Below are positions 1 to 64,000 of a DNA stretch of 64,000 nucleotides, in pieces (position 1 is the stretch's first letter; the number at the start of each line of letters is the position of its first letter). The notes beneath the pieces are model-generated. The model was not told where the DNA came from. It ran no database searches and saw only the letters and a list, made by a program, of their open reading frames with translations. Origin of the DNA: an uncultured Tropicimonas sp. (GTDB lineage: Bacteria; Pseudomonadota; Alphaproteobacteria; Rhodobacterales; Rhodobacteraceae); NCBI GenBank assembly GCA_947497945.1, contig CANMIP010000001.1, positions 248,001 through 312,000 on the forward strand. The letters are read 5' to 3'. Both the position numbers and the translations under genes were made by a program.

Positions 1-512
1 TCATGATCCGTCCGGGGGAAGACCGGCTCGATTCGCGACTGGCGGCAGAGGGCTTCCGCATCAAGGACCCCGTCACGCTCTATCTCGGTCCCGTCGAGAC
101 GCTCGCTGTCGCTCCACCGCCGGTCTCGGCCTTCCAGGTTGCCTGGCCGCCAATGCGCATCCAGGAAGAACTCTGGCTGGAAGGGGGCATCGGCCCGGGG
201 CGGCTGGCAGTCATGGCGCGGGCCGAGGGGTCGAAATGCGCCATACTCGGGCGCAGCAAGGATCAACCGGCCGGCACCGCCTTCGTCGCTTGCGACCGTG
301 ATATCGCCCTGCTTCACGCTCTGGAAGTGACGCCACGGCTGCGGCGCGGCGGGGCCGCCGTCAACATGATGCATGGCGCGGCGATCTGGGCGAAAAGCCA
401 GGGCGCGAGCTGGCTCGCCGTGCTCGTCACACGGGAGAATGTTCCGGCCAACGCGCTCTATTCCGCACTGGGAATGTCGCCGGTCGGGGGCTATCACTAC
501 AGGGTGAAATAG
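1..512 (+). CDS. GNAT-family N-acetyltransferase, 5'-truncated
   Basis: The reading frame is open from the window edge to the stop at 510-512. An ATG lies at position 3, but the visible 169 residues probably start inside the protein, because the N-terminal sequence reads as the end of a larger domain. The C-terminal half has GNAT character: a hydrophobic strand (ALLHALEVTPRLRRGGAA) leading into an RRGG-type acetyl-CoA pyrophosphate loop and helix, then a late motif with ENVPANALYSALGM, the usual 'N..A..LY..LGF' end of the fold. The family transfers acetyl groups from acetyl-CoA to amines; the substrate here is unknown. Confidence 0.75.
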   Translation, partial: MIRPGEDRLDSRLAAEGFRIKDPVTLYLGPVETLAVAPPPVSAFQVAWPPMRIQEELWLEGGIGPGRLAVMARAEGSKCAILGRSKDQPAGTAFVACDRDIALLHALEVTPRLRRGGAAVNMMHGAAIWAKSQGASWLAVLVTRENVPANALYSALGMSPVGGYHYRVK

Positions 513-634
513 CCGTTGCGGCTGTTGCAGGGAGGAGACGTCATGAGTTTCGGCCTGTTCGGCGCACAACCCGCGCACGTCACCAGCGCGCGCGCTCCCC
601 TTGCACGATGCAGCCAAGCCAGCCGACAACCCAG

Positions 635-1639
635 ATGAAATCACTCCCGCTCCTGCTCCTGCCTGCCATCTGTCTCGCGGCCGCACCATTGCAGGCCCAG
701 ATGGCCGGCTTGCCGGCGGATTCGCGATTACAGGCCGAGCAGTCCGACACGCTGTCCCGGCTCAGCCTGCTGTCCGGGCCCTGGACGGCGGACGGGGCGG
801 AGACGGTCACGGTCGAGGGCGGGACGACGCGCCAGGCCTGGCAGATCGCCGCGACCGGGCTGACGACATTGCAGATCCTCACCCCGCTGAGTGAACAGCT
901 CGAAGCCGCGGGCTACGTCCCGGTCTATGACTGCGCGGATATCGCCTGTGGCGGGTTCGAGTTCCGCTATGCGCTGGACCTGCTGCCGGAACCTGCCATG
1001 CATGTTGATCTCGGCGATTTCCGGTACTACCTGGCCAGCCGCGGAAGTGAAGATCGCCCGGATTACGTCTCACTCGTTGTCAGCCGTGCCTCGGATTCCG
1101 GTTTTATCCACATCACGCGGATCGGCGCGGCGGCCGAAGAAGGGCCCGATCCGCAATCGGCCGGGGATGGCGGCACGGCCGTCTCGCCCCGCCCGCGCCC
1201 GCGGGTCGATCCCGGAGCCGCGTCAACGGCGGAATCCCAGCCTCCGAAGGCAATTGCACCGGGAAAGCTGTCGGAAGGGCTGGACGGCACGGGGCGCGCC
1301 GTTCTTGCCGATCTGACCTTCGAGACCGGTTCCTCTCGGCTCGCGGAGACGACGTTTTCCTCGCTTGACGAACTCGCCGCCTGGCTCGCCGCTCATCCGA
1401 CGGCCCGGATCGTTCTTGTCGGGCATACGGACACGAAGGGCGCGCTCGCGGGGAATATCGCCCTCTCGCGGAAGCGGGCGGCCTCGGTGAGGGATCGGCT
1501 TCGCGATCAGTATAAGATCGCGGCGGAGCGGATGGAGGCAGACGGGGTCGGCTATCTGGCGCCGCTGGTCTCCAACCGGACCGAAACCGGCAGGACCCTC
1601 AATCGGCGGGTGGAGGCCGTACTGGTCAGCGAGGACTGA
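635..1639 (+). CDS. OmpA-family outer membrane / peptidoglycan-binding protein
   Basis: I place the start at the ATG at 635, not the in-frame ATG at 608, because the hydrophobic signal peptide begins there (MKSLPLLLLPAICLAAA, likely cleavage near LQA/Q). This gives about 334 residues. The middle part is poorly conserved and includes a Pro/Arg-rich linker. The last 100 residues form an OmpA C-terminal domain: LADLTFETGSSRL, the core VLVGHTDTKG with the Asp that binds diaminopimelate, and the final NRRVEAVLV strand. Such proteins tether the outer membrane to peptidoglycan. It stands alone, convergent with the LysR gene downstream. Confidence 0.8.
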   Translation: MKSLPLLLLPAICLAAAPLQAQMAGLPADSRLQAEQSDTLSRLSLLSGPWTADGAETVTVEGGTTRQAWQIAATGLTTLQILTPLSEQLEAAGYVPVYDCADIACGGFEFRYALDLLPEPAMHVDLGDFRYYLASRGSEDRPDYVSLVVSRASDSGFIHITRIGAAAEEGPDPQSAGDGGTAVSPRPRPRVDPGAASTAESQPPKAIAPGKLSEGLDGTGRAVLADLTFETGSSRLAETTFSSLDELAAWLAAHPTARIVLVGHTDTKGALAGNIALSRKRAASVRDRLRDQYKIAAERMEADGVGYLAPLVSNRTETGRTLNRRVEAVLVSED

Positions 1640-1656
1640 GCCGCAGTCCAGGCAAC

Positions 1657-1684
1657 AAAAAAAGGCCGGAGCGGGGCTCCGGCC
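1657..1684 (-). terminator. Rho-independent terminator between OmpA-like gene and LysR gene
   Basis: A perfect 9-bp stem (GGCCGGAGC at 1664-1672, GCTCCGGCC at 1676-1684) with a 3-nt loop is flanked on its left by seven A residues (1657-1663). Read on the minus strand this is a stem followed by a T-run, so it most likely ends transcription of the LysR gene. It could also slow plus-strand transcripts. Confidence 0.8.
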
Positions 1685-1714
1685 GAGGTCTTCTCGCTTC
1701 AAGGGATCGTGGAT

Positions 1715-2620
1715 CTACCAGACCTGCGGCTTCTTTTCGGCGAAGCTGCGGACGAGGAAATCGATGAAGGCCCGCACTTTTGGCTGGGTGAAACGCCCCG
1801 GCGGATAAACCGCGTAGATGCCAAGCGGCTCCCTGGGCAGATCCGGGATCGCTTCCTCGACCAGGCCGTCCTTCATCGCCTCCGCGTAGAGGAAGCTCGG
1901 CAGATAGGCGATGCCGAGGCCAGACACCGCAGCGTTGAGCAACGATTGGCCGTCATTGACGGTGAGCCATCCGGCGGTGCGGATCTGGCGCTTCTCGCCC
2001 GAAGGCGCGGTCAGCTTCCAGAGGTTGCCGGAAGACTGGTTGGAATAGTGCAAGAGCTTGTGCTCGTTGAGATCGTCGATCTTCATGGGCCGGCCATATT
2101 GGGCGAAATAGGCCGGGCTCGCGATCATGCGCTTGCTGGTTTCGGTCAGCTTGCGGGCACGCAGCGTGGAATCCTCCAGCTCGCCGATACGGATAGCCAT
2201 GTCGAAGCCTTCCGATATCAGCTCCACATAGCGGTTGTTCAGGATCATGTTGACCGTGATGTCCGGATATTCGGACAGGAAGTCGCCAAGGATCGGTGAG
2301 AGATGATTGACGCCAAAATCGGTCGCGACCGAGATGCGCAGCAGCCCCGAAGGCGCCGATTGCATCGAGGTGACAAGCGCGTCGGCCTCGCCGGCATCGT
2401 TGAGCACGCGGCGGGCACGATCGTAATAGGCCAGGCCGATCTCCGTGGGCGAGACGCGGCGGGTGGTCCGGTTGAGAAGGCGGGCACCGAGCCGGGCCTC
2501 AAGTGAGGAAACATGCTTGGAGACGGCTGACTTGGAGATGCCCATCTTCTTGGCAGCATCCGTGAAGCCGCCCTGGTCCACGACGTTGGCAAAGGCTTCC
2601 ATTTCTGTCAGGCGATCCAT
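1715..2620 (-). CDS. LysR-family transcriptional regulator
   Basis: 301-residue LysR regulator. The chosen start at 2620 gives MDRLTEMEAFANVV, the classic LysR N-terminus; a longer frame from 2830 has a non-homologous extension. Residues 1-60 are the winged HTH (GGFTDAAKKMGISKSAVSKHVSSLEARLG, then RTTRRVSPTEIG). The rest is the periplasmic-binding-like effector domain, with the TDFGVNHLSPIL and TVNDGQSLLNAAVSGLGIAYLPSF stretches seen in regulators of the DsdC/AaeR-like branch. The effector and targets are unknown. It is transcribed in the same direction as fadH upstream, with a 219-bp gap. Confidence 0.85.
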   Translation of the reverse strand: MDRLTEMEAFANVVDQGGFTDAAKKMGISKSAVSKHVSSLEARLGARLLNRTTRRVSPTEIGLAYYDRARRVLNDAGEADALVTSMQSAPSGLLRISVATDFGVNHLSPILGDFLSEYPDITVNMILNNRYVELISEGFDMAIRIGELEDSTLRARKLTETSKRMIASPAYFAQYGRPMKIDDLNEHKLLHYSNQSSGNLWKLTAPSGEKRQIRTAGWLTVNDGQSLLNAAVSGLGIAYLPSFLYAEAMKDGLVEEAIPDLPREPLGIYAVYPPGRFTQPKVRAFIDFLVRSFAEKKPQVW

Positions 2621-2806
2621 AGAGCGGTCCTCGTGAACTCTGTCATACCACGCCGTTATCAGCGTGAATTCCGGCACGATTGGGGCGAGTTGCAGACAAT
2701 GTCTGGATATCATCCGGCATCGTCTTGCCGTGGGAAACACTTGGACACAGTGGGACAGGCCTGGGAGTCCCGAGCTTGCGCGACCGGACCGTTTTTCAAG
2801 GGGACT

Positions 2807-2831
2807 CGTGGCGCCCTTTCCGCGCGCCACG
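2807..2831 (-). terminator. Hairpin just downstream of fadH
   Basis: Perfect 8-bp inverted repeat (CGTGGCGC at 2807-2814, GCGCCACG at 2824-2831) with a 9-nt loop, 9 nt past the fadH stop on the minus strand. There is no real T-run after it, so it may be a weak terminator or an mRNA 3'-end stabiliser. Confidence 0.35.
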
Positions 2832-2839
2832 ATGCGGCT

Positions 2840-4915
<2,076 letters not shown>

Positions 4916-4966
4916 TCACGCGCAACGCGGCGTCAATGCTTGACGTGAACGTAAACGATAGGCGGT

Positions 4967-5350
4967 CTACTGCGCCGTCTCGAGGCAATGGCGCCGGAAG
5001 GCCCGCTTGAGCAGGTCCAGCTCCGCACGCAGGAACTCGACCTCGGCTCGCAGGTCCTCTTCCAGCGGCGCTCCGGCGGCAATTGCAAAGCGCGCCAGCG
5101 TCCGCCCGCTCGACTTTTCCTTGACGAGAAAGGTCTGAACACCGTCCGAAACCAACGCCGCCGGGATCGGAACACTGAGGGTCCAGACATTGGCCATCTC
5201 CGCATCGGGACGCAGCCGGACATCGCGCAGAGCCTCGGCAAAATGCAGCACTTCGATTTCGGGAAGCTCCGCGTTTTCCTGCGGCGCCACGAGCAACCCC
5301 TGCCAGACACCTTCGCGCAGCCGCGCGTTGCTGATTGTGAGCTCGGCCAT
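4967..5350 (-). CDS. Conserved hypothetical protein (127 aa)
   Basis: Small soluble protein without signal peptide or membrane segment. The middle reads as a beta-rich segment (VWTLSVPIPAALVSDGVQTFLV). The C-terminus (EDLRAEVEFLRAELDLLKRAF) is a short amphipathic helix that could form a coiled coil. It lies 10 bp downstream of the 254-aa gene and is probably co-transcribed with it. I do not recognise the family. Confidence 0.65.
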   Translation of the reverse strand: MAELTISNARLREGVWQGLLVAPQENAELPEIEVLHFAEALRDVRLRPDAEMANVWTLSVPIPAALVSDGVQTFLVKEKSSGRTLARFAIAAGAPLEEDLRAEVEFLRAELDLLKRAFRRHCLETAQ

Positions 5351-5360
5351 TCCGCGCCTC

Positions 5361-6125
5361 CTAAATTTCCGCGCGAGGGCGGCGATACATCGTCGTGTCG
5401 CGGATCTCGATCTGGTTCATCTCCGGGTTCTCGAAGATCAGGTCCAGCCAGGCCTTTTCAACCATGCGTTCGTTCAGTTCCGTGTAGGCGAGATCAAACT
5501 CGAGATGGACTTCCCCCGACTCCGCGCGAATCTCCCGCACGCTCTGCTCGGTGTTCGGCCCGTGCCGGACATTGAACCGGGCAAAAAGCTCCAACGGCCG
5601 TTCCAGGCGAAGCAGCATGCGAAGCCCGATCACGTGGCGGCGCAGGAGCCCGTTCGAGGCGTCTTGCGGAATCGCAACGGCAAGGGACAGGAAAGACCCG
5701 TCAAAACGGAACACATCCAGCCGCAACCCGAATGGCGCGCTGTCACTGGCGTTTCGATTGCGGATCTGCCGGAACGAGATCTCGTTCTCCCTGCAATCAT
5801 GATACAGCGTGATTTCAGGAGAGACTTCCGAACCGGAGGCGATCTCCGCGATCCCGGCGGTCGGATTTGCCAGCCGGAAGGCTTCCGGGCGCCAGGACCA
5901 GTCCGCTTCCGCCGGCGTGACCGGCGCGGGACTGTTGTCGACAATCCGGCCATCTGCTGCGCGGCACAACCTGTCGATCTCACGCCTCAATGCGCCGGCG
6001 CGATTCCGCGCCGCCTTCAACTCCGAAAAATCCAGCGACCCGGCGTGATCCGCCAGCCTGGTCCAGTGTTCCAAGGACCGCTGATCGGCCGAGCGCCCGA
6101 TCAGCTTCTTGACTCCAAACGCCAT
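5361..6125 (-). CDS. Conserved hypothetical protein (DUF6478-like)
   Basis: 254-residue cytosolic protein beginning MAFGVKKLIGRSADQRSLEHW. A helical N-terminus (about 1-55) is followed by a segment resembling a Rhodobacterales-restricted family (TLYHDCRENEISFRQIRNRN, then FRFDGSFLSLAVAIP and GLRMLLRLERPLELFARFNVRHGPNT), tentatively DUF6478. No catalytic motif is visible. It is the first gene of a likely two-gene unit with the 127-aa protein. The family assignment is from memory and moderate; the function is unknown. Confidence 0.7.
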   Translation of the reverse strand: MAFGVKKLIGRSADQRSLEHWTRLADHAGSLDFSELKAARNRAGALRREIDRLCRAADGRIVDNSPAPVTPAEADWSWRPEAFRLANPTAGIAEIASGSEVSPEITLYHDCRENEISFRQIRNRNASDSAPFGLRLDVFRFDGSFLSLAVAIPQDASNGLLRRHVIGLRMLLRLERPLELFARFNVRHGPNTEQSVREIRAESGEVHLEFDLAYTELNERMVEKAWLDLIFENPEMNQIEIRDTTMYRRPRAEI

Positions 6126-6174
6126 TCACCCGCACCCGAAACTACGTTGCCGACATTCTTTACGGCAAAACCTT

Positions 6175-6876
6175 TCATTCCTGCAAATAGTTGTCAGGGG
6201 TTTGTTCATCGAGCAACCGTCCTTGACGGGACGGAGAGGCCGAACGGATCTGTCGGACGAACTGCTCCACGGTTCGAAACCCCTCGTCCCGCGCTATCGG
6301 TGCGCCGGGGAGATCGCGCAGCGTCGTGGTCACCATGCGCCCGTTCAGTTCGAAAACAGCACGCCAGCTCTGCGCAAGCCGATCCGGATCATGGCCGGAC
6401 TCGCTGGCGTGGAGGTAGAAGACCCCCTGCCGGCTGAAGCTGGCGCCCAGCGTCATCGCCCTGGCATCGCCGGAGCGGGAAAGCGTGGCCCGCCCGCTCT
6501 CGGACGAGAAGAAGCGGCTCAGTTCTGCCTCGCTGGGAAACTGCGCGCCGCTGCCATCGACCGCGGCCGTCAGCAGCCCGGATGCCTCGGGGCGCGCTGC
6601 GTGGAAATCGCCGGTAATGGCGCGGCAGGAGCCCAGCAGGACAAAGGCTGCCGTCTGCCCGGAGAGGGTTGCCAGGCGGTCGATGCAATATCCGCGTGGC
6701 GCGGAGACGACGACGGAATTGTCGAGAACGGGGAGGGAGGTCTCGACCGGCAGCGGGTCGGCCTCGGGCCGGAAAGCGGCGGCCTGTGCAAACGAGACAC
6801 TCAGAAGCAAGGCGGCGCTGAACAGCGCCGCCAACCAGATCTGCGGATCAGAGATCCATGTAGACATGCCGCTCAT
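6175..6876 (-). CDS. Exported hypothetical protein
   Basis: About 233 residues. Three in-frame starts are possible (GTG 6885, ATG 6876, ATG 6867). I chose 6876; all three lie inside the tail of the dehydratase remnant described next, so conservation there cannot decide. A long hydrophobic N-terminal segment (IWLAALFSAALLLSVSFAQAAA) looks like a signal peptide with AxA cleavage. The mature part contains single Cys residues (YCIDR, GSCRAI) that could form a disulphide, and a C-terminal region ending in RLLDEQTPDNYLQE. No known domain is recognised. Confidence 0.6.
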   Translation of the reverse strand: MSGMSTWISDPQIWLAALFSAALLLSVSFAQAAAFRPEADPLPVETSLPVLDNSVVVSAPRGYCIDRLATLSGQTAAFVLLGSCRAITGDFHAARPEASGLLTAAVDGSGAQFPSEAELSRFFSSESGRATLSRSGDARAMTLGASFSRQGVFYLHASESGHDPDRLAQSWRAVFELNGRMVTTTLRDLPGAPIARDEGFRTVEQFVRQIRSASPSRQGRLLDEQTPDNYLQE

Positions 6877-7150
6877 GTTTGCCACCCGGATGGATCACGG
6901 CCCCCTGCCTGTCGCCACCCACCAGCTGCGCGTATTTTCACAGCGCGCCAGTGGCGTAGATCGTCTCGCGGGGGCCTGCCCAGTTATTCTTGCGTTCGGC
7001 AAGTTCCGCGTCGGTCAACGAAACGGAGATCTCGCCCTTGATTGTTTCGATTGTAATGACATCGCCATTCTGCAGCAACGCGATCGGCCGGCCATGAGCG
7101 GCTTCCGGCCCAACATTGCCAACGCAGATTCCCCACGCCGGGCAGCGCCT
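6848..7150 (-). pseudogene. Remnant of an IlvD/Edd-family dehydratase, C-terminal end only
   Basis: Reading the minus strand from 7150, the frame gives [47 protein letters not shown] and a stretch ending ATGAL, which matches the C-terminal domain of dihydroxy-acid/sugar-acid dehydratases. A TGA at 6938-6940 stands where the family usually has Trp. The same frame then continues KYAQLVGGDRQGAV, IHPGGKHERHVYMDL and a stop at 6848-6850, the family's usual end. Upstream of 7150 the frame is closed by TGA codons, and the Fe-S and Mg-binding regions are missing. It is therefore a decayed copy with a truncation and a nonsense mutation. It differs in sequence from the adjacent intact ilvD, so it is a divergent paralogue rather than a local duplication. 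Confidence 0.85.
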
Positions 7151-7275
7151 TCATCAAGATCGCTCCCCCCTTGCAGGCCATCGCAAACGGCGCTTTCGTG
7201 ACCGGCGTGCTTGCTTCTTCCGGGCACAAGCGGCATGTGAACAGGCGAAGCATCCAAAACGACGGGTCCAGCGAT

Positions 7276-9114
7276 ATGCCACATTACCGATCCAGAAGAT
7301 CAACCCACGGGCGCAACATGGCCGGAGCGCGCGGCCTCTGGCGTGCGACCGGTATGCAGGAAGACGATTTCGGCAAGCCGATCATCGCCGTCGTCAACAG
7401 CTTCACGCAGTTCGTGCCCGGCCATGTGCATCTGAAAGATCTTGGCCAGATGGTCGCACGCGAGATCGAAGCATCGGGCGGCGTGGCAAAGGAATTCAAC
7501 ACCATCGCGGTCGATGACGGCATCGCCATGGGCCATGACGGCATGCTCTATTCGCTGCCCTCCCGCGAGCTGATCGCGGATTCGGTCGAATACATGGTCA
7601 ACGCCCATTGCGCCGATGCGATGGTCTGTATCTCCAATTGCGACAAGATCACGCCGGGCATGCTGATGGCGGCAATGCGGCTCAACATCCCGGCGATCTT
7701 CGTCTCCGGCGGCCCGATGGAGGCCGGCAAGATCGACATCGAAGATCTGGACATGACCAAGATCGACCTCGTGGATGCGATGGTTGCCGCCGCCGATGAC
7801 AAGTTCACCGACGAGCAGGTCCAGCATATCGAAGAAAATGCCTGTCCGACCTGCGGCTCCTGTTCCGGCATGTTCACCGCCAACTCGATGAACTGCCTGG
7901 CCGAGGCGCTTGGCCTTGCGCTTCCGGGCAACGGCTCGACTCTGGCCACCCATGCCGACCGCAAGAATCTCTTCCTGCAAGCCGGCCGCACCATCGTCGG
8001 CATCACCAAGCGCCATTACGAGGGCGAGGAAAAGGGCCTGCTGCCGCGCGAAATCGCGAGCTTCAACGCCTTCGAGAACGCCATGTCGCTCGATATCGCG
8101 ATGGGTGGCTCGACCAATACGGTGCTGCACCTGCTGGCCATCGCCTATGAGGGCGGGGTGGATTTCACCATGGCCGACATGGACCGGCTGTCGCGCAAGG
8201 TGCCCTGCCTGTGCAAGGTCGCGCCCAATATTCACAATGTCCACATGGAGGATGTCCACCGCGCGGGCGGCATCTTCTCGATCCTTGGCGAGCTCTATCG
8301 CGGCGATCTGCTCCATGCCGATGTGCCAACGGTCCATTCCTCGACCATGGGCGAGGCCATCGCCAAATGGGACATCAAGGTCGCCAACAACCCGGAGGCC
8401 GAGGAGCTGTTCCGCGCCGCGCCCGGTGGCGTGCGTACGACGGTTGCCTTCAGCCAGGCGAACCGGTTCAAGGATCTGGATACCGACCGCGAGGCGGGCG
8501 TGATCCGCTCGGTCGAACATGCCTTCAGCAAGGAGGGCGGGCTGGCGGTGCTCTATGGCAATATCGCCGAGAATGGCTGCATCGTGAAAACCGCCGGCGT
8601 GGACGCGAATATCTTGCAATTTTCCGGTTCCGCGAAGGTTTTCGAAAGCCAGGAAGACGCGGTGAACGGTATCCTCAACCGAAAGGTCGAGGCTGGCGAG
8701 GTGGTGATCATCCGCTATGAAGGCCCGCAAGGTGGCCCGGGCATGCAGGAAATGCTCTACCCGACCTCCTATTTGAAATCGAAAGGGCTGGGGAAGAAAT
8801 GCGCCCTGTTGACGGATGGCCGCTTCTCCGGCGGTACATCGGGGCTGTCCATCGGGCACGCTTCGCCCGAAGCCGCCGAGGGCGGGCTGATCGGGCTGGT
8901 CGAAACCGGCGATCTGATCGAGATCGACATCCCTGCGCGCAGCATCAACCTGGCCGTCTCCGAGGAGATCCTTGCCGAACGCCGCGCGGCCAAGGGCCCG
9001 CTGCCCTGGAAACCGGCGGAGCCGCGGCCACGCGCGGTCTCTACCGCTCTCAAGGCCTACGCGATGCTTGCCAGTTCCGCTGCCAAGGGGGGCGTGCGCA
9101 TCCTTCCCGATTGA
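7276..9114 (+). CDS. ilvD: Dihydroxy-acid dehydratase
   Basis: 612 residues from the ATG at 7276 ([20 protein letters not shown]), matching the N-terminus of long-type IlvD; upstream in-frame starts add unrelated sequence. It dehydrates 2,3-dihydroxy-isovalerate and 2,3-dihydroxy-3-methylvalerate in valine, leucine and isoleucine synthesis. Fe-S cluster cysteines are visible in [12 protein letters not shown] and [19 protein letters not shown]. The C-terminal substrate/Mg domain includes [12 protein letters not shown] and [24 protein letters not shown]. The gene stands alone, ends in a strong shared terminator, and faces the dehydratase remnant. Confidence 0.95.
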
Positions 9115-9192
9115 GTGGATGGGGCGGGCGTCCAAAGCCGCCCGCCTCACTCAGGAAATCAGTAACTGTCTCCTGACAGGCAGATGAAACAG

Positions 9193-9224
9193 AAAGGGGC
9201 GGCCCGTTGGGGCCGCCCCTCTTT
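9193..9224. terminator. Bidirectional terminator between ilvD and katG
   Basis: A perfect 10-bp stem (GGGGCGGCCC at 9196-9205, GGGCCGCCCC at 9210-9219) with loop GTTG is flanked by AGAAA on the left and TCTTT on the right. It can therefore terminate both ilvD (plus) and katG (minus), which converge here. Confidence 0.85.
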
Positions 9225-9240
9225 CGGTCTGGAGCCCCGA

Positions 9241-11499
<2,259 letters not shown>

Positions 11500-11525
11500 T
11501 TAGCAAAGAGTATAAATTAAGAGAA

Positions 11526-11562
11526 ATTGCATATTTTCATCGTTATGATAGTTTTAGGTTAT
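11526..11562. promoter_or_regulatory. Candidate OxyR operator in the katG-oxyR intergenic region
   Basis: Four half-sites at the OxyR spacing can be read: ATTG-N7-TCAT-N7-ATAG-N7-TTAT, against the known pattern ATAG-N7-CTAT-N7-ATAG-N7-CTAT. The match is best in the right half (ATAG at 11548-11551, TTAT at 11559-11562). The site runs into the oxyR start codon and lies about 70-110 bp upstream of the katG start, as expected for autoregulation plus katG activation. This is inferred from pattern only. Confidence 0.45.
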
Positions 11563-12466
11563 GAATAATCTTACCCTTCGTCAGCTCCGCTATTTCGAGG
11601 CACTGGCTCGCCACGGCCATTTCGGACGGGCCGCCGAAGATTGTGCCATTTCCCAGCCCGCCCTCTCGGTCCAGATCCGGGAAATGGAGGAAACGCTCGG
11701 CATGCCGCTCTTCGATCGCACGACGCGCTCGGTCTGCCTGACCGGGTTTGGCGAAGAGGTGGCCGGGCGGGTGCGGGACATCCTGCGCTCGATCGATGAG
11801 CTCGGAGAATTGGCGCGCAGCGCGGGAGACGGGCTGGCTGGTCACTTCCGGCTCGGGGTGATCCCGACGGTCGCACCCTACCTGCTGCCGGATGTGATCG
11901 GGCGGCTGACACGCCGGCAGGCCGGGCTGGATATCCGGGTGCGCGAAACGCTGACACAAACCCTGATCGCGGAACTGGCGGAAGGACGGCTGGACGCGGC
12001 CATCGTGGCATTGCCGGTCTCGGAGCCCGGGCTGACCGAGGTTCCGCTCTTCTCCGAGGAATTTGTCCTGGTCCGTCCGGCCGAGGACGCATCCAAGCCC
12101 GTGCCGGATGCCGACGGGCTGAGCGAGATGAAGCTGTTGCTGCTGGAGGAGGGGCATTGCTTCCGGGACCAGGCGCTTGCCTTCTGTTCGACCGGATCTT
12201 CGGCGCCACGCGAGTTGCTGGACGCAAGTTCGCTTTCCACCCTCGTTCAGCTTGTTGGGGCCGGGATCGGGGTGACGCTCATTCCGGAGATGGCGGTCAG
12301 CGTGGAGGCCAGCGCGGCGCGGGTTTCGGTCAGCAAGTTCACCGCGCTGCGTCCCTCGCGGGAGATCGGCATGACTTGGCGAAAATCGAGTCCGCTGGAC
12401 GGACAACTTCGGCAGATAGCAGAGGAGGTCCGGCTCGCGGCGGAGCGGATGCGGCGAGGACGGTAA
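11561..12466 (+). CDS. oxyR: Hydrogen-peroxide-sensing LysR regulator OxyR
   Basis: 301 residues. The LysR HTH is at residues 1-60 (LRQLRYFEALARHGHFGRAA, SQPALSVQIREMEETLG). The redox switch is visible as GHCFRDQALAFC: Cys200 and Cys209 are nine residues apart, as in E. coli OxyR Cys199/Cys208, which form a disulphide on exposure to H2O2. The TSLSTLVQ-like helix (ASSLSTLVQLVGAGIGVTLIPEMA) is also present. Divergent placement next to katG fits control of peroxide defence. Confidence 0.93.
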   Translation: MNNLTLRQLRYFEALARHGHFGRAAEDCAISQPALSVQIREMEETLGMPLFDRTTRSVCLTGFGEEVAGRVRDILRSIDELGELARSAGDGLAGHFRLGVIPTVAPYLLPDVIGRLTRRQAGLDIRVRETLTQTLIAELAEGRLDAAIVALPVSEPGLTEVPLFSEEFVLVRPAEDASKPVPDADGLSEMKLLLLEEGHCFRDQALAFCSTGSSAPRELLDASSLSTLVQLVGAGIGVTLIPEMAVSVEASAARVSVSKFTALRPSREIGMTWRKSSPLDGQLRQIAEEVRLAAERMRRGR

Positions 12467-12520
12467 CCCTGGCGGCGGTCGGATTTCGGTTGTCGGATTC
12501 CCGGCACAAGCCGTCCTGGC

Positions 12521-12580
12521 GCCTGCCCATGGGGGCAGGCAAGCGCGGGCACGGCGACCTTCGGCCGTGAGTCCGTGCCC
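12521..12580. repeat. Two successive hairpins downstream of oxyR
   Basis: GCCTGCCC (12521-12528) pairs with GGGCAGGC (12533-12540), and GGGCACGG (12547-12554) pairs with CCGTGCCC (12573-12580). They lie between the convergent oxyR and molybdenum-hydroxylase genes. Neither is followed by a T-run, so they may act with Rho or as 3'-end structures. Confidence 0.4.
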
Positions 12581-12645
12581 ACCGGCGCACCGCCCCGAAG
12601 GCGGCTACCGGCGCGGCACCGACCTTTGCCGCGCAAGAAACCACG

Positions 12646-14886
12646 TCACAGGAAATCGACAAACTTGTTGAACGGCATTTCCCGCAGCCGCGTCCCCGTC
12701 GCGTCGAAGATCGCCGCCGCCAGGGCCGGCGCGGCCGGGGGCACCGGCGGCTCGCCGATCCCGCGCACCTTCGGCGCCGTCTCCAGCCCCCGCACGAAGA
12801 TCTCCGGGCATTGATGCATCCGCATCCCCTCATGGTCGAAGAAATTCGCTTGCTCCGCCATGCCGTCCGAATAGGTGATCTCGCAGTTCATCGCGTGGCC
12901 CAGCCCCCAGACAACCGCGCCCTTCACGTGATTGTCGAAATTGACCGGATCGACGACGGTGCCGACATCCGCCGCAACGAAGACCTTGTCGATACGAATT
13001 CCGTCTTCGGTCGCGGTGACCTCGACGACCTCGGCCACCGGCACACCGAAGCTGTCGACGAAAGCGAGGCCGCGCCCGCGCCCCGCGCCAAGGGGGCTGC
13101 CCCAGTCCGACATCTCGCCCACCGCTTCGAGCACCCGGCGGGAAACGTCGTGATTGCACAGGCGCAGCCGCTCGGCCAACGGATCCGCCCCGGCCTCGTG
13201 GATCAGCTCATCGAGGAAGGCGGAGGCGAAGAAGCCCTGCGAGGAGGCCCCGACCGACCGCCAGGATGATGTCGGCGCAAGTTCCGGCACCCGGTAGGCG
13301 CGGAGCCGGAAATTGGGCACCGCGAAGGGCTGGTTCCAGGCGCCGGCGGCGATCTGGCCATCCGGGCCCAGCGTGGGCTGGCCCATTCGTACGCTCTGGG
13401 AGGCGGTGGAGGATACGGTGGCGACCTGCAGGTCATAACTCTCCACCCGCCCGTCCTTCACAGTTCCCGTCCCACGCGCCATGCCGATCTGGCGCGGGAA
13501 GTCATGGGCGAAATCCTCTTCGCGGCTGTAAGTCAGCTTGACCGGCTTGCCCGGCATCTGAAGGGCGATTTCGACCGCCTGCCGGATGTTCTCGAATTCC
13601 AGCCGGTGCCCGAAACTGCCGCCGGCATATTGCTGGTGGAAATGGACCTGTTCCGTCCCGATCCCGGCAATCTCGGCCGCGATCTGCTGGAGGAAACGCG
13701 GCATCTGGTGCGCGGCCCAGAGATCCAGCCGCCCGTTCTCGAACAGCACCAACGTGTTGAGCGGCTCTAGCGGCGCATGCGCGACATAGGGCGCGCGATA
13801 CTCGGCCTCGAACTTGTTCCCCTCGGCCAGCGCGGCATCGACATCACCGTCATGGCGCCACTCGGAGTCCAGCCGCTCCTCCGTAAAGGACGCGGCGACC
13901 GCCTCCCAATGTCCCGCCATCTCGGCCGGATACGGGGCGGGGCCCCAGTCGAATTCAACCATCTCGGCGGCCTGGAACGCCCGCCAGGTGTTGTCCGCGA
14001 TCACGGCGACACCTCCGGTCACTTCAAGCACCTCGGACACGCCCCGCATTTGCCGCGCAGCGCTCGCATCATAGCTGTTCAACAGGCCACCTTGACGCGG
14101 GTTCGTCTTGACGGTGGCATGGACCATGCCGTCCATCTCGAGATCGATCCCATAGACCTGCGTCCCGGTCGACTTGGCCAGGATGTCCAGCCGCTGGACC
14201 TCCTTGCCGATCAACCGCCATTCCGAAGGATCCCGCAGCTGAACCCTGCCCACCGGCTCGATCCCCGCGGCCTCGGCCGCCAGTTCCTGGTAGGGAATCT
14301 GCGTGCCATCCGGGAGGATGACCCGGCCGCCTTCCGTCTTGAGTGCGGTCGTGTTGATCCCCGACCGCGCGCTTGCCGCCTGCTTCAGCGTCTCGCGCGC
14401 CACGGCACCGGCAAGGCGCAGCTTTTCGAAGCTGTCGGGCACCGAACTGGACCCACCTGTCCCCTGAAGCCCCATGAACTTGCCCAGCGCGCCGAGCCCT
14501 CCGCGCACGGCACGCGCCTGCAACGAACTGTCATGCGCGTTGAAGGGCGCCAGTTCGCCTGCCATCGCCGTGTTGTAATAGGCTGGGCTCGGAACGCCCG
14601 GAGAGGTCTCGAACTGGCCAAACTCGAGGTCCAGCTCCTCTGCGATCAGCATCGCCTGCATTGAAACGGCGCCCTGGCCGAGATCGCTATGCGGGGTGAC
14701 CAAGGTGATCTTCTCCGCGTCGATCAGCACCCAGGGTGTCAGCGCGGCCTCTCCCTCGGCAAGGTCGTCGAGCAACGGGTTCGCATGTGGCTTGCGATAC
14801 CGATAATAGCCGAAGGCCACGCCGCCGGCGATGGCGGCGGAGCTGACGAGGAAGGCGCGGCGGGTGATGGTTCCGATCCGGCTCAT
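12646..14886 (-). CDS. Molybdopterin-binding subunit of an isoquinoline-1-oxidoreductase-type (aldehyde dehydrogenase-like) enzyme
   Basis: 746 residues. The N-terminus carries a twin-arginine signal (ITRRAFLVSSAAIAGGVAFG), so the folded cofactor-loaded enzyme is probably exported to the periplasm. The body matches the IorB branch of the xanthine-dehydrogenase family: PHSDLGQGAVSMQAMLIAEEL near the N-terminus, then AHAPLEPLNTL, QQYAGGSFGHRLE and the C-terminal VWGLGHAMNCEI (molybdopterin/substrate pocket). It lies next to the 2Fe-2S subunit gene, with a one-base gap. The substrate is unknown; N-heterocycles or aldehydes are the usual ones. No separate FAD subunit is present, as in IorAB, so electrons probably pass to a cytochrome or quinone. 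Confidence 0.88.
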   Translation of the reverse strand: MSRIGTITRRAFLVSSAAIAGGVAFGYYRYRKPHANPLLDDLAEGEAALTPWVLIDAEKITLVTPHSDLGQGAVSMQAMLIAEELDLEFGQFETSPGVPSPAYYNTAMAGELAPFNAHDSSLQARAVRGGLGALGKFMGLQGTGGSSSVPDSFEKLRLAGAVARETLKQAASARSGINTTALKTEGGRVILPDGTQIPYQELAAEAAGIEPVGRVQLRDPSEWRLIGKEVQRLDILAKSTGTQVYGIDLEMDGMVHATVKTNPRQGGLLNSYDASAARQMRGVSEVLEVTGGVAVIADNTWRAFQAAEMVEFDWGPAPYPAEMAGHWEAVAASFTEERLDSEWRHDGDVDAALAEGNKFEAEYRAPYVAHAPLEPLNTLVLFENGRLDLWAAHQMPRFLQQIAAEIAGIGTEQVHFHQQYAGGSFGHRLEFENIRQAVEIALQMPGKPVKLTYSREEDFAHDFPRQIGMARGTGTVKDGRVESYDLQVATVSSTASQSVRMGQPTLGPDGQIAAGAWNQPFAVPNFRLRAYRVPELAPTSSWRSVGASSQGFFASAFLDELIHEAGADPLAERLRLCNHDVSRRVLEAVGEMSDWGSPLGAGRGRGLAFVDSFGVPVAEVVEVTATEDGIRIDKVFVAADVGTVVDPVNFDNHVKGAVVWGLGHAMNCEITYSDGMAEQANFFDHEGMRMHQCPEIFVRGLETAPKVRGIGEPPVPPAAPALAAAIFDATGTRLREMPFNKFVDFL

Positions 14887-14887
14887 C

Positions 14888-15349
14888 TCACACCTCCTGC
14901 AGCCTGGTCGCAGCCGTCTTCACGGCTTCGCGAATGCGCGGATAGGTGCCGCAGCGGCAAAGATTTCCGGACATCGCCTCGTCGATCTCCGCATCGCTCG
15001 GTGCCGGCGTTTCCGAGAGAAGGGCGGCCGCCTGCAGGATCTGCCCGGACTGGCAGTAACCGCATTGCGCCACCTGGTGCTCGACCCAGGCCGCCTGGAC
15101 CGCGTGCAGGGATTCCGGCGTGCCCAGCCCCTCTATGGTCGTGATCTCGGCCGTCCCCACATCGCCGGCGAAGGTCTGGCAGGAGCGAACGGCCTCGCCA
15201 TCGAGATGCACGGTGCAGGCGCCGCAGGCCGCAACACCGCAGCCGTATTTCACGCTCTTGATCTTCAGCTCGTCGCGCAGGATCCAGAGGAGCGGCATGT
15301 CCGCCTCGACATCCACCTCATGGAGTTCGCCATTCACTTTCAGTTTCAA
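14888..15349 (-). CDS. 2Fe-2S subunit of the IorAB-type molybdenum hydroxylase
   Basis: 153 residues, the normal length. An N-terminal plant-type ferredoxin domain has the cluster ligands [15 protein letters not shown] and a later Cys (SCQTFAG). The C-terminal four-helix domain binds the second cluster through [10 protein letters not shown] and [12 protein letters not shown]. It passes electrons from the molybdenum centre. It lacks its own signal peptide and is probably exported as a complex on the Tat signal of the large subunit. It is the upstream gene of the pair. Confidence 0.92.
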
Positions 15350-15464
15350 ATGCCTCTTCCCTTCGCGCCAGCGACACGTCCGGACGAACCGGGTCGCATC
15401 GGATTTCAGCTCGATTTTGACACATGAGCATTATTTGTCCAAATGAAAAGTATCGATCGCCGAT

Positions 15465-15992
15465 TCAGCGACAGCGCTGTTCGGCTCCGCAATCGCGAAG
15501 AGGGGTCTGGCTTGGGACCAGTTCAGATATCTCGGGACGTGACAGCGGTCTCGGCGAATGCGTGACGGCGAGCACCTTGTTGGGGTCTGCCTCCGGCTTG
15601 GTAATCAGGAAGACAACCGTGTCTTCGATCGGCTCCGGCAGGTCGCTGAGATTGACCCGGCCCGGACCCTCCACGGCTTTCAGGTCCTTCAGGTTGACCA
15701 CCGGGACCTCTGCGGCAACCGGAAGGTCCGAGAGTTGAACGACACCCATACCGGCGAGATCGGGATCGCGCACATGCATCCGCGCCTCCAGGAACTCGGC
15801 ATTCCCGGTCAGCCGGGCAACGGCTTCCTGGAAAGGCAGGATCGCGGATGCGAGTCGATAGTTGATCTTGGCGCGGTTGGCCGTGCCGCCGAACAGGTAG
15901 ATCCCGGCGCAGATCAGGATCGGCAGGGCGAGGTAACGCAGCAGAACCCAGATACCGGTTGTCCAGAAACTGGAATGATCACTTTTCGACAT
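15465..15992 (-). CDS. Small single-pass membrane protein of unknown function
   Basis: 175 residues from the ATG at 15992 (MSKSDHSSFWTTGIW); a longer frame from 16043 adds an unlikely N-terminus. One membrane segment spans about residues 12-32 (VLLRYLALPILICAGIYLFGG), followed by an extracytoplasmic region with repeated V-x-LxDL phrases (VVQLSDLPV, VVNLKDLKA, RVNLSDLPE). It lies downstream of the Wzc-like kinase in the same direction and may be an accessory of that polysaccharide system. No known family is recognised. Confidence 0.6.
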   Translation of the reverse strand: MSKSDHSSFWTTGIWVLLRYLALPILICAGIYLFGGTANRAKINYRLASAILPFQEAVARLTGNAEFLEARMHVRDPDLAGMGVVQLSDLPVAAEVPVVNLKDLKAVEGPGRVNLSDLPEPIEDTVVFLITKPEADPNKVLAVTHSPRPLSRPEISELVPSQTPLRDCGAEQRCR

Positions 15993-16142
15993 ATCACAAC
16001 TCGTAAAACTCTGGACGGCGTACCATCGACAGGTCACGCCCAATCAAGGCGAAACCGATCCCAGAATTCGGGCAAAATCATGATATGTTGTTAAGGCTTC
16101 CCGAGGGGCGCGCGGTTTTCTCCGCGGTCCGGCTCGATTGGC

Positions 16143-18332
16143 TCAGGACTTCTTGCGCAAGGACGAGCGCGAGGCGCCGTAGGTCCCGTATTCATGGGCA
16201 TAGCCATATCGGCGCAGGGATTTCGGGTTCACATGCGTCAGGATCAGGCCGGTCACCTTGGCGCCGACCGAGGTCAGGGCCGAAATCCCCAACTGAACGG
16301 AGCTCTCGGACGTGCTGTCCCATTTGACAGACAGCAGCACCGCATCGGAATGCACCGCGATGCTGCGCGAGTCCGGGAACAGGAGGACCGGCGGCGTGTC
16401 GATGATGATCCGATCGTATTTGCCGCGCAGCTCGCGGATGAAATCGCCAAACACACCCGAGGCGAAGACATCCGCCGCAGAGACCGAAACGTCATCCCCC
16501 GGCAGGATATCGACGCCGAGACGGCTGTCGGAGACGATCGCTTCGTCGAGCGTCGTGTCCCCGGACAGGACCGAGACGAAACCCGGCTTGACCTTGATAT
16601 CGAAATACTGGTCCATGACCCGCCGCCGGATATCGCCTTCCACGATCAGGACGCGCCGGTCAAGCGCCGCATAGTGATAAGCCAGCGAGATCGAGTTCGT
16701 CGTCTTGCCTTCGCCCGGCGCGCAAGACGTCATCAGGATGACCTGGGGCGGCTTGTCGAGATTGGACAGCTCGATGGAGGTTCGCAGGTCGCGGACGGCT
16801 TCCGCCGAGGGTGATGTCGGGCGGTTGAGAATGTAGGGCACAAGCTTCGAGCGCCGCCGGATCGGCATCACCGGAATCTGGCCCACCACCGAATATCCGG
16901 TTGCGTTTTCCAGATCGCGGGCCGTCCGGACGCCCTGGTGGAGCAGCTCCCGGATCAGGACGAACACACAGCCGAAGACAAAACCGATCAACAGGGCCGC
17001 GGCGACCGTGCGCCGCTTGTTCGGCGCAAAGGGAGCGGAGGGCACGACGGCTTGTGAGATGATCCGCGCATCGGCCTTCTGGATCCCGTACTGGGTCGAG
17101 ATCTCCCGCAGGCGCACCAGGAAGCTCTCGTAGATCAACCGGTTGGCCTCGACCTCCCGCTGAAGCTGCTGCAGCGTGACCAGATCGTCCGATTGCCGGG
17201 CAACGGACTCGGCCAGCTCGACCTCGGAGGCCTCCAGCGCCAGCGCCTGCTCTTCGAGCCGTTCGGAGTTCACCAGGCTGCGCGCCCGGACCTGTTCGAC
17301 CCGCCGGTCGAAACCCTCCTGGTCAAACGCTCCGGTACGGTTCTGTTCGGCCAGGCGGTCCAGGAGCGCATCATCGGCCGCTAGCACGATCTGAGCCAGG
17401 TCGCCCGAGGCAATCGCCTCTTCCAGCATCGCGTGCTGGTCCTTCGAACTGTCCGCATTGCGCCGCGTTTCTACGGCCCGGTCCCGCATATCCTTGAGTT
17501 GGCGGTTCATCGCCGCAAGCACTTCGACACTGACAAGGTCGATCGATGCGTTGAAGCTCTTGGCGGCGGCCTCGGATGCCTCCAGGTCTGCCTGAAGCTC
17601 GCTGGCCCGCTCCGACAGCCAGACAACCGCCTGGTCCGTGGCCTCCAGCTTCCGCTGCAACTGATCGTCGACATAGATCTCTGCCAGCGTATCCGCCAGG
17701 CGCGCTGCCTTGACAGGAGAGATCGAGATCGCGCGAATGACAAAGACCGTGCTGTAGTCGATATTCTCGATGCTGAACGCGCCCAGGACAGCCGAAACAA
17801 CAGCCTCCCGCCGCTTCGTCTCCTTGGAGATCTGCTCGATATCGGGAACGACTTGCGTCTGTCCCCCGCGGAGGAGCAGCGAGATCCGAGTGCGAATCGT
17901 GCCGATCATGGATGGCCCGCTTTCCGAGCCTGCACCCTGGGTTTCGGGGAATCCGAACTCCGGGTCCGTCATCAGGTCGAGCCGCTCCACGAGCCGGTGG
18001 CCGAACTCACGCGACCGGAGGATCTCGGTCTCGGTCTGCATCGCCTCCTGGTAGAGCGGCAGGCCGGACACAACGGAATCGATCGGGCTGACCTGCTCCT
18101 CGCGCCCCTCCAGGGCCAGCACGGTCGTGGCGTCATACAGAGGCACGATCCGGTTGACCACGAAATAGGCCGCCGCGACCGCCGCTATGATGGAGAAGGC
18201 CGAAATGATCCATTTGCCGCTCCAGAGAATTCCGAGCAGACTCGCCAGATCGATGTCCTTGACGGTCAGATCTTCGTTATACCCAATCTTGTGAGCGTCC
18301 AGCGTATCCCGGTCCTCGACATTTCTGTTCAT
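16143..18332 (-). CDS. Wzc-like polysaccharide co-polymerase / tyrosine autokinase
   Basis: 729 residues. A Wzz-type N-terminal domain has TM1 near residues 41-60 (WIISAFSIIAAVAAAYFVVN), a long periplasmic coiled-coil region, and TM2 in AAALLIGFVFGCVFVLI. The cytoplasmic BY-kinase domain shows Walker A (SCAPGEGKTTNSIS), Walker A' (VLIVEGDIRRRVM) and Walker B (IIIDTPPVLL). The C-terminal tail is Tyr-rich (RRYGYAHEYGTYGAS), as required for autophosphorylation cycles. Such proteins control chain length and export of capsule or exopolysaccharide. No glycosyltransferase or Wza/Wzx/Wzy gene is nearby, so it is an orphan here. Confidence 0.88.
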   Translation of the reverse strand: MNRNVEDRDTLDAHKIGYNEDLTVKDIDLASLLGILWSGKWIISAFSIIAAVAAAYFVVNRIVPLYDATTVLALEGREEQVSPIDSVVSGLPLYQEAMQTETEILRSREFGHRLVERLDLMTDPEFGFPETQGAGSESGPSMIGTIRTRISLLLRGGQTQVVPDIEQISKETKRREAVVSAVLGAFSIENIDYSTVFVIRAISISPVKAARLADTLAEIYVDDQLQRKLEATDQAVVWLSERASELQADLEASEAAAKSFNASIDLVSVEVLAAMNRQLKDMRDRAVETRRNADSSKDQHAMLEEAIASGDLAQIVLAADDALLDRLAEQNRTGAFDQEGFDRRVEQVRARSLVNSERLEEQALALEASEVELAESVARQSDDLVTLQQLQREVEANRLIYESFLVRLREISTQYGIQKADARIISQAVVPSAPFAPNKRRTVAAALLIGFVFGCVFVLIRELLHQGVRTARDLENATGYSVVGQIPVMPIRRRSKLVPYILNRPTSPSAEAVRDLRTSIELSNLDKPPQVILMTSCAPGEGKTTNSISLAYHYAALDRRVLIVEGDIRRRVMDQYFDIKVKPGFVSVLSGDTTLDEAIVSDSRLGVDILPGDDVSVSAADVFASGVFGDFIRELRGKYDRIIIDTPPVLLFPDSRSIAVHSDAVLLSVKWDSTSESSVQLGISALTSVGAKVTGLILTHVNPKSLRRYGYAHEYGTYGASRSSLRKKS

Positions 18333-18564
18333 CGAAACAGCCCTCGATTCGGCACTTGGACATCAAACAACAACCAACACCAGTTATACAGGCCGTTCCA
18401 TGCACGCGGTTCTCGTTCGTTCAGTAGGAGTTAGTCTCATTCCGTTAATATGACAACAGAACAGAACCGTGAGTCACGGACCTACGGCATTCTTGACATC
18501 TCGTCTGGCAGCCGTGACAGCTGTGGTGTTCGACCGGCCAACCACCAGAAAAGCCTTATCGCCA

Positions 18565-19740
18565 ATGCCAGCCGACCGCAGGATCGAGACAGATGTCGAC
18601 ATCGTCGACCGGTATCTTGCCGCGACGATCCGGGGGGAAATGCCGCTGCTTCCCGAACCGGACGCCCTGCGGATACTGCCGGAAAGGTCGCTGCATCATG
18701 GCGTCTGTGCGCTCGTTCTGTGTCGGCCGGATGCGCTGTCCCGAATGCCGCCGGAAATCGTCGACAGCCTCCGCAGCCAGGCGCTTGCCTTTACCGCGTG
18801 GGAAATCCGGGACCGGGCTGTCCTGATGAAGGCGCTTCTTGCGCTCTCCGAGCGGGGCCTGCCTGCCGTCCTGCTCAAGGGCGCGGCGCTGGCCTATAGC
18901 TGCTATGGCTCGCCAGCCGAGCGGCCGCGCGGCGACAGCGATATCCTCGTCGCCGAGGAGGATTGGGACGCGGCCATGCAGGCCTTGCTGGAGCTCGGCT
19001 ACCAGCGCGACGCCGAGCAGGGCTCAAGCCGAATCCTCCAGGAGGAGTTCACGCTGACCACGGCGGCCGGCAGCACCCATTGCATAGACCTTCATCGCAA
19101 TCTCCTGCCCGCTTTCGCCCTTTCCGATCTCTTCTCGACACCGGACCTGCTTGCCGAGGCCCAACCCGTTCCCGCGCTTGGAGACCATGCGTTTCGCCTT
19201 TCCCTCCCCGACGCCCTGCTGCACGCCTGCATCCACCGCGCCAAGCATTTCAGCACGCCCTATTTCGTCCTAGGCCGGGCCGACTTCACCGCCGACCGGC
19301 TGATCTGGTTCTACGATATGCACCTGCTGGCTAGGGCGATGTCCGACCCCGACTGGGCACGGTTCGAAACCCGCGCCATCGCCTGTGGCGGCGCTCCGCT
19401 GTGTCGCAATGCGCTGGAACGCTGCGAGGCGCTGCTCGGCACCGCCCTTCCCCTCGGCCTGCTCGACAGGCTGGCCAACGCGCCGGAGACCGGAAAGCTC
19501 AGCACGCATCTCGGACGCGCGTCGGTCGCCGGGCGGATCTGGTCGGACCTGCTGTCGGTTCCCGAGGGGCAATCCCGCCTGACTTATCTGCGGCAGATCT
19601 TCCTGCCGCCCGAAGCGCAGATGCGAAAGAGATATCCCCGGCTTGCCGGCCATTCGCTCGCCCGGCTTCACCTGCATCGCTATCTGGAACGGCTCAGATA
19701 CCTGCGCCGTGAACGCCGCCAGCGGAGATCCGACAGGTGA
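18565..19740 (+). CDS. Nucleotidyltransferase-family protein of the lasso-peptide cluster
   Basis: 391 residues from the ATG at 18565 (MPADRRIETDVDIVDRYL); an in-frame GTG at 18469 would add 32 residues, but a TTGACA element at 18493-18498 favours the shorter form. It resembles the NTP_transf_5 family (PF14907): a hydrophobic lead-in AVLLKGAALAYSCYG is followed by the metal-binding RPRGDSDILV at about residues 118-128, the G-S/D-x-D core of nucleotidyltransferases. Relatives occur in paeninodin-type lasso clusters with an HPr-kinase-like gene. Their role is unsettled; tailoring of the peptide has been suggested. It overlaps the ABC exporter gene by 4 bp, so it belongs to the same operon. Confidence 0.75.
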   Translation: MPADRRIETDVDIVDRYLAATIRGEMPLLPEPDALRILPERSLHHGVCALVLCRPDALSRMPPEIVDSLRSQALAFTAWEIRDRAVLMKALLALSERGLPAVLLKGAALAYSCYGSPAERPRGDSDILVAEEDWDAAMQALLELGYQRDAEQGSSRILQEEFTLTTAAGSTHCIDLHRNLLPAFALSDLFSTPDLLAEAQPVPALGDHAFRLSLPDALLHACIHRAKHFSTPYFVLGRADFTADRLIWFYDMHLLARAMSDPDWARFETRAIACGGAPLCRNALERCEALLGTALPLGLLDRLANAPETGKLSTHLGRASVAGRIWSDLLSVPEGQSRLTYLRQIFLPPEAQMRKRYPRLAGHSLARLHLHRYLERLRYLRRERRQRRSDR

Positions 19741-21410
19741 CAGCCAGGTTCCTGTTTTCCCTCATCTCGCCCTATCGCGCCGGTCTGCTGTTGCTGACGT
19801 TCCTCCTGCTGATCCAGTCCGTGATCCTGCTCTGCATGCCCTGGCTCGCCGGGCAGCTCGGCGCGGCCTTCCTGTCGGATGCGACCGGGCATTGGATCCA
19901 GGAAAAGCCGGGCCTTCTGGTGGCCGCGATGCTGGCGCTGCTGGCAGCGGGCGCGGCCTTGCGCATTGCGGCGAACTGGATCCAGATCGGGATTTTCGAA
20001 ACCATTCTGGCCGATCTCAAGAGCCGCCTCTTCGCGCAGCTGCAGGCCCTGCCGCTCCTGTGGCACCAGGACATGCCTCGCGGCAGCCTGCTGGCCCTGT
20101 CCAGCCACGAGATCGGGATGCTCGGGGATTTCATCACCGACACGCTCACCGGATTCCTGCCGCTCCTGCTCACCGCTGCGGGCGCCTCTGTCCTGATGTT
20201 GATGATCGACCCCGCGCTGGCGATCCTCGTGCCGATCCTCGTGCCCGCCTTCTATATCTTCCACAAGATCATGGGCCGGCGCCTGCGGGGGCTGGCAGTG
20301 CGGGTGCGAGAACAGCATGCAGAGGTCGTCACCACGACCGAAGAGATGCTGGAGCTGCTTCCCGTGATCAAGTCCTTCACCGCCGAACCCTTCGAGCAGC
20401 GCCGCTATGACGACCGGATCACCGAGTTGCGCCGACTATCGATGCGGCAGCAGCACATCTACGCGATCCTCGGACCGGTCTCGCAATTCGCCGTCGCGGC
20501 GGCGGCCCTGCTGCTGCTTCTGCTCGCGGGACAGAGCCTGACCTCCGGCGAGCTCGGACCCGCCGAGACGGTCAGCTTCCTGCTCTATGTCGCGCTGCTG
20601 GTCCGGCCCGTGTCGCAGCTCTCGTCCATCTACGGACAGGTCCAGACCGCGCGCGGCACGCTCGCGCGACTGCAATCCGTCTTCTCCGAAACGCCCGAGG
20701 AAACCGGACCCACCGACCGCCCGACCCCCTACGGCGCTATCCGATTTGACGCTGTGAGCTTCGCCTATCCGGGCCGGACGCCTGCCGTGCGCGACCTGGA
20801 TTTCGAGATTTCCGAGGGGGAGATCGTCGCCCTTGTCGGCGATAACGGCGCGGGAAAGTCGACGGCGATCGGCCTGTTGCTCGGCTTCTACCGCCCCGGC
20901 TCCGGGCGGATCACCCTGGGGGACAGGGACATCGCAGAGATGAAACTGGCCGAGCTGCGGGGCGCTATCGGCTACGTGCCGCAGAACCGCCACCTGCGGA
21001 ATGCCTCCGTCCGGGACAATATCGCCCTTGGCGCGCCCGACGCCACGCCGGACAAGATCGAAGCCTCCGCCCGCATCGCCCAGGCGCATGCGTTCGTCAC
21101 CGCCCTGCCGGACGGCTATGACACCCTTATCGGCGACAAGGGCGTCAAGCTCTCGGGCGGCCAGCAGCAGCGGCTGGCGCTGGCCCGCGCCTTGCTGAAG
21201 GACCCCCCGATCCTGATCCTCGACGAAGCGACCTCCATGTATGACCTGGAGGGTGAAGCGGCGTTCGTCGCCGAATGCCGCGACGCGCTGGCCGGTCGGA
21301 CCGTGATCCTGATCACCCATCGTCCCGCAAGCCTCGCCCTGGCCGATCACGTGATCCGGCTGAGCGGCGGGCGCATCGTCGCCGACACGCGGGGCGAAGA
21401 CGCGAAATGA
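19737..21410 (+). CDS. ABC exporter (fused permease and ATPase), lasso-peptide export protein D
   Basis: 557 residues. The N-terminal half is an ABC exporter transmembrane domain with about six helices (first AGLLLLTFLLLIQSVILLCM). The C-terminal ATPase has Walker A GDNGAGKST near residue 370, signature LSGGQQQR near 472, Walker B ILILDEATS near 492 and the ITHR switch near 525. It probably works as a homodimer to export the mature lasso peptide and give self-immunity, the role of D proteins in such clusters. Its stop overlaps the start of the cyclase gene (ATGA at 21407-21410), indicating translational coupling. Confidence 0.88.
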   Translation: MTARFLFSLISPYRAGLLLLTFLLLIQSVILLCMPWLAGQLGAAFLSDATGHWIQEKPGLLVAAMLALLAAGAALRIAANWIQIGIFETILADLKSRLFAQLQALPLLWHQDMPRGSLLALSSHEIGMLGDFITDTLTGFLPLLLTAAGASVLMLMIDPALAILVPILVPAFYIFHKIMGRRLRGLAVRVREQHAEVVTTTEEMLELLPVIKSFTAEPFEQRRYDDRITELRRLSMRQQHIYAILGPVSQFAVAAAALLLLLLAGQSLTSGELGPAETVSFLLYVALLVRPVSQLSSIYGQVQTARGTLARLQSVFSETPEETGPTDRPTPYGAIRFDAVSFAYPGRTPAVRDLDFEISEGEIVALVGDNGAGKSTAIGLLLGFYRPGSGRITLGDRDIAEMKLAELRGAIGYVPQNRHLRNASVRDNIALGAPDATPDKIEASARIAQAHAFVTALPDGYDTLIGDKGVKLSGGQQQRLALARALLKDPPILILDEATSMYDLEGEAAFVAECRDALAGRTVILITHRPASLALADHVIRLSGGRIVADTRGEDAK

Positions 21411-23311
21411 GTGGAATTGCTGCGTGCCTCCGTCTTGATGGCGGCCCTGCGGAGCCCGGTCGGCTCGATCCCGTCCTCGACGCGCTGTCCGCCCAGGGTC
21501 CGGACGGGCGCGGCAGCATGGCCGATGGCCCGGCTCTGCTCGGCCACCGCCTGCTTGCGGCCACGCCGGAATCGCTGCACGAGCCGATGCCGTTCCACCA
21601 TCCCGAGAGCGGCTGCGCTCTTACCGCCGATCTGCGGCTGGACAGTCGCGACAGCCTGATCGCTGAGCTCGGGCTGGCCGGAACGGGCCGGGTGATCGGT
21701 GACGGCGAGCTTGTCTTGCACGCCTGGCTGCGGTGGGGAGAGGCCTGCCCGGAACATCTCCTGGGCGATTTCGCCTTCGCGCTCTGGGATCCGCGAACCC
21801 GCCGGATCTTCGCCGCGCGCGACCATATGGGGCTGAAACCGCTTGTCTGGTGGCACGTGCCCGGGCGCGCCTTCGCCTGCGCAAGTTCGGCACGGAGCCT
21901 GCTGCATTTGCCGGGGCTGCCCGTGCGCCTCAATGAGTTGCGGCTGGCCGAATATCTCGTCGATTTCAAGGGAAACGACGACGTCTCGACCTATTTCGAG
22001 GATGTCTGGCGGCTGATGCCGGGCCATTGCCTGACGGTTTCCGACAAGGGTGTCTCGACGCGGTGCTATTGGCGACCGGAGCCGGTCGAGCCGGTCCTTG
22101 GCAAGAGCGATGCCGCCTATGCCGAGGGTCTGCGCGAGGTGCTGACCGAGGCCGTGCAGGCAAGGTTGCGCTGCAACGGGCAGGTCGGCTCGATGTTGAG
22201 CGGGGGGATGGATTCCGGATCCGTCAGCGCTCTCGCCGCCGGCCTGCTGGCCCAGAGCGGCGGCGGGCGACTGGCGACTTATTCCGTGACCGGGCCGGGG
22301 CCTTCGGACAGCGCCGAGGCGCGCGGGATCGCGGCAGCCCAGCGCATTCCCAATATCGCCCCGGTCCTGATCGACCATTCGCAGCTCGACGAAACCCTCA
22401 AGCAGCGGATCCTGACGCTGTGCCATTCGGTGGACGAACCGCTCGACTACACCGTCCTCGTGCAGCGCTCTGCCTATGCCGCAGCCCAGCAGGCCGGCGT
22501 GAAAGTGGTGCTCGACGGGGCCGCCGGCGATGTCCTGCTCTACGAAAGCAGCCTGATCTACCGGCTGATACGGTCCGGCCGCCTCGGCCGATCCTGGCAC
22601 GAACAGCGTGAACTGGCCGAGATCGGTGGAATGGACCTTTCATGGGCGCGGCAGGAATATCTCAGAACCCTGCGTTCGGCCGCTGTTCCGTTCTGGGCAA
22701 GGCGGTTGCGGCGCGCCTGGAAGCGCCGGATTCCGCCCGCCCTGCCAAGCGCGGCCATTCTCGACCCGGATTTCGCCCGCAGGTCCGGCTTGACGGAAAG
22801 CCGCCGGATCTTTGCCGCAGGGCACATTGTCGAGAATCTCGGCTATTCCGAGCGCCGGATGCTGCGCCTGTCCAGAAGCATCAGCTTCGCCCGCGAGATC
22901 CTTTCCTGGATGGCCGCCGATGCCGGGATCGAGGCGCGCGACCCCTATCTCGACCAGCGGGTCATCCGATATTGCATGACCCTGCCACAGGATCAGTTGA
23001 TCAAGGATGGCTGGACGAAGATCGTCCTGCGGCGCGCCATGCAGGGGATCCTGCCGGACGAGGTCTGCTGGATGCGCGGCAAGGGGCATCTCGGCCAGCA
23101 TCTCTTCGTGGCCTTGATGAACCCTACGGACTGGTGGAAGGACCTGCTGCGCGACAACAGGGAGTATCTGTCCGGGCGTGTTGATTCGCGGTTCCTGTCA
23201 GAGGCGCTGCAATCGGAAAGCCTGTCGCTCGGGCAAGTTCCCGCCATGAACGACACGACCTATGTCATCGCCCTGACGGCCTTCTTCCAATCCCATAAAC
23301 ATCTGTTTTGA
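21407..23311 (+). CDS. Asparagine-synthetase-like lasso cyclase (C protein)
   Basis: 634 residues from ATG 21407; a longer frame from 21275 is inside the exporter gene. The N-terminal class-II glutamine amidotransferase fold (about 1-215) begins MSGIAAC; position 2 is Ser, so the catalytic Cys for glutamine hydrolysis is missing, as in many lasso cyclases that use the peptide's own N-terminus. The synthetase domain has the PPi loop SGGMDSGS at 265-272. The expected reaction is ATP-dependent adenylation of a Glu/Asp side chain in the core peptide and attack by the core alpha-amine to close the macrolactam ring. Its position next to precursors and B1/B2 genes separates it from true AsnB. Confidence 0.88.
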   Translation: MSGIAACLRLDGGPAEPGRLDPVLDALSAQGPDGRGSMADGPALLGHRLLAATPESLHEPMPFHHPESGCALTADLRLDSRDSLIAELGLAGTGRVIGDGELVLHAWLRWGEACPEHLLGDFAFALWDPRTRRIFAARDHMGLKPLVWWHVPGRAFACASSARSLLHLPGLPVRLNELRLAEYLVDFKGNDDVSTYFEDVWRLMPGHCLTVSDKGVSTRCYWRPEPVEPVLGKSDAAYAEGLREVLTEAVQARLRCNGQVGSMLSGGMDSGSVSALAAGLLAQSGGGRLATYSVTGPGPSDSAEARGIAAAQRIPNIAPVLIDHSQLDETLKQRILTLCHSVDEPLDYTVLVQRSAYAAAQQAGVKVVLDGAAGDVLLYESSLIYRLIRSGRLGRSWHEQRELAEIGGMDLSWARQEYLRTLRSAAVPFWARRLRRAWKRRIPPALPSAAILDPDFARRSGLTESRRIFAAGHIVENLGYSERRMLRLSRSISFAREILSWMAADAGIEARDPYLDQRVIRYCMTLPQDQLIKDGWTKIVLRRAMQGILPDEVCWMRGKGHLGQHLFVALMNPTDWWKDLLRDNREYLSGRVDSRFLSEALQSESLSLGQVPAMNDTTYVIALTAFFQSHKHLF

Positions 23312-23503
23312 ATTAAAAATCATGCTGTCAGAGAGGTTTTTTGGCGCATCGGATCTCGCTGTCCGGGCAGCAGGATGCGCCTCCTCAAGGGTCTCCGCGC
23401 ACATCCTCGCTATCACCGGTTCTCGTGAATTGACCGCCATGGCAACGAAAGACACCTTTCGACTGTTCCTTCACGCGGCGCGTATTAGAAACGAGAGAAA
23501 TCC

Positions 23504-23671
23504 ATGACTGTTGATATTCACAGCACCGAGCAGGCATCTACCTCCGCCTACAAGCGCCCGGAGTTCGTTGTTCTCGGCGATGTTCCCGCCATGACGACCT
23601 CGGGATCCAGAGGGAAGGAAAACGGCGGTCATCCAGACAGTGAACCTGGCGGTGGCAAAAAAGGCGGCTGA
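23504..23671 (+). CDS. Lasso-type precursor peptide A1 (55 aa)
   Basis: Start ATG 23504 after a GAGAGAAAT purine stretch. The leader contains Y16, P19, F21, G25 and T31 (YKRPEFVVLGD...T), the YxxPx[LF]xxxGxxxxxT pattern read by B1/RRE proteins, with the Thr expected at -2. The predicted core starts at Ser33 (SGSRGKENGG...) and ends PGGGKKGG, 23 residues. Glu39 would be core position 7 (ring of seven) or position 8 if cleavage is one residue earlier. The core is Gly-rich and charged, with no aromatic residue, so a threaded lasso has no obvious steric plug. It is the first of two precursors, 192 bp downstream of the cyclase. Confidence 0.78.
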   Translation: MTVDIHSTEQASTSAYKRPEFVVLGDVPAMTTSGSRGKENGGHPDSEPGGGKKGG

Positions 23672-23710
23672 TCACCCGGCCACCAACATGGCGTCTCCCT
23701 TAAGTTTTTG

Positions 23711-23739
23711 TTGACACTCGTCCTTTCCTGACTCTAGCT
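23711..23739 (+). promoter_or_regulatory. Candidate sigma70-type promoter for precursor A2
   Basis: A consensus -35 box TTGACA stands at 23711-23716 in the otherwise empty 120-bp gap between A1 and A2. Seventeen bases on is CTAGCT (23734-23739), a weak -10; TAGATA a few bases later is an alternative with longer spacing. A local promoter would let precursor A2 be made in excess of the enzymes, as is usual in RiPP clusters. The -10 is poor, so this is tentative. Confidence 0.35.
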
Positions 23740-23791
23740 CTCATAGATAACGGCGCCGGAAACAGAGCGTCGATCTTTGAGGTGCGGAGAA

Positions 23792-23974
23792 ATGTCAGGC
23801 CAGAAGGATGGACGGGCGAAGCCCGTCCGGAAAAGCTACAAACCTCCAAAACTGGCGATACTGGGCGACGCGGCGACCCATACGGCCTCGGGCTCGACCC
23901 GACAGCCGGAATTCCGCGGCGGCAGGCACGCTGTCGGCGGAGGATGGGACCGGGCTCCAGGTTTGAGACGGTAA
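23792..23974 (+). CDS. Lasso-type precursor peptide A2 (60 aa)
   Basis: Start ATG 23792 (MSGQKDGRAKP) with GCGGAGA just upstream. The leader has the complete lasso recognition motif YxxPxLxxxGxxxxxT: Y16, P19, L21, G25, T31 (YKPPKLAILGD...T). With Thr at -2 the core starts at Ser33 (SGSTRQPEFRGG...), and Glu40 falls at core position 8, the standard place for a macrolactam acceptor. The 28-residue core continues with Arg42, Arg45, His46, Trp52 and ends APGLRR; His46, Trp52 or Arg residues could act as plugs. Leader length and motif positions are the same as in A1. It lies 13 bp before the kinase-like gene. Confidence 0.85.
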   Translation: MSGQKDGRAKPVRKSYKPPKLAILGDAATHTASGSTRQPEFRGGRHAVGGGWDRAPGLRR

Positions 23975-23987
23975 GGGATCTGGTTTG

Positions 23988-24821
23988 GTGATCGAGGACC
24001 TGCTTGAGAAGTATTCCTGGCAGATGGCCGAGTCCAACCCTGGCGGTCAGGGCGCCTCTTCCGGGATTGTCTCCATTCCGCTCGGCGATGCCTGCGAGGC
24101 CGTGATCGACACTGGCAACCGGCGCATCTTCATCGAGAGCGACACCGCCCTGCAGCCGGATTCGCGCGAGCATTACATCCTCGATATCGTTCTTCCGCAC
24201 CTGCTGTCGCATGACGGCCATCTCGTGCTCCATGGCGGGTTTGTCGTCTCGACGGCTGGCGGGATCGGGTTCATCGGCCCCTCTGGCGCCGGCAAATCGA
24301 CCCTGACGGCAAGCTTTCTCGACGACGGCGCGACATTGCTGAGCGATGACACGCTGCTGCTGCGACGCGAGGCGGATGGGGTCATGGTCGAGGCGCTCTA
24401 TCCAAGCCTGCGCCTGTTTCCCGACTCGCTGTCCGGCGTGCTGCCGGATAGCGGCGAAACGCGGACCGTGGCGCAGTATTTCGACAAGCGGCGGCTGGAT
24501 TTCGAGCGGACCGCCGAGCGCTGTCGGGCGGAGCTGCTTTTCCACCTCGAAGAGCGACAGGAGGGGCAGGTCGAGATCTCCCTGCGCCGCCTGGAGCCCG
24601 GCGAAGCCTGCATGGCGCTGCTGAAGAACTGTTTCACATTGGATGTCGCGAGCCGTTCGGAGCTTGGAAACCGTTTCAAACAGGCCACCGAGATTGCCCG
24701 GGACCTGCCGGTCTACGCGCTGCGCTATCCAAGGGAATATGAACGGCTTGCCGAGGTTCGGGCTGAGGTGCTTGCGCTGGCCTCCCGGATCAGGGCAGGC
24801 AATGCCGGTTCAGGACGCTAG
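23988..24821 (+). CDS. HPr-kinase/phosphorylase-like protein of the lasso cluster (K)
   Basis: About 277 residues from the GTG at 23988, preceded by a TAAGGGA ribosome site; a TTG at 23985 is the alternative. The C-terminal HprK-type kinase fold shows Walker A GPSGAGKSTLTAS near residue 100 and the acidic LLSDDTLLL near 120. Related kinases in paeninodin-type clusters phosphorylate the C-terminal Ser of the precursor (family knowledge). Neither precursor here ends in Ser (A1 ends KKGG, A2 ends GLRR), so the substrate is open. It is too short and in the wrong context for the PTS regulator HprK. Confidence 0.8.
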   Translation: MIEDLLEKYSWQMAESNPGGQGASSGIVSIPLGDACEAVIDTGNRRIFIESDTALQPDSREHYILDIVLPHLLSHDGHLVLHGGFVVSTAGGIGFIGPSGAGKSTLTASFLDDGATLLSDDTLLLRREADGVMVEALYPSLRLFPDSLSGVLPDSGETRTVAQYFDKRRLDFERTAERCRAELLFHLEERQEGQVEISLRRLEPGEACMALLKNCFTLDVASRSELGNRFKQATEIARDLPVYALRYPREYERLAEVRAEVLALASRIRAGNAGSGR

Positions 24822-25091
24822 CGGGGGCATTCAGGCCGAAAACTGCATGTCCCTTGGTGAAGTGCCGGAGATCGGCCCCTGCATCTGACGGAGACGGGCG
24901 CGGATCTCGTCGTGGAAGACCTGGCGCAGGCTTTTCCCTGCAAACCCGGGAGGACAGGCCCGCCCTGACCAGGCATGTACAGCCGCACATACATTCTCTC
25001 TGCCCTGTCGATCACGTTGCCGCTTTTTTTTGCCGGGTGAAAGCACTACCTCTCCAAGGTAAGGTTTGTTTCTCGAGAGGGGCGAGGTGTG
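24822..25091 (+). other. Non-coding gap inside the lasso cluster
   Basis: 270 bp without a convincing gene between the kinase-like gene and B1. I looked for a third precursor and found no YxxP...G...T leader in any plus-strand frame. CCTCTC at 25049-25054 can pair with GAGAGG at 25075-25080, next to the B1 ribosome-binding site, and could form a short hairpin affecting B1 translation. Confidence 0.4.
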
Positions 25092-25373
25092 ATGCGTGAG
25101 ATCGATATGTCGACGGTGTACCGCACCAGTTCCGAGGCGATGGCGAGCAAGCTGGGGAGCGAAACCGTCCTGCTTCACCTCGGGTCCGGGACCTATTTCG
25201 GAATGGATGAGGTCGGCACGCTGGTCTGGCAATTGCTTGACGAGGGGCTGACGCCGAAACAGATTTGTAACCGTGTGGCGGAGACGTTCGACGAGGTTCC
25301 CGACACTGTTGGCGACGACATCCTTGCCTTCCTGGAACAGCTCGTGTCGCAAAAGCTGATTTCCCCGGCCTGA
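25092..25373 (+). CDS. PqqD-like RiPP recognition protein (lasso B1)
   Basis: 93 residues from the ATG at 25092, with GAGG four bases upstream. It shows the compact PqqD fold: VYRTSSEAMASKLGSETVLLHLGSGTYFGMDEVGTL reads as two to three beta strands with the typical 'Y.gLNe.G..iW' phrase, then helices (LVWQLLDEGLTPKQICNRVAETF, LAFLEQLVSQKLI). Such RiPP recognition elements bind the leader peptide through the YxxP motif and deliver it to B2 and the cyclase. It is followed 4 bp later by B2, the normal split-B arrangement. Confidence 0.85.
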   Translation: MREIDMSTVYRTSSEAMASKLGSETVLLHLGSGTYFGMDEVGTLVWQLLDEGLTPKQICNRVAETFDEVPDTVGDDILAFLEQLVSQKLISPA

Positions 25374-25377
25374 TCCC

Positions 25378-25815
25378 ATGCCCCTTTCCCGCTTGCCCGC
25401 CAGGATCTCTCGCGCCCGCCAGATGCGCTGGCAGGATTGGCGCGACCTAGTCCGGGCAATGCGCGAACTCTGGCATGCGAACCGGGCGCTGCGCCGGATG
25501 GCAGCCCCAGAGCTCGATCTTGGCAGACCCGTCCAACCCGCGGAAATCCGGCAATCCGACGCGAAAATGGCGGACCTCCTGTCACGTGTCTCCATTGCGG
25601 TCCCGCGCGCGGCGCGGCTCGTCCCCTGGCGGTCCAGCTGCCTGGTTCAGGCGCAGGCCGCGCGGAGCTGGCTGGCCCGGGAGGGAGTTGGCTCGGAGAT
25701 CCGCTTCGGGCTGGATGAGGCCAGGACCGGACCGTTCGAGGCACATGCCTGGCTTGTGGCGGATGGGAAGGTCATCACCGGCGGCGAGATCTCTCACTTC
25801 ACGCCTTTCTCCTGA
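25378..25815 (+). CDS. Transglutaminase-like lasso leader peptidase (B2)
   Basis: 145 residues, typical for a stand-alone B2. It matches the Transglut_core3 type (PF13471): the catalytic Cys88 lies in WRSSCLVQAQAARSWL and the catalytic His123 in FEAHAWLVADG; the third acidic residue is not certain. It cuts the leader from the core after the Thr-x dipeptide in an ATP-linked reaction together with the cyclase. It is the last gene of the cluster, convergent with aguA three bases later. Confidence 0.88.
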   Translation: MPLSRLPARISRARQMRWQDWRDLVRAMRELWHANRALRRMAAPELDLGRPVQPAEIRQSDAKMADLLSRVSIAVPRAARLVPWRSSCLVQAQAARSWLAREGVGSEIRFGLDEARTGPFEAHAWLVADGKVITGGEISHFTPFS

Positions 25816-25818
25816 GCG

Positions 25819-26910
25819 TCAGGCGGTTGGCACCTGCTGCGTGACGCAGTGGATATTGCCACCGCCAAGCAGGATCTCGCGGGTCGCGACCCCGACAATC
25901 TCGTGCTGCGGGAAAACCGATTGCAGGACTTCCCGCGCCTCCATGTCCCGCGCGGGATCGAGCAAGGGGAAGACAACCCGCCCATTCGTGATCAGGAAGT
26001 TGGCGTAGGACGCGGCGAGACGCCGGCCGGCCTCGCGCGACATGTCGTCGGAGGGGTCGATGCCGGCGGCCTCCGCCGCGCTGAGGTAGAGCGGGCCGGG
26101 GATATGAAGCTTGTGGACCGTGAGCGCACGGCCTGCCGCGTCGGTCTGGCCAGCCAGGAAAGCGAGCGCCTCCTGCGAGATCGCGTGCTGGGGATCGTTC
26201 TCGTCATCGCACCAGGAAAGCAGGATCTCGCCGGGGCGGGCGACATGGATCAGGTTGTCGATATGGCCGTTGGTCTCGTCCTCATGGAGGCCACGCGGCA
26301 GCCAGATCACCTTGCGCGCGCCGAGACAGGCCTTGAGCCGGGCCTCGATCTCGTCCCGGCTCAGATCCGGGTTTCGCGAGGGATGCAGCAGGCATTCCTC
26401 GTTGGTGTAGATCGTGCCGTCGCCATCGCTGTGGATCGCCCCGCCTTCGAGCACGAAGCCGGCGCGGTAACTGTCGTCGCGCTGGATCTCGCAGATCTTG
26501 CCCGCGACCTGGTCATCGCGGTCCCAGGGAAAATAGAGACCGTCGACCAAGCCGCCCCAGGCGTTGAACTCCCACTGGATGCCGCGCCGCCGTCCCTTGC
26601 CGTCGATGACATACGTCGGACCGATATCGCGCATCCAGGCATCATTGGTCGACATCTCCACCACGCGGACCGCTTCGGGCAGGCTGCGCCGCGCGGTCTC
26701 GTATTGCGCGGCGGAGACGGCCATGGAAACCGGGGTTACCTCGCAGATCGCGGCGGCGAGGGCGGTGAAAGCGGCCTGTGCCGGTTTGGCGCCGTTGCGC
26801 CAATTGTCGGGGCGCTCCGGCCAGGCCATCCAGATCTCGTCCTGCGGCGCCGCTTCGGACGGCATGAAGAAGCCATCTTCAGCGGGAGTGGTCTTGTGGA
26901 TCCTGCTCAT
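25819..26910 (-). CDS. aguA: Agmatine deiminase / peptidyl-arginine deiminase family
   Basis: 363 residues, full length. The pentein-fold signatures are clear: NDAWMRDIGPTYV, FVLEGGAIHSDGDGT, HEDETNGHIDNL (catalytic Glu/His region) and the C-terminal GGGNIHCVTQQ with the nucleophilic Cys. It converts agmatine to N-carbamoyl-putrescine and ammonia in putrescine synthesis. It is a single gene on the minus strand, with no aguB next to it. It shares the 3' border of the lasso cluster but is on the opposite strand, so it is probably not part of it. Confidence 0.88.
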   Translation of the reverse strand: MSRIHKTTPAEDGFFMPSEAAPQDEIWMAWPERPDNWRNGAKPAQAAFTALAAAICEVTPVSMAVSAAQYETARRSLPEAVRVVEMSTNDAWMRDIGPTYVIDGKGRRRGIQWEFNAWGGLVDGLYFPWDRDDQVAGKICEIQRDDSYRAGFVLEGGAIHSDGDGTIYTNEECLLHPSRNPDLSRDEIEARLKACLGARKVIWLPRGLHEDETNGHIDNLIHVARPGEILLSWCDDENDPQHAISQEALAFLAGQTDAAGRALTVHKLHIPGPLYLSAAEAAGIDPSDDMSREAGRRLAASYANFLITNGRVVFPLLDPARDMEAREVLQSVFPQHEIVGVATREILLGGGNIHCVTQQVPTA

Positions 26911-27095
26911 GAAAACGCCCTTGAATCTTTGGCCCGACGGTGGCCTTGCAGCGAAGGGCTGTCAATTCCCTGCATTGCGCCTGCGGGGTGGTCACCTGGC
27001 GGAAACCTGGAGTCAGAAGAAGACGTTCGCGTCGCGTTGTCCGTGGGAGAGGCTCTGGTATAAGCGGCGGGAGCGGAGCAGATCGGAGGCTTGGG

Positions 27096-28034
27096 ATGAC
27101 GTTTCGGGGCAGGCATCTTCTGGGGATCGAACCGTTGCATCCAATGGAGATCACCACGATTCTGGACCTGGCCGACGATTATGTCGGGCTGAACCGGGCG
27201 CAGGACAAACATGCGGACGCGCTGGTCGGGCGGACCCAGATCAACATGTTCTTCGAGAACTCGACCCGGACGCAGGCAAGCTTCGAGCTTGCCGGAAAGC
27301 GGCTCGGCGCGGATGTGATGAACATGGCGATGCAGGCCAGTTCGATCAAGAAAGGCGAGACGCTGGTCGACACCGCGTTGACGCTGAACGCGATGCATCC
27401 GGACCTGCTGGTCGTGCGGCACCCGCATTCGGGCGCGGTGGACCTGCTGGCGCAAAAGGTGAACTGCGCGGTGCTCAACGCCGGCGACGGGCGGCATGAA
27501 CACCCGACCCAGGCGCTGCTCGACGCGCTGACGATCCGGCGGGCCAAGGGGCGGCTGCATCGCCTCAACATCGCCATTTGCGGAGATATCGCCCATAGCC
27601 GCGTGGCGCGTTCGAACATCCTGCTTCTTGGCAAGATGGAGAACCGCGTCCGTCTGGTCGGTCCGCCGACGCTGATCCCCTCGGGGGCAGGCGACTGGGG
27701 CGTCGAGGTCTATGACGACATGGAAGCCGGGCTGGAAGGCTGCGACGTGGTGATGATGCTGCGGCTTCAGAAGGAGCGCATGGATGGCGGCTTCATCCCG
27801 TCCGAGCGCGAGTATTACCATCGCTACGGGCTCGATGCCGAGAAGCTGGCCCATGCGAAGGAAGATGCCATCGTCATGCATCCCGGACCGATGAATCGCG
27901 GTGTGGAGATCGACGGCACCATTGCCGACGACATCAACCGCTCCGTGATTCAGGAACAGGTCGAGATGGGCGTGGCCGTGCGCATGGCCGCGATGGACCT
28001 GCTGGCACGGAACCTGGCAGCGGAGGCGGCGTGA
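27096..28034 (+). CDS. pyrB: Aspartate carbamoyltransferase catalytic chain
   Basis: 312 residues from the ATG at 27096 ([14 protein letters not shown]), six bases after GGAGG; a frame extending to 26940 is upstream sequence. It shows the carbamoyl-phosphate motif [24 protein letters not shown] and the aspartate-binding MLRLQKERM. It makes N-carbamoyl-L-aspartate in pyrimidine synthesis. It starts an operon of five overlapping genes ending in a dihydroorotase-like protein. No pyrI is present; in such bacteria PyrB usually complexes with the non-catalytic dihydroorotase homologue, which fits this operon. Confidence 0.95.
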
Positions 28035-28621
28035 ATCTCTTCTCCTCGCCCGATGCCCGGTTCTGGCAGGCGCGGTTGCGGCCCGGGGAGCAGCTCGTCT
28101 GGATCGGGCGGCCCAGGCTGACCGTGACGCTGGGCTGGCCGGTGCTCTGGGCGGTGGGACCGGCAATCGGTTTTGCGATGCTGCATCTTTTCGCGAGTTT
28201 CTCCGAGCCCTCTGCGCCTGGGCTGCGGGAGGTGTTCACGAACTGGCAGGAACACACGATCCCGCTGACGATGATGGCCGGCATCGCCTATTGCGCGGTC
28301 TATCTCTTCCGGTTCGGCCTGCTCTTCCCCTCCCAGCAGCTTTACGCGATCACGGATCGGCGGTTGATGGTCTGGCGGCCGGCGCTTTCGCCGGGGCTGA
28401 TCGAGGAGGAGATCGACTCCCAGCTCAAGTTGGAGAGCCCGAAGCGCCCGCGCAATTCCGTCCATTTCTCTTCCGAGATCCTGAGAAAACGGTCCGCGGG
28501 AACGTTCAGTGTCGGACCAAACGGGACGACGCAGAGACAGGTCGGCTTCATCAATCCGCGCGATGGCGAAGGGATGATGCAGGCCCTGGAAAAGGTGATG
28601 AGCGGAGGGCGCGTGCGATGA
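28031..28621 (+). CDS. Membrane protein with PH-like domain, unknown function
   Basis: 196 residues with a GTG start at 28031 overlapping the pyrB stop. Two membrane segments ([17 protein letters not shown] and [17 protein letters not shown]) precede [14 protein letters not shown], the 'Y.lTdrRll' phrase of bacterial PH (bPH-type) domains. It is the first of three consecutive small genes of similar style (28031, 28618, 29022) inserted between pyrB and the dihydroorotase homologue. The function is unknown; the coupling suggests co-expression with pyrimidine synthesis. Confidence 0.75.
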
Positions 28622-29025
28622 ACCCGGAACAGGTCCTGGAAGAATGGCGCGCGGATCGGCGGACCTATATCCGCGATCATGTCGTCCTCGCGGTGATTGG
28701 CGCGGTCGCGACCTGCCTGCTGCTCTACTGGATGGGGAACTCGGATTGGTGGGTCGGGGTGATCGCGGCGCCGGCGGCGCTCGCGGTGCGCGGTTTCTAC
28801 CTCGCCTCCGAGGAACTGGTACTGGTCTGGCAGATGACCCCACAGGAGATTCGCGGCTCGCAGGGCAAGCGCGTCGCGCTGTCCGAGATCGAGACGGTGC
28901 GCTCGCTGGGAAGCTCGGTGCAGCTTGTCACGCGCGGCGGCGACAAGCACCTGATGAAATACATGGCCGATCCGGCGGCGGTGAAACGGGCCGTAGCGCG
29001 GGCTGCCGGGGTGGCGTTGCCATGA
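28618..29025 (+). CDS. Small membrane protein, unknown function
   Basis: 135 residues from the ATG at 28618, which overlaps the stop of the previous gene (ATGA). Two hydrophobic segments (VVLAVIGAVATCLLLYWM and VGVIAAPAALAVRGFYL) are followed by a short PH-like beta region (LVLVWQMTPQEIRGSQGKRVALSEIETVRSL has the same order of elements as its neighbours, here without the YxLTxRR phrase). It overlaps the next start by 4 bp. Confidence 0.7.
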   Translation: MNPEQVLEEWRADRRTYIRDHVVLAVIGAVATCLLLYWMGNSDWWVGVIAAPAALAVRGFYLASEELVLVWQMTPQEIRGSQGKRVALSEIETVRSLGSSVQLVTRGGDKHLMKYMADPAAVKRAVARAAGVALP

Positions 29026-29549
29026 ACGGAACGGATCCCCAGGGCTGGGACGGGATCCTGGAACCCGGCGAAGAGATCCTCTGGCAGGGGCGACCCGGGG
29101 GCGGCATCTCCTGGGCCGGGCTGGAACCAAGAAAGGTCCTGTTCGGGGTCGTCTTTTCCGGCTTCGCGCTGTTCTGGAGCTTCAAGGCGGCCACCATACG
29201 GATGCAAGCACCGCTCCCCGTGCGACTGCTCCTTCCGCTCTTCGGCCTCGCCTTCCTCTACCAGGGCGCGAAGCTGGCCGGGGCGGACCGGATCTGGCAG
29301 GCGCTCCAGCGGCGGTCGAGCTGGTACACCCTGACCAACCGACGCGCCTTCATCGCGACGGACCTGTTCGGGCGGAAGAAACTGAGCTCCTGGCCGATCA
29401 CCGCCGAGACAGTGATCGATTTCGTGGAGGGCGCGCGATCGAGCCTGTTCTTTGCGCGGGAGGGGTCCAACCGCATCGGCTTCGAGAGGATCGAAGGCGG
29501 CCGGGAACTGCTCGGCCTGATGCGGAAGCTCCAAAGGGAAAACACCTGA
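29022..29549 (+). CDS. Membrane protein with PH-like domain, unknown function
   Basis: 175 residues from the ATG at 29022 in an ATGA overlap. The N-terminus has the phrase LEPGEEILWQGRP, parallel to [13 protein letters not shown] in the 196-aa protein two genes upstream, so the two are probably homologous. Two membrane segments follow (VLFGVVFSGFALFWSF and LLLPLFGLAFLYQGAKL), then YTLTNRRAFIATDLFG, a PH-like signature. It overlaps the dihydroorotase homologue by one base. Confidence 0.75.
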   Translation: MNGTDPQGWDGILEPGEEILWQGRPGGGISWAGLEPRKVLFGVVFSGFALFWSFKAATIRMQAPLPVRLLLPLFGLAFLYQGAKLAGADRIWQALQRRSSWYTLTNRRAFIATDLFGRKKLSSWPITAETVIDFVEGARSSLFFAREGSNRIGFERIEGGRELLGLMRKLQRENT

Positions 29550-30835
29550 TGACGAGGCGAGACATGACAACGCTTTTCACCAATGCCCGGCTGATCGACC
29601 CCGAGGCGCAGACCGATCAGGGCGGTTGGCTGCTGGTCTCCGGCGGGGTGATCTCGCAGGCGGGGACCGGGGCGCAGCCCCATGCTGACGCGATTGTCGA
29701 TTGCGGCGGCAAATGCCTGGCGCCGGGGATCGTCGATATCGGGGTGAAGATCTGCGAACCGGGAGAACGGCACAAGGAGAGCTTCCGCACGGCCGGGCTC
29801 GCGGCGGCGGCCGGGGGTGTGACCACGATGGTCACCCGCCCCGACACGCTGCCGGCCATCGACACGCCCGAAGTGTTGGAATTCGTCACCCGTCGGGCGA
29901 GCGAGGACAGCCCGGTGCGGATCGCGCCCATCGCCGCCCTGACCAAGAAACGCGCCGGGCGCGAGATGGTCGAGATCGGTTTCCTGCGCGACGCCGGTGC
30001 TGTGGCCTTTTCCGACGGGGACGCGGTGGCGACCGACACCAAGGTTCTCAGCCGCGCCTTTACCTATGCCCGTTCGCTTGGCGCGCTCGTGATCGCCCAC
30101 CCGCAGGAGCCGGGCCTATCGAAAGGTGCCGCGGCAACGGGCGGGAAATTCGCCTCGTTGCGCGGTCTGCCCGCCGTTTCGCCCATGGCCGAGCGGATGG
30201 GGCTCGACCGCGACATCGCGCTGGTCGAGATGACGGGCGTGAAATACCACGCCGACCAGATCACCACGCGGCGCGCGCTTCCGGCACTGGAGCGGGCGAA
30301 GAAGAACGGGTTCGACGTGACCGCGGGGACCTCGATCCACCACCTGACGCTGAACCTGCTGGATGTCGGCGACTACCGGACCTTCTTCAAGGTCAAGCCG
30401 CCGCTGCGCTCGGAGAATGACCGGCAGGCGGTGATCGAGGCGGTGGCGTCCGGGTTGATCGACACGATCTCGTCTTTCCATACGCCGCAGGACGAAGAGA
30501 GCAAGCGGCTGCCCTTCGAGGAAGCGGCATCAGGCGCGGTGGGTCTGGAGACGCTCCTGCCGGCGGCGATGCGGCTCTACCATGCCGGGATGCTAACCCT
30601 TCCGCAGCTTTTCCGGGCGATGTCGCTTAACCCGTCACGGCGTCTCGGCCTGCCCGGCGGCCGGCTGAGCGCGGGCGCGCCGGCAGACCTCGTGCTGTTC
30701 GACCCCGACACCCCGTTCGTGCTGGATCGGTTCAAGCTGCTGTCCAAGTCGAAGAACACGCCGTTTGACGGGCAGAAGATGGAAGGCCGCGTGTTGCAGA
30801 CCTGGGTCGACGGCAAGCAGGTCTTCGCAGCTTGA
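29549..30835 (+). CDS. Dihydroorotase homologue lacking metal ligands (non-catalytic PyrC-like / PyrX)
   Basis: 428 residues (start ATG 29549; ATG 29564 is an alternative). The amidohydrolase fold is clear (LAPGIVDIGVKICEPGERHKES, GVTTMVTRPDT). However, the metal-binding DxHxH of true dihydroorotase reads D63-I-G65-V-K67, and the catalytic Asp of the 'TDHAPH' motif is replaced (SSFHTPQ, Phe310). It should therefore be unable to hydrolyse dihydroorotate. Similar inactive homologues act as structural partners of aspartate carbamoyltransferase (family knowledge), and pyrB heads this operon. A working pyrC must lie elsewhere. Confidence 0.9.
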   Translation: MTRRDMTTLFTNARLIDPEAQTDQGGWLLVSGGVISQAGTGAQPHADAIVDCGGKCLAPGIVDIGVKICEPGERHKESFRTAGLAAAAGGVTTMVTRPDTLPAIDTPEVLEFVTRRASEDSPVRIAPIAALTKKRAGREMVEIGFLRDAGAVAFSDGDAVATDTKVLSRAFTYARSLGALVIAHPQEPGLSKGAAATGGKFASLRGLPAVSPMAERMGLDRDIALVEMTGVKYHADQITTRRALPALERAKKNGFDVTAGTSIHHLTLNLLDVGDYRTFFKVKPPLRSENDRQAVIEAVASGLIDTISSFHTPQDEESKRLPFEEAASGAVGLETLLPAAMRLYHAGMLTLPQLFRAMSLNPSRRLGLPGGRLSAGAPADLVLFDPDTPFVLDRFKLLSKSKNTPFDGQKMEGRVLQTWVDGKQVFAA

Positions 30836-30866
30836 TAGCAAGTGTGCTGTCTGACCCGGGAACCCG

Positions 30867-31703
30867 TTAGAGACGGATCGGTGCGAAACGGTCCGGCGCT
30901 GTCTCCGGCGACAGTTCCATCTCGATGATCTTCTGCTCGGCCCTCCGGGCAGGCGATCGGAAATCGGTCCGGGTGGTCTCGCGGAAACCGGTTCTTTCGA
31001 GGATGCGCAGCGAGGCCGGGTTGTCGGTGAAAACGCCCGCAAACATCGCCGGAAGGGCGAAACGCGGGATCACGTCGGCAACAAAGCCGGGGACGATCTC
31101 GCCCGCGAGCCCCCTGCCCCACTGCGCCCGCGCCAGGAAATAGGCCAGCGAGTTGTTCAGCGCGCCGAAGCCGATCGAGCCCGCCAGCGCACCCTCAACC
31201 TCGATGGCGAGGAAGAAACCGGGACGCCCGCGATAGCGCCGCTGCCGGATCCATTTTGCCGCCGCCGTCTCGGACAGGGGATGCGCGATATTGATCATCA
31301 TCCGGGCGACCTCGCGGTCCCCGGCGATCTCCCGGAAAGCTTCGCTGTCGCTCTCCTCGAAGGGCCGCAGGATGGCGCGCGGTGTCTCGATCCGCAGATC
31401 GCGCCCGCGCAGCCAGGCCGCGCGCGTCAAGGCGCCCTCGGGACCGGGCAGATGCAACGCCTCGGCATCGGAAAGCAGGAATGCCGCCTCGATCCATTCG
31501 GACAGATCGACGCCATCGCGCACTTGCGCCGTGAGCTCGGCCCGGATGGCGCGCCCTTCCGGCCGCACCTCCACCGCGCCGACTCGCTCTTCGCCCCGAA
31601 GGATCTCGCGCGACAACGCGGCCTGAAGCGCTTCGGACACCGGCATTTCGGCAAGCGCGGCGCGGTCGGGAAGCGCGGTGACCGGTGACAGGACCAGCTC
31701 CAT
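30867..31703 (-). CDS. GNAT-family acetyltransferase with N-terminal extension
   Basis: 278 residues. The first 100 residues resemble no domain I recognise. From residue 100 there is a RimJ/RimL-type GNAT domain (LRIETPRAILRPFEESDSEAF; SIGFGALNNSLAYFLARAQWGRGLAGEIV; FTDNPASLRILERTGF). Such enzymes acetylate protein N-termini or small amines. It lies 3 bp downstream of the GSCFA gene and is probably co-transcribed with it. Confidence 0.8.
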   Translation of the reverse strand: MELVLSPVTALPDRAALAEMPVSEALQAALSREILRGEERVGAVEVRPEGRAIRAELTAQVRDGVDLSEWIEAAFLLSDAEALHLPGPEGALTRAAWLRGRDLRIETPRAILRPFEESDSEAFREIAGDREVARMMINIAHPLSETAAAKWIRQRRYRGRPGFFLAIEVEGALAGSIGFGALNNSLAYFLARAQWGRGLAGEIVPGFVADVIPRFALPAMFAGVFTDNPASLRILERTGFRETTRTDFRSPARRAEQKIIEMELSPETAPDRFAPIRL

Positions 31704-31706
31704 CCT

Positions 31707-33380
31707 TCAGGCCACCGGCCGGCCCAACCGCTCCTGCCGGGCGATCAGGTTGTTGAGGGTGTTCTCGGCCGAGGCCTTGTATTTGAAGTCCCCGGCGCAG
31801 AGATCGCGCAGATAGCCGATGGCCCTTGGCGCATCGGTCTTGGTCAGCGCGCGCGCGTAAAGCCAGGTAAAGCGGTCATCGAGCGTCGATTGCTCCAGCA
31901 TCGGACCAAGCTCGTCGACCAGCCGTTGCGGATCGGTGCCGAGCATCTCCTTGAAGCCGTCATGAAGGCGCACCATCTCATCCCGCGCAGCCCGGCTCGG
32001 CGGCGCGACCGGCGTCTCCGAATACTCCCCGTCCTGCGACGGCGCGGATTGCGCCGGGTTGGACGGAGCGGATTGCAGCCGCAGCTTCAGCTGCTCCAGG
32101 CGCTCGGGATTGTCCCCCCTCGCTTCCGCCAGCGCGACGATCTCGTCGGCATCGGAAGGGCGTCCGCACCGCAAGGCGGCGCTGACCGTTGTCGACCAGA
32201 CGGACCACGTTCCCAGCCGCTCCGATTTCGAGGCACGCATGTAATAGGGCAGCGCCGCCTCATGGCGGTCATGGGCGGCGAAGGTCTGGGCGCGCACCAC
32301 GTCCAGCGCGGCGCTGTCGCCCCAGGCCGCGTCATGTTTCTCGATGGTCTCCAGCGCCTTTTCCGGCAGATCGGAGGTGTTGAAATCCGCCACCAGCCCG
32401 CGCGCGGCGATCACGCTGGCCGCCTCGCTCGGCCCCTGGATCGCCTCCAGAAAGTTGGCCACCGCGCGGTCCATCACCGGCTGCTGGACATGGTTGAACG
32501 TGTTCTCGTGATAGGCGTAGCGCCGGTCACTGAGCATGCAGAACTCGTAGGCCGGGAAGTAGACGCAGCCCTCATGCTCGCGCACGAATTGCTCGGCGGC
32601 GGCGCGCTGGATCGCCTGGCTGGCCATGTTGGAGATGAGCGCATCCTCGGCGCCATAGGTCGCGGGCTGGGCCACGGCGGAGACGGCAAAGACCAGAAGC
32701 GGCGGCGGGCCGGGACGGGTCTGGAAATGGTCGAAGACACGCTGCATCGAGGCATAGGCATCCTCGAAATCGAAACAGTGGAACTCGAACCGGCCCGGCA
32801 TGCGCTCGCTGACACGGCCCGGCACCATACCGTTGAGATAGACCTGGTGCTCGTTGTCATACCAGCATTCGACCGAGCCGAGCGTGATCACGACCACATC
32901 CGCCGTCGCCGCCCCGCCATAGGCCTGCGCATAGGCGCGGCGGAGGAACTCGGCCTGATCGCGCTCATGGGCGAAGGACCAGCCGATCTGCAAATCGCTC
33001 CACTCGCCTTCGAACTCCACGAGGGTATGCGTTCCGCAATCCCATTCCGGCTGCACGGCCCAACGGATCTCGTTGAGCAGCGTGTCCGTGTTGAACTTGT
33101 TGAACCACTTGGCGATCTGCCCCGGCGGCGAGGGCATCGGCGTCTCTTCCGAGCTCGACAGGACCGTCTGCTCGCCGAAAGTCAGCGCGCGCTCGATATT
33201 GCGGGCAAAGCAGGATCCGGCAACGAAAAAGCTCGCCCCAGGCTCGACGCGCGGCTCCTTGCGCATGCGCGGCTGGGCAAAGGGCAGGATTCGGGCGCGG
33301 CCCTTCTTCGGCGCGGCATATTGGCGGAGCTTGTTGCCACCGGTGATACGCTTGACGGTCTCTACGTCGAATTTCTGCAT
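31707..33380 (-). CDS. GSCFA-domain protein (putative SGNH-type hydrolase/acyltransferase)
   Basis: 557 residues from ATG 33380 (MQKFDVETVKRIT); a longer frame to 33431 is less likely. The family-naming motif is present as FVAGSCFARNIERAL, followed by VVVITLGSVECWYDN and other blocks of the GSCFA domain (to about residue 310). The remaining part is helical with TPR-like stretches. GSCFA proteins are thought to be related to SGNH esterases acting on glycans or lipids, but activity is not established. It follows the AMP-ligase gene in the same direction (25-bp gap), so it may act on the product of that module. Confidence 0.75.
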   Translation of the reverse strand: MQKFDVETVKRITGGNKLRQYAAPKKGRARILPFAQPRMRKEPRVEPGASFFVAGSCFARNIERALTFGEQTVLSSSEETPMPSPPGQIAKWFNKFNTDTLLNEIRWAVQPEWDCGTHTLVEFEGEWSDLQIGWSFAHERDQAEFLRRAYAQAYGGAATADVVVITLGSVECWYDNEHQVYLNGMVPGRVSERMPGRFEFHCFDFEDAYASMQRVFDHFQTRPGPPPLLVFAVSAVAQPATYGAEDALISNMASQAIQRAAAEQFVREHEGCVYFPAYEFCMLSDRRYAYHENTFNHVQQPVMDRAVANFLEAIQGPSEAASVIAARGLVADFNTSDLPEKALETIEKHDAAWGDSAALDVVRAQTFAAHDRHEAALPYYMRASKSERLGTWSVWSTTVSAALRCGRPSDADEIVALAEARGDNPERLEQLKLRLQSAPSNPAQSAPSQDGEYSETPVAPPSRAARDEMVRLHDGFKEMLGTDPQRLVDELGPMLEQSTLDDRFTWLYARALTKTDAPRAIGYLRDLCAGDFKYKASAENTLNNLIARQERLGRPVA

Positions 33381-33405
33381 GCGTTTCTCCTCATGTCGGA
33401 GTGTT

Positions 33406-34878
33406 TCACGCCTCCGACGTGCCAAGGGCACGGTAATCGATCTTTCCGGCAGCGGTCAGCGGCAGCGCCGCGCTGAAGACAAAGTCTCGTGGCTGCAGGT
33501 ATTTCGACATCTCGCGCTTGGCGAAACGTTTGAGAGCGCGCGTCTCCGTTCCGGGTTTTGGCACGCAATAGGCAACAATCTTGTTCCCAAGAAGGCGATG
33601 CGGTCGGGAAATCACGGCGACGCTGTCGAGCAGGCCGGAGCCATGCAGCGCCGTCTCGACCTCGTCGAGATTGATGCCGACATCGAGCGACTTGATCTGC
33701 CGGTCCATGCGCCCGGTCAGGTGAATCCGTCCCGCGCCGTCCACCGCGCCGAGATCACCGGTGGCCACGCCAAGCACCTGTTCCGGCAGGCCGAGCGGGT
33801 TCTCGCCGATCCGCCGTCGTACCGCGGCGCTCCGCTCCGGGTTTGCGAGATAGGAATGAAAGGCGCCGGGGCCGAAATGGACAAGCTCTCCTTCCTCCTC
33901 TGCCGGCAACAACCTGCCATCCGCACCGAAGGCGGCGACCTTGATACCGGGTATGGCGCGCCCGATGCCCTCGGTTGTCTCCGCCTGGAGTTCGGGTGTC
34001 AGGCAGGCGGTCCGGAAGGTCTCGGTCAGACCGTAATTGAGAAATGCCCGTGCCGTCGGGAAGGTCTCTCCGACCGCATCAAGCAATTCGCGGGAAAACC
34101 TGGAGCCGGTAGACGTCAGGCGTCGAACGGAGCCGATATCGGTCCGGCCGATATCGGAAACACCGAACAGCATCCCTGCAAAGAACGAAGGCACGCCGGC
34201 CACAAGGCTCGGGCGATCCGAGCCGATGGCCTCGCAGGCGGCTGCCATGGAAGCGTTCTCCGGCAGGATCAATGTCTTGCCCAGCACCAGGCAGCTCAAG
34301 AGCTGTCCCCAGCCATAATCATGCGACCATGGGACGGGGCAGAGGATGCGCTCCTCATCGAGGTAGCCCTGGTAGGCGGCCACGCGACGCGCGCCGTCGA
34401 GCAGGGTCGCGGCGGTCTGTTGCACGCCCTTGGGCAATCCGGTCGAGCCGGAGGTGAACATGATCGAACCGATCTCTTCCGGCGCGCGGCCCGGGCCGGC
34501 CTCAAGCAGCGTCTCGCCCGGCTCCGGACCGGTGGCGAGATAGTCGTCGCTCAGGATCACGGCCGGGTCGAGCAGCGCCTCGACCGCTTTGCGCCGTTCC
34601 TCGCCTGTGTTCGGCGACAGGAAGGCGGGGATGGCGCCGAGCGACCAGATCGCCGGGACGGCGGCAGCGGTTGCAATGCCATTCGCGGCCGGGATCAACA
34701 CATGCCGGCCGCGCTCCACGCCATCGGCAGCGAACATCCGCGCCAGCGCGGCGGCACGGCGGGACAGGGTGTCGAAGCGCTCCAACCGCCCGGCATGGAC
34801 CAGCGCTTCGCGTTCGGGATGCCTCGAGGCAATCTCCAGGAAGGCGGCGAGCGGGGTGTCGATCATCGGCTCAGCCAT
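33406..34878 (-). CDS. AMP-dependent synthetase/ligase (acyl- or aminoacyl-ACP loading type)
   Basis: About 490 residues from the ATG at 34878. Adenylation-domain motifs are present: P-loop IMFTSGSTGLPKGV, LNYGLTET, TGDLGAVD, GRMDRQIKSLDVGINLDEVE and the final AGKIDYRAL with the catalytic Lys. The size is that of stand-alone A domains. It activates a carboxylate with ATP and probably loads it onto the carrier protein encoded nearby. Its start overlaps the end of the PLP-decarboxylase gene. The substrate cannot be read from sequence; an amino acid is inferred from the neighbouring decarboxylase. Confidence 0.82.
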   Translation of the reverse strand: MAEPMIDTPLAAFLEIASRHPEREALVHAGRLERFDTLSRRAAALARMFAADGVERGRHVLIPAANGIATAAAVPAIWSLGAIPAFLSPNTGEERRKAVEALLDPAVILSDDYLATGPEPGETLLEAGPGRAPEEIGSIMFTSGSTGLPKGVQQTAATLLDGARRVAAYQGYLDEERILCPVPWSHDYGWGQLLSCLVLGKTLILPENASMAAACEAIGSDRPSLVAGVPSFFAGMLFGVSDIGRTDIGSVRRLTSTGSRFSRELLDAVGETFPTARAFLNYGLTETFRTACLTPELQAETTEGIGRAIPGIKVAAFGADGRLLPAEEEGELVHFGPGAFHSYLANPERSAAVRRRIGENPLGLPEQVLGVATGDLGAVDGAGRIHLTGRMDRQIKSLDVGINLDEVETALHGSGLLDSVAVISRPHRLLGNKIVAYCVPKPGTETRALKRFAKREMSKYLQPRDFVFSAALPLTAAGKIDYRALGTSEA

Positions 34879-36175
34879 CGGATCGCGGCAGCTCCGCGTC
34901 ATGGGTCGCGACACGTTCCGAAGAGATGTCCAGAAGGTCGTCGCCGGTCCAGAGATACTCCCCGGCCTGCGGGTGGCTGATGAAGCCGGAGGGGCTCGCC
35001 GTCAGCCCGTAGGCGCCTGACATCAGCACGGCGATCCGGTCGCCCCGCGCCAGGGTCGGCAAGGTGATCCGGCGGGCCAGCGTGTCGATGGAGGTACAGA
35101 GCGGACCGGCCAGAAGATACTCCGCCTCGCCGCCCGGTTCGGGGCCCAGCCGGTGGATCGGCCAGTTCTTCTGGAAGACGGAGCCCATCATGCCACAGGC
35201 CGCGAGATGCACGTTGAAACCTGCATCGCAGACCGCAACCCGGACCCCACGGCTTTCCTTGCCGCTCAGGCAGGTGGCAACCATAGCCCCTGTCGGCCCG
35301 ACCAGCCAACGTCCCAGCTCAAGTGCGCGTTCGGCACCGGCGAGCAGCGAGTTGGCGGCGATCTCCGCCAGCGACGCCTCGATGCCGTCCCGAACGGCGG
35401 CAACGTCCAGGTCCGCCTGCCCCTCGTGATAGGGCAGCCCGAAGCCGGCCCCGAAGATCAGCTTGCGCGCCGGCGCGCCAGCCAGCGCGGCCGCCTCGCC
35501 GAAGATCCGGGTCATGTTGGCGATATTCTCGACAATCGCGCCGGCGTCGAGGCAGTTCGACCCGGCATAAATATGATACCCGGTCAGATCGAGCCCGGGC
35601 CTGGCCCCGATATGGGCGATGGCCGCTGCCATCTGGCCTTCATCGATCCCGAACTGGCTGGGATTCTTCGACATCTTGGCGCCGAACCCCTTCGGAATGC
35701 CGTCCGGGTTGATCCGCAGCAACACCTTCTGGACCACGCCCTTGGCTTGGGCGATCCGTGCCGCCATGTCGACCTCGTCCAGCGCCTCGACCACAAGCTC
35801 GGCGCCACAGCCGATGAACCGCTGCAGCTCACTCTCCCGCTTGCCGGGTCCCGAATAGCTGATCCGTGCGGGCGGACACCCCGCCTCCAGCGCGCGCAGA
35901 ACCTCGAAGAAGGAAGAGGCATCCAGATGCCCGGTCGCCGCGGCGATACGGCGAACCAGCGCCGCATTCGGGTTCGACTTGATCGCGAAGCTCAGCGTGA
36001 AGGCATCGCCGAAAAGCCTGTCCAACTCGGCCAGCCGCAGCTCAAGTGCGACACCGTCATAGATGTAGCAAGGCGTTTGAAGATCGGGGGTTTTCTCGAA
36101 GATGCTCTCGAGGAGAGACAGGGGGTCGCGCGTCTGCAATTTGTATCCATTGACCGGCGAAATAAAGCACTGCAC
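34871..36175 (-). CDS. Type III PLP-dependent decarboxylase (BtrK / diaminopimelate-decarboxylase-like)
   Basis: About 434 residues. No ATG fits: I chose GTG 36175, with TTG 36139 as alternative; a longer frame to 36400 runs through the divergent ACP gene. The alanine-racemase-like barrel has the PLP lysine in FAIKSNPNAALVRRIA, the phosphate-binding region in KLIFGAGFGLPYHEG, and the C-terminal domain has the catalytic Cys in AGPLCTSIDT and MSGAYG. The sequence is closer to ACP-linked glutamate decarboxylase BtrK and exosortase-associated homologues than to true LysA (my judgement). It probably decarboxylates an amino acid held on the carrier protein. Confidence 0.82.
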   Translation of the reverse strand: MQCFISPVNGYKLQTRDPLSLLESIFEKTPDLQTPCYIYDGVALELRLAELDRLFGDAFTLSFAIKSNPNAALVRRIAAATGHLDASSFFEVLRALEAGCPPARISYSGPGKRESELQRFIGCGAELVVEALDEVDMAARIAQAKGVVQKVLLRINPDGIPKGFGAKMSKNPSQFGIDEGQMAAAIAHIGARPGLDLTGYHIYAGSNCLDAGAIVENIANMTRIFGEAAALAGAPARKLIFGAGFGLPYHEGQADLDVAAVRDGIEASLAEIAANSLLAGAERALELGRWLVGPTGAMVATCLSGKESRGVRVAVCDAGFNVHLAACGMMGSVFQKNWPIHRLGPEPGGEAEYLLAGPLCTSIDTLARRITLPTLARGDRIAVLMSGAYGLTASPSGFISHPQAGEYLWTGDDLLDISSERVATHDAELPRSDG

Positions 36176-36220
36176 ATAGCCTACAAGGCGCCGTAGCGCC
36201 TCGACAAGAAGGAATTGAGA

Positions 36221-36466
36221 ATGGCCGAGACCGAGCAGCTTGCCGAAAAAATCCTGGAATTTCTCCGCGACGAGATCGACGACGAGGATGTCGCGCTGGA
36301 TGCCGTCACCCCGCTCTTTTCCGACGGGCTTATCGACAGTTTCGCCATGGCCGGTCTGATCGAGTTCCTGGAGGAAATCTCCGGCGCGGCGATCGCGCAA
36401 TCTGATGTCGTTCTGGAGAATTTCGACAGCGTCGAGAAGATCGTGGCTTTCCTGTCACGGGGCTAA
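36221..36466 (+). CDS. Acyl carrier protein
   Basis: 81 residues from ATG 36221 with AAGGA seven bases before it. Four-helix ACP with the phosphopantetheine site at Ser in GLIDSFAMAGLIEFLE, and acidic helices (LRDEIDDEDVALDAV). It is not the housekeeping AcpP, which has a DSLDTVE site. It is divergent from the decarboxylase and ligase genes across 45 bp, so it probably serves as their carrier. Confidence 0.88.
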   Translation: MAETEQLAEKILEFLRDEIDDEDVALDAVTPLFSDGLIDSFAMAGLIEFLEEISGAAIAQSDVVLENFDSVEKIVAFLSRG

Positions 36467-36561
36467 CACCGGTTCACACCGAATTATTTTGTGTTCCCGC
36501 GCTGATCCGCTAGGCTTGCTGCAACGCGACAGGATGCGCCGTTTCGGCGCGGAGGACATTG

Positions 36562-37623
36562 ATGAAGCACTATTCCATTGCGCCGGCCGCTTGGCTGGCC
36601 AGTCTTATTCTATCCGGCGCAGCGCTGGCCGAGGCACCGTTCGAGGAGGGCTGGACGCTGGATCCGGTGGCGTCCGCGCTCACATTCCAGTCGATCAAGA
36701 AGAACACGGTTGTTGAAACGAGCTCCTTCGCGGCGCTGGATGGCGGCATCGACGAGAGCGGCAAGGCCACGATCACCGTCCATCTCGAAAGCATCGACAC
36801 CAAGATCGACCTGCGCAATGTCCGCATGCGCTTCATCTTCTTCGAGACCTTCCTGCATCCGCGCGCCACGATCACAGCGCAGCTCGACCCCGCAATGCTT
36901 GCCGAGCTGCCGTCCCGGCGACGGATGACCGTGCCGCTGGATTACACACTGGACCTGCATGGGATTGAAAAGGCGCTGAATACCGATGTGGTGGTCACGA
37001 TGATGAGCGAGGATCAGGTTTTCGTCTCAACCGCCGAGCCGATCTCCATCTCCGTTTCGGATTTCAACCTCGCGGACGGGCTGAAAAAGCTCGAAGAAGC
37101 GGCCGAAGCACCCATCGTGCCCTCGGCCACGGTCTCCTTCGACTTCATGTTCCAGCGAAACGAGGAAGGCGGGGCAATCGCCCTGGCGGCCGCCGATACC
37201 GATGCGCCAGCATCCGGTGAAAGCCGCGCGTTGGAAAGCAGCGGAACACTGGCGCTGGAGGAGTGCCGCAACCGGCTGGAGGCGCTCACGGAGGCCAACG
37301 AGGTCTATTTCAGTTCCGGCTCGGCCCGGCTTCAGGCCGAGAGCACACCGGTCCTGACCTCGCTTGTCGAGATCATCGGGCGCTGCCCGGATATGGTGCT
37401 CGAAGTGGGCGGTCACACGGACAGTGTCGGCTCGGAGGCGGCAAACCAGCGGCTTTCGGAGAAGCGGGCAAATGCGGTGGCGGACTATCTCGTCCAGCAG
37501 GGGATCGACGCCGAGCGCTTCCGGACAAGAGGCTATGGCGAGAGCCAGCCCATCGCCGGTAATGACACGGATCGCGGACGCTGGCGCAATCGGCGCATCG
37601 CATTCGTCATCGTCGAGGAATAG
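36562..37623 (+). CDS. YceI-like domain fused to OmpA C-terminal domain
   Basis: 353 residues from ATG 36562 after GGAGG. Signal peptide HYSIAPAAWLASLILSGAALA. Residues about 28-200 resemble the YceI lipocalin-like fold (WTLDPVASALTFQSIKKN, SFAALDGGIDESGKATITV, IDLRNVRMRFIFFETFLHP). Residues 235-353 are an OmpA domain (EVYFSSGSARLQAES, LEVGGHTDSVGSEAANQRLSEKRA, RNRRIAFVIVEE). YceI proteins bind isoprenoid-type lipids; the OmpA part would anchor it to peptidoglycan. It is followed after three bases by the caspase-like gene. Confidence 0.8.
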   Translation: MKHYSIAPAAWLASLILSGAALAEAPFEEGWTLDPVASALTFQSIKKNTVVETSSFAALDGGIDESGKATITVHLESIDTKIDLRNVRMRFIFFETFLHPRATITAQLDPAMLAELPSRRRMTVPLDYTLDLHGIEKALNTDVVVTMMSEDQVFVSTAEPISISVSDFNLADGLKKLEEAAEAPIVPSATVSFDFMFQRNEEGGAIALAAADTDAPASGESRALESSGTLALEECRNRLEALTEANEVYFSSGSARLQAESTPVLTSLVEIIGRCPDMVLEVGGHTDSVGSEAANQRLSEKRANAVADYLVQQGIDAERFRTRGYGESQPIAGNDTDRGRWRNRRIAFVIVEE

Positions 37624-37626
37624 CCT

Positions 37627-39141
37627 ATGCCCGTCCCCTTCCTGACGCGGATCGCCGTGGTTTTCTTCCTGATGCTCGCGGCGACATTTCCCGCACTGGC
37701 AGAGCCGCGCTTCGCACTGATCGTCGGCAACCAGTCCTATGGCAGCGTCACCCCGCTCGACAACCCGGCGGCCGACGCCCAGCTCGTCGCCGACGCGCTG
37801 GAGCAGCGCGGTTTCACCGTCAAGCTGCTGCTGGATGCCGACCAGATCACGCTCACCCGCGCCATCGCCCAGTTCGGTCGCGACCTGCGCTCGGGCGGAG
37901 AGGAAACCACCGGGCTGTTCTATTATGCCGGTCACGCGGTCCAGAGCTTCGGGACGAACTTCCTGCTGCCGGTCGACGTCTCGCTGACCGATGCGGCGGA
38001 TCTGAGCCTCGTGGCGCTGCGCGCCGATGCGGTCCTGCGGCAGATGTCCTCGGCGGCAAACCGGACGAATATCGTCATCCTTGACGCCTGCCGCAACAAT
38101 CCCTTCGTCGATATTCCCGACATGAACGACAACGGTCTTGCCGAGATGAACGCCCCGACCGGAACGCTCATGGCCTATTCGACCTCGCCCGGCAGTGTCG
38201 CGCTGGATGGCACCGGCAATAACAGTCCCTACACGCAGGCGATGGTCGCCGAGATGCAGAAGCCCGGTCAGACCATCGAGCAGATGTTCAAGCGCGTGCG
38301 TGGCACGGTGCTGGAGGCGACAAAAGGCAGGCAGACGCCCTGGGAGACATCCTCGCTGACGACGGATTTCCAGTTTACCCCGGAGCGCAAGCTGAGCCCG
38401 GAGGAGATCGCGGAGAAACAGTTCTTCGACTCCGTGAAGGCGTCGCGGGACCCGGTCCAGATTGTGCTCTTCCTTCGGACCTATCCGGGGTCGGTGCATT
38501 TCGAGGAAGTGCGCGGGCTGCTCAGCAACGTGCTCGACGGCGAGCGCGCAAAGACGGGTGCGGTGGCATCTGCCGAACCGGCCGCGCCTGCCCCGCCGCC
38601 CGTGGCGGTGCCCAAGGAGCCGGAAGCCTCCGAACGCGAGTTGATCGAGGCAGCTCAAGGCTCGGGAAACCCGGTGGATTTCCAGGCCTATCTCGACGCG
38701 TTCCCGGACGGCGTCTTTGCCGAGTTGGCCCGGATGGAAATGGCGGCACTGGTCAAGGCGGCGCCAGAGCCGGAGCCTGCCGCTCCGGCGCCGGACCCCG
38801 TTGTCGAAGCCAGCGCCAAACCGGCCGAACTTGCACCGCTCGCACCGGAAGACCTGACGATGCAGACACCGCTTGCCGTTGCTGACCAAGCCCTCGCCGG
38901 CAAGACAATCGCGATGCTGATCGAAGGCTCGCCGCTCTTCGCACCAATCGAGGGCCTGCCGGATTCGGTCTGGTCCGGACGGCAATGCGCTACCTGCCAT
39001 GTCTGGAACCAGGAAGAGCTCTGCGAAGTCGGGGGAGGCTATGTCACCGCGCAGAACACGCGGGCGCTCAGCAAGCAGCACCCCTATGGCGGCGGCTTCA
39101 AGCGGGTTCTGAAAACCTGGGCGGAAGGCGGGTGCCGCTGA
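37627..39141 (+). CDS. Secreted caspase-like (peptidase C14) protein with C-terminal CxxCH motif
   Basis: 504 residues. Signal peptide FLTRIAVVFFLMLAATFPALA. The caspase-fold domain (27-250) has the His103/Cys155 dyad in FYYAGHAVQS and VILDACRNNP, so it should be active, with Arg/Lys specificity likely for this family. A low-complexity Pro/Ala linker follows (310-335 and 380-410), enclosing a short helical repeat (residues 335-375). The last 75 residues contain CATCH at 454-458 and further Cys at 466 and 503. CxxCH is the heme-c attachment motif, so a monoheme domain or a zinc/disulphide site is possible. It is coupled to the YceI-OmpA gene. Confidence 0.82.
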   Translation: MPVPFLTRIAVVFFLMLAATFPALAEPRFALIVGNQSYGSVTPLDNPAADAQLVADALEQRGFTVKLLLDADQITLTRAIAQFGRDLRSGGEETTGLFYYAGHAVQSFGTNFLLPVDVSLTDAADLSLVALRADAVLRQMSSAANRTNIVILDACRNNPFVDIPDMNDNGLAEMNAPTGTLMAYSTSPGSVALDGTGNNSPYTQAMVAEMQKPGQTIEQMFKRVRGTVLEATKGRQTPWETSSLTTDFQFTPERKLSPEEIAEKQFFDSVKASRDPVQIVLFLRTYPGSVHFEEVRGLLSNVLDGERAKTGAVASAEPAAPAPPPVAVPKEPEASERELIEAAQGSGNPVDFQAYLDAFPDGVFAELARMEMAALVKAAPEPEPAAPAPDPVVEASAKPAELAPLAPEDLTMQTPLAVADQALAGKTIAMLIEGSPLFAPIEGLPDSVWSGRQCATCHVWNQEELCEVGGGYVTAQNTRALSKQHPYGGGFKRVLKTWAEGGCR

Positions 39142-39472
39142 AGGGGCGTGACGCCGCTTGCCTTGCCAAGGCCGGTTCCCGAACCGGCCGGCGCCGGGAA
39201 ACCCCGACTGGCGGCGACATGCGACCGGCGATGACATCAGTCGCCGGTTGCCGGCTGGCCTGCCCGCGCTGCATCGATTTCATGTTCTGAAAAAAAATGG
39301 AGGGCCCCACCCCGGAACCCTCCATTACCCCACGTGCCTCAGTTGCACCACACGCGTCGGAAAGAATCTCCGGGGTCATCCTTGACCCGCACAGATTGGA
39401 TACGCGACGGGGCGATTCATTGCAAACACCGAGTATCGCGCATTTTCTGCAAACTCGATGTTTCGGTCCGGA
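39142..39472. other. 331-bp intergenic region
   Basis: Between the caspase-like gene and the convergent DUF2853 gene. It holds a perfect hairpin just after the first gene (GGCCGGTTC 39170-39178, GAACCGGCC 39181-39189, no T-run) and the minus-strand terminator listed separately. I see no gene, tRNA or repeat in the remainder (39330-39472). Confidence 0.5.
39290..39326 (-). terminator. Rho-independent terminator of the DUF2853 gene
   Basis: AATGGAGGG (39296-39304) pairs with CCCTCCATT (39318-39326). A run of eight A residues at 39290-39297 becomes the T-run on the minus strand, so it terminates transcripts from the DUF2853 gene. It lies about 150 bp past that gene's stop. Confidence 0.75.
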
Positions 39473-39814
39473 TCAGCCGTAGACGGCTTCCTTGCCGAAA
39501 TGCTTCGTCAGCATGTAGTAGATCACGGCGCGGAACTTGTTGCGCTCGGATTTCCCATAGGTCTCGATGACCTTCTCGATCGCCTCGTCCAGCTCGGGAC
39601 CGTCGGCAAGCTCGAGCTTCTTGATGAGGAAGTTCTGCTTCACGGTTTCCAGCTCGGCGGGCTGGCTGGACGCGACGGTGGACGCATCTGCATTGTAGAT
39701 CGAGGGGCCGCAACCGATCGTGACCTTGGTCAGCAGGTCCATGTCAGGCTCGACACCGCACTTGGTTTTCAGATCATCGGCATATTTCGCGATCAGTTCA
39801 TCTCGCTTGCTCAT
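39473..39814 (-). CDS. DUF2853 family protein
   Basis: 113 residues, soluble, all-helical appearance (MSKRDELIAKYADDLKTKCGVEPDMDLL; ELDEAIEKVIETYGKSERNKFRAVIYYML). This length and the C-terminal 'R.R.V.YYLL.KHFGK' style match the small DUF2853 family, whose function is unknown. It is a single gene with its own terminator. Confidence 0.8.
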   Translation of the reverse strand: MSKRDELIAKYADDLKTKCGVEPDMDLLTKVTIGCGPSIYNADASTVASSQPAELETVKQNFLIKKLELADGPELDEAIEKVIETYGKSERNKFRAVIYYMLTKHFGKEAVYG

Positions 39815-39938
39815 GGCATCCCTTCCCTTGGCAACACACTTTTCAAAACGGCAGCACAGATTGCACCGCCCGCGCCCACGTTAGCCGCGAGATTCGAAGG
39901 GAAAAAGAAAAATTCCACCTGTCGTTGCAGGAGTTCGC

Positions 39939-41180
39939 TCACCGCGAGCCCGTTTTGCGTCGGTTTGCGCCTGTTTCGGGCCCAGAGAGCGGCCAGAGTC
40001 CGGCCGACGCCCCTTCCGTCACGAAGAGCGCAACATGGTAGAGCAGGCGCGAAAGGCCGGCATCCCAGGTGACATTTCCATCGCCATCGAACTGGTTCAC
40101 CCAGGACGGACCGCCATCGGCATCGAAATACCGGCCAAAGATCACACCGGCGATCTCGCGCGCCCTGCGGGCAGAGCGGGCATCGCCCATGTCGCGTGCC
40201 GTGGCGGCGTGAAACTTGCCGGCCTCGGTCAGCGGCCAGAGAAGGTGCGTCGGCTCGGTCACCGTGCCGTCGGCATCCAGCGCATCATATGTCGAACCGG
40301 CCATCTTGCCCTCGGTGCGCCAGCCATGGGCCGTCGCGAAGCCACGCATCCGCCCGACAAGCTGTTCGGCAGCGGCATCGCCGGTCAGGCTTGCGTGACG
40401 ATGCAGCAGCCAGGCCCATTCATATTGATGCCCCGGCTCGCGGCGCCGCCCGTCCGGCGTGTCGATCGGACGAAGGTCATGGCCGACAAACTCGCGCACA
40501 GCACCTGTCTTCGGGTCGATGAAATAGCGCTCACCCGCCGCCACCAACCGCCGCGCCCGCTCCGTCCAGATCGGATCTCCGGTCACCTCGAGACATTGCA
40601 GCACGGCTTCGAGCATATGCATATGCGGGTTCTGCGCTCGCAGGTCGTCCGGGACCGCGCCTTTGGCGGCCATCTGGTCATTCTCCCAGAGCGCCCCGGC
40701 GGCCTCATCGGTCAGGGCGGTCTCGACGAAGGACCAGCAGCGCGCGACATCCTCTTCGCTGACCGCTTCCGGCGCAACGTCACGCAGCGTGACCAGCGCC
40801 AGCAGGACGAAGCTCTGGTCATAGGTCCGGCGCAGCCGGGCTTCATCCGTCTCCAGCGGGGATCCGTCGGGATTGACCGCGTAGCGGCAGCCGCCATCCG
40901 CATCCCTCAGGTAGCGCAGGATGAAGGCGTTGATCCGCAGCGCGGCCTCGATCAGCCGGGCATTGCCGCCCAGCCGTCCGATCTGTGCCAGCATGAAAGC
41001 GGTGCGCGCCTGGGCCAGCGTCGTCGTCGGGCCGCCCTTGTCCGGCAACTCTTCAACGACGGGGGCCGGGCCGGTTCCCGACGGCAAGGCGATATCGAGC
41101 CAGGCCGGCAGGAACTCATCGGCGAAACGCGCCGCGCGGGCGGCGCCTTCCTCTGCATTCAGGGCGATCGGAGCCGTCAT
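39939..41180 (-). CDS. AGE-family epimerase/isomerase
   Basis: 413 residues from ATG 41180 (MTAPIALNAEEGAARA); the in-frame upstream start at 41246 is less likely. The (alpha/alpha)6 barrel of the N-acylglucosamine 2-epimerase family is suggested by its length and by motifs HMHMLEAVLQCLE, RREPGHQYEWAWLL and STYDALDADG. Members isomerise mannose/fructose/glucose or their phosphates, or epimerise N-acylglucosamine. The substrate is not decided by sequence; Rhodobacterales copies are often labelled mannose-6-phosphate isomerase. It lies downstream of ahcY in the same direction. Confidence 0.82.
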   Translation of the reverse strand: MTAPIALNAEEGAARAARFADEFLPAWLDIALPSGTGPAPVVEELPDKGGPTTTLAQARTAFMLAQIGRLGGNARLIEAALRINAFILRYLRDADGGCRYAVNPDGSPLETDEARLRRTYDQSFVLLALVTLRDVAPEAVSEEDVARCWSFVETALTDEAAGALWENDQMAAKGAVPDDLRAQNPHMHMLEAVLQCLEVTGDPIWTERARRLVAAGERYFIDPKTGAVREFVGHDLRPIDTPDGRRREPGHQYEWAWLLHRHASLTGDAAAEQLVGRMRGFATAHGWRTEGKMAGSTYDALDADGTVTEPTHLLWPLTEAGKFHAATARDMGDARSARRAREIAGVIFGRYFDADGGPSWVNQFDGDGNVTWDAGLSRLLYHVALFVTEGASAGLWPLSGPETGANRRKTGSR

Positions 41181-41247
41181 TTCGGACCTCGGTTTACAAA
41201 TATTGTCATCCCGAGATGTCTTGAACCGAACCCGACCCGGGATCAAG

Positions 41248-42636
41248 TCAGTAGCGATAATGCTCCGGTTTGAACGGCCCTTCGACGGTCACGCCGATAT
41301 ACTCGGCCTGTTCCGGCGAAAGCTCGGAGAGGCGCACGCCGATCCGCTGCAGGTGCAGGCGCGCGACCTTCTCGTCCAGGTGCTTGGGCAGGATGATGAC
41401 CTCGTTGCCATAGGCATCGGCATTCTGCCAAAGTTCCATCTGCGCCAGAACCTGGTTGGTGAAGGACGCGGACATCACGAAGGAGGGGTGGCCGGTGGCG
41501 TTGCCGAGATTGAGCAGGCGGCCCTCGGAGAGCAGGATCATGCGATTGCCGCTCGGCATCTCGATCATGTCCACCTGGTCCTTGATATTGGTCCATTTCA
41601 GGTTCTTCAGGCTGGCGACCTGAATCTCGTTGTCGAAATGGCCGATATTGCCGACGATCGCCATGTCCTTCATCTCACGCATGTGCTCGAGACGAATCAC
41701 GTCGCGATTGCCCGTCGTCGTGATGAAGATGTCGGCGGTGGACACCGCGTCCTCGAGTTGTATGACCTCGAAACCGTCCATCGCGGCCTGAAGCGCACAG
41801 ATCGGGTCGACCTCGGTGACCTTCACCCGGGCGCCGGCGCCGCGCAGGCTCGCCGAGGAGCCCTTGCCGACATCGCCATAGCCGCAGACAACAGCCGTCT
41901 TGCCGGCCATCATCGTGTCCGTGGCACGGCGGATGCCGTCGACCAGAGATTCCTTGCAGCCATATTTGTTGTCGAATTTCGACTTCGTGACCGAGTCGTT
42001 GACGTTGATCGCCGGGAAAGGCAGCAGGCCTTTCTTGTGCAGATCATAGAGACGGTGCACGCCGGTCGTGGTCTCCTCGGAGACACCCCGGATCGCAGCG
42101 CGCGTCTTGGTGAACCAACCCGGGCTCTGCGCCATGCGCTTGCGGATCTGGTTGAAAACAACCTCTTCCTCTTCGGATTGCGGCACGCCAAGCACGTCTT
42201 CGCCAGCCTCGGCGCGGGCGCCGAGCAGCACGTAGAGCGTCGCATCGCCGCCATCGTCGAGGATCAGGTTCGGGCCTTCGGGGAACTGGAAGGAGCGGTC
42301 GAGATAGTCCCAATGCTCTTCAAGCGACTGGCCCTTGACCGCGAAGACCGGCACACCCGCGGCGGCAATCGCGGCGGCGGCGTGGTCCTGGGTGGAGAAG
42401 ATGTTGCAGGAGGCCCAACGGACATCGGCGCCAAGCTTGACCAGGGTCTCGATCAGCACGGCGGTCTGAATCGTCATGTGCAGCGAGCCGACGATGCGCG
42501 ATCCCTTGAGCGGCTGAGCCGCGCCATACTCTTCGCGCAGAGCCATCAGGCCGGGCATTTCCGTCTCGGCGATATCGAGTTCCTTGCGGCCAAAATCGGC
42601 CAAAGCAATGTCCTTGACGATATAATCTTGCACCAT
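41248..42636 (-). CDS. ahcY: Adenosylhomocysteinase
   Basis: 462 residues, full length, ending KPEHYRY as in bacterial AhcY. The NAD-binding site [18 protein letters not shown] and the substrate residues in [17 protein letters not shown] are intact. It hydrolyses S-adenosylhomocysteine to adenosine and homocysteine, removing the inhibitor of methyltransferases. The start at 42636 has AAGGAG six bases upstream. Proximity to regA/regB matches the known photosynthesis-regulator neighbourhood in Rhodobacter. Confidence 0.97.
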
Positions 42637-42642
42637 GATGCG

Positions 42643-42667
42643 CTCCTTGCCAAATCATGTCATTTGG
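42643..42667 (-). promoter_or_regulatory. Inverted repeat next to the ahcY ribosome-binding site
   Basis: CCAAAT (42650-42655) and ATTTGG (42662-42667) flank a 6-nt loop. On the minus strand this hairpin ends one base before AAGGAG (42643-42648), the ahcY ribosome site. It could modulate translation. It does not match a SAH or SAM riboswitch that I can recognise. Confidence 0.3.
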
Positions 42668-42824
42668 GCGGTGACATAGCGGCCGCACCTGCCCCCGGCA
42701 AGGGTGGGCGGTGATTTCGACCCAAAGGAGGCTGCCGCAGCGCAATGCGATGTCAGGGCTACACAGCGCTGCCCGATTTCGATACTGAGCCGGAACAAAG
42801 CCGCAACACTCCGAGGACCACCCA

Positions 42825-43421
42825 ATGGCCAAAGCCCCCCGTGCCTGGCAACGCATGCTCTCAGGTCGCCGTCTGGACCTGCTGGATCCGACGCCGATGG
42901 ATATCGAGATCGAGGATATCGCGCATGGTCTGGCCTTCGTCGCCCGCTGGAACGGGCAGACGATGGGAGATTTCGCTTATTCGGTGGCGGAGCATTCGGT
43001 TCTGGTCGAGGAGATCTTCGGGCGGCTGCAGCCGGACGCGCCGGCCAAATGGCGCCTGGCCGCCCTGCTGCATGACGCCCCCGAATATGTGATCGGCGAC
43101 ATGATCTCGCCTGTGAAGGCGGCCATCGGGGCGAGCTATGGCGCGCTGGACGAGCGGCTGACGGCGGCGATCCATATCCGTTTCGGCCTGCCGGCGCAGA
43201 TCCCGCTAAAGGTGAAGAAGCAGATCAAGAAGGCCGACCGGATCTCCGCCTGGCTGGAAGCGACCCAGCTTGCGGGATTCTCGGTCTCCGAATCCAACAG
43301 GTTCTTCGGCAAGCCCAATGCCGATGTCATTGCCGGTCTGGCGTTACATCTGCGGCCGCCGGTCGAGGTCCGTGCGGCGTTCACGCGCCGCCATGAGGAA
43401 CTGCTCGACCTGCTGCGCTGA
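42825..43421 (+). CDS. HD-domain phosphohydrolase (YfbR/5'-nucleotidase-like)
   Basis: 198 residues. HD-domain metal ligands: His in VAEHSVLVEEIF, the HD pair in ALLHDAPEYVIGD, and a later Asp in KKADRISAWLEATQ. Similar small HD proteins hydrolyse nucleoside monophosphates (YfbR). Substrate not determined. It is divergent from ahcY across a 188-bp gap. Confidence 0.82.
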   Translation: MAKAPRAWQRMLSGRRLDLLDPTPMDIEIEDIAHGLAFVARWNGQTMGDFAYSVAEHSVLVEEIFGRLQPDAPAKWRLAALLHDAPEYVIGDMISPVKAAIGASYGALDERLTAAIHIRFGLPAQIPLKVKKQIKKADRISAWLEATQLAGFSVSESNRFFGKPNADVIAGLALHLRPPVEVRAAFTRRHEELLDLLR

Positions 43422-43468
43422 ACATGGAAGGCTCTGCTCGGGACACCGGCATGTGAAGGAGATCGGAA

Positions 43469-44020
43469 ATGAAGGCGGGATGGACGATTGTCTGGCTGTT
43501 GCTGGGCACGGGCATGGCGCAGGCCGATCCGGACTGGTGTCAGGCATTGTTCGACGCGGCGCCGGCCGAGCTGGAATCCATGCCCGTTCTGGAACGGACC
43601 GAACGTGACGACAGCAGGCCTGGTTTCGCGGTGACCTATGCTGCCAGCCACCCGCTGACGGTGGAGTTCTTCGATGCTGGCCTGGATGCGATCACGGAAG
43701 ACGCAGTGGAGAACAGTTTCTTCCTGGCCGCGCGGGATGTCGTCTCGCTCAACAAGGAGCTGGAACATCGCCCGACGGGCAAGCCGACCTTCCACCGGCA
43801 GGCCCCCGAAAGCGGCCCGGGCCCGATCATCTACCGGATGGACCTGTCCAGCGAGTCCGACAGCGCGGCGGTCATCAACGACACCCTGTTCCTCTTCGGT
43901 TGGGGCGACTGCATGGTGAAGCTCCACCTGAGCGACCGGCTTGCGGAGAAACAAACCTCCGTCGAAAAGGCGCAATCCCTCGTCGACAGCCTGATCGATG
44001 CCCTGCCGGAGCGGCCCTGA
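43469..44020 (+). CDS. Exported hypothetical protein
   Basis: 183 residues with signal peptide MKAGWTIVWLLLGTGMAQA. Two Cys remain in the mature part (DWCQALF, GDCMVKL), which could form a disulphide. The sequence looks like a single alpha/beta domain with a helical C-terminus. I do not recognise a family. It follows the HD gene by 47 bp and is convergent with the lipoprotein gene. Confidence 0.65.
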   Translation: MKAGWTIVWLLLGTGMAQADPDWCQALFDAAPAELESMPVLERTERDDSRPGFAVTYAASHPLTVEFFDAGLDAITEDAVENSFFLAARDVVSLNKELEHRPTGKPTFHRQAPESGPGPIIYRMDLSSESDSAAVINDTLFLFGWGDCMVKLHLSDRLAEKQTSVEKAQSLVDSLIDALPERP

Positions 44021-44023
44021 GGT

Positions 44024-44425
44024 TCAGATCGTGCAGGTCCGTCCGGCCTGTCCCGTCGCGGTCCGCCAGCCGACGAAAGCGGGCGGGTCGAACGGTCTGG
44101 TCTCGAAATAGAGCGTCGTCCCATCCGGCCAGCGCGCCGCGCGCAGGCCCGGGCAGGCTTGCGCAACACTGTCCGGCGCGCGCCCCATCAGCTTGGACAT
44201 CGCGACGATCGCCCCCGGCTCGGCCCGGTTGAAGTCGATCTCCCGGCCGGTTGCCCCGGCCTGGATTCCGTCGGCCGCAAAGACCGGCGCGGCGACGGGC
44301 GTGGAATAGCTTGCCGGTTGCGGCGTGGGCGGCGCCGTCGGGGCGCTTGCATTCATGCACCCCGCCAAAACGAAACAACCGGCCACGAGGGCCGGCTGTA
44401 TGAGTGTTGGTCTCGCCCGGCGCAT
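44024..44425 (-). CDS. Small lipoprotein of unknown function
   Basis: 133 residues with a lipoprotein signal (ALVAGCFVLAGCMN, lipobox LAGC). A Pro/Ala/Thr-rich spacer follows, then a small domain with two Cys near its ends (QACPGLRAARW, GRTCTI). It lies 4 bp downstream of regA and is probably co-transcribed with it. Confidence 0.65.
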   Translation of the reverse strand: MRRARPTLIQPALVAGCFVLAGCMNASAPTAPPTPQPASYSTPVAAPVFAADGIQAGATGREIDFNRAEPGAIVAMSKLMGRAPDSVAQACPGLRAARWPDGTTLYFETRPFDPPAFVGWRTATGQAGRTCTI

Positions 44426-44429
44426 CGCG

Positions 44430-44984
44430 TCAGCGCGGGGAGCGCTTGGCGAGGATGCGCTGAAGCGTGCGGCGATGCATGTTCAGCCGGCGCGCGGTCT
44501 CGGAGACATTGCGGTCGCAAAGCTCGTAGACACGCTGGATATGCTCCCAGCGCACACGGTCGGCGGACATCGGGTTCTCCGGCGGCGGCGGCAGGGTGTC
44601 GCCATTGGCCAGCAGCGCGGCGGTGACGTCATTGGCGTCGGCCGGCTTGGAGAGGTAATCCGTCGCGCCGATCTTCACGGCGGCTACGGCCGTGGCGATC
44701 GCACCATATCCCGTGAGCACAACGATCCGCGCATCGGGACGCTTTTCGCGCAGCACCTCGACCACGTCGAGCCCGTTGCCATCTTCCAATCGCAGGTCGA
44801 CAACCGCATAGGCCGGCGGACGCGCCGTTGCCACGGCCTTGCCGGCCGCAACGGACAGCGCCATTTCCGGCTCGAATCCACGTTTCTCCATCGCCCGGGT
44901 CAGACGGCGCAGGAACGGCTCGTCATCGTCCACAATCAGAAGGGACTTGTCCTCGCCGATATCCTGCAGTTCGCGCTCCACCAT
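44430..44984 (-). CDS. regA: Response regulator of the RegA/PrrA/ActR family
   Basis: 184 residues, typical length. Receiver domain with phospho-acceptor Asp63 (YAVVDLRLEDGNG), acidic pair in LLIVDDDEPF, Lys in YLSKPADAND. After a proline hinge (LPPPPENP) the Fis-type HTH NVSETARRLNMHRRTLQRI, which is nearly invariant in RegA proteins, ends the protein. With RegB it forms the global redox two-component system for photosynthesis, respiration, nitrogen and carbon fixation genes. Located beside senC and divergent regB as in Rhodobacter. Confidence 0.95.
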   Translation of the reverse strand: MVERELQDIGEDKSLLIVDDDEPFLRRLTRAMEKRGFEPEMALSVAAGKAVATARPPAYAVVDLRLEDGNGLDVVEVLREKRPDARIVVLTGYGAIATAVAAVKIGATDYLSKPADANDVTAALLANGDTLPPPPENPMSADRVRWEHIQRVYELCDRNVSETARRLNMHRRTLQRILAKRSPR

Positions 44985-45027
44985 CGGCAGCCTCCGGCAT
45001 TTGCTTTTTCTTTTTCACGTTCGACCG

Positions 45028-45056
45028 GACACTAGTGTCATGACGCCGCAGCGTCA
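45028..45056. promoter_or_regulatory. Two adjacent palindromes upstream of regA
   Basis: GACACTAGTGTC (45028-45039) is a perfect 12-bp palindrome, and TGACGC-CGCA-GCGTCA (45041-45056) a perfect 6+6 inverted repeat. Both lie in the 119-bp gap between senC and regA, about 45-70 bp upstream of the regA start. They look like dimer-binding operators; the binding protein is unknown. Confidence 0.4.
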
Positions 45057-45103
45057 AACAGTTGCGACACAGAAGTGGCCCCTTTTCAACGAATCTTGGG
45101 TCC

Positions 45104-45724
45104 TCAGCCCTTTTCCAGGAAGCATTGGACCTTGTCCGCGAGCTGATCCGGGGTCAGTTCGCGGCGGAAATACTCGACGAATCCCGTGTCTGGATAGACG
45201 AGATAGGTGAAGGTCGAGTGGTCGATGAGGTAATACTCGTCCTCCGGGTCCCGAATGGAGAAATAGGTCCGGTAGGCCTTGGAAGCGGCGCGGATCTGTT
45301 CCTCGGACCCGGTCAGGCCGAGCATGTCCTCATGCAGGTTATGGGTGAAATCCGCCATCGATTGCGCATCGTCCCGCCCATAATCCACCGAGACGAAGAT
45401 CGGCTGGACGTCAAATCCGCGTTCCTTGAGGATATCGACCGCTTCGGCATTTCGCACCGTGTCCAGCGGGCAGACATCCGGGCAGTAGGTATAGCCGAAA
45501 TAGAGCAGCGAGGGGCGGGTGAAGATTTCCGTCTCGGTCACCGTCTCGCCGGTCTCGCTGACCAGCTCCAGCGGTCCGCCGATCGACTCGCTGCCGCCGG
45601 CGACCGCACCGCTCCGGCATTCGGCGTAGACATCCGGCTCGCCACCCATCGTGAACAGGAGCGCGCCGCCTATCACGACTGCCAGCGCGCTTGTCGCAAG
45701 AATTGCTATTGTGCCGGTCTTCAT
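45104..45724 (-). CDS. senC: SCO1/SenC/PrrC copper-binding thioredoxin-fold protein
   Basis: 206 residues from ATG 45724 (MKTGTIAILATSALAVVIGG, a membrane anchor). The copper site is in FGYTYCPDVCPLDT (CxxxC), with the third ligand His in DHSTFTYLVYPD. SCO proteins deliver copper to the CuA centre of cytochrome oxidase, and in Rhodobacter PrrC/SenC also affects RegB signalling. It lies directly upstream of regA and divergent from regB. Confidence 0.93.
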   Translation of the reverse strand: MKTGTIAILATSALAVVIGGALLFTMGGEPDVYAECRSGAVAGGSESIGGPLELVSETGETVTETEIFTRPSLLYFGYTYCPDVCPLDTVRNAEAVDILKERGFDVQPIFVSVDYGRDDAQSMADFTHNLHEDMLGLTGSEEQIRAASKAYRTYFSIRDPEDEYYLIDHSTFTYLVYPDTGFVEYFRRELTPDQLADKVQCFLEKG

Positions 45725-45821
45725 CTTCCCTCCTCCGGGCTCCCTACCCGTTTGCCGCCGCCCGAACGCCCCGCTATCTAGGTTGGACAAGCCGAAACGC
45801 GACAGCCAGGAGCCCCCAAAC

Positions 45822-47222
45822 ATGGCCGAACCTTCCTTCCCGGTTTTTGACGGAATGTCGAGAAGCCATTGGGTCCGGCTGCGGACCCTGATCGTGCTGC
45901 GATGGGTTGCCGTTTCGGGCCAGCTCGCGGCGATCGTGATCTCCGTTGCCTTTTACCACCTCGAACTCGAAATCGGCCTCTGCCTGATGGCCGTCGGGGT
46001 GTCCATTACCGCCAACCTGCTGGCCTCCTTCGTCTATCCGCCCAACAAGCGGCTTTCCGAGAACGAGACCCTGCTGACATTGCTGTTCGACCTGTCGCAG
46101 CACGCGTTCCTTCTCTACCTGACCGGCGGGCTCAACAATCCCTTCGCCTTCCTCTTGCTTGCGCCGGTGACCATCGCCGCCACGACCCTGCGGCTGCGCT
46201 CCACGGCGCTGATGGCGGGCACGGCGGTGCTCTATATCTCGCTTCTCGGCTTCTTCTACATGCCCCTGCAGACCAATGACGGGGTGCTGCTGAGCATGCC
46301 GGACATCTTCCGCTTCGGTTTCTGGATCGCCATCGTGGTCGGCATCGGCTTCATGGCGCTCTATGCCCGCCGCGTGGCCAATGAAGTCCACTCCATGTCC
46401 GACGCATTGGTGGCAACGCAGATGGCGCTGTCCCGGGAACAGAAACTGACCGATCTCGGTGGTGTCGTGGCTGCGGCCGCGCATGAGCTGGGCACGCCGC
46501 TGGCGACGATCAAGCTGGTCAGTTCCGAGATGATCGAGGAACTGGAAGAGGACGAGATGCTGCGCGAAGATGCCCAGCTGATCCGCGACCAGGCCGATCG
46601 CTGCCGAGATATCCTGCGCTCCATGGGCCGCGCCGGCAAGGATGACCTGCATATGCGCCAGGCGCCGCTCGACACGGTCATCCGCGAGGCCGCCGAGCCG
46701 CATGTGGAACGTGGCAAGGAGATCCTCTTCAACGTCGCCCCCGGCAAGGAAGGCGGCGCGCGACAACCTTCGATCTATCGGCGCCCGGAGATCATCCACG
46801 GGTTGCGCAACCTGGTGCAGAACGCGGTCGATTTCTCACAGGAGATGGTCTGGGTCGATGCGCGCTGGACACCGGACCAGATCATCATCCGCATCGCCGA
46901 TGACGGGCACGGCTTTCCGCCGCAGGCACTTGGCCGGATCGGCGACCCGTTCATGCGTATCCGCAAATCCGCGGCCGAGCGCGCGAAGCGTCCGGAATAT
47001 GAAGGCATGGGGCTGGGGCTCTTCATCGCCAAGACCTTGCTGGAACGCTCCGGCGGCACATTGACCTTTTCCAACGGGTCGGACCCGTTCCTGACCGAAG
47101 CCGAGCGCCCCGCCCGAAGCGGCGCAATCGTCGAGGTGGCCTGGAATCGATCCGCGATCGGAGCAGAAGAAGACGAATCCGGCGAAGGGCTTGGCGAAAA
47201 CATTCCCTTTCCTGTCGGGTGA
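45822..47222 (+). CDS. regB: Redox sensor histidine kinase of the RegB/PrrB family
   Basis: 466 residues from ATG 45822. Six N-terminal membrane helices, with the quinone-sensing motif GGLNNPF at residues 102-108. The phospho-acceptor His221 is in AAAHELGTPLATIK, and the redox-active Cys261 in DRCRDILRSMGR matches Rhodobacter RegB Cys265. The ATPase domain has N-box NLVQNAVDFS and G-boxes DDGHGFPPQ, GMGLGLFIAK. It autophosphorylates under reducing conditions and passes phosphate to RegA. Confidence 0.95.
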   Translation: MAEPSFPVFDGMSRSHWVRLRTLIVLRWVAVSGQLAAIVISVAFYHLELEIGLCLMAVGVSITANLLASFVYPPNKRLSENETLLTLLFDLSQHAFLLYLTGGLNNPFAFLLLAPVTIAATTLRLRSTALMAGTAVLYISLLGFFYMPLQTNDGVLLSMPDIFRFGFWIAIVVGIGFMALYARRVANEVHSMSDALVATQMALSREQKLTDLGGVVAAAAHELGTPLATIKLVSSEMIEELEEDEMLREDAQLIRDQADRCRDILRSMGRAGKDDLHMRQAPLDTVIREAAEPHVERGKEILFNVAPGKEGGARQPSIYRRPEIIHGLRNLVQNAVDFSQEMVWVDARWTPDQIIIRIADDGHGFPPQALGRIGDPFMRIRKSAAERAKRPEYEGMGLGLFIAKTLLERSGGTLTFSNGSDPFLTEAERPARSGAIVEVAWNRSAIGAEEDESGEGLGENIPFPVG

Positions 47223-47223
47223 G

Positions 47224-47255
47224 ACCAAAGGCTTAACGACAGGTTAACCTTTGGT
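47224..47255 (+). promoter_or_regulatory. CtrA-type binding site / hairpin between regB and the DivL-like gene
   Basis: TTAA-N7-TTAAC is present exactly (TTAA 47233-47236, TTAAC 47244-47248), the full consensus for the cell-cycle regulator CtrA. It sits inside a larger imperfect hairpin (ACCAAAGG-C-TTAAC with GTTAACCTTTGGT, 47224-47237/47243-47255) just after the regB stop. It could be a CtrA operator about 55 bp upstream of the next start, or a regB 3'-end structure; no T-run follows. Confidence 0.5.
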
Positions 47256-47301
47256 GACCTATGGCTTGAGAAGGGTTTATACGAATAAGGTCAGGTTTGT
47301 G

Positions 47302-48885
47302 ATGGATCAGATTGATCTGACGCTTGGTATCGTCATGGTTGTATCCTCTTTGGGAACAGCACTTCTGGCGTTGCTGGTGATGTCCTGGTTCCAGCCTGCC
47401 CGACGGATAACCTGGACACCGATCGATGAAATGGGCGAGCCGGTCGTCTTCCTGTACAAGGACCGGACCCTTGTCGACGCCACCCACCAGGCGCGCGCCC
47501 TGTTGGACTCCGGCCCTGACTTTCTCGGAGAATGGCCGCGCCTGCTCGCTATGCTTGAACCCCGTTTTCCCGGTTTTTCGGATGAAATCAGTCTGTTGGC
47601 CGAACAACAATTCCTGGTTCTTCGCAATGAGGCGGGCGAATCCATAGAGGCGGAGTGGCGCGGCGGCCTGGCGCGGATCGTGGTCAATGACGCGGCGACA
47701 GGCGATGCGACGGACGAGGCGGGCTACAGTCCCGCTGTCGTGGCGGAGGAACTTGCGACCCTGCGTGGCGTTGTGGATGCCGCGCCGATGCTGGTCTGGA
47801 AGGAAGACGCCGCTGGCGCGGTTCGCTGGGCCAATGGTGCCTATGTCGACCTGGCTGAGGAGCTTCAACCGGAAGACGAATCGGTCGGCTGGCCCCTGCC
47901 CCGTATCTTCGCGAACCGCCCTGTCGGAGCGGAGCCGTCGCAAACCCCGCGGCGCCTGTCCTTGCGGCTCGCCAGCGCGGAAGAGGAATGCTGGTATGAC
48001 AGCTTTTCGGAAGCGCAGGGCGAGGACACGTTGCTCTTCGCCCTGCCCGCCGACAAGCTGGTCCGCGCCGAGAGCGCCCTGCGGGAGTTCGTGCAGACCC
48101 TGACCAAGACCTTCGCGCATCTGCCGACCGGCCTTGCCGTCTTCGACCGCGACCGCCGGCTTGCCCTGTTCAACCCGGCCCTGACGGATCTCTCGGCGCT
48201 TGAGCCGCAGTTTCTCTCGAGCCGGCCAAGCCTGTTCGAGTTTCTCGACAAACTGCGCCAGAAACAGCGCACCCCGGAACCCAGGGATTTCAAGAGCTGG
48301 CGGCGCAAGATCGTCGAGCTTGAGAGCGCCGCCGCCTCGGGCACCTATCAGGAAACCTGGTCGCTGCCCGGCGGGCAGACATATCGTGTCACCGGCCGGC
48401 CGCATCCCGATGGCGCCATTGCCTTCCTGTTCGAGGATATCAGCTCCGAGATCTCGCTGACCCGCCGCTTCCGGGCCGAGCTGGAGCTCGGTCAGGCCGT
48501 GCTCGATTCCGTCGACGAGGCAATCGCGGTCTTTTCCAGTTCCGGAAGCATGATCCAATCCAACGCCGCCTATATCCGGATGTGGGATCATGACCCCCAG
48601 GCGTCGCTCGGAGACACCGGGATCGTCGAGGCCACCCAGCGTTGGCAACAGGCCTGTCACCCGAGCCCGACCTGGGGCGACCTGCGGGATTTCGTTGTCC
48701 AGCCACATGAACGCGCAGAATGGTCGGCGATCGTGCGCCGCAATGACGGGCTGACGGTGAATTGCCGCTTCGTTCCGCTGGTCGGCCATGCCACGCTTGT
48801 CGCCTTTTCGCTGGTCAACGAAACCCCCGGCGCGGGCGATCCTCCTCCGAAGGTCTGGACACGGATGCCAGCCGCGCTGCGCTGA
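47302..48885 (+). CDS. PAS-domain membrane protein, DivL-like
   Basis: 527 residues from ATG 47302 (MDQIDLTLGIVMVVSSLG); the frame upstream to 47251 is less likely. One membrane helix (6-28) precedes at least three PAS-like modules: around 155-185 (VVDAAPMLVWKEDAAGAVRWAN), 273-300 (LPTGLAVFDRDRRLALFN) and 400-430 (VLDSVDEAIAVFSSSGSMIQSN). No histidine kinase H-box or ATPase domain follows, although the PAS arrangement is that of a kinase input. In Rhodobacter capsulatus a PAS-only DivL next to regB controls CtrA phosphorylation and gene transfer agent production (from memory). Position, architecture and a CtrA box upstream fit DivL. Confidence 0.7.
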   Translation: MDQIDLTLGIVMVVSSLGTALLALLVMSWFQPARRITWTPIDEMGEPVVFLYKDRTLVDATHQARALLDSGPDFLGEWPRLLAMLEPRFPGFSDEISLLAEQQFLVLRNEAGESIEAEWRGGLARIVVNDAATGDATDEAGYSPAVVAEELATLRGVVDAAPMLVWKEDAAGAVRWANGAYVDLAEELQPEDESVGWPLPRIFANRPVGAEPSQTPRRLSLRLASAEEECWYDSFSEAQGEDTLLFALPADKLVRAESALREFVQTLTKTFAHLPTGLAVFDRDRRLALFNPALTDLSALEPQFLSSRPSLFEFLDKLRQKQRTPEPRDFKSWRRKIVELESAAASGTYQETWSLPGGQTYRVTGRPHPDGAIAFLFEDISSEISLTRRFRAELELGQAVLDSVDEAIAVFSSSGSMIQSNAAYIRMWDHDPQASLGDTGIVEATQRWQQACHPSPTWGDLRDFVVQPHERAEWSAIVRRNDGLTVNCRFVPLVGHATLVAFSLVNETPGAGDPPPKVWTRMPAALR

Positions 48886-48943
48886 GGTCGCGCGCAGCTG
48901 GTTTGACGGTTGCAGGCCGGGGGCAGAACGCTACTCTGCGCAC

Positions 48944-49450
48944 ATGACGCGCGACCCCGACACCTGCCGCCTTCTGGACCTGCCCGACGAAACCGCCACC
49001 GATGTGCTCGGCAGCGCACTGTCGGACGTGCTGCAGCCAGGCGATACGGTGCTGCTTGCCGGCCCGATCGGTGCCGGCAAGAGTCACCTCGCCCGCAGTG
49101 CGATCCGCGCCCTCATGGCCCGCGCCGGGGAACCGCCGGAAGATATTCCTTCGCCGACCTACACGCTGGTCCAGACCTATCCCGCGGGTGAGATCGAGCT
49201 CTGGCATGCGGATCTATATCGGCTGACCGATCCGTCGGAGGTCCTCGAACTGGGATTGGAAGAGGGGTTCTCCGCGGGGATCTGTTTTGTCGAATGGCCC
49301 GATCGCCTGGGCAGCACGGCACCGCGAAATGCGCTGACGATTGCTCTTGATGCAAAGGGCGACGGCCGGGTCGCCCGGCTGTCCGGTCCGGCAAAGATCT
49401 GGGCCGATCGCCTGGCCGCGCTTTCCGTTTTTCCGGAGGCATGTGGATGA
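48944..49450 (+). CDS. tsaE: tRNA threonylcarbamoyladenosine biosynthesis ATPase TsaE
   Basis: 168 residues from ATG 48944 (MTRDPDTCRLLDLPDE). Walker A GPIGAGKSHLARS and the family motifs IPSPTYTLVQTY, LWHADLYRL and FVEWPDRLG are all present. With TsaB, TsaD and TsaC it makes the t6A37 modification of ANN-decoding tRNAs. It overlaps the kinase gene that follows. Confidence 0.93.
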   Translation: MTRDPDTCRLLDLPDETATDVLGSALSDVLQPGDTVLLAGPIGAGKSHLARSAIRALMARAGEPPEDIPSPTYTLVQTYPAGEIELWHADLYRLTDPSEVLELGLEEGFSAGICFVEWPDRLGSTAPRNALTIALDAKGDGRVARLSGPAKIWADRLAALSVFPEACG

Positions 49451-50469
49451 GCCGACCCGAGAAGAAACGCGCCTTTCTCGAAGCCGCCGGCTGGAGCGAC
49501 GCCAGGCTGAGCGCCCTTGCGGGAGACGCGTCCGCCCGGCGCTACGAACGGCTGCAACATCCATCCCTCGGCCGCGCCGTCCTGATGGATGCCCCGCCCG
49601 AGACCGGGGAAGACATCCGGCCCTTCCGCCGCATCGCGGAACATCTGTGTCACCTCGGCCTCTCTGCGCCACAAATCTACGCCGCTGATCCAGGCGCCGG
49701 TTTCCTGCTGCTGGAAGATCTCGGCGATGGCGTCTTCGCGCGTCTCATCGAACAGGACCCGGGCCGCGAGACCCCACTCTATCGGGCCGCCGCCGAAACC
49801 CTGGCCGAGCTGCACCGGCATGCGCCGCTGCCGAACCTGCCGCCGCTGGGTCCGGAAGAAATGTCCCATGCGGTGGAATTTGCCCTGAGCTGGTATGCCA
49901 CCCCGCTGGGCGTTGCCTGCGGGGATGCCGCCGCATTTGAACTGGCCAACCTGATCCGTACCCGGCTCGAGGCCCTGCCGCCGGTCCAACCGGTGCTGGC
50001 CTTGCGCGATTTCCACGCGGAGAACCTGATCTGGCTGCCGGATCGCACAGGAACCGCCCGCACCGGCCTGCTCGATTTCCAAGACGCCTTTGCCGGGCAC
50101 CCGGCCTATGACCTGATTTCCCTGCTCGAAGACGCGCGCCGCGATGTATCCGAGCAGACCCGGGCTGCAACCCTCGCGCATTTCGCTGACGCGGGCGGTC
50201 ACAACCCCGACCAGCTCGCACTCGCCTGCGCCACGCTCGGCGCGCAGCGGAATCTTCGCATCCTCGGCGTCTTCGCCCGACTCTGCCTGCATTTCGGCAA
50301 GGCGCATTACATCGACCTGATCCCGCGCGTCTGGTCCCACCTGCAGCGCGACCTTTCACATCCCGAGCTCTCCGGCCTCGCAAGCTTCGTTTCCGACACA
50401 TTGCCCCACCCCAGCGCCGACCGCCTCGACAGGATCAAGGAGAAATGCGGAACATGCCCGACGCCGTGA
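49447..50469 (+). CDS. amgK: Cell-wall amino sugar kinase (AmgK-like, aminoglycoside phosphotransferase fold)
   Basis: About 340 residues; starts at ATG 49441 or 49447 are possible, both overlapping tsaE. The APH-type kinase motifs are the GFLLLEDLGDG hinge, the catalytic loop ALRDFHAENLIWLPDR and the metal-binding LLDFQDAFAGHPAYDL. Together with the following nucleotidyltransferase it matches AmgK-MurU, which recycles MurNAc from peptidoglycan to UDP-MurNAc without de novo synthesis. The pair is translationally overlapping. Confidence 0.87.
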   Translation: MSRPEKKRAFLEAAGWSDARLSALAGDASARRYERLQHPSLGRAVLMDAPPETGEDIRPFRRIAEHLCHLGLSAPQIYAADPGAGFLLLEDLGDGVFARLIEQDPGRETPLYRAAAETLAELHRHAPLPNLPPLGPEEMSHAVEFALSWYATPLGVACGDAAAFELANLIRTRLEALPPVQPVLALRDFHAENLIWLPDRTGTARTGLLDFQDAFAGHPAYDLISLLEDARRDVSEQTRAATLAHFADAGGHNPDQLALACATLGAQRNLRILGVFARLCLHFGKAHYIDLIPRVWSHLQRDLSHPELSGLASFVSDTLPHPSADRLDRIKEKCGTCPTP

Positions 50470-51140
50470 TGCTCTTTGCCGCCGGTTTCGGCACCCGAAT
50501 GCGCCCGCTGACCGACACCCGGCCGAAACCCTTGATCGAAGTGGCCGGTCGGCCGCTGCTGAACCAGGCGCTGGAACTGGTCGATGCGGCCGGGATCGGC
50601 CGGATCGTGGTCAACACCCATTACCTTGGAAACCAGATCGCGGAACATCTCGCGTCTCGCCCGGAGATCTCGATCTCGCATGAAGCGCCCGAGATACTGG
50701 AGACCGGGGGCGGGTTGCGCCAGGCATTGCCGCTGTTGGGACCGGGTCCCGTCTTCACGTTGAACACGGATTACGCCTGGACCGGCGTCAACCCGCTCGC
50801 CGCCCTGCGCTCGGCCTGGGACCCGGATCGGATGGATGCGCTGCTGATGCTGGTCGCGCCGGAGAACGCGCGCGCGCATCTCGGCGCGGGCGATTTCCTG
50901 ATCGGCGCCGACGGAGCGCTGAAGCGCGGGCCGGGCGCAATCTATTGCGGGGTCCAGATCCTCAAGACGGACGGGCTGAAAGAGATCGGGGAAAACATGT
51001 TTTCGCTGAACCTGCTCTGGGACAGGATGCTCGCCGACGGGCGGCTCTTCGGGTTGCTCCATGACGGGCTGTGGTGCGATATCGGGCGCCCCGAGGGCAT
51101 CGCCACGGCCGAACAGATGCTGGCAGACGCCGATGCGTGA
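50454..51140 (+). CDS. murU: N-acetylmuramate-1-phosphate uridylyltransferase (MurU-like)
   Basis: About 228 residues. Starts at ATG 50454 (chosen, MPDAVMLFAAGFGTRM) or ATG 50445 are possible. The NTP-transferase signature FAAGFGTRMRPLTDTRPKPLIEV (GxGxRxxPLT...PK) and the metal-binding TLNTDYAW are visible. It forms UDP-MurNAc from UTP and MurNAc-1-phosphate, made by the adjacent AmgK. It overlaps amgK by 16 bp and addB by 8 bp. Confidence 0.87.
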   Translation: MPDAVMLFAAGFGTRMRPLTDTRPKPLIEVAGRPLLNQALELVDAAGIGRIVVNTHYLGNQIAEHLASRPEISISHEAPEILETGGGLRQALPLLGPGPVFTLNTDYAWTGVNPLAALRSAWDPDRMDALLMLVAPENARAHLGAGDFLIGADGALKRGPGAIYCGVQILKTDGLKEIGENMFSLNLLWDRMLADGRLFGLLHDGLWCDIGRPEGIATAEQMLADADA

Positions 51141-54099
51141 CGCTGCACGCCTCTTCGCGGTCGGGCTCGGCTGCGACTACCCGGCCGCCCTGGTCTCCGG
51201 GCTGGCCCAGCGCATTCCGCAGGACGATCCCGCCGCATGGGCGCGCTGCACGATCTACGCCAATAGCGGGCGGATGTTGCGGCGGATCCGGGAGGTGTTC
51301 GATTCCGGTCCGCCACGGCTGCTGCCACGGCTGCGGCTGCTCTCAGATCTCTCCGGGGCAGCCGGCTTCCCCGATATCCCGCCCGCGCTCAAACCGCTGG
51401 AATTGAAGCTGGATCTTGCGGAGCTGGTGCTGTCCCTGATCGAACGCGGGACCGTTTCCGCGCCGCGTGCGGCCGCTTTCGATCTCGCCGACGGGCTCGC
51501 GGCGCTGATGGACGAGGTGCATGGAGAGGGGATCGATCCGTCCGCCATCGCGGCGCTGGATGTCGGAGATTTCGCCGAGCACTGGAAACAGGGGCGGACG
51601 ATCCTTGACGCCGTTTTCGCCCATTTCGACCAGGCGACGTCGGAGCTTCCGGGCGCGGAAGCCAGACGGCGGCTGATCGTCGAGGCCCTGGCCTCGCGTT
51701 GGGCCGAGCAGCCGCCGGACGGTCCGGTGGTGATTGCCGGCTCGACCGGCTCGCGGGGCGCAACGCATCTGCTGATGCAGGCGGTGGCGCGGCTGCCGGA
51801 CGGCTATATCGTGCTGCCCGGCTTTGATTTCGACCAGCCCGGTGCTGTCTGGCGCAGCCTGTCGAAGGGCCATGCGGGAGAGGATCACCCGCAATACCGG
51901 TTTGCGGCGCTGATGAAGGCGCTGGCGCTGGAGCCGGGAGACGTCCAGCCCTGGGCCGAAGACGCGCCGGCCGCGCCGGAGCGAAACCGGCTGGTGTCGC
52001 TGGCACTGCGCCCGGCCCCTGTCACCGACCAGTGGCGTGAGGAGGGGCAACGGCTGACCGGAATCCCAGAGGCGGCGGCGCGGATGAGCCTCGTCGAAGC
52101 GCCGAGCCAACGAGCCGAGGCAGCGGCAATCGCGCTCCGGCTGCGGCGCGCCGTGGAAGAGGGGCAGCGGGCGGCGCTGATCAGCCCGGACCGGATGCTG
52201 ACCCGTCGCGTCACCGCCGCACTCCAACGCTGGGATATCGAGCCCGATGACAGCGCCGGCGAGCCGCTGCACCAGACCGCGACCGGGCGTTTCCTGCGCC
52301 ATGTCGCCGGACTGCTGGAGACGGTGCCCGACCTGCCGGCCTTGCTGGTTCTGCTCAAGCACCCGCTGACAAGCTCCACCGACGGGCTGCGCGGGACGCA
52401 TCTTCTCTGGACGCGTGAGTTGGAGAAGGATCTTCGCTCAGATGGCGCGATCCGGCCTGATGGCGCAGCGCTTCGACGCTGGGCTGAAGGTCAGCGCGTC
52501 GAAGACGGGCGGAAAGTATGGGCAAGCTGGCTTGCCGACCTGCTCGACTCGGTTCAGCGTGGCGGCGCGCACGGGCTGGCAACACATGTCGAGCGACATC
52601 TCGCGCTGGCAGAAGCGCTTGCCGCCGGGTCTTTGGGGAGCGGGGCCGGCAAGCTCTGGTCGAAGCGCTCCGGGGAAACCGCGCAACACGCGATGACCGC
52701 CCTCGCGGAGGCCGGCGCACGCGGCGGCGCGCTGACGCATCGCGATTATGGCACCCTGCTGCAGGCTCATCTCGGCGGGTTCAACGTTCTCGACCCGAAC
52801 CGACCGCATCCGGGGGTGATGATCTGGGGCACGCTGGAAGCGCGGGTCGGGGGGGCGGATCTCGCCATCCTGGCCGGCTTGACCGACGGAACCTGGCCGG
52901 ACCTGCCCGCACCGGAACCCTGGCTCAACCGCCCGATGCGGCGGGAAGCGGGATTGCTCAGCCCCGAACGGCGGGTCGGGCTGGCCGCACATGATTTCCA
53001 GCAGGCGATCTCGGCGCCGGAGGTCCTGCTGACGCGGCCGGAACGCGATGACGAGGCCGAGACCGTGCCGTCTCGCTGGCTCAACCGGCTGACCAACCTG
53101 TTGGGCGGGCTGGGCCCCGAGGGCGAAGACGCGTTGGCGGGGATGCGGGCACGCGGCAAGGCCCTGCTGGCGCAGGCGGACGCGCTGGAGAAACCCGCAA
53201 TCCAGGTCGCGCCGGAACCACGTCCTTCGCCCTGCCCGCCAGTGTCGAAACGCCCGCGTCGCCTTGCGGTTACCCGGATCACCCAGCTGATCCGCGACCC
53301 CTATGCGATCTATGCCCGCTACATCCTCCGCCTTGTGCCGCTGGACGCGCTTGCGCCCGGACCGGACGCATTGCTGCGTGGCAATCTCCTGCACCGGATC
53401 ATGGAGCGCTTCCTTGAGGAGCGGGAGCAATGGCTCGGAGACGCCGAGGCGGCACGCGGTCAACTCTCTGCTATTGCGAGTGAAATTCTGACCGAAGGTG
53501 TTCCGCAGCAATCGATGCAAGCGCTCTGGCACGCCCGGCTGATGGGTGTCGCGGATCGGTTGATCGCGGCGGAGTTCGACAGGCTGGACGCTGGCACGCC
53601 GGTGCTGACCGAAGATTGGGGCAACCTGCCGCTGCCGGATCTGGGGTTCACCCTCGCCGCCCGGCCTGACCGGATCGACCAGCTGAAAGCCGGCGGCTAT
53701 GCGGTCTACGACTACAAGTCCGGATCGCCACCAACACCGGACATGGTCCGGCATTTCGAGAAGCAATTGCCGCTCGAAGCCGCCATGCTGGAGCATGGTG
53801 GCTTCACCGGGCTGCCAAAGGCGTCGGTCACGGCGATGGGATATATCGCCATCGGAGCAAGCGGGCAGGATCGGCCATTGGAGGTCGAGGGCGAAGACGG
53901 GCGGCTGGCGGATCTTTCTCTGGAAGGTCTGCACGAATTGATCGGGCGGTACGAAGCGCGGGAACAGGGCTACACGGCAATCCGGGCAGCGCAGACAACG
54001 CGGTTCGCGGGCGCCTATGATCACCTCGCGCGCTATGGCGAGTGGGATTTGACCCACGAGGCCCGGCGCATCCCGGTCGGACCGGAGGACACAGAATGA
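51133..54099 (+). CDS. addB: Double-strand break repair protein AddB
   Basis: 988 residues from ATG 51133, overlapping the murU stop. It is the alphaproteobacterial AddB type: a degenerate N-terminal helicase (VVIAGSTGSRGATHLLMQAVARL in place of a strict Walker A) and a C-terminal RecB-like nuclease with ARPDRIDQLKAGGYAVYDYKSG. With AddA it resects DNA ends up to Chi-like sites and loads RecA. It overlaps addA by 4 bp (ATGA). Confidence 0.92.
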   Translation: MRDAARLFAVGLGCDYPAALVSGLAQRIPQDDPAAWARCTIYANSGRMLRRIREVFDSGPPRLLPRLRLLSDLSGAAGFPDIPPALKPLELKLDLAELVLSLIERGTVSAPRAAAFDLADGLAALMDEVHGEGIDPSAIAALDVGDFAEHWKQGRTILDAVFAHFDQATSELPGAEARRRLIVEALASRWAEQPPDGPVVIAGSTGSRGATHLLMQAVARLPDGYIVLPGFDFDQPGAVWRSLSKGHAGEDHPQYRFAALMKALALEPGDVQPWAEDAPAAPERNRLVSLALRPAPVTDQWREEGQRLTGIPEAAARMSLVEAPSQRAEAAAIALRLRRAVEEGQRAALISPDRMLTRRVTAALQRWDIEPDDSAGEPLHQTATGRFLRHVAGLLETVPDLPALLVLLKHPLTSSTDGLRGTHLLWTRELEKDLRSDGAIRPDGAALRRWAEGQRVEDGRKVWASWLADLLDSVQRGGAHGLATHVERHLALAEALAAGSLGSGAGKLWSKRSGETAQHAMTALAEAGARGGALTHRDYGTLLQAHLGGFNVLDPNRPHPGVMIWGTLEARVGGADLAILAGLTDGTWPDLPAPEPWLNRPMRREAGLLSPERRVGLAAHDFQQAISAPEVLLTRPERDDEAETVPSRWLNRLTNLLGGLGPEGEDALAGMRARGKALLAQADALEKPAIQVAPEPRPSPCPPVSKRPRRLAVTRITQLIRDPYAIYARYILRLVPLDALAPGPDALLRGNLLHRIMERFLEEREQWLGDAEAARGQLSAIASEILTEGVPQQSMQALWHARLMGVADRLIAAEFDRLDAGTPVLTEDWGNLPLPDLGFTLAARPDRIDQLKAGGYAVYDYKSGSPPTPDMVRHFEKQLPLEAAMLEHGGFTGLPKASVTAMGYIAIGASGQDRPLEVEGEDGRLADLSLEGLHELIGRYEAREQGYTAIRAAQTTRFAGAYDHLARYGEWDLTHEARRIPVGPEDTE

Positions 54100-57000
54100 G
54101 GCAGTTCGACGAAGCCACCCGCCGGCAGATCGAAGCCGCCGACCCGCGCGCCTCGACCTGGCTTTCGGCCAATGCGGGATCGGGCAAGACCCGGGTGTTG
54201 ACAGACCGGGTCGCGCTGTTGCTTCTGCGGGATGTGCCGCCGCAGAATATCCTCTGCCTGACCTATACCAAGGCCGCCGCTTCCGAGATGCAGAACCGCC
54301 TGTTCAAGCGGTTGGGCGAATGGGCGATGCTCGCCGATGACGGCCTGCGCGACGCCCTGGGAAAGCTCGGGGTCGCGGACAGGCTCGATGCCGAGACCCT
54401 CGCCAAGGCGCGCCGCCTCTTCGCCCGCGCCATCGAGACGCCGGGCGGGCTGAAGATCCAGACCATTCACTCCTTCTGTGCCGGGATCCTGCGGCGCTTT
54501 CCGCTCGAGGCTGGGGTGAGCCCCGGTTTCCGGGAGATGGATGACACGGCGACGGCGGCGCTACAGATGGAGGTGCTCGACGCGCTGGCTTTGCGGGCGC
54601 CAGATCTCTTCGCGGAGATGGCGCGACTTGTGAGCGATGCGGACATGACCGGGCTGGCCGCCGCAATCGCAGGGAAACGGCGGGACTTTCCGGCCCATCC
54701 GGAACGCGACGCGGTCCTGGCGCTGGTCGACCTGCCGCCCGGTTTCGACAGGGAGGCCGCGTTTCGGGACCTGACCGAGAGCGAGGATCCCGCAATTCTG
54801 CGCGAACTGGCCGGAATCCTGGCGGGCCAGACCGCGACGACGCGCAAGGTGGCCGAGGCGCTGCTAGCGATCCTCGCGGACGGGATCGACGACGCGCGTT
54901 TCGAGCATCTTGCCGGCCTGCTGCTGCGCAAGGACGGGCTGCCGAAAGCGAATGTGGTGACGGCGAAGCGGCGTGCCGAGCTTGGCCCGCTGGAAGATGT
55001 CTTCGATGCGTTGGCCGAGGCCGTGCGCCGCGCCGCCGACCAGCTCAAGGCCTTAGTGGCGGTCGAGAAAACCTGGGTGCTGCATCGCTTTGCAGCGCTT
55101 TTCCTGCCGGAATATGCGCGGCGCAAGGAGCTTGGCGGCTGGCTCGATTTCGACGACCAGATCCAGAAGGCCGAGGCGCTGCTGGCCAGGCCGGGCGTGG
55201 CCGAATGGGTGCTCTACAAGCTCGATGGCGGGATCGACCATGTGCTGGTCGACGAGGCGCAGGACACAAGCCCGCTGCAATGGGATGTCATCACGCACCT
55301 GACCCGGGAATTCACGGCCGGGCTGGGCAGGGTGGAGGCTGGCGAGCGTTCGATCTTCGTCGTCGGCGACCTGAAACAGTCGATCTATTCCTTCCAGGGC
55401 GCGGACCCGTCCGGCTTCATCAACATGCGCCGTGCCTTTGCCGAACGGCTGTCGCATATCGACCTGAGCCTGCAGCAACTGGAGCTTAAGCATTCCTTCC
55501 GGTCCTCGGGCGAGATCCTGTCCACGGTCGACGTGACCTTCGGGGAAGACAACACCCGCGGCATGGGCGATGCCGTGCGCCATGTCGCGTTCAAGACCGG
55601 GCTGCCGGGGCGGGTCGATCTCTGGCCGGTGATCGAACCGGTCGCCAAGGCGGAAACGCAGGACTGGTTCGACCCAGTGGACATGGTCAGCGATGAGCAC
55701 CATGTCGTGCAGCTGGCTCAGAACGTCGCGCGACAGGCGCGGGAGATGGTCTCGAATGGCTTCCTCTGGGAGGAGAAGGACGGCAGCTTCCAACCACGCC
55801 CGATCCATGCCGGCGACATCCTGATCCTCGTGCAGGGGCGCGGCGGCGGGGCGGCGGTGTCGCTGTTCCAGGAGATCATCTCGGCCTGCAAGGCGGTCGG
55901 GCTGGATGTGGCCGGCGCCGATGTGCTCAAGCTCGGCGAGGAGCTGGCGGTGCGGGACATCCTGGCGGTGTTGCGCTTCCTGTCGATGCCGGAGGACGAC
56001 CTGTCGCTGGCCGAGGCGCTGCGCTCGCCGCTGCTCGGCTGGAGCGAGGCGGAGCTTTACGAACTGGCGACGAAGCGCGGCGACAAGGAATATCTCTGGG
56101 CGTCGCTGCGGGCGCGGCAGGAGGCGTTCCCGCAAACATGGTCCATCCTGCGCGACCTGCGCGACAATGCCGATTACCTGCGCCCCTATGACCTGATCGA
56201 ACGGCTGTTGACCCGGCATGACGGGCGTCGCCGCCTGACCGCTCGGCTGGGCGAAGAAGCCTCGGACGGGATCGACGCGCTTCTCTCCCAGGCGCTTGGC
56301 TTCGAACAGGAGGAGGCGCCGAGCCTGACCGGGTTCCTTGCGCGGATGGAGGGCGCCGAGGTCGATGTGAAACGCCGCGCCGAAGGGCGTGGACAGAAGC
56401 TGCGGGTGATGACCGTGCATGGTTCCAAGGGGTTGGAATCGCCGATCGTGATCCTGCCCGATTGCGGCCCGAACCGGCGTGCGCGCGAGTTTCGCGACAT
56501 GCTGCTGCCGACCCAGGGCGCACCGCTCTGGAACATGGCGCGCGCCGACAGCCCGGAGGCCGTCAATGCGCGGCGGCAAGAGGCCATCGACAAGCGGCTG
56601 GAAGAGGCGCAACGCCTGCTCTACGTGGCGATGACCCGCGCCGAGCAATGGCTGATCGTCGCCGCGGCGGGGGATCTGGGGAAGAATGGCGACAGCTGGT
56701 ATGAGCAGGTCGCCGCCGGGCTGGAAGCTGCTGGCGCCTCTGTGCAGGATTTCGCGGACGGTCCCGGCCTGCGCCTGCAATCCCCGCAATGGACCGATGC
56801 CGGGCGCCCGGCGGAGGAAAGCATGTCCGATGCTCCCGCGCAGGCGCTGCCGGACTGGATCGAGCGGCCGGCCGCGCCGCCGGCGCGTCGCGACGGGACA
56901 GTTGCGCCCTCCGATCTGGGCGGCGCCAAGGCGCTGGCCGGAGAGGGCGGCGGGTTGGACGAGGACGCGGCGATGGCGCGCGGCACGTCGATCCACCAGT

Positions 57001-57476
57001 TGCTGGAACAGCTTCCGCTGCATCCCTCCGCGGACTGGCCCGAGGCGGCACGTCGGATCCTTGGCGAAAGTGTCGCTGCGGGGGACGCCGCCGCGCTGCT
57101 GTCGGAGGCCCGCCACATCCTCGAAAACGACGCGTTGAAATTTCTTTTTTCGCCAGACAGCCTGGCCGAGGTCGACATATCGGCAACCCTCTCGGAACTT
57201 GAGGGAAAACGCATCCATGGCGCGATCGACCGGCTCGTCCTGCGCCCCGATTCCGTGCTTGCTGTGGATTTCAAGACCAACGCCACCATGCCTGCCACAG
57301 CGGCCGAAACCCCCGAGGGTCTACTGCGCCAGATGGGTGCCTATGCCGCTGCTTTGAAACAGATTTTTCCGGACAAACGGATCGAGACGGCGATCCTCTG
57401 GACCCGGAACGGGCAGCTCATGCAGCTGCCCGCGCCGCTGGTGCACGCTGCCGTGAGCAAAGCGGCCTTGCCTTGA
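54096..57476 (+). CDS. addA: Double-strand break repair helicase/nuclease AddA
   Basis: 1126 residues from ATG 54096 (MRQFDEATRRQIEAAD). UvrD-type helicase motifs: I in LSANAGSGKTRVLTDRV, II in HVLVDEAQDTSPLQW, III in FVVGDLKQSIYSFQGADP, V-VI in MTVHGSKGLESPIV and LLYVAMTRAEQWL. The C-terminal nuclease has AIDRLVLRPDSVLAVDFKTN. It is the motor and one of two nucleases of the AddAB complex. Confidence 0.95.
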   Translation: MRQFDEATRRQIEAADPRASTWLSANAGSGKTRVLTDRVALLLLRDVPPQNILCLTYTKAAASEMQNRLFKRLGEWAMLADDGLRDALGKLGVADRLDAETLAKARRLFARAIETPGGLKIQTIHSFCAGILRRFPLEAGVSPGFREMDDTATAALQMEVLDALALRAPDLFAEMARLVSDADMTGLAAAIAGKRRDFPAHPERDAVLALVDLPPGFDREAAFRDLTESEDPAILRELAGILAGQTATTRKVAEALLAILADGIDDARFEHLAGLLLRKDGLPKANVVTAKRRAELGPLEDVFDALAEAVRRAADQLKALVAVEKTWVLHRFAALFLPEYARRKELGGWLDFDDQIQKAEALLARPGVAEWVLYKLDGGIDHVLVDEAQDTSPLQWDVITHLTREFTAGLGRVEAGERSIFVVGDLKQSIYSFQGADPSGFINMRRAFAERLSHIDLSLQQLELKHSFRSSGEILSTVDVTFGEDNTRGMGDAVRHVAFKTGLPGRVDLWPVIEPVAKAETQDWFDPVDMVSDEHHVVQLAQNVARQAREMVSNGFLWEEKDGSFQPRPIHAGDILILVQGRGGGAAVSLFQEIISACKAVGLDVAGADVLKLGEELAVRDILAVLRFLSMPEDDLSLAEALRSPLLGWSEAELYELATKRGDKEYLWASLRARQEAFPQTWSILRDLRDNADYLRPYDLIERLLTRHDGRRRLTARLGEEASDGIDALLSQALGFEQEEAPSLTGFLARMEGAEVDVKRRAEGRGQKLRVMTVHGSKGLESPIVILPDCGPNRRAREFRDMLLPTQGAPLWNMARADSPEAVNARRQEAIDKRLEEAQRLLYVAMTRAEQWLIVAAAGDLGKNGDSWYEQVAAGLEAAGASVQDFADGPGLRLQSPQWTDAGRPAEESMSDAPAQALPDWIERPAAPPARRDGTVAPSDLGGAKALAGEGGGLDEDAAMARGTSIHQLLEQLPLHPSADWPEAARRILGESVAAGDAAALLSEARHILENDALKFLFSPDSLAEVDISATLSELEGKRIHGAIDRLVLRPDSVLAVDFKTNATMPATAAETPEGLLRQMGAYAAALKQIFPDKRIETAILWTRNGQLMQLPAPLVHAAVSKAALP

Positions 57477-57535
57477 CGCTCGCAGGGGCGCTCCTTACGT
57501 TCCGCCTCAACGCGTGATGCGAAGGAGAAAGCGCT

Positions 57536-57856
57536 ATGGAAACCGTTGCCGTGACCGACGACAGCTTCGATGCTGATGTCAAGAATTCCGATGTCCCCGT
57601 CGTGGTGGATTTCTGGGCCGAATGGTGTGGCCCCTGCAAGCAGATCGGCCCGGCGCTCGAAGAGCTGGCGGCCGAGTATGATGGCAAGCTGAAGATCGCC
57701 AAGGTCAATGTGGACGAGAACCCGAACTCGCCGGCCGCACTTGGCGTGCGGGGCATCCCGGCACTGTTCCTGTTCAAGGATGGCCAGGTCGTCTCCTCCA
57801 AGATCGGTGCCGCGCCGAAAGCCGCGCTGAAGGCCTGGATCGACGAGTCGGTCTGA
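57536..57856 (+). CDS. trxA: Thioredoxin
   Basis: 106 residues, standard length, with the active site [14 protein letters not shown] and the cis-Pro loop [11 protein letters not shown]. It is the general disulphide reductant for ribonucleotide reductase, methionine sulphoxide reductase and others. GAAGGAGAAAG (57521-57531) is a good ribosome site 4-5 bases before the ATG. It is preceded by addA by 59 bp. Confidence 0.96.
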
Positions 57857-57857
57857 C

Positions 57858-58030
57858 TTTTCGGTCGGATCGTACAAGACCCCGGGCAGAAACGACCGAA
57901 AATCCGGTCGAATTCATACCCGGGGTACCGGGATCAGGGGCAACCGGCCCGTCCGGGCGCCGAAATCCGGGTTTTGTACGCATTTTCGGTCGAAACCGAC
58001 CTTGCTTTCGACCGGAATCACGACCGAAAG
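57858..58030. repeat. Nested inverted repeats of TTTTCGGTCG/CGACCGAAAA between trxA and hslV
   Basis: TTTTCGGTCG at 57858-57867 pairs perfectly with CGACCGAAAA at 57893-57902. A second TTTTCGGTCG at 57983-57992 pairs with CGACCGAAAG at 58021-58030. Shorter half-sites (CCGGTCG 57904-57910, TTTCGACCGG 58006-58015) and GTACAA/TTGTAC elements lie between. The first pair may terminate trxA; the repeated core suggests a protein-binding array near the hslVU promoter. Confidence 0.5.
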
Positions 58031-58121
58031 GAAATGGGGCGCCGCGGCGCCCTTTTTCGTGACCGGTTGGCAAGGCGCAGCCGGGCGACCATATAGGCGG
58101 CAACCAAGCATGGAGACGGGT

Positions 58122-58691
58122 ATGGCCGATAACGAATTTCCGGGATGGCATGGCACGACGATCATTGGCGTGCGCAAGGACGGCGAGGTTGTCGTTGCCG
58201 GCGACGGGCAGGTCAGCCTTGGCCAGACGGTAATCAAGGGCACGGCGCGCAAGGTGCGGCGGCTGAGCCCGGGCGGGCATGACGTGGTCTGCGGCTTTGC
58301 CGGCTCGACGGCGGATGCGTTCACGCTTCTGGAGCGGCTGGAGAAGAAGCTCGAGGCGACGCCGGGGCAGCTTGCCCGCGCGGCGGTCGAGCTGGCGAAG
58401 GACTGGCGGACGGACAAGTATCTCCAGAAGCTCGAAGCGATGCTGATCGTCACCGATGGCACGGAGCTTCTCGTCATCACCGGTGCCGGCGACGTGCTGG
58501 AGCCCGAACATGGGATTGCCGCCATCGGCTCGGGCGGGAATTTCGCGCTGGCCGCGGCGCGGGGCCTGATCGAAAGCGCGTTGAACGCCGAAGAGGTGGC
58601 GCGCAAGGCGATGGCGATTGCCGCCGATATCTGCGTCTACACGAATGGCAACCTGACGGTCGAAACCATCAGATCAGGTTCTTCTTCCTAG
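58122..58691 (+). CDS. hslV: ATP-dependent protease HslVU, proteolytic subunit HslV
   Basis: 189 residues from ATG 58122, with GGAG six bases before it. A short propeptide ([11 protein letters not shown]) is removed to expose the catalytic N-terminal Thr in [25 protein letters not shown]. The family motif [21 protein letters not shown] is present. It forms a double hexamer capped by HslU. Unusually, hslU is not directly adjacent: two other genes (58817 and 59466) lie between. Confidence 0.94.
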
Positions 58692-58816
58692 GAAACGGTC
58701 GGGCAAAAGGGCACCGAGACGGGCTGCAATGGATCATTCTTGTGTAAGGGATGATCCAGACACCGAACCGCTGCGTATCTCCAGGCAACCAGAAAGCGTT
58801 TCAATTTGGAGATACC

Positions 58817-59353
58817 ATGTTTCGCAGAGCCATCCTTTCCGCCGCCCTGACGCTCGCCGCCGCCACGGCAGGGGCGGGGGAAACAGCCCAGAGCACCACC
58901 GGCACCGCTGCACTCGCGGTTGCCTTCCACGAAGGGGCTCCGAAGGATCGGTTCGTCTTCAGGAATGCCGGATCCTGCGATCTGGAGGGGATGGACATCA
59001 CCCTCGACCTTTCAACTTCGGCGTCGGGCATCATTTTCGATGTGACCGGCACTGGGGCCGGGGTCGAAGTTTTCCAACCGTTCGAGATTATCTCCGGAAA
59101 GGCATTTGTCGCTTCCCAGCCTTCGGTCGGGGACGGCGACACCCGCTTGACGCTGCGGTTGAACAGCCTGCCGGCCGGGAAGGAAGTGGCCTTCACGATC
59201 GATGTCGATGACACGGGCGGGACGCGGGAGATCACGGTGAGCGACAGCGAGATGCGTGGCGCGACCGCGTCGGTTCAGACCGCGTCCTGGGCCGCGTCCG
59301 AGGCCTTCCTGCAGACAGCGGACCTGAACCTGGCGCTCCCGGCCTGTTCCTGA
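58817..59353 (+). CDS. Exported hypothetical protein (possibly 'aggregation factor core' family)
   Basis: 178 residues from ATG 58817 (MFRRAILSAALTLAAATAGAG, signal peptide). The mature part is all-beta in appearance (FVFRNAGSCDLEGMDITLDLSTSASGIIFDVTG, GAGVEVFQPFEI, TRLTLRLNSLPAGKEVAFTIDVDD) with single Cys in GSCDL and at the C-terminus (LPACS). The wording resembles small Rhodobacterales proteins annotated as aggregation factor core. I am unsure of the role. It interrupts hslV-hslU. Confidence 0.65.
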   Translation: MFRRAILSAALTLAAATAGAGETAQSTTGTAALAVAFHEGAPKDRFVFRNAGSCDLEGMDITLDLSTSASGIIFDVTGTGAGVEVFQPFEIISGKAFVASQPSVGDGDTRLTLRLNSLPAGKEVAFTIDVDDTGGTREITVSDSEMRGATASVQTASWAASEAFLQTADLNLALPACS

Positions 59354-59465
59354 CGCCACACTCACGGCATCGTCCGGAGCGGCGCGGCAGATAGCGGCGC
59401 CGTCTCGCCGGGCCGCTTCGGACATTTGCCGGGGTGTGCGGCGCGCGGGTGCGGGCACCGCAGGA

Positions 59466-60257
59466 TCACCCCGGATAGTTTTTCCAGCTCTGCACCGAGC
59501 CGCGGAACACGTTGATATCGACCTTTCCCGGCACGCCGGGCACCAGCCCCGTGCCGGTATATTGCCAGAAATCCCAGCCCGCGCCCGGATAGCGCGCGCG
59601 CGGGTGATCGGCGACGGAGCGCAGCCAGAAGCGGGTGCCGCGCAGCTGGCCGATGCCGGTATCCTCCCAGAAATCGACCGAGGTGTAGACGATGGGCCGC
59701 TGGCCGTAATGCGCCTCCAGCATGTCGAGGAAGCGATCGGCTTCGGCGCGGACAATGGCGCCGTCGGGGCGCTTCTGGCAGGTCGGCGAGTGGTGGTTCC
59801 ACTCCATATCCAGCACATGCGGCAGCCCGCCGGGCACCCGCGGCACGTTGCGGATGAACCAGCGCGCCTGGTCGTCGGCAGCGGCGCAGAAATAGTAGAA
59901 ATGGTAGGCGGCGCGCGGGACGCCGGCGCGACCGGCCGCGGCCCAGTGTTCCGAGAACATCGGGTCCAGTTCCTCGACGCCTTCGGTGGCCTTGATGAAG
60001 ACAAAGGAAACCCCGGCATTGCGGGCCGTGCGCCAATCGATGCCCTTCTGCCAACGGGAAACGTCCAGCCCATGCACCGCGTAGGAGCTTGGCACGCGGC
60101 CATCCCAGGGATGCGGATCGGCATCGCCGAACTTCGGATAGCTGACCTCGACCGGGCGCGCGGCGTCCGACCGGGAGGCCCTGGGCGGTTCCTGTCCGCC
60201 CCCGCCGCCGCATCCCGACAGCAAGAGGAGGCAAAAAGCCGGTATCAAAAATCGCAT
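59466..60257 (-). CDS. Glycoside hydrolase family 25 lysozyme-like lipoprotein
   Basis: 263 residues from ATG 60257 (MRFLIPAFCLLLLSGCGGGGG, lipobox LSGC). GH25 signatures: HGLDVSRWQKGIDW with the N-terminal Asp, FVFIKATEG, AYHFYYFC, HVLDMEWN with the catalytic Asp/Glu, and WDFWQYTGTG. It cleaves the MurNAc-GlcNAc bond of peptidoglycan. It is probably anchored in a membrane and involved in wall remodelling. It is divergent from hslU. Confidence 0.9.
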   Translation of the reverse strand: MRFLIPAFCLLLLSGCGGGGGQEPPRASRSDAARPVEVSYPKFGDADPHPWDGRVPSSYAVHGLDVSRWQKGIDWRTARNAGVSFVFIKATEGVEELDPMFSEHWAAAGRAGVPRAAYHFYYFCAAADDQARWFIRNVPRVPGGLPHVLDMEWNHHSPTCQKRPDGAIVRAEADRFLDMLEAHYGQRPIVYTSVDFWEDTGIGQLRGTRFWLRSVADHPRARYPGAGWDFWQYTGTGLVPGVPGKVDINVFRGSVQSWKNYPG

Positions 60258-60398
60258 CTGCAATCTCCGGTATTCGCCGAAAAAACACCGGCAACCACCC
60301 GCATCAAGGCATGCATGTCGATTCCGGGCAACAGGGAAGGCTTGCGTCTGCCGCAATGGTGACTACCTAGGCGGAGACATGCCGGAGATGCGAAAGAT

Positions 60399-61706
60399 AT
60401 GACCGACCTGACCCCCCGCGAGATCGTGAGCGAGCTCGACCGTTTCATCATCGGACAGAAGGACGCCAAGCGCGCCGTTGCCGTGGCGCTGCGCAATCGC
60501 TGGCGGCGCAAGCAGCTCGATGACGATCTGCGCGACGAGGTCTATCCCAAGAACATCCTGATGATCGGCCCGACCGGCGTCGGCAAGACCGAGATTTCGC
60601 GCCGGCTGGCAAAGCTCGCCCGCGCGCCCTTCATCAAGGTCGAAGCGACGAAATTCACCGAGGTTGGCTATGTCGGCCGGGACGTCGAGCAGATTGTGCG
60701 CGACCTTGTCGATGCGGCGATCCAGCAGACGCGGGATCTCATGCGCGAGGAGGTCAAGGCCAAGGCGCACAGCAATGCCGAGGAGCGGGTGCTGGAGGCG
60801 ATTGCCGGCACCGATGCGCGCGAGCAGACCCGGGAGATGTTCCGTGGCAAGCTCAAGCGGGGCGAGTTGGACGACACCGTGATCGAGCTGGAAGTGGCCG
60901 ATGGCGGGCCCAGCATGCCGATGTTCGACGTGCCGGGGCAGCCGGGGATGAACATGGGCGCGATGGATCTCGGCTCGATCTTCGGCAAGGCCTTTGGCGG
61001 GCGAACCGTCAAGCGGCGCCTGACCGTGGCCGACAGCTATGAGCTTCTGATTTCGGAAGAGGCCGACAAGCTGCTCGATGACGAGGTGGTGACCCGCGTG
61101 GCGCTGGAATCGGTGCAGGAGAACGGGATCGTCTTTCTCGACGAGATCGACAAGGTCTGCGCGCGGCAGGAAGCCCGCGGCGGCGATGTCAGCCGCGAGG
61201 GCGTCCAGCGGGACCTGCTGCCGCTGATCGAAGGCACGACGGTTTCGACCAAGCACGGGCCGGTCCGGACCGACCATATCCTGTTCATCGCTTCGGGCGC
61301 TTTCCATATCGCCAAGCCGTCGGACCTGTTGCCGGAACTTCAGGGCCGGCTGCCGATCCGGGTCGAGCTGCGGGCGCTGACGGAAGAGGATTTCGTTCGC
61401 ATCCTGACCGAGACCGACAACGCGCTGACGCTGCAATACACGGCGTTGATGGCGACGGAAGAGGTTGTGGTCAGCTTCACGGAAGACGGGATTGCGGCGC
61501 TGGCGCGGATGGCGGCGGAGGTGAATTCCTCGGTCGAGAATATCGGCGCGCGGCGGCTTTACACCGTGATGGAGCGGGTCTTCGAGGAACTGAGCTTCGC
61601 CGCGCCCGATCGGGCGGGGCAGGAGGTCACGGTGGACGCTGCCTTTGTCGAGGAAAACCTGGGCGAACTGGCCGGTTCTGCCGATCTGAGCCGCTACGTG
61701 CTCTGA
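60399..61706 (+). CDS. hslU: ATP-dependent protease HslVU, ATPase subunit HslU
   Basis: 435 residues, full length. Begins [20 protein letters not shown], Walker [14 protein letters not shown], Walker [13 protein letters not shown], the I-domain between (roughly 110-230), sensor R in [12 protein letters not shown] and the C-terminal SADLSRYVL that docks into HslV. AAA+ unfoldase feeding substrate to HslV. Confidence 0.96.
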
Positions 61707-61769
61707 GGCGCGCGCGGCATTTTGCCGGTCGGCGCCGAGACCATGGCGCCGCTCGGCCAATGGGTCTAG

Positions 61770-62897
61770 ATGGGCCTCATGGTTGCTGCCTCTGCAAAAC
61801 GGTTCCTTGTCTGCGCGTTGCTGGCCCTCGCGGCCTGCACGCCGCGCGCGGATATCATGCCGAAACCGGCGCCGGACGGGATCGGCACCGATGTGAGCGT
61901 GCTTGTCGGAACGACGCGCGCACGGGCGGATACTGGCGGCTATCATCCGACGGACCGTGGCGGGCTCGGTTTCTCCCTGGTCGAGGTCTCCATTCCGCCG
62001 GAGCATGAGGAAGGGCGGGTCGAGGTTGGCGGCACGGATCCCGACCCGCGCAAGCATTTCCTGACGCGCTCGATCCAGCCGATGAATGCCGGCGGTTTCC
62101 GGGCGGAGGTCGCGCGGCGGCTGGCCGCCAATCCGCAATATAACGGCGAAGCCTTCATCTTCATCCACGGTTTCAACAACACGATGGGCGACGGTGTGTT
62201 CCGGGCGGCGCAGATTGCCTCCGATCTCGGGATCGAGGCGCTCCCGGTGCATTATGGCTGGCCTTCGGGCGGACATCCGCTGGGCTATCACTATGACCGG
62301 GACAGTGCGCTCTTTGCCCGCAACGGGTTGCAGGAGCTGATCGAGGAAGTTGCGGCGGGCGGGGCGAAGAGCATCGTGCTGCTGGCGCATTCCATGGGCT
62401 CGAATGTCACGATGGAGGCGCTCCGGCAGATGTCGTTGAGCGGACGGGGCCGGGCCTGGGACCGGATTGGCGGCGTGGCGCTGATGGCGCCCGATATCGA
62501 TATCGACCTGTTCCGGGCACAGGCGAACGATATCGGTGGCCTGCCGCAGCCTTTCCTGATCCTTGTCTCCCGGCATGACTCGGTGCTGAGGCTCTCCGCG
62601 CGCCTGAGCGGGCAGAGCGAACGGCTTGGGAATATCTCCTCGCTCGAGGAGGTCGCCGAGCTCGATGTGACCGTCATCGACCTGTCGAATTTCCGCGACA
62701 CGCCGAATACTCATATGGCTGCGGTGTCCTCGCCGACGCTGATCAAGCTGGTCTCCGAATCCGAAATGGTCGCGGAGGCGTTCCGTTCCAACACCTCCGC
62801 CCGGACGGGGCTGCTGCCGGGGACGATCCTGACAGTGCAGAACGCAACCGAGATCATTCTCGATCCAACCGGCGCTTTGCAGATGCTGGAGGAATAG
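61770..62897 (+). CDS. Alpha/beta-hydrolase lipoprotein (DUF900 family)
   Basis: 375 residues. Lipoprotein signal AKRFLVCALLALAACTPR (lipobox LAAC). The hydrolase fold shows the oxyanion strand AFIFIHGFNNTMGD and nucleophile elbow IVLLAHSMGSNVTMEAL (Ser in GxSxG-like AHSMG); a later Asp (MAPDIDIDLF) and His (THMAAV) could complete the triad. Substrate unknown. It is followed 3 bp later by the MFS gene, so the two are likely co-transcribed. Confidence 0.82.
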   Translation: MGLMVAASAKRFLVCALLALAACTPRADIMPKPAPDGIGTDVSVLVGTTRARADTGGYHPTDRGGLGFSLVEVSIPPEHEEGRVEVGGTDPDPRKHFLTRSIQPMNAGGFRAEVARRLAANPQYNGEAFIFIHGFNNTMGDGVFRAAQIASDLGIEALPVHYGWPSGGHPLGYHYDRDSALFARNGLQELIEEVAAGGAKSIVLLAHSMGSNVTMEALRQMSLSGRGRAWDRIGGVALMAPDIDIDLFRAQANDIGGLPQPFLILVSRHDSVLRLSARLSGQSERLGNISSLEEVAELDVTVIDLSNFRDTPNTHMAAVSSPTLIKLVSESEMVAEAFRSNTSARTGLLPGTILTVQNATEIILDPTGALQMLEE

Positions 62898-62900
62898 GCG

Positions 62901-64000
62901 ATGGGCGGTACGCGCAGCTTCCTGCGGGACAACGCGGCCTGGCTGTCGGCGGGTTTCCTGCTGACGCTGTCCTCGAGCTATGGGCAGACCTATTTCATCT
63001 CGGTCTTTGCCGGCGAGATCCGCGCGGCTTTCGGGTTGAGCCATGGCGGCTGGGGCGCGATCTATGCGCTTGGCACGCTTGGATCGGCGGTGACGATGCT
63101 CTGGGCGGGCACGTTGGCGGACCGGTTCCGGGTGCGGGACCTGGCGGTTATCGTGCTGCCCTGCCTGGCGCTGGCATGCCTGGCGATGGCGGCGGTTCCG
63201 GGGGTCTGGGCGCTGCCGGTGGTGATCTTCGCGCTGCGGCTGCTGGGGCAGGGGATGACCATGCATATCGCAGTCGTCGCGATGGCGCGGTGGTTCGTGG
63301 CCAGCCGGGGCAAGGCGCTGTCGGTGGCGCGGCTGGGGGTGACGCTCGGGGAATCGCTGATGCCGATCCTCTTCGTGGCCTTGCTGACGATGTTCGGCTG
63401 GCGTTCGCTCTGGGTGCTCTCGGCCGGGATGGCGCTGCTCGTGGTGCCGGCGGTGCTGCTGCTGCTGCGCAAGGAACGGGTGCCCTCGGCCGATGCCGAG
63501 GCCAGCTCCTCGCTCGGGATGGACGCGCGGCACTGGAGCCGGGGCGAGATGATGCGTAACTGGCTGTTCTGGGCGATGTTCCCGCTGATCCTCGGGCCGC
63601 CGACCTTCATCACCGTGCTGTTCTTCCACCAGGTCCATCTTGCCGAGATCAAGGAGATTCCGCATCTCTCCTTCGTGGCGCTGTTCCCGCTCTATACCGC
63701 CTGTTCGGTGGGGATGATGCTGGTGGCGGGCGCGGTCCTCGACCGGATTGGCACGGCGCGGCTGTTTCCTTTCCTGCCGCTTCCCATCGCGGTCGGTTTT
63801 CTCCTGCTTGGAAATGCTGGCGGCCTCGTCGAGATGGCGATTGGCATGGCGCTGATCGGGGCGACCTCGGGCGCGCATTTCACCGTGATCGGCGCCTTCT
63901 GGGCAGAGTTTTACGGGACACGGAATCTCGGGGCGATCAAGGCGGTTTCAACCGCGATCATGGTCTTCGGCTCGGCCTTCGGACCGGCCCTGACCGGCGC
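62901..64000 (+). CDS. Major facilitator superfamily transporter, truncated by window end
   Basis: The frame starts at ATG 62901 (MGGTRSFLRDNAAWLSAG) and is open to position 64000, so about 366 residues are visible. Ten or so membrane helices are recognisable, with the MFS loop motif WAGTLADRFRVRD between helices 2 and 3 and a central cytoplasmic loop (RKERVPSADAEASSS). It begins like monocarboxylate/oxalate-type MFS carriers of Rhodobacterales. The substrate is unknown. Confidence 0.85.
   Translation, partial: MGGTRSFLRDNAAWLSAGFLLTLSSSYGQTYFISVFAGEIRAAFGLSHGGWGAIYALGTLGSAVTMLWAGTLADRFRVRDLAVIVLPCLALACLAMAAVPGVWALPVVIFALRLLGQGMTMHIAVVAMARWFVASRGKALSVARLGVTLGESLMPILFVALLTMFGWRSLWVLSAGMALLVVPAVLLLLRKERVPSADAEASSSLGMDARHWSRGEMMRNWLFWAMFPLILGPPTFITVLFFHQVHLAEIKEIPHLSFVALFPLYTACSVGMMLVAGAVLDRIGTARLFPFLPLPIAVGFLLLGNAGGLVEMAIGMALIGATSGAHFTVIGAFWAEFYGTRNLGAIKAVSTAIMVFGSAFGPALTG

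Follow-up and report, generated by a model that had tools for sequence, protein, structure and literature searches.

Proteobacterial lasso peptide clusters that combine a split B protein with a kinase have been in print since 2016 (PMC5067487, PMC8498205). In the bsf cluster of Bradymonas sediminis, the kinase BsfK is described as phosphorylating Ser3 of the core peptide. BsfK can also use Thr3, B1 stimulates the enzyme, and the change I(-2)T in the precursor BsfA altered the degree of phosphorylation (PMC10368454). Core Ser3 is likewise the acceptor reported for LppK, an HprK-like kinase of a different peptide family (PMC13381572).

The window, which is the whole stretch of 64,000 nucleotides that was analysed, contains a gene cluster that is best read as belonging to the split-B, kinase-bearing family of lasso clusters, and such gene sets are known in many relatives. 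The ORF check found eight reading frames between 18565 and 25815, all open and all on the + strand, where the earlier note had placed its co-directional genes. That note had described a complete split-B lasso cluster with a kinase and a PF14907 protein, and family matches were obtained for all six enzymes. At a probability of roughly 0.75, this appears to be a complete biosynthetic operon for two split-B, kinase-type lasso peptides, with a Ser3 phosphorylation pathway as proposed below. There were no Rfam matches across the window at the gathering threshold, and the number of promoter-like and terminator-like sites in 18300-25900 was that expected by chance.

The first gene, N (18565..19740, +), encodes a PF14907 (NTP_transf_5) protein (2.5e-40, above cut-off), a putative modifier of the phosphorylated peptide. 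Its start was picked by eye and the open frame reaches up to 18469. D (19737..21410, +) encodes an ABC exporter with fused membrane and ATPase domains (PF00664, ABC_membrane, 1.1e-40; PF00005, ABC_tran, 5.9e-35; above cut-off). C (21407..23311, +) encodes an AsnB-like lasso cyclase whose best NCBIfam match is NF033535 (4e-128), at 428.8 bits and below NCBI's cut-off of 525. The protein begins with MSGIA, and Ser2 was found in four of four aligned cyclases. Glutamine-dependent relatives have Cys at this position. K (23988..24821, +, with GTG taken as the start and TTG at 23985 as an alternative) is a putative HprK-like peptide kinase. It is weakly HprK-like by profile (TIGR04352, 1.9e-8, far under NCBI's HprK-related cut-offs). 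From His82 on, K carries the catalytic residues H-G-G-G-K-S-D-D with identical spacing, in a motif-level comparison with the BsfK motif given in PMC10368454.

The leader-processing proteins are encoded by separate genes and not as one fused B protein. B1 (25107..25373, +, with an open frame from 25089) is PqqD-like and a putative leader-binding protein, with PF05402 above its cut-off (2.1e-19) and NF033536 below (8.1e-14). B2 (25378..25815, +) is a transglutaminase-like putative leader peptidase with two matches above cut-off, NF033537 (1.1e-18, 67.9 bits, cut-off 33) and PF13471 (9e-22). All 65 aligned B2 proteins have Cys and His in the columns of Cys88 and His123, which are residues 71 and 106 of the aligned segment. 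A Pfam scan of 28 other window genes, all before 42.8 kb, turned up neither an isopeptidase nor a TonB receptor.

Two precursor genes lie between C and K. A1 (23504..23671, +) encodes 55 aa with the predicted core SGSRGKENGGHPDSEPGGGKKGG and predicted ring acid Glu7, and A2 (23792..23974, +) encodes 60 aa with the predicted core SGSTRQPEFRGGRHAVGGGWDRAPGLRR and predicted ring acid Glu8. Both fit the lasso rule, having a YxxPx[LF] leader motif at fixed spacing, a Thr at -2 and, at core position 7 or 8, an acidic residue; core position 3 is Ser in both. A1 ends in GG and A2 in RR, so that neither has a C-terminal Ser or any hydroxyl side chain at its end. The leader-plus-ring pattern was matched twice in the six frames of the whole window, by A1 and A2 (in 60 first-order Markov sequences, matches averaged 0.1 and never exceeded 1). 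Family scans of A1 and A2 gave no significant match, the best E of 0.15 being at chance level. The earlier note had named two small peptides with the lasso leader motif and different cores, and these are the window's only two pattern matches. Its enzyme assignments also stand: a PF14907-type nucleotidyltransferase and an ABC exporter, an AsnB-like cyclase without the N-terminal Cys, a PqqD-like B1, a transglutaminase-like B2 with Cys88 and His123, and an HprK-like kinase, with its catalytic motif and weak profile matches. The isopeptidase and TonB receptor that it had reported as missing were not seen in the genes scanned.

The likely site of phosphorylation can be approached through related loci. 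The best 80 of 199 relatives were taken as loci, and 41 loci were set apart as cyanobacterial by their titles. Core position 3 is Ser or Thr in 41 of the 46 non-cyanobacterial precursors, which include A1 and A2; a spurious row (L019 at 11237) had been removed before counting. Within the first 12 core positions, position 1 comes second in Ser/Thr content (20 of 46). Six of the 46 end in Ser, for example both precursors of L014. Cyanobacterial loci have a kinase in 39 of 41 cases, yet Ser/Thr3 is present in 5 of their 60 precursors. Loci L037 and L071 possess a kinase and no Ser/Thr3, and L005 and L006 possess Ser3 and no kinase in the locus. The precursor pattern requires Thr at -2 and fixed spacing. 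Therefore, precursors with Ile or Val at -2 are absent from the 46 and the 60, and the tally of 41/41 for Thr(-2) is circular. Two further tallies, which scored no more than 4 and 3 candidates per genome, are lower bounds. By analogy with BsfK, the kinase most likely puts its phosphate within the peptide ring and not at the tail end, and the products are predicted to be ring-phosphorylated, perhaps glycosylated, lasso peptides. For lasso peptides, phosphorylation of ring Ser3 has been demonstrated in a single deltaproteobacterial cluster (PMC10368454). The prediction would make it the rule across a broad alphaproteobacterial family.

Gene content, the catalytic motifs, and the leader and core motifs with their conservation were read directly from the sequences. 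The enzymatic steps, the Ser3 acceptor and the order of the steps can be inferred from precedent. B1 would recognise the YxxPx[LF] leader, whether of A1 or of A2, and present it to K, which would phosphorylate Ser3 within the future ring. B2 would then cleave two residues past Tyr+14, with one residue between the leader Thr and the cut. C would activate the ring acid (Glu8 in A2, Glu7 in A1) and couple it to the core N-terminus. N would probably link the phosphate to a sugar or nucleotide, as is reported for PsmN, and D would export the product.

Other readings of the same genes can be weighed against this pathway. If the cluster were strictly of the paeninodin type, the precursor would be phosphorylated by the kinase on its last residue, and that phosphate would be glycosylated by N. 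The gene kinds are the same as those of the paeninodin and pseudomycoidin clusters, the proteobacterial kinase SyanK has been shown to use a C-terminal Ser (PMC8498205), and a few relatives end in Ser. However, the terminal Gly of A1 and Arg of A2 carry no hydroxyl side chain and 40 of the 46 non-cyanobacterial precursors are without a terminal Ser, and this mode is very unlikely here. Hardly credible is a non-lasso product, in which the same enzymes would turn A1 and A2 into another modified peptide. The scores of the cyclase, B1 and the kinase under NCBI's curated cut-offs would allow for it, as would a Bacillota peptide family that is described as sharing the kinase, N and exporter types while having a different peptidase (PMC13381572). 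Against it, B2 is present with its catalytic Cys and His, and both precursors obey the lasso rule in their leader spacing, in Thr at -2 and in having an acidic residue at core 7 or 8.

Partial decay of the cluster is a possibility to be taken more seriously, if still a doubtful one. A2 would be matured while A1, having lost one ring residue, would be a poor or dead substrate. A1 is alone among the 46 in having its sole candidate ring acid at position 7, and one-residue changes in ring size are described as usually lowering lasso yield (PMC13352647). A related locus, L093, has a truncated cyclase and a kinase split over two frames, and its precursor relic reads VTTAGSIGDAEN, with TT before the core as in the window and Glu at 8. 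However, none of the eight frames in the window is interrupted, and Ser3, a Glu and the leader motif are all retained in A1. Ring sizes from 7 to 9 residues are on record for lasso peptides (PMC9266682), and a seven-residue ring is known for xanthomonins, going by a title in the references of PMC13352647. Side by side, A1 and A2 raise the question of whether one machinery can close both seven- and eight-residue rings.

A gene for a Wzc-type polysaccharide co-polymerase with a tyrosine-kinase-like domain (16143..18332, -; Wzz, GNVR and AAA_31) is linked to the lasso cluster, and its membership in the cluster is only putative. Wzc adjoins 5 of 25 alphaproteobacterial lasso loci versus 0.15 expected. 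The Poisson value for this excess takes the loci as independent, although Rubellimicrobium supplies three of the five and contig ends truncate many loci. A phmmer search with the window's Wzc scored the linkage and Pfam Wzz the background density, and this control covered the alphaproteobacteria. It is conceivable, though improbable, that in alphaproteobacteria the PF14907 protein adds a sugar of the neighbouring polysaccharide pathway to the Ser3 phosphate and that the peptide, as a surface-polysaccharide accessory, decorates or regulates the Wzc polysaccharide. A link between lasso clusters and Wzc has already been published for Bacilli (PMC13381572). The present loci extend beyond Bacilli the proximity of lasso clusters that carry a kinase to genes for polysaccharide export. 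For Bacilli, an accessory role of such peptides at the surface polysaccharide is suspected.

On the other side, the agmatine deiminase gene next to B2 (25819-26910, -) was weighed as a possible citrullinating tailoring enzyme, given this position, the Pfam family name peptidyl-arginine deiminase and the Arg-rich A2. It was rejected: the NCBIfam model for agmatine deiminase, TIGR03380, scores 562.3 bits (cut-off 381.8), and the other loci searched contain no homologue at E <= 1e-4.

The earlier note had called the layout unusual, which did not survive comparison. The order N-D-C-K-B1-B2 was found in 15 of 40 non-cyanobacterial loci, a set that includes the window and leaves out the duplicates L006, L007 and L034 and the later loci L091-L093. 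The other 14 are all alphaproteobacterial, and an Antarctobacter plasmid locus outside this count has the same order. Of these 15 loci, 13 have their precursors between C and K, and two or more precursors are present in 9 of 30 loci. The layout is not unusual because 14 other loci share it and kinase-bearing proteobacterial split-B clusters were already published. In the cyclase tree, the window joins Tateyamaria pelophila (L008) and Marivivens (L017) with support of 100/99, and then Rubellimicrobium (96/94); cyclase identity of relatives to the window is at most 50%. Unnamed alphaproteobacterial clusters, such as those of Tateyamaria pelophila and Rubellimicrobium (L009, L024 and L075), have the same gene order. 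In several alphaproteobacterial relatives a methyltransferase gene separates K from B1; the window lacks it, and a search of 24701-25200 for a remnant gave a single match (E = 0.9).

Among known systems, the isopeptidase/TonB-type proteobacterial lasso clusters have a fused B and an adjacent isopeptidase; here B1 and B2 are separate genes, and no isopeptidase turned up among the window genes scanned. The SyanK cluster of Sphingobium yanoikuyae, compared by description, is proteobacterial with a split B and a kinase, as here (PMC5067487, PMC8498205). The order described for the proteobacterial kinase clade is A-B1-B2-C-K-D, and the acceptor of SyanK is a C-terminal Ser, both unlike the window. 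The Bacillota clusters of paeninodin and pseudomycoidin share the split B1/B2, cyclase, exporter and HprK-like kinase (PMC8498205, PMC9266682, PMC5067487), and an N gene is described for pseudomycoidin. Their reported order is C-A-K-B1-B2-D, whereas the window has N-D-C-A-A-K-B1-B2. The earlier term "paeninodin-like" misleads, because the C-terminal Ser that is the acceptor in those peptides is absent from both A1 and A2. The bsf cluster is a better precedent than paeninodin. As described (PMC10368454), it possesses A, B1, B2, C, D, K and N, all of which are present here, and it shares the YxxPxL leader, the lack of a C-terminal Ser, ring Ser3, the kinase catalytic residues and a ring acid at 8, as in A2. 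It differs in having Ile at leader -2 (Thr in A1 and A2, outside the bsf-type Ile/Val), Asp as the ring acid (Glu here), Thr as core residue 2 (Gly here), and one described precursor where the window has two.

The lasso-peptide cluster consists of eight genes in the order N-D-C-A1-A2-K-B1-B2, all in the forward direction (18565-25815). They encode a PF14907 protein (N), an ABC exporter (D), a lasso cyclase (C), two putative precursors (A1 and A2), an HprK-like kinase (K), a PqqD-like protein (B1), and a transglutaminase-like peptidase (B2). In family scans, N, D, and B2 exceeded curated cut-offs, as did B1 for its PqqD domain. The scores of C, K, and, with the lasso-specific model, B1 were under the NCBI curated cut-offs. 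The putative role of N comes from its likeness to PsmN alone, as that protein is described in the available text of PMC9266682. An agmatine deiminase gene (25819-26910) converges on B2 with a 3-base gap and, as far as tested, has no relation to the cluster. The window also encodes a caspase-domain protein (37627-39141; PF00656, 1e-37).

Cyclase relatives were collected in a single scan of one genome per species (84,980 species); 199 were found and the best 80 loci were retained. Among these 80, the order N-D-C-K-B1-B2 is present in 15 of 40 non-cyanobacterial loci (window counted, duplicates dropped), and the 14 other than the window are all alphaproteobacterial according to their titles. An Antarctobacter heliothermus plasmid, outside this count, has the same order. 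At least two precursors occur in 9 of the 30 loci from this set that have the ring motif x-G-Ser/Thr. The layout and the two cores are therefore not unusual, and the novelty proposed in the earlier note was too strong. The two-precursor cluster that it described is a sound observation of a kind already known. The useful points are the predicted Ser3 acceptor, the seven-residue ring expected of A1, and the proximity to polysaccharide genes.

The distribution of the cluster is patchy. It was found in at least 3 of 295 family genomes (the window's own among them), at least 1 of 385 class genomes (the window's own), 3 of 9 genus genomes, and 2 of 72,556 plasmid records. In the cyclase tree, the window groups with Tateyamaria and Marivivens (100/99), followed by Rubellimicrobium (96/94). 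Judged by title, no named Bacillota are among the best 80 of the 199 relatives. Another roseobacter, Pseudoruegeria sp. M32A2M, has an antiSMASH lasso call in the available text of PMC9728324. Lasso-type cyclases were also seen on three contigs labelled archaeal (L055, L056, and L058), of which L056 and L058 additionally match the kinase, B1, and exporter. These contigs may be mis-binned. Inside or next to related clusters is a gene for a methyltransferase with a PRMT_C-like domain, which in most cases separates K from B1. It was seen in L019 (11011-12171) and L015 (11572-12798), with strong matches also in L013, L018, L020, L021, L022, L026, L027, L028, and L031. A calcineurin-like phosphoesterase gene is near three clusters (L007, 11210-11953; L006, 4752-5468; L026, 1254-2012), two of which (L007 and L026) include the kinase as well.

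A Wzc-type co-polymerase gene lies upstream of N and is divergent from it. Of 25 other lasso loci from alphaproteobacteria, 5 have Wzc, against 0.15 expected at the background density given by 64 Wzz matches across 40 related genomes (158.3 Mb; Poisson 5e-7, with loci that are not independent). Weaker matches, as raw counts, were seen in 17 of 41 loci from cyanobacteria and in L040 and L049 from gammaproteobacteria. Glycosyltransferase genes adjoin the Antarctobacter copy. Such a neighbourhood has been published for Bacilli, with no function assigned in the available text (PMC13381572), and no statement of it for alphaproteobacteria was found among the open-licence papers listed.

The A2 frame (23792-23974) had no significant match in family scans. 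Three features of the sequence support both precursor calls. The precursor pattern requires Tyr, Pro, a hydrophobic residue, Gly, and Thr at set distances in the leader, and an acid at core position 7-9. It has two matches in the six frames of the window, A1 and A2, against an average of 0.1 across 60 Markov sequences. A1 and A2 are both located between C and K, which is where the precursors are found in 13 of the 15 loci of this gene order, and their cores have the ring motif in common with those of relatives.

The sole candidate ring acid of A1 is at position 7, which is unique among the 46 non-cyanobacterial precursors. In a congeneric species, a decayed copy (L093, 8604-10577) has a truncated cyclase that runs into a precursor relic and a kinase in two frames. 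A1 resembles an eight-residue ring minus one residue because this relic has the same TT before the core and its acid at 8. A1 may be a natural seven-ring precursor or a failing one. Seven-residue rings exist in xanthomonins, according to the title of a reference cited in PMC13352647, but the available text of that paper states that changing ring size by one residue usually lowers yield.

The window's own genome possesses a second cyclase, 38% identical to that of the window. Directly downstream is a precursor with the core TGSVNKSENNGHRDGRR and an acid at 8, and the two genes together span 6762-8883 of locus L005 (contig 18). The neighbours appear transposase-like by eye, and no match to K, B1, or B2 was found within the 16 kb fetched around this cyclase. 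Genome-wide, PF13471 matched the window's B2 alone, and one full-length kinase was found with two further weak, partial matches. PqqD matched B1 and, weakly, a 737-residue frame on the contig of the orphan cyclase. If the second locus works, B1 and B2 may be borrowed from the window cluster.

The acceptor of paeninodin-type kinases is the C-terminal Ser of the precursor, including in the proteobacterial case studied (available text of PMC8498205 and PMC9266682). In contrast, this Ser is absent from A1, A2, and 40 of the 46 non-cyanobacterial precursors (from the best 80 of 199 relatives), so the paeninodin-like label given earlier is off at the acceptor site. Conserved instead are Ser/Thr at core position 3 (41/46) and an acid at position 8 (39/46). 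Several loci argue against Ser3 as the acceptor. The kinase is in 39 of 41 cyanobacterial loci, yet Ser/Thr3 is in only 5 of their 60 precursors; L037 and L071 have the kinase without Ser/Thr3, and L005 and L006 have Ser3 with no kinase in the locus. In the available text of PMC10368454, Ser3 is the residue phosphorylated by Bradymonas BsfK; the enzyme also takes Thr at that position, and B1 stimulates it. In that of PMC13381572, Paenibacillus LppK, which acts in another peptide family, uses core Ser3. A looser form of the BsfK catalytic motif fits 69 of 74 kinase matches. Core Ser3 is the predicted phosphate acceptor of the window kinase because Ser/Thr3 is conserved, the C-terminal Ser is missing, BsfK and LppK are precedents, and the catalytic residues are the same as those of BsfK at identical spacing.
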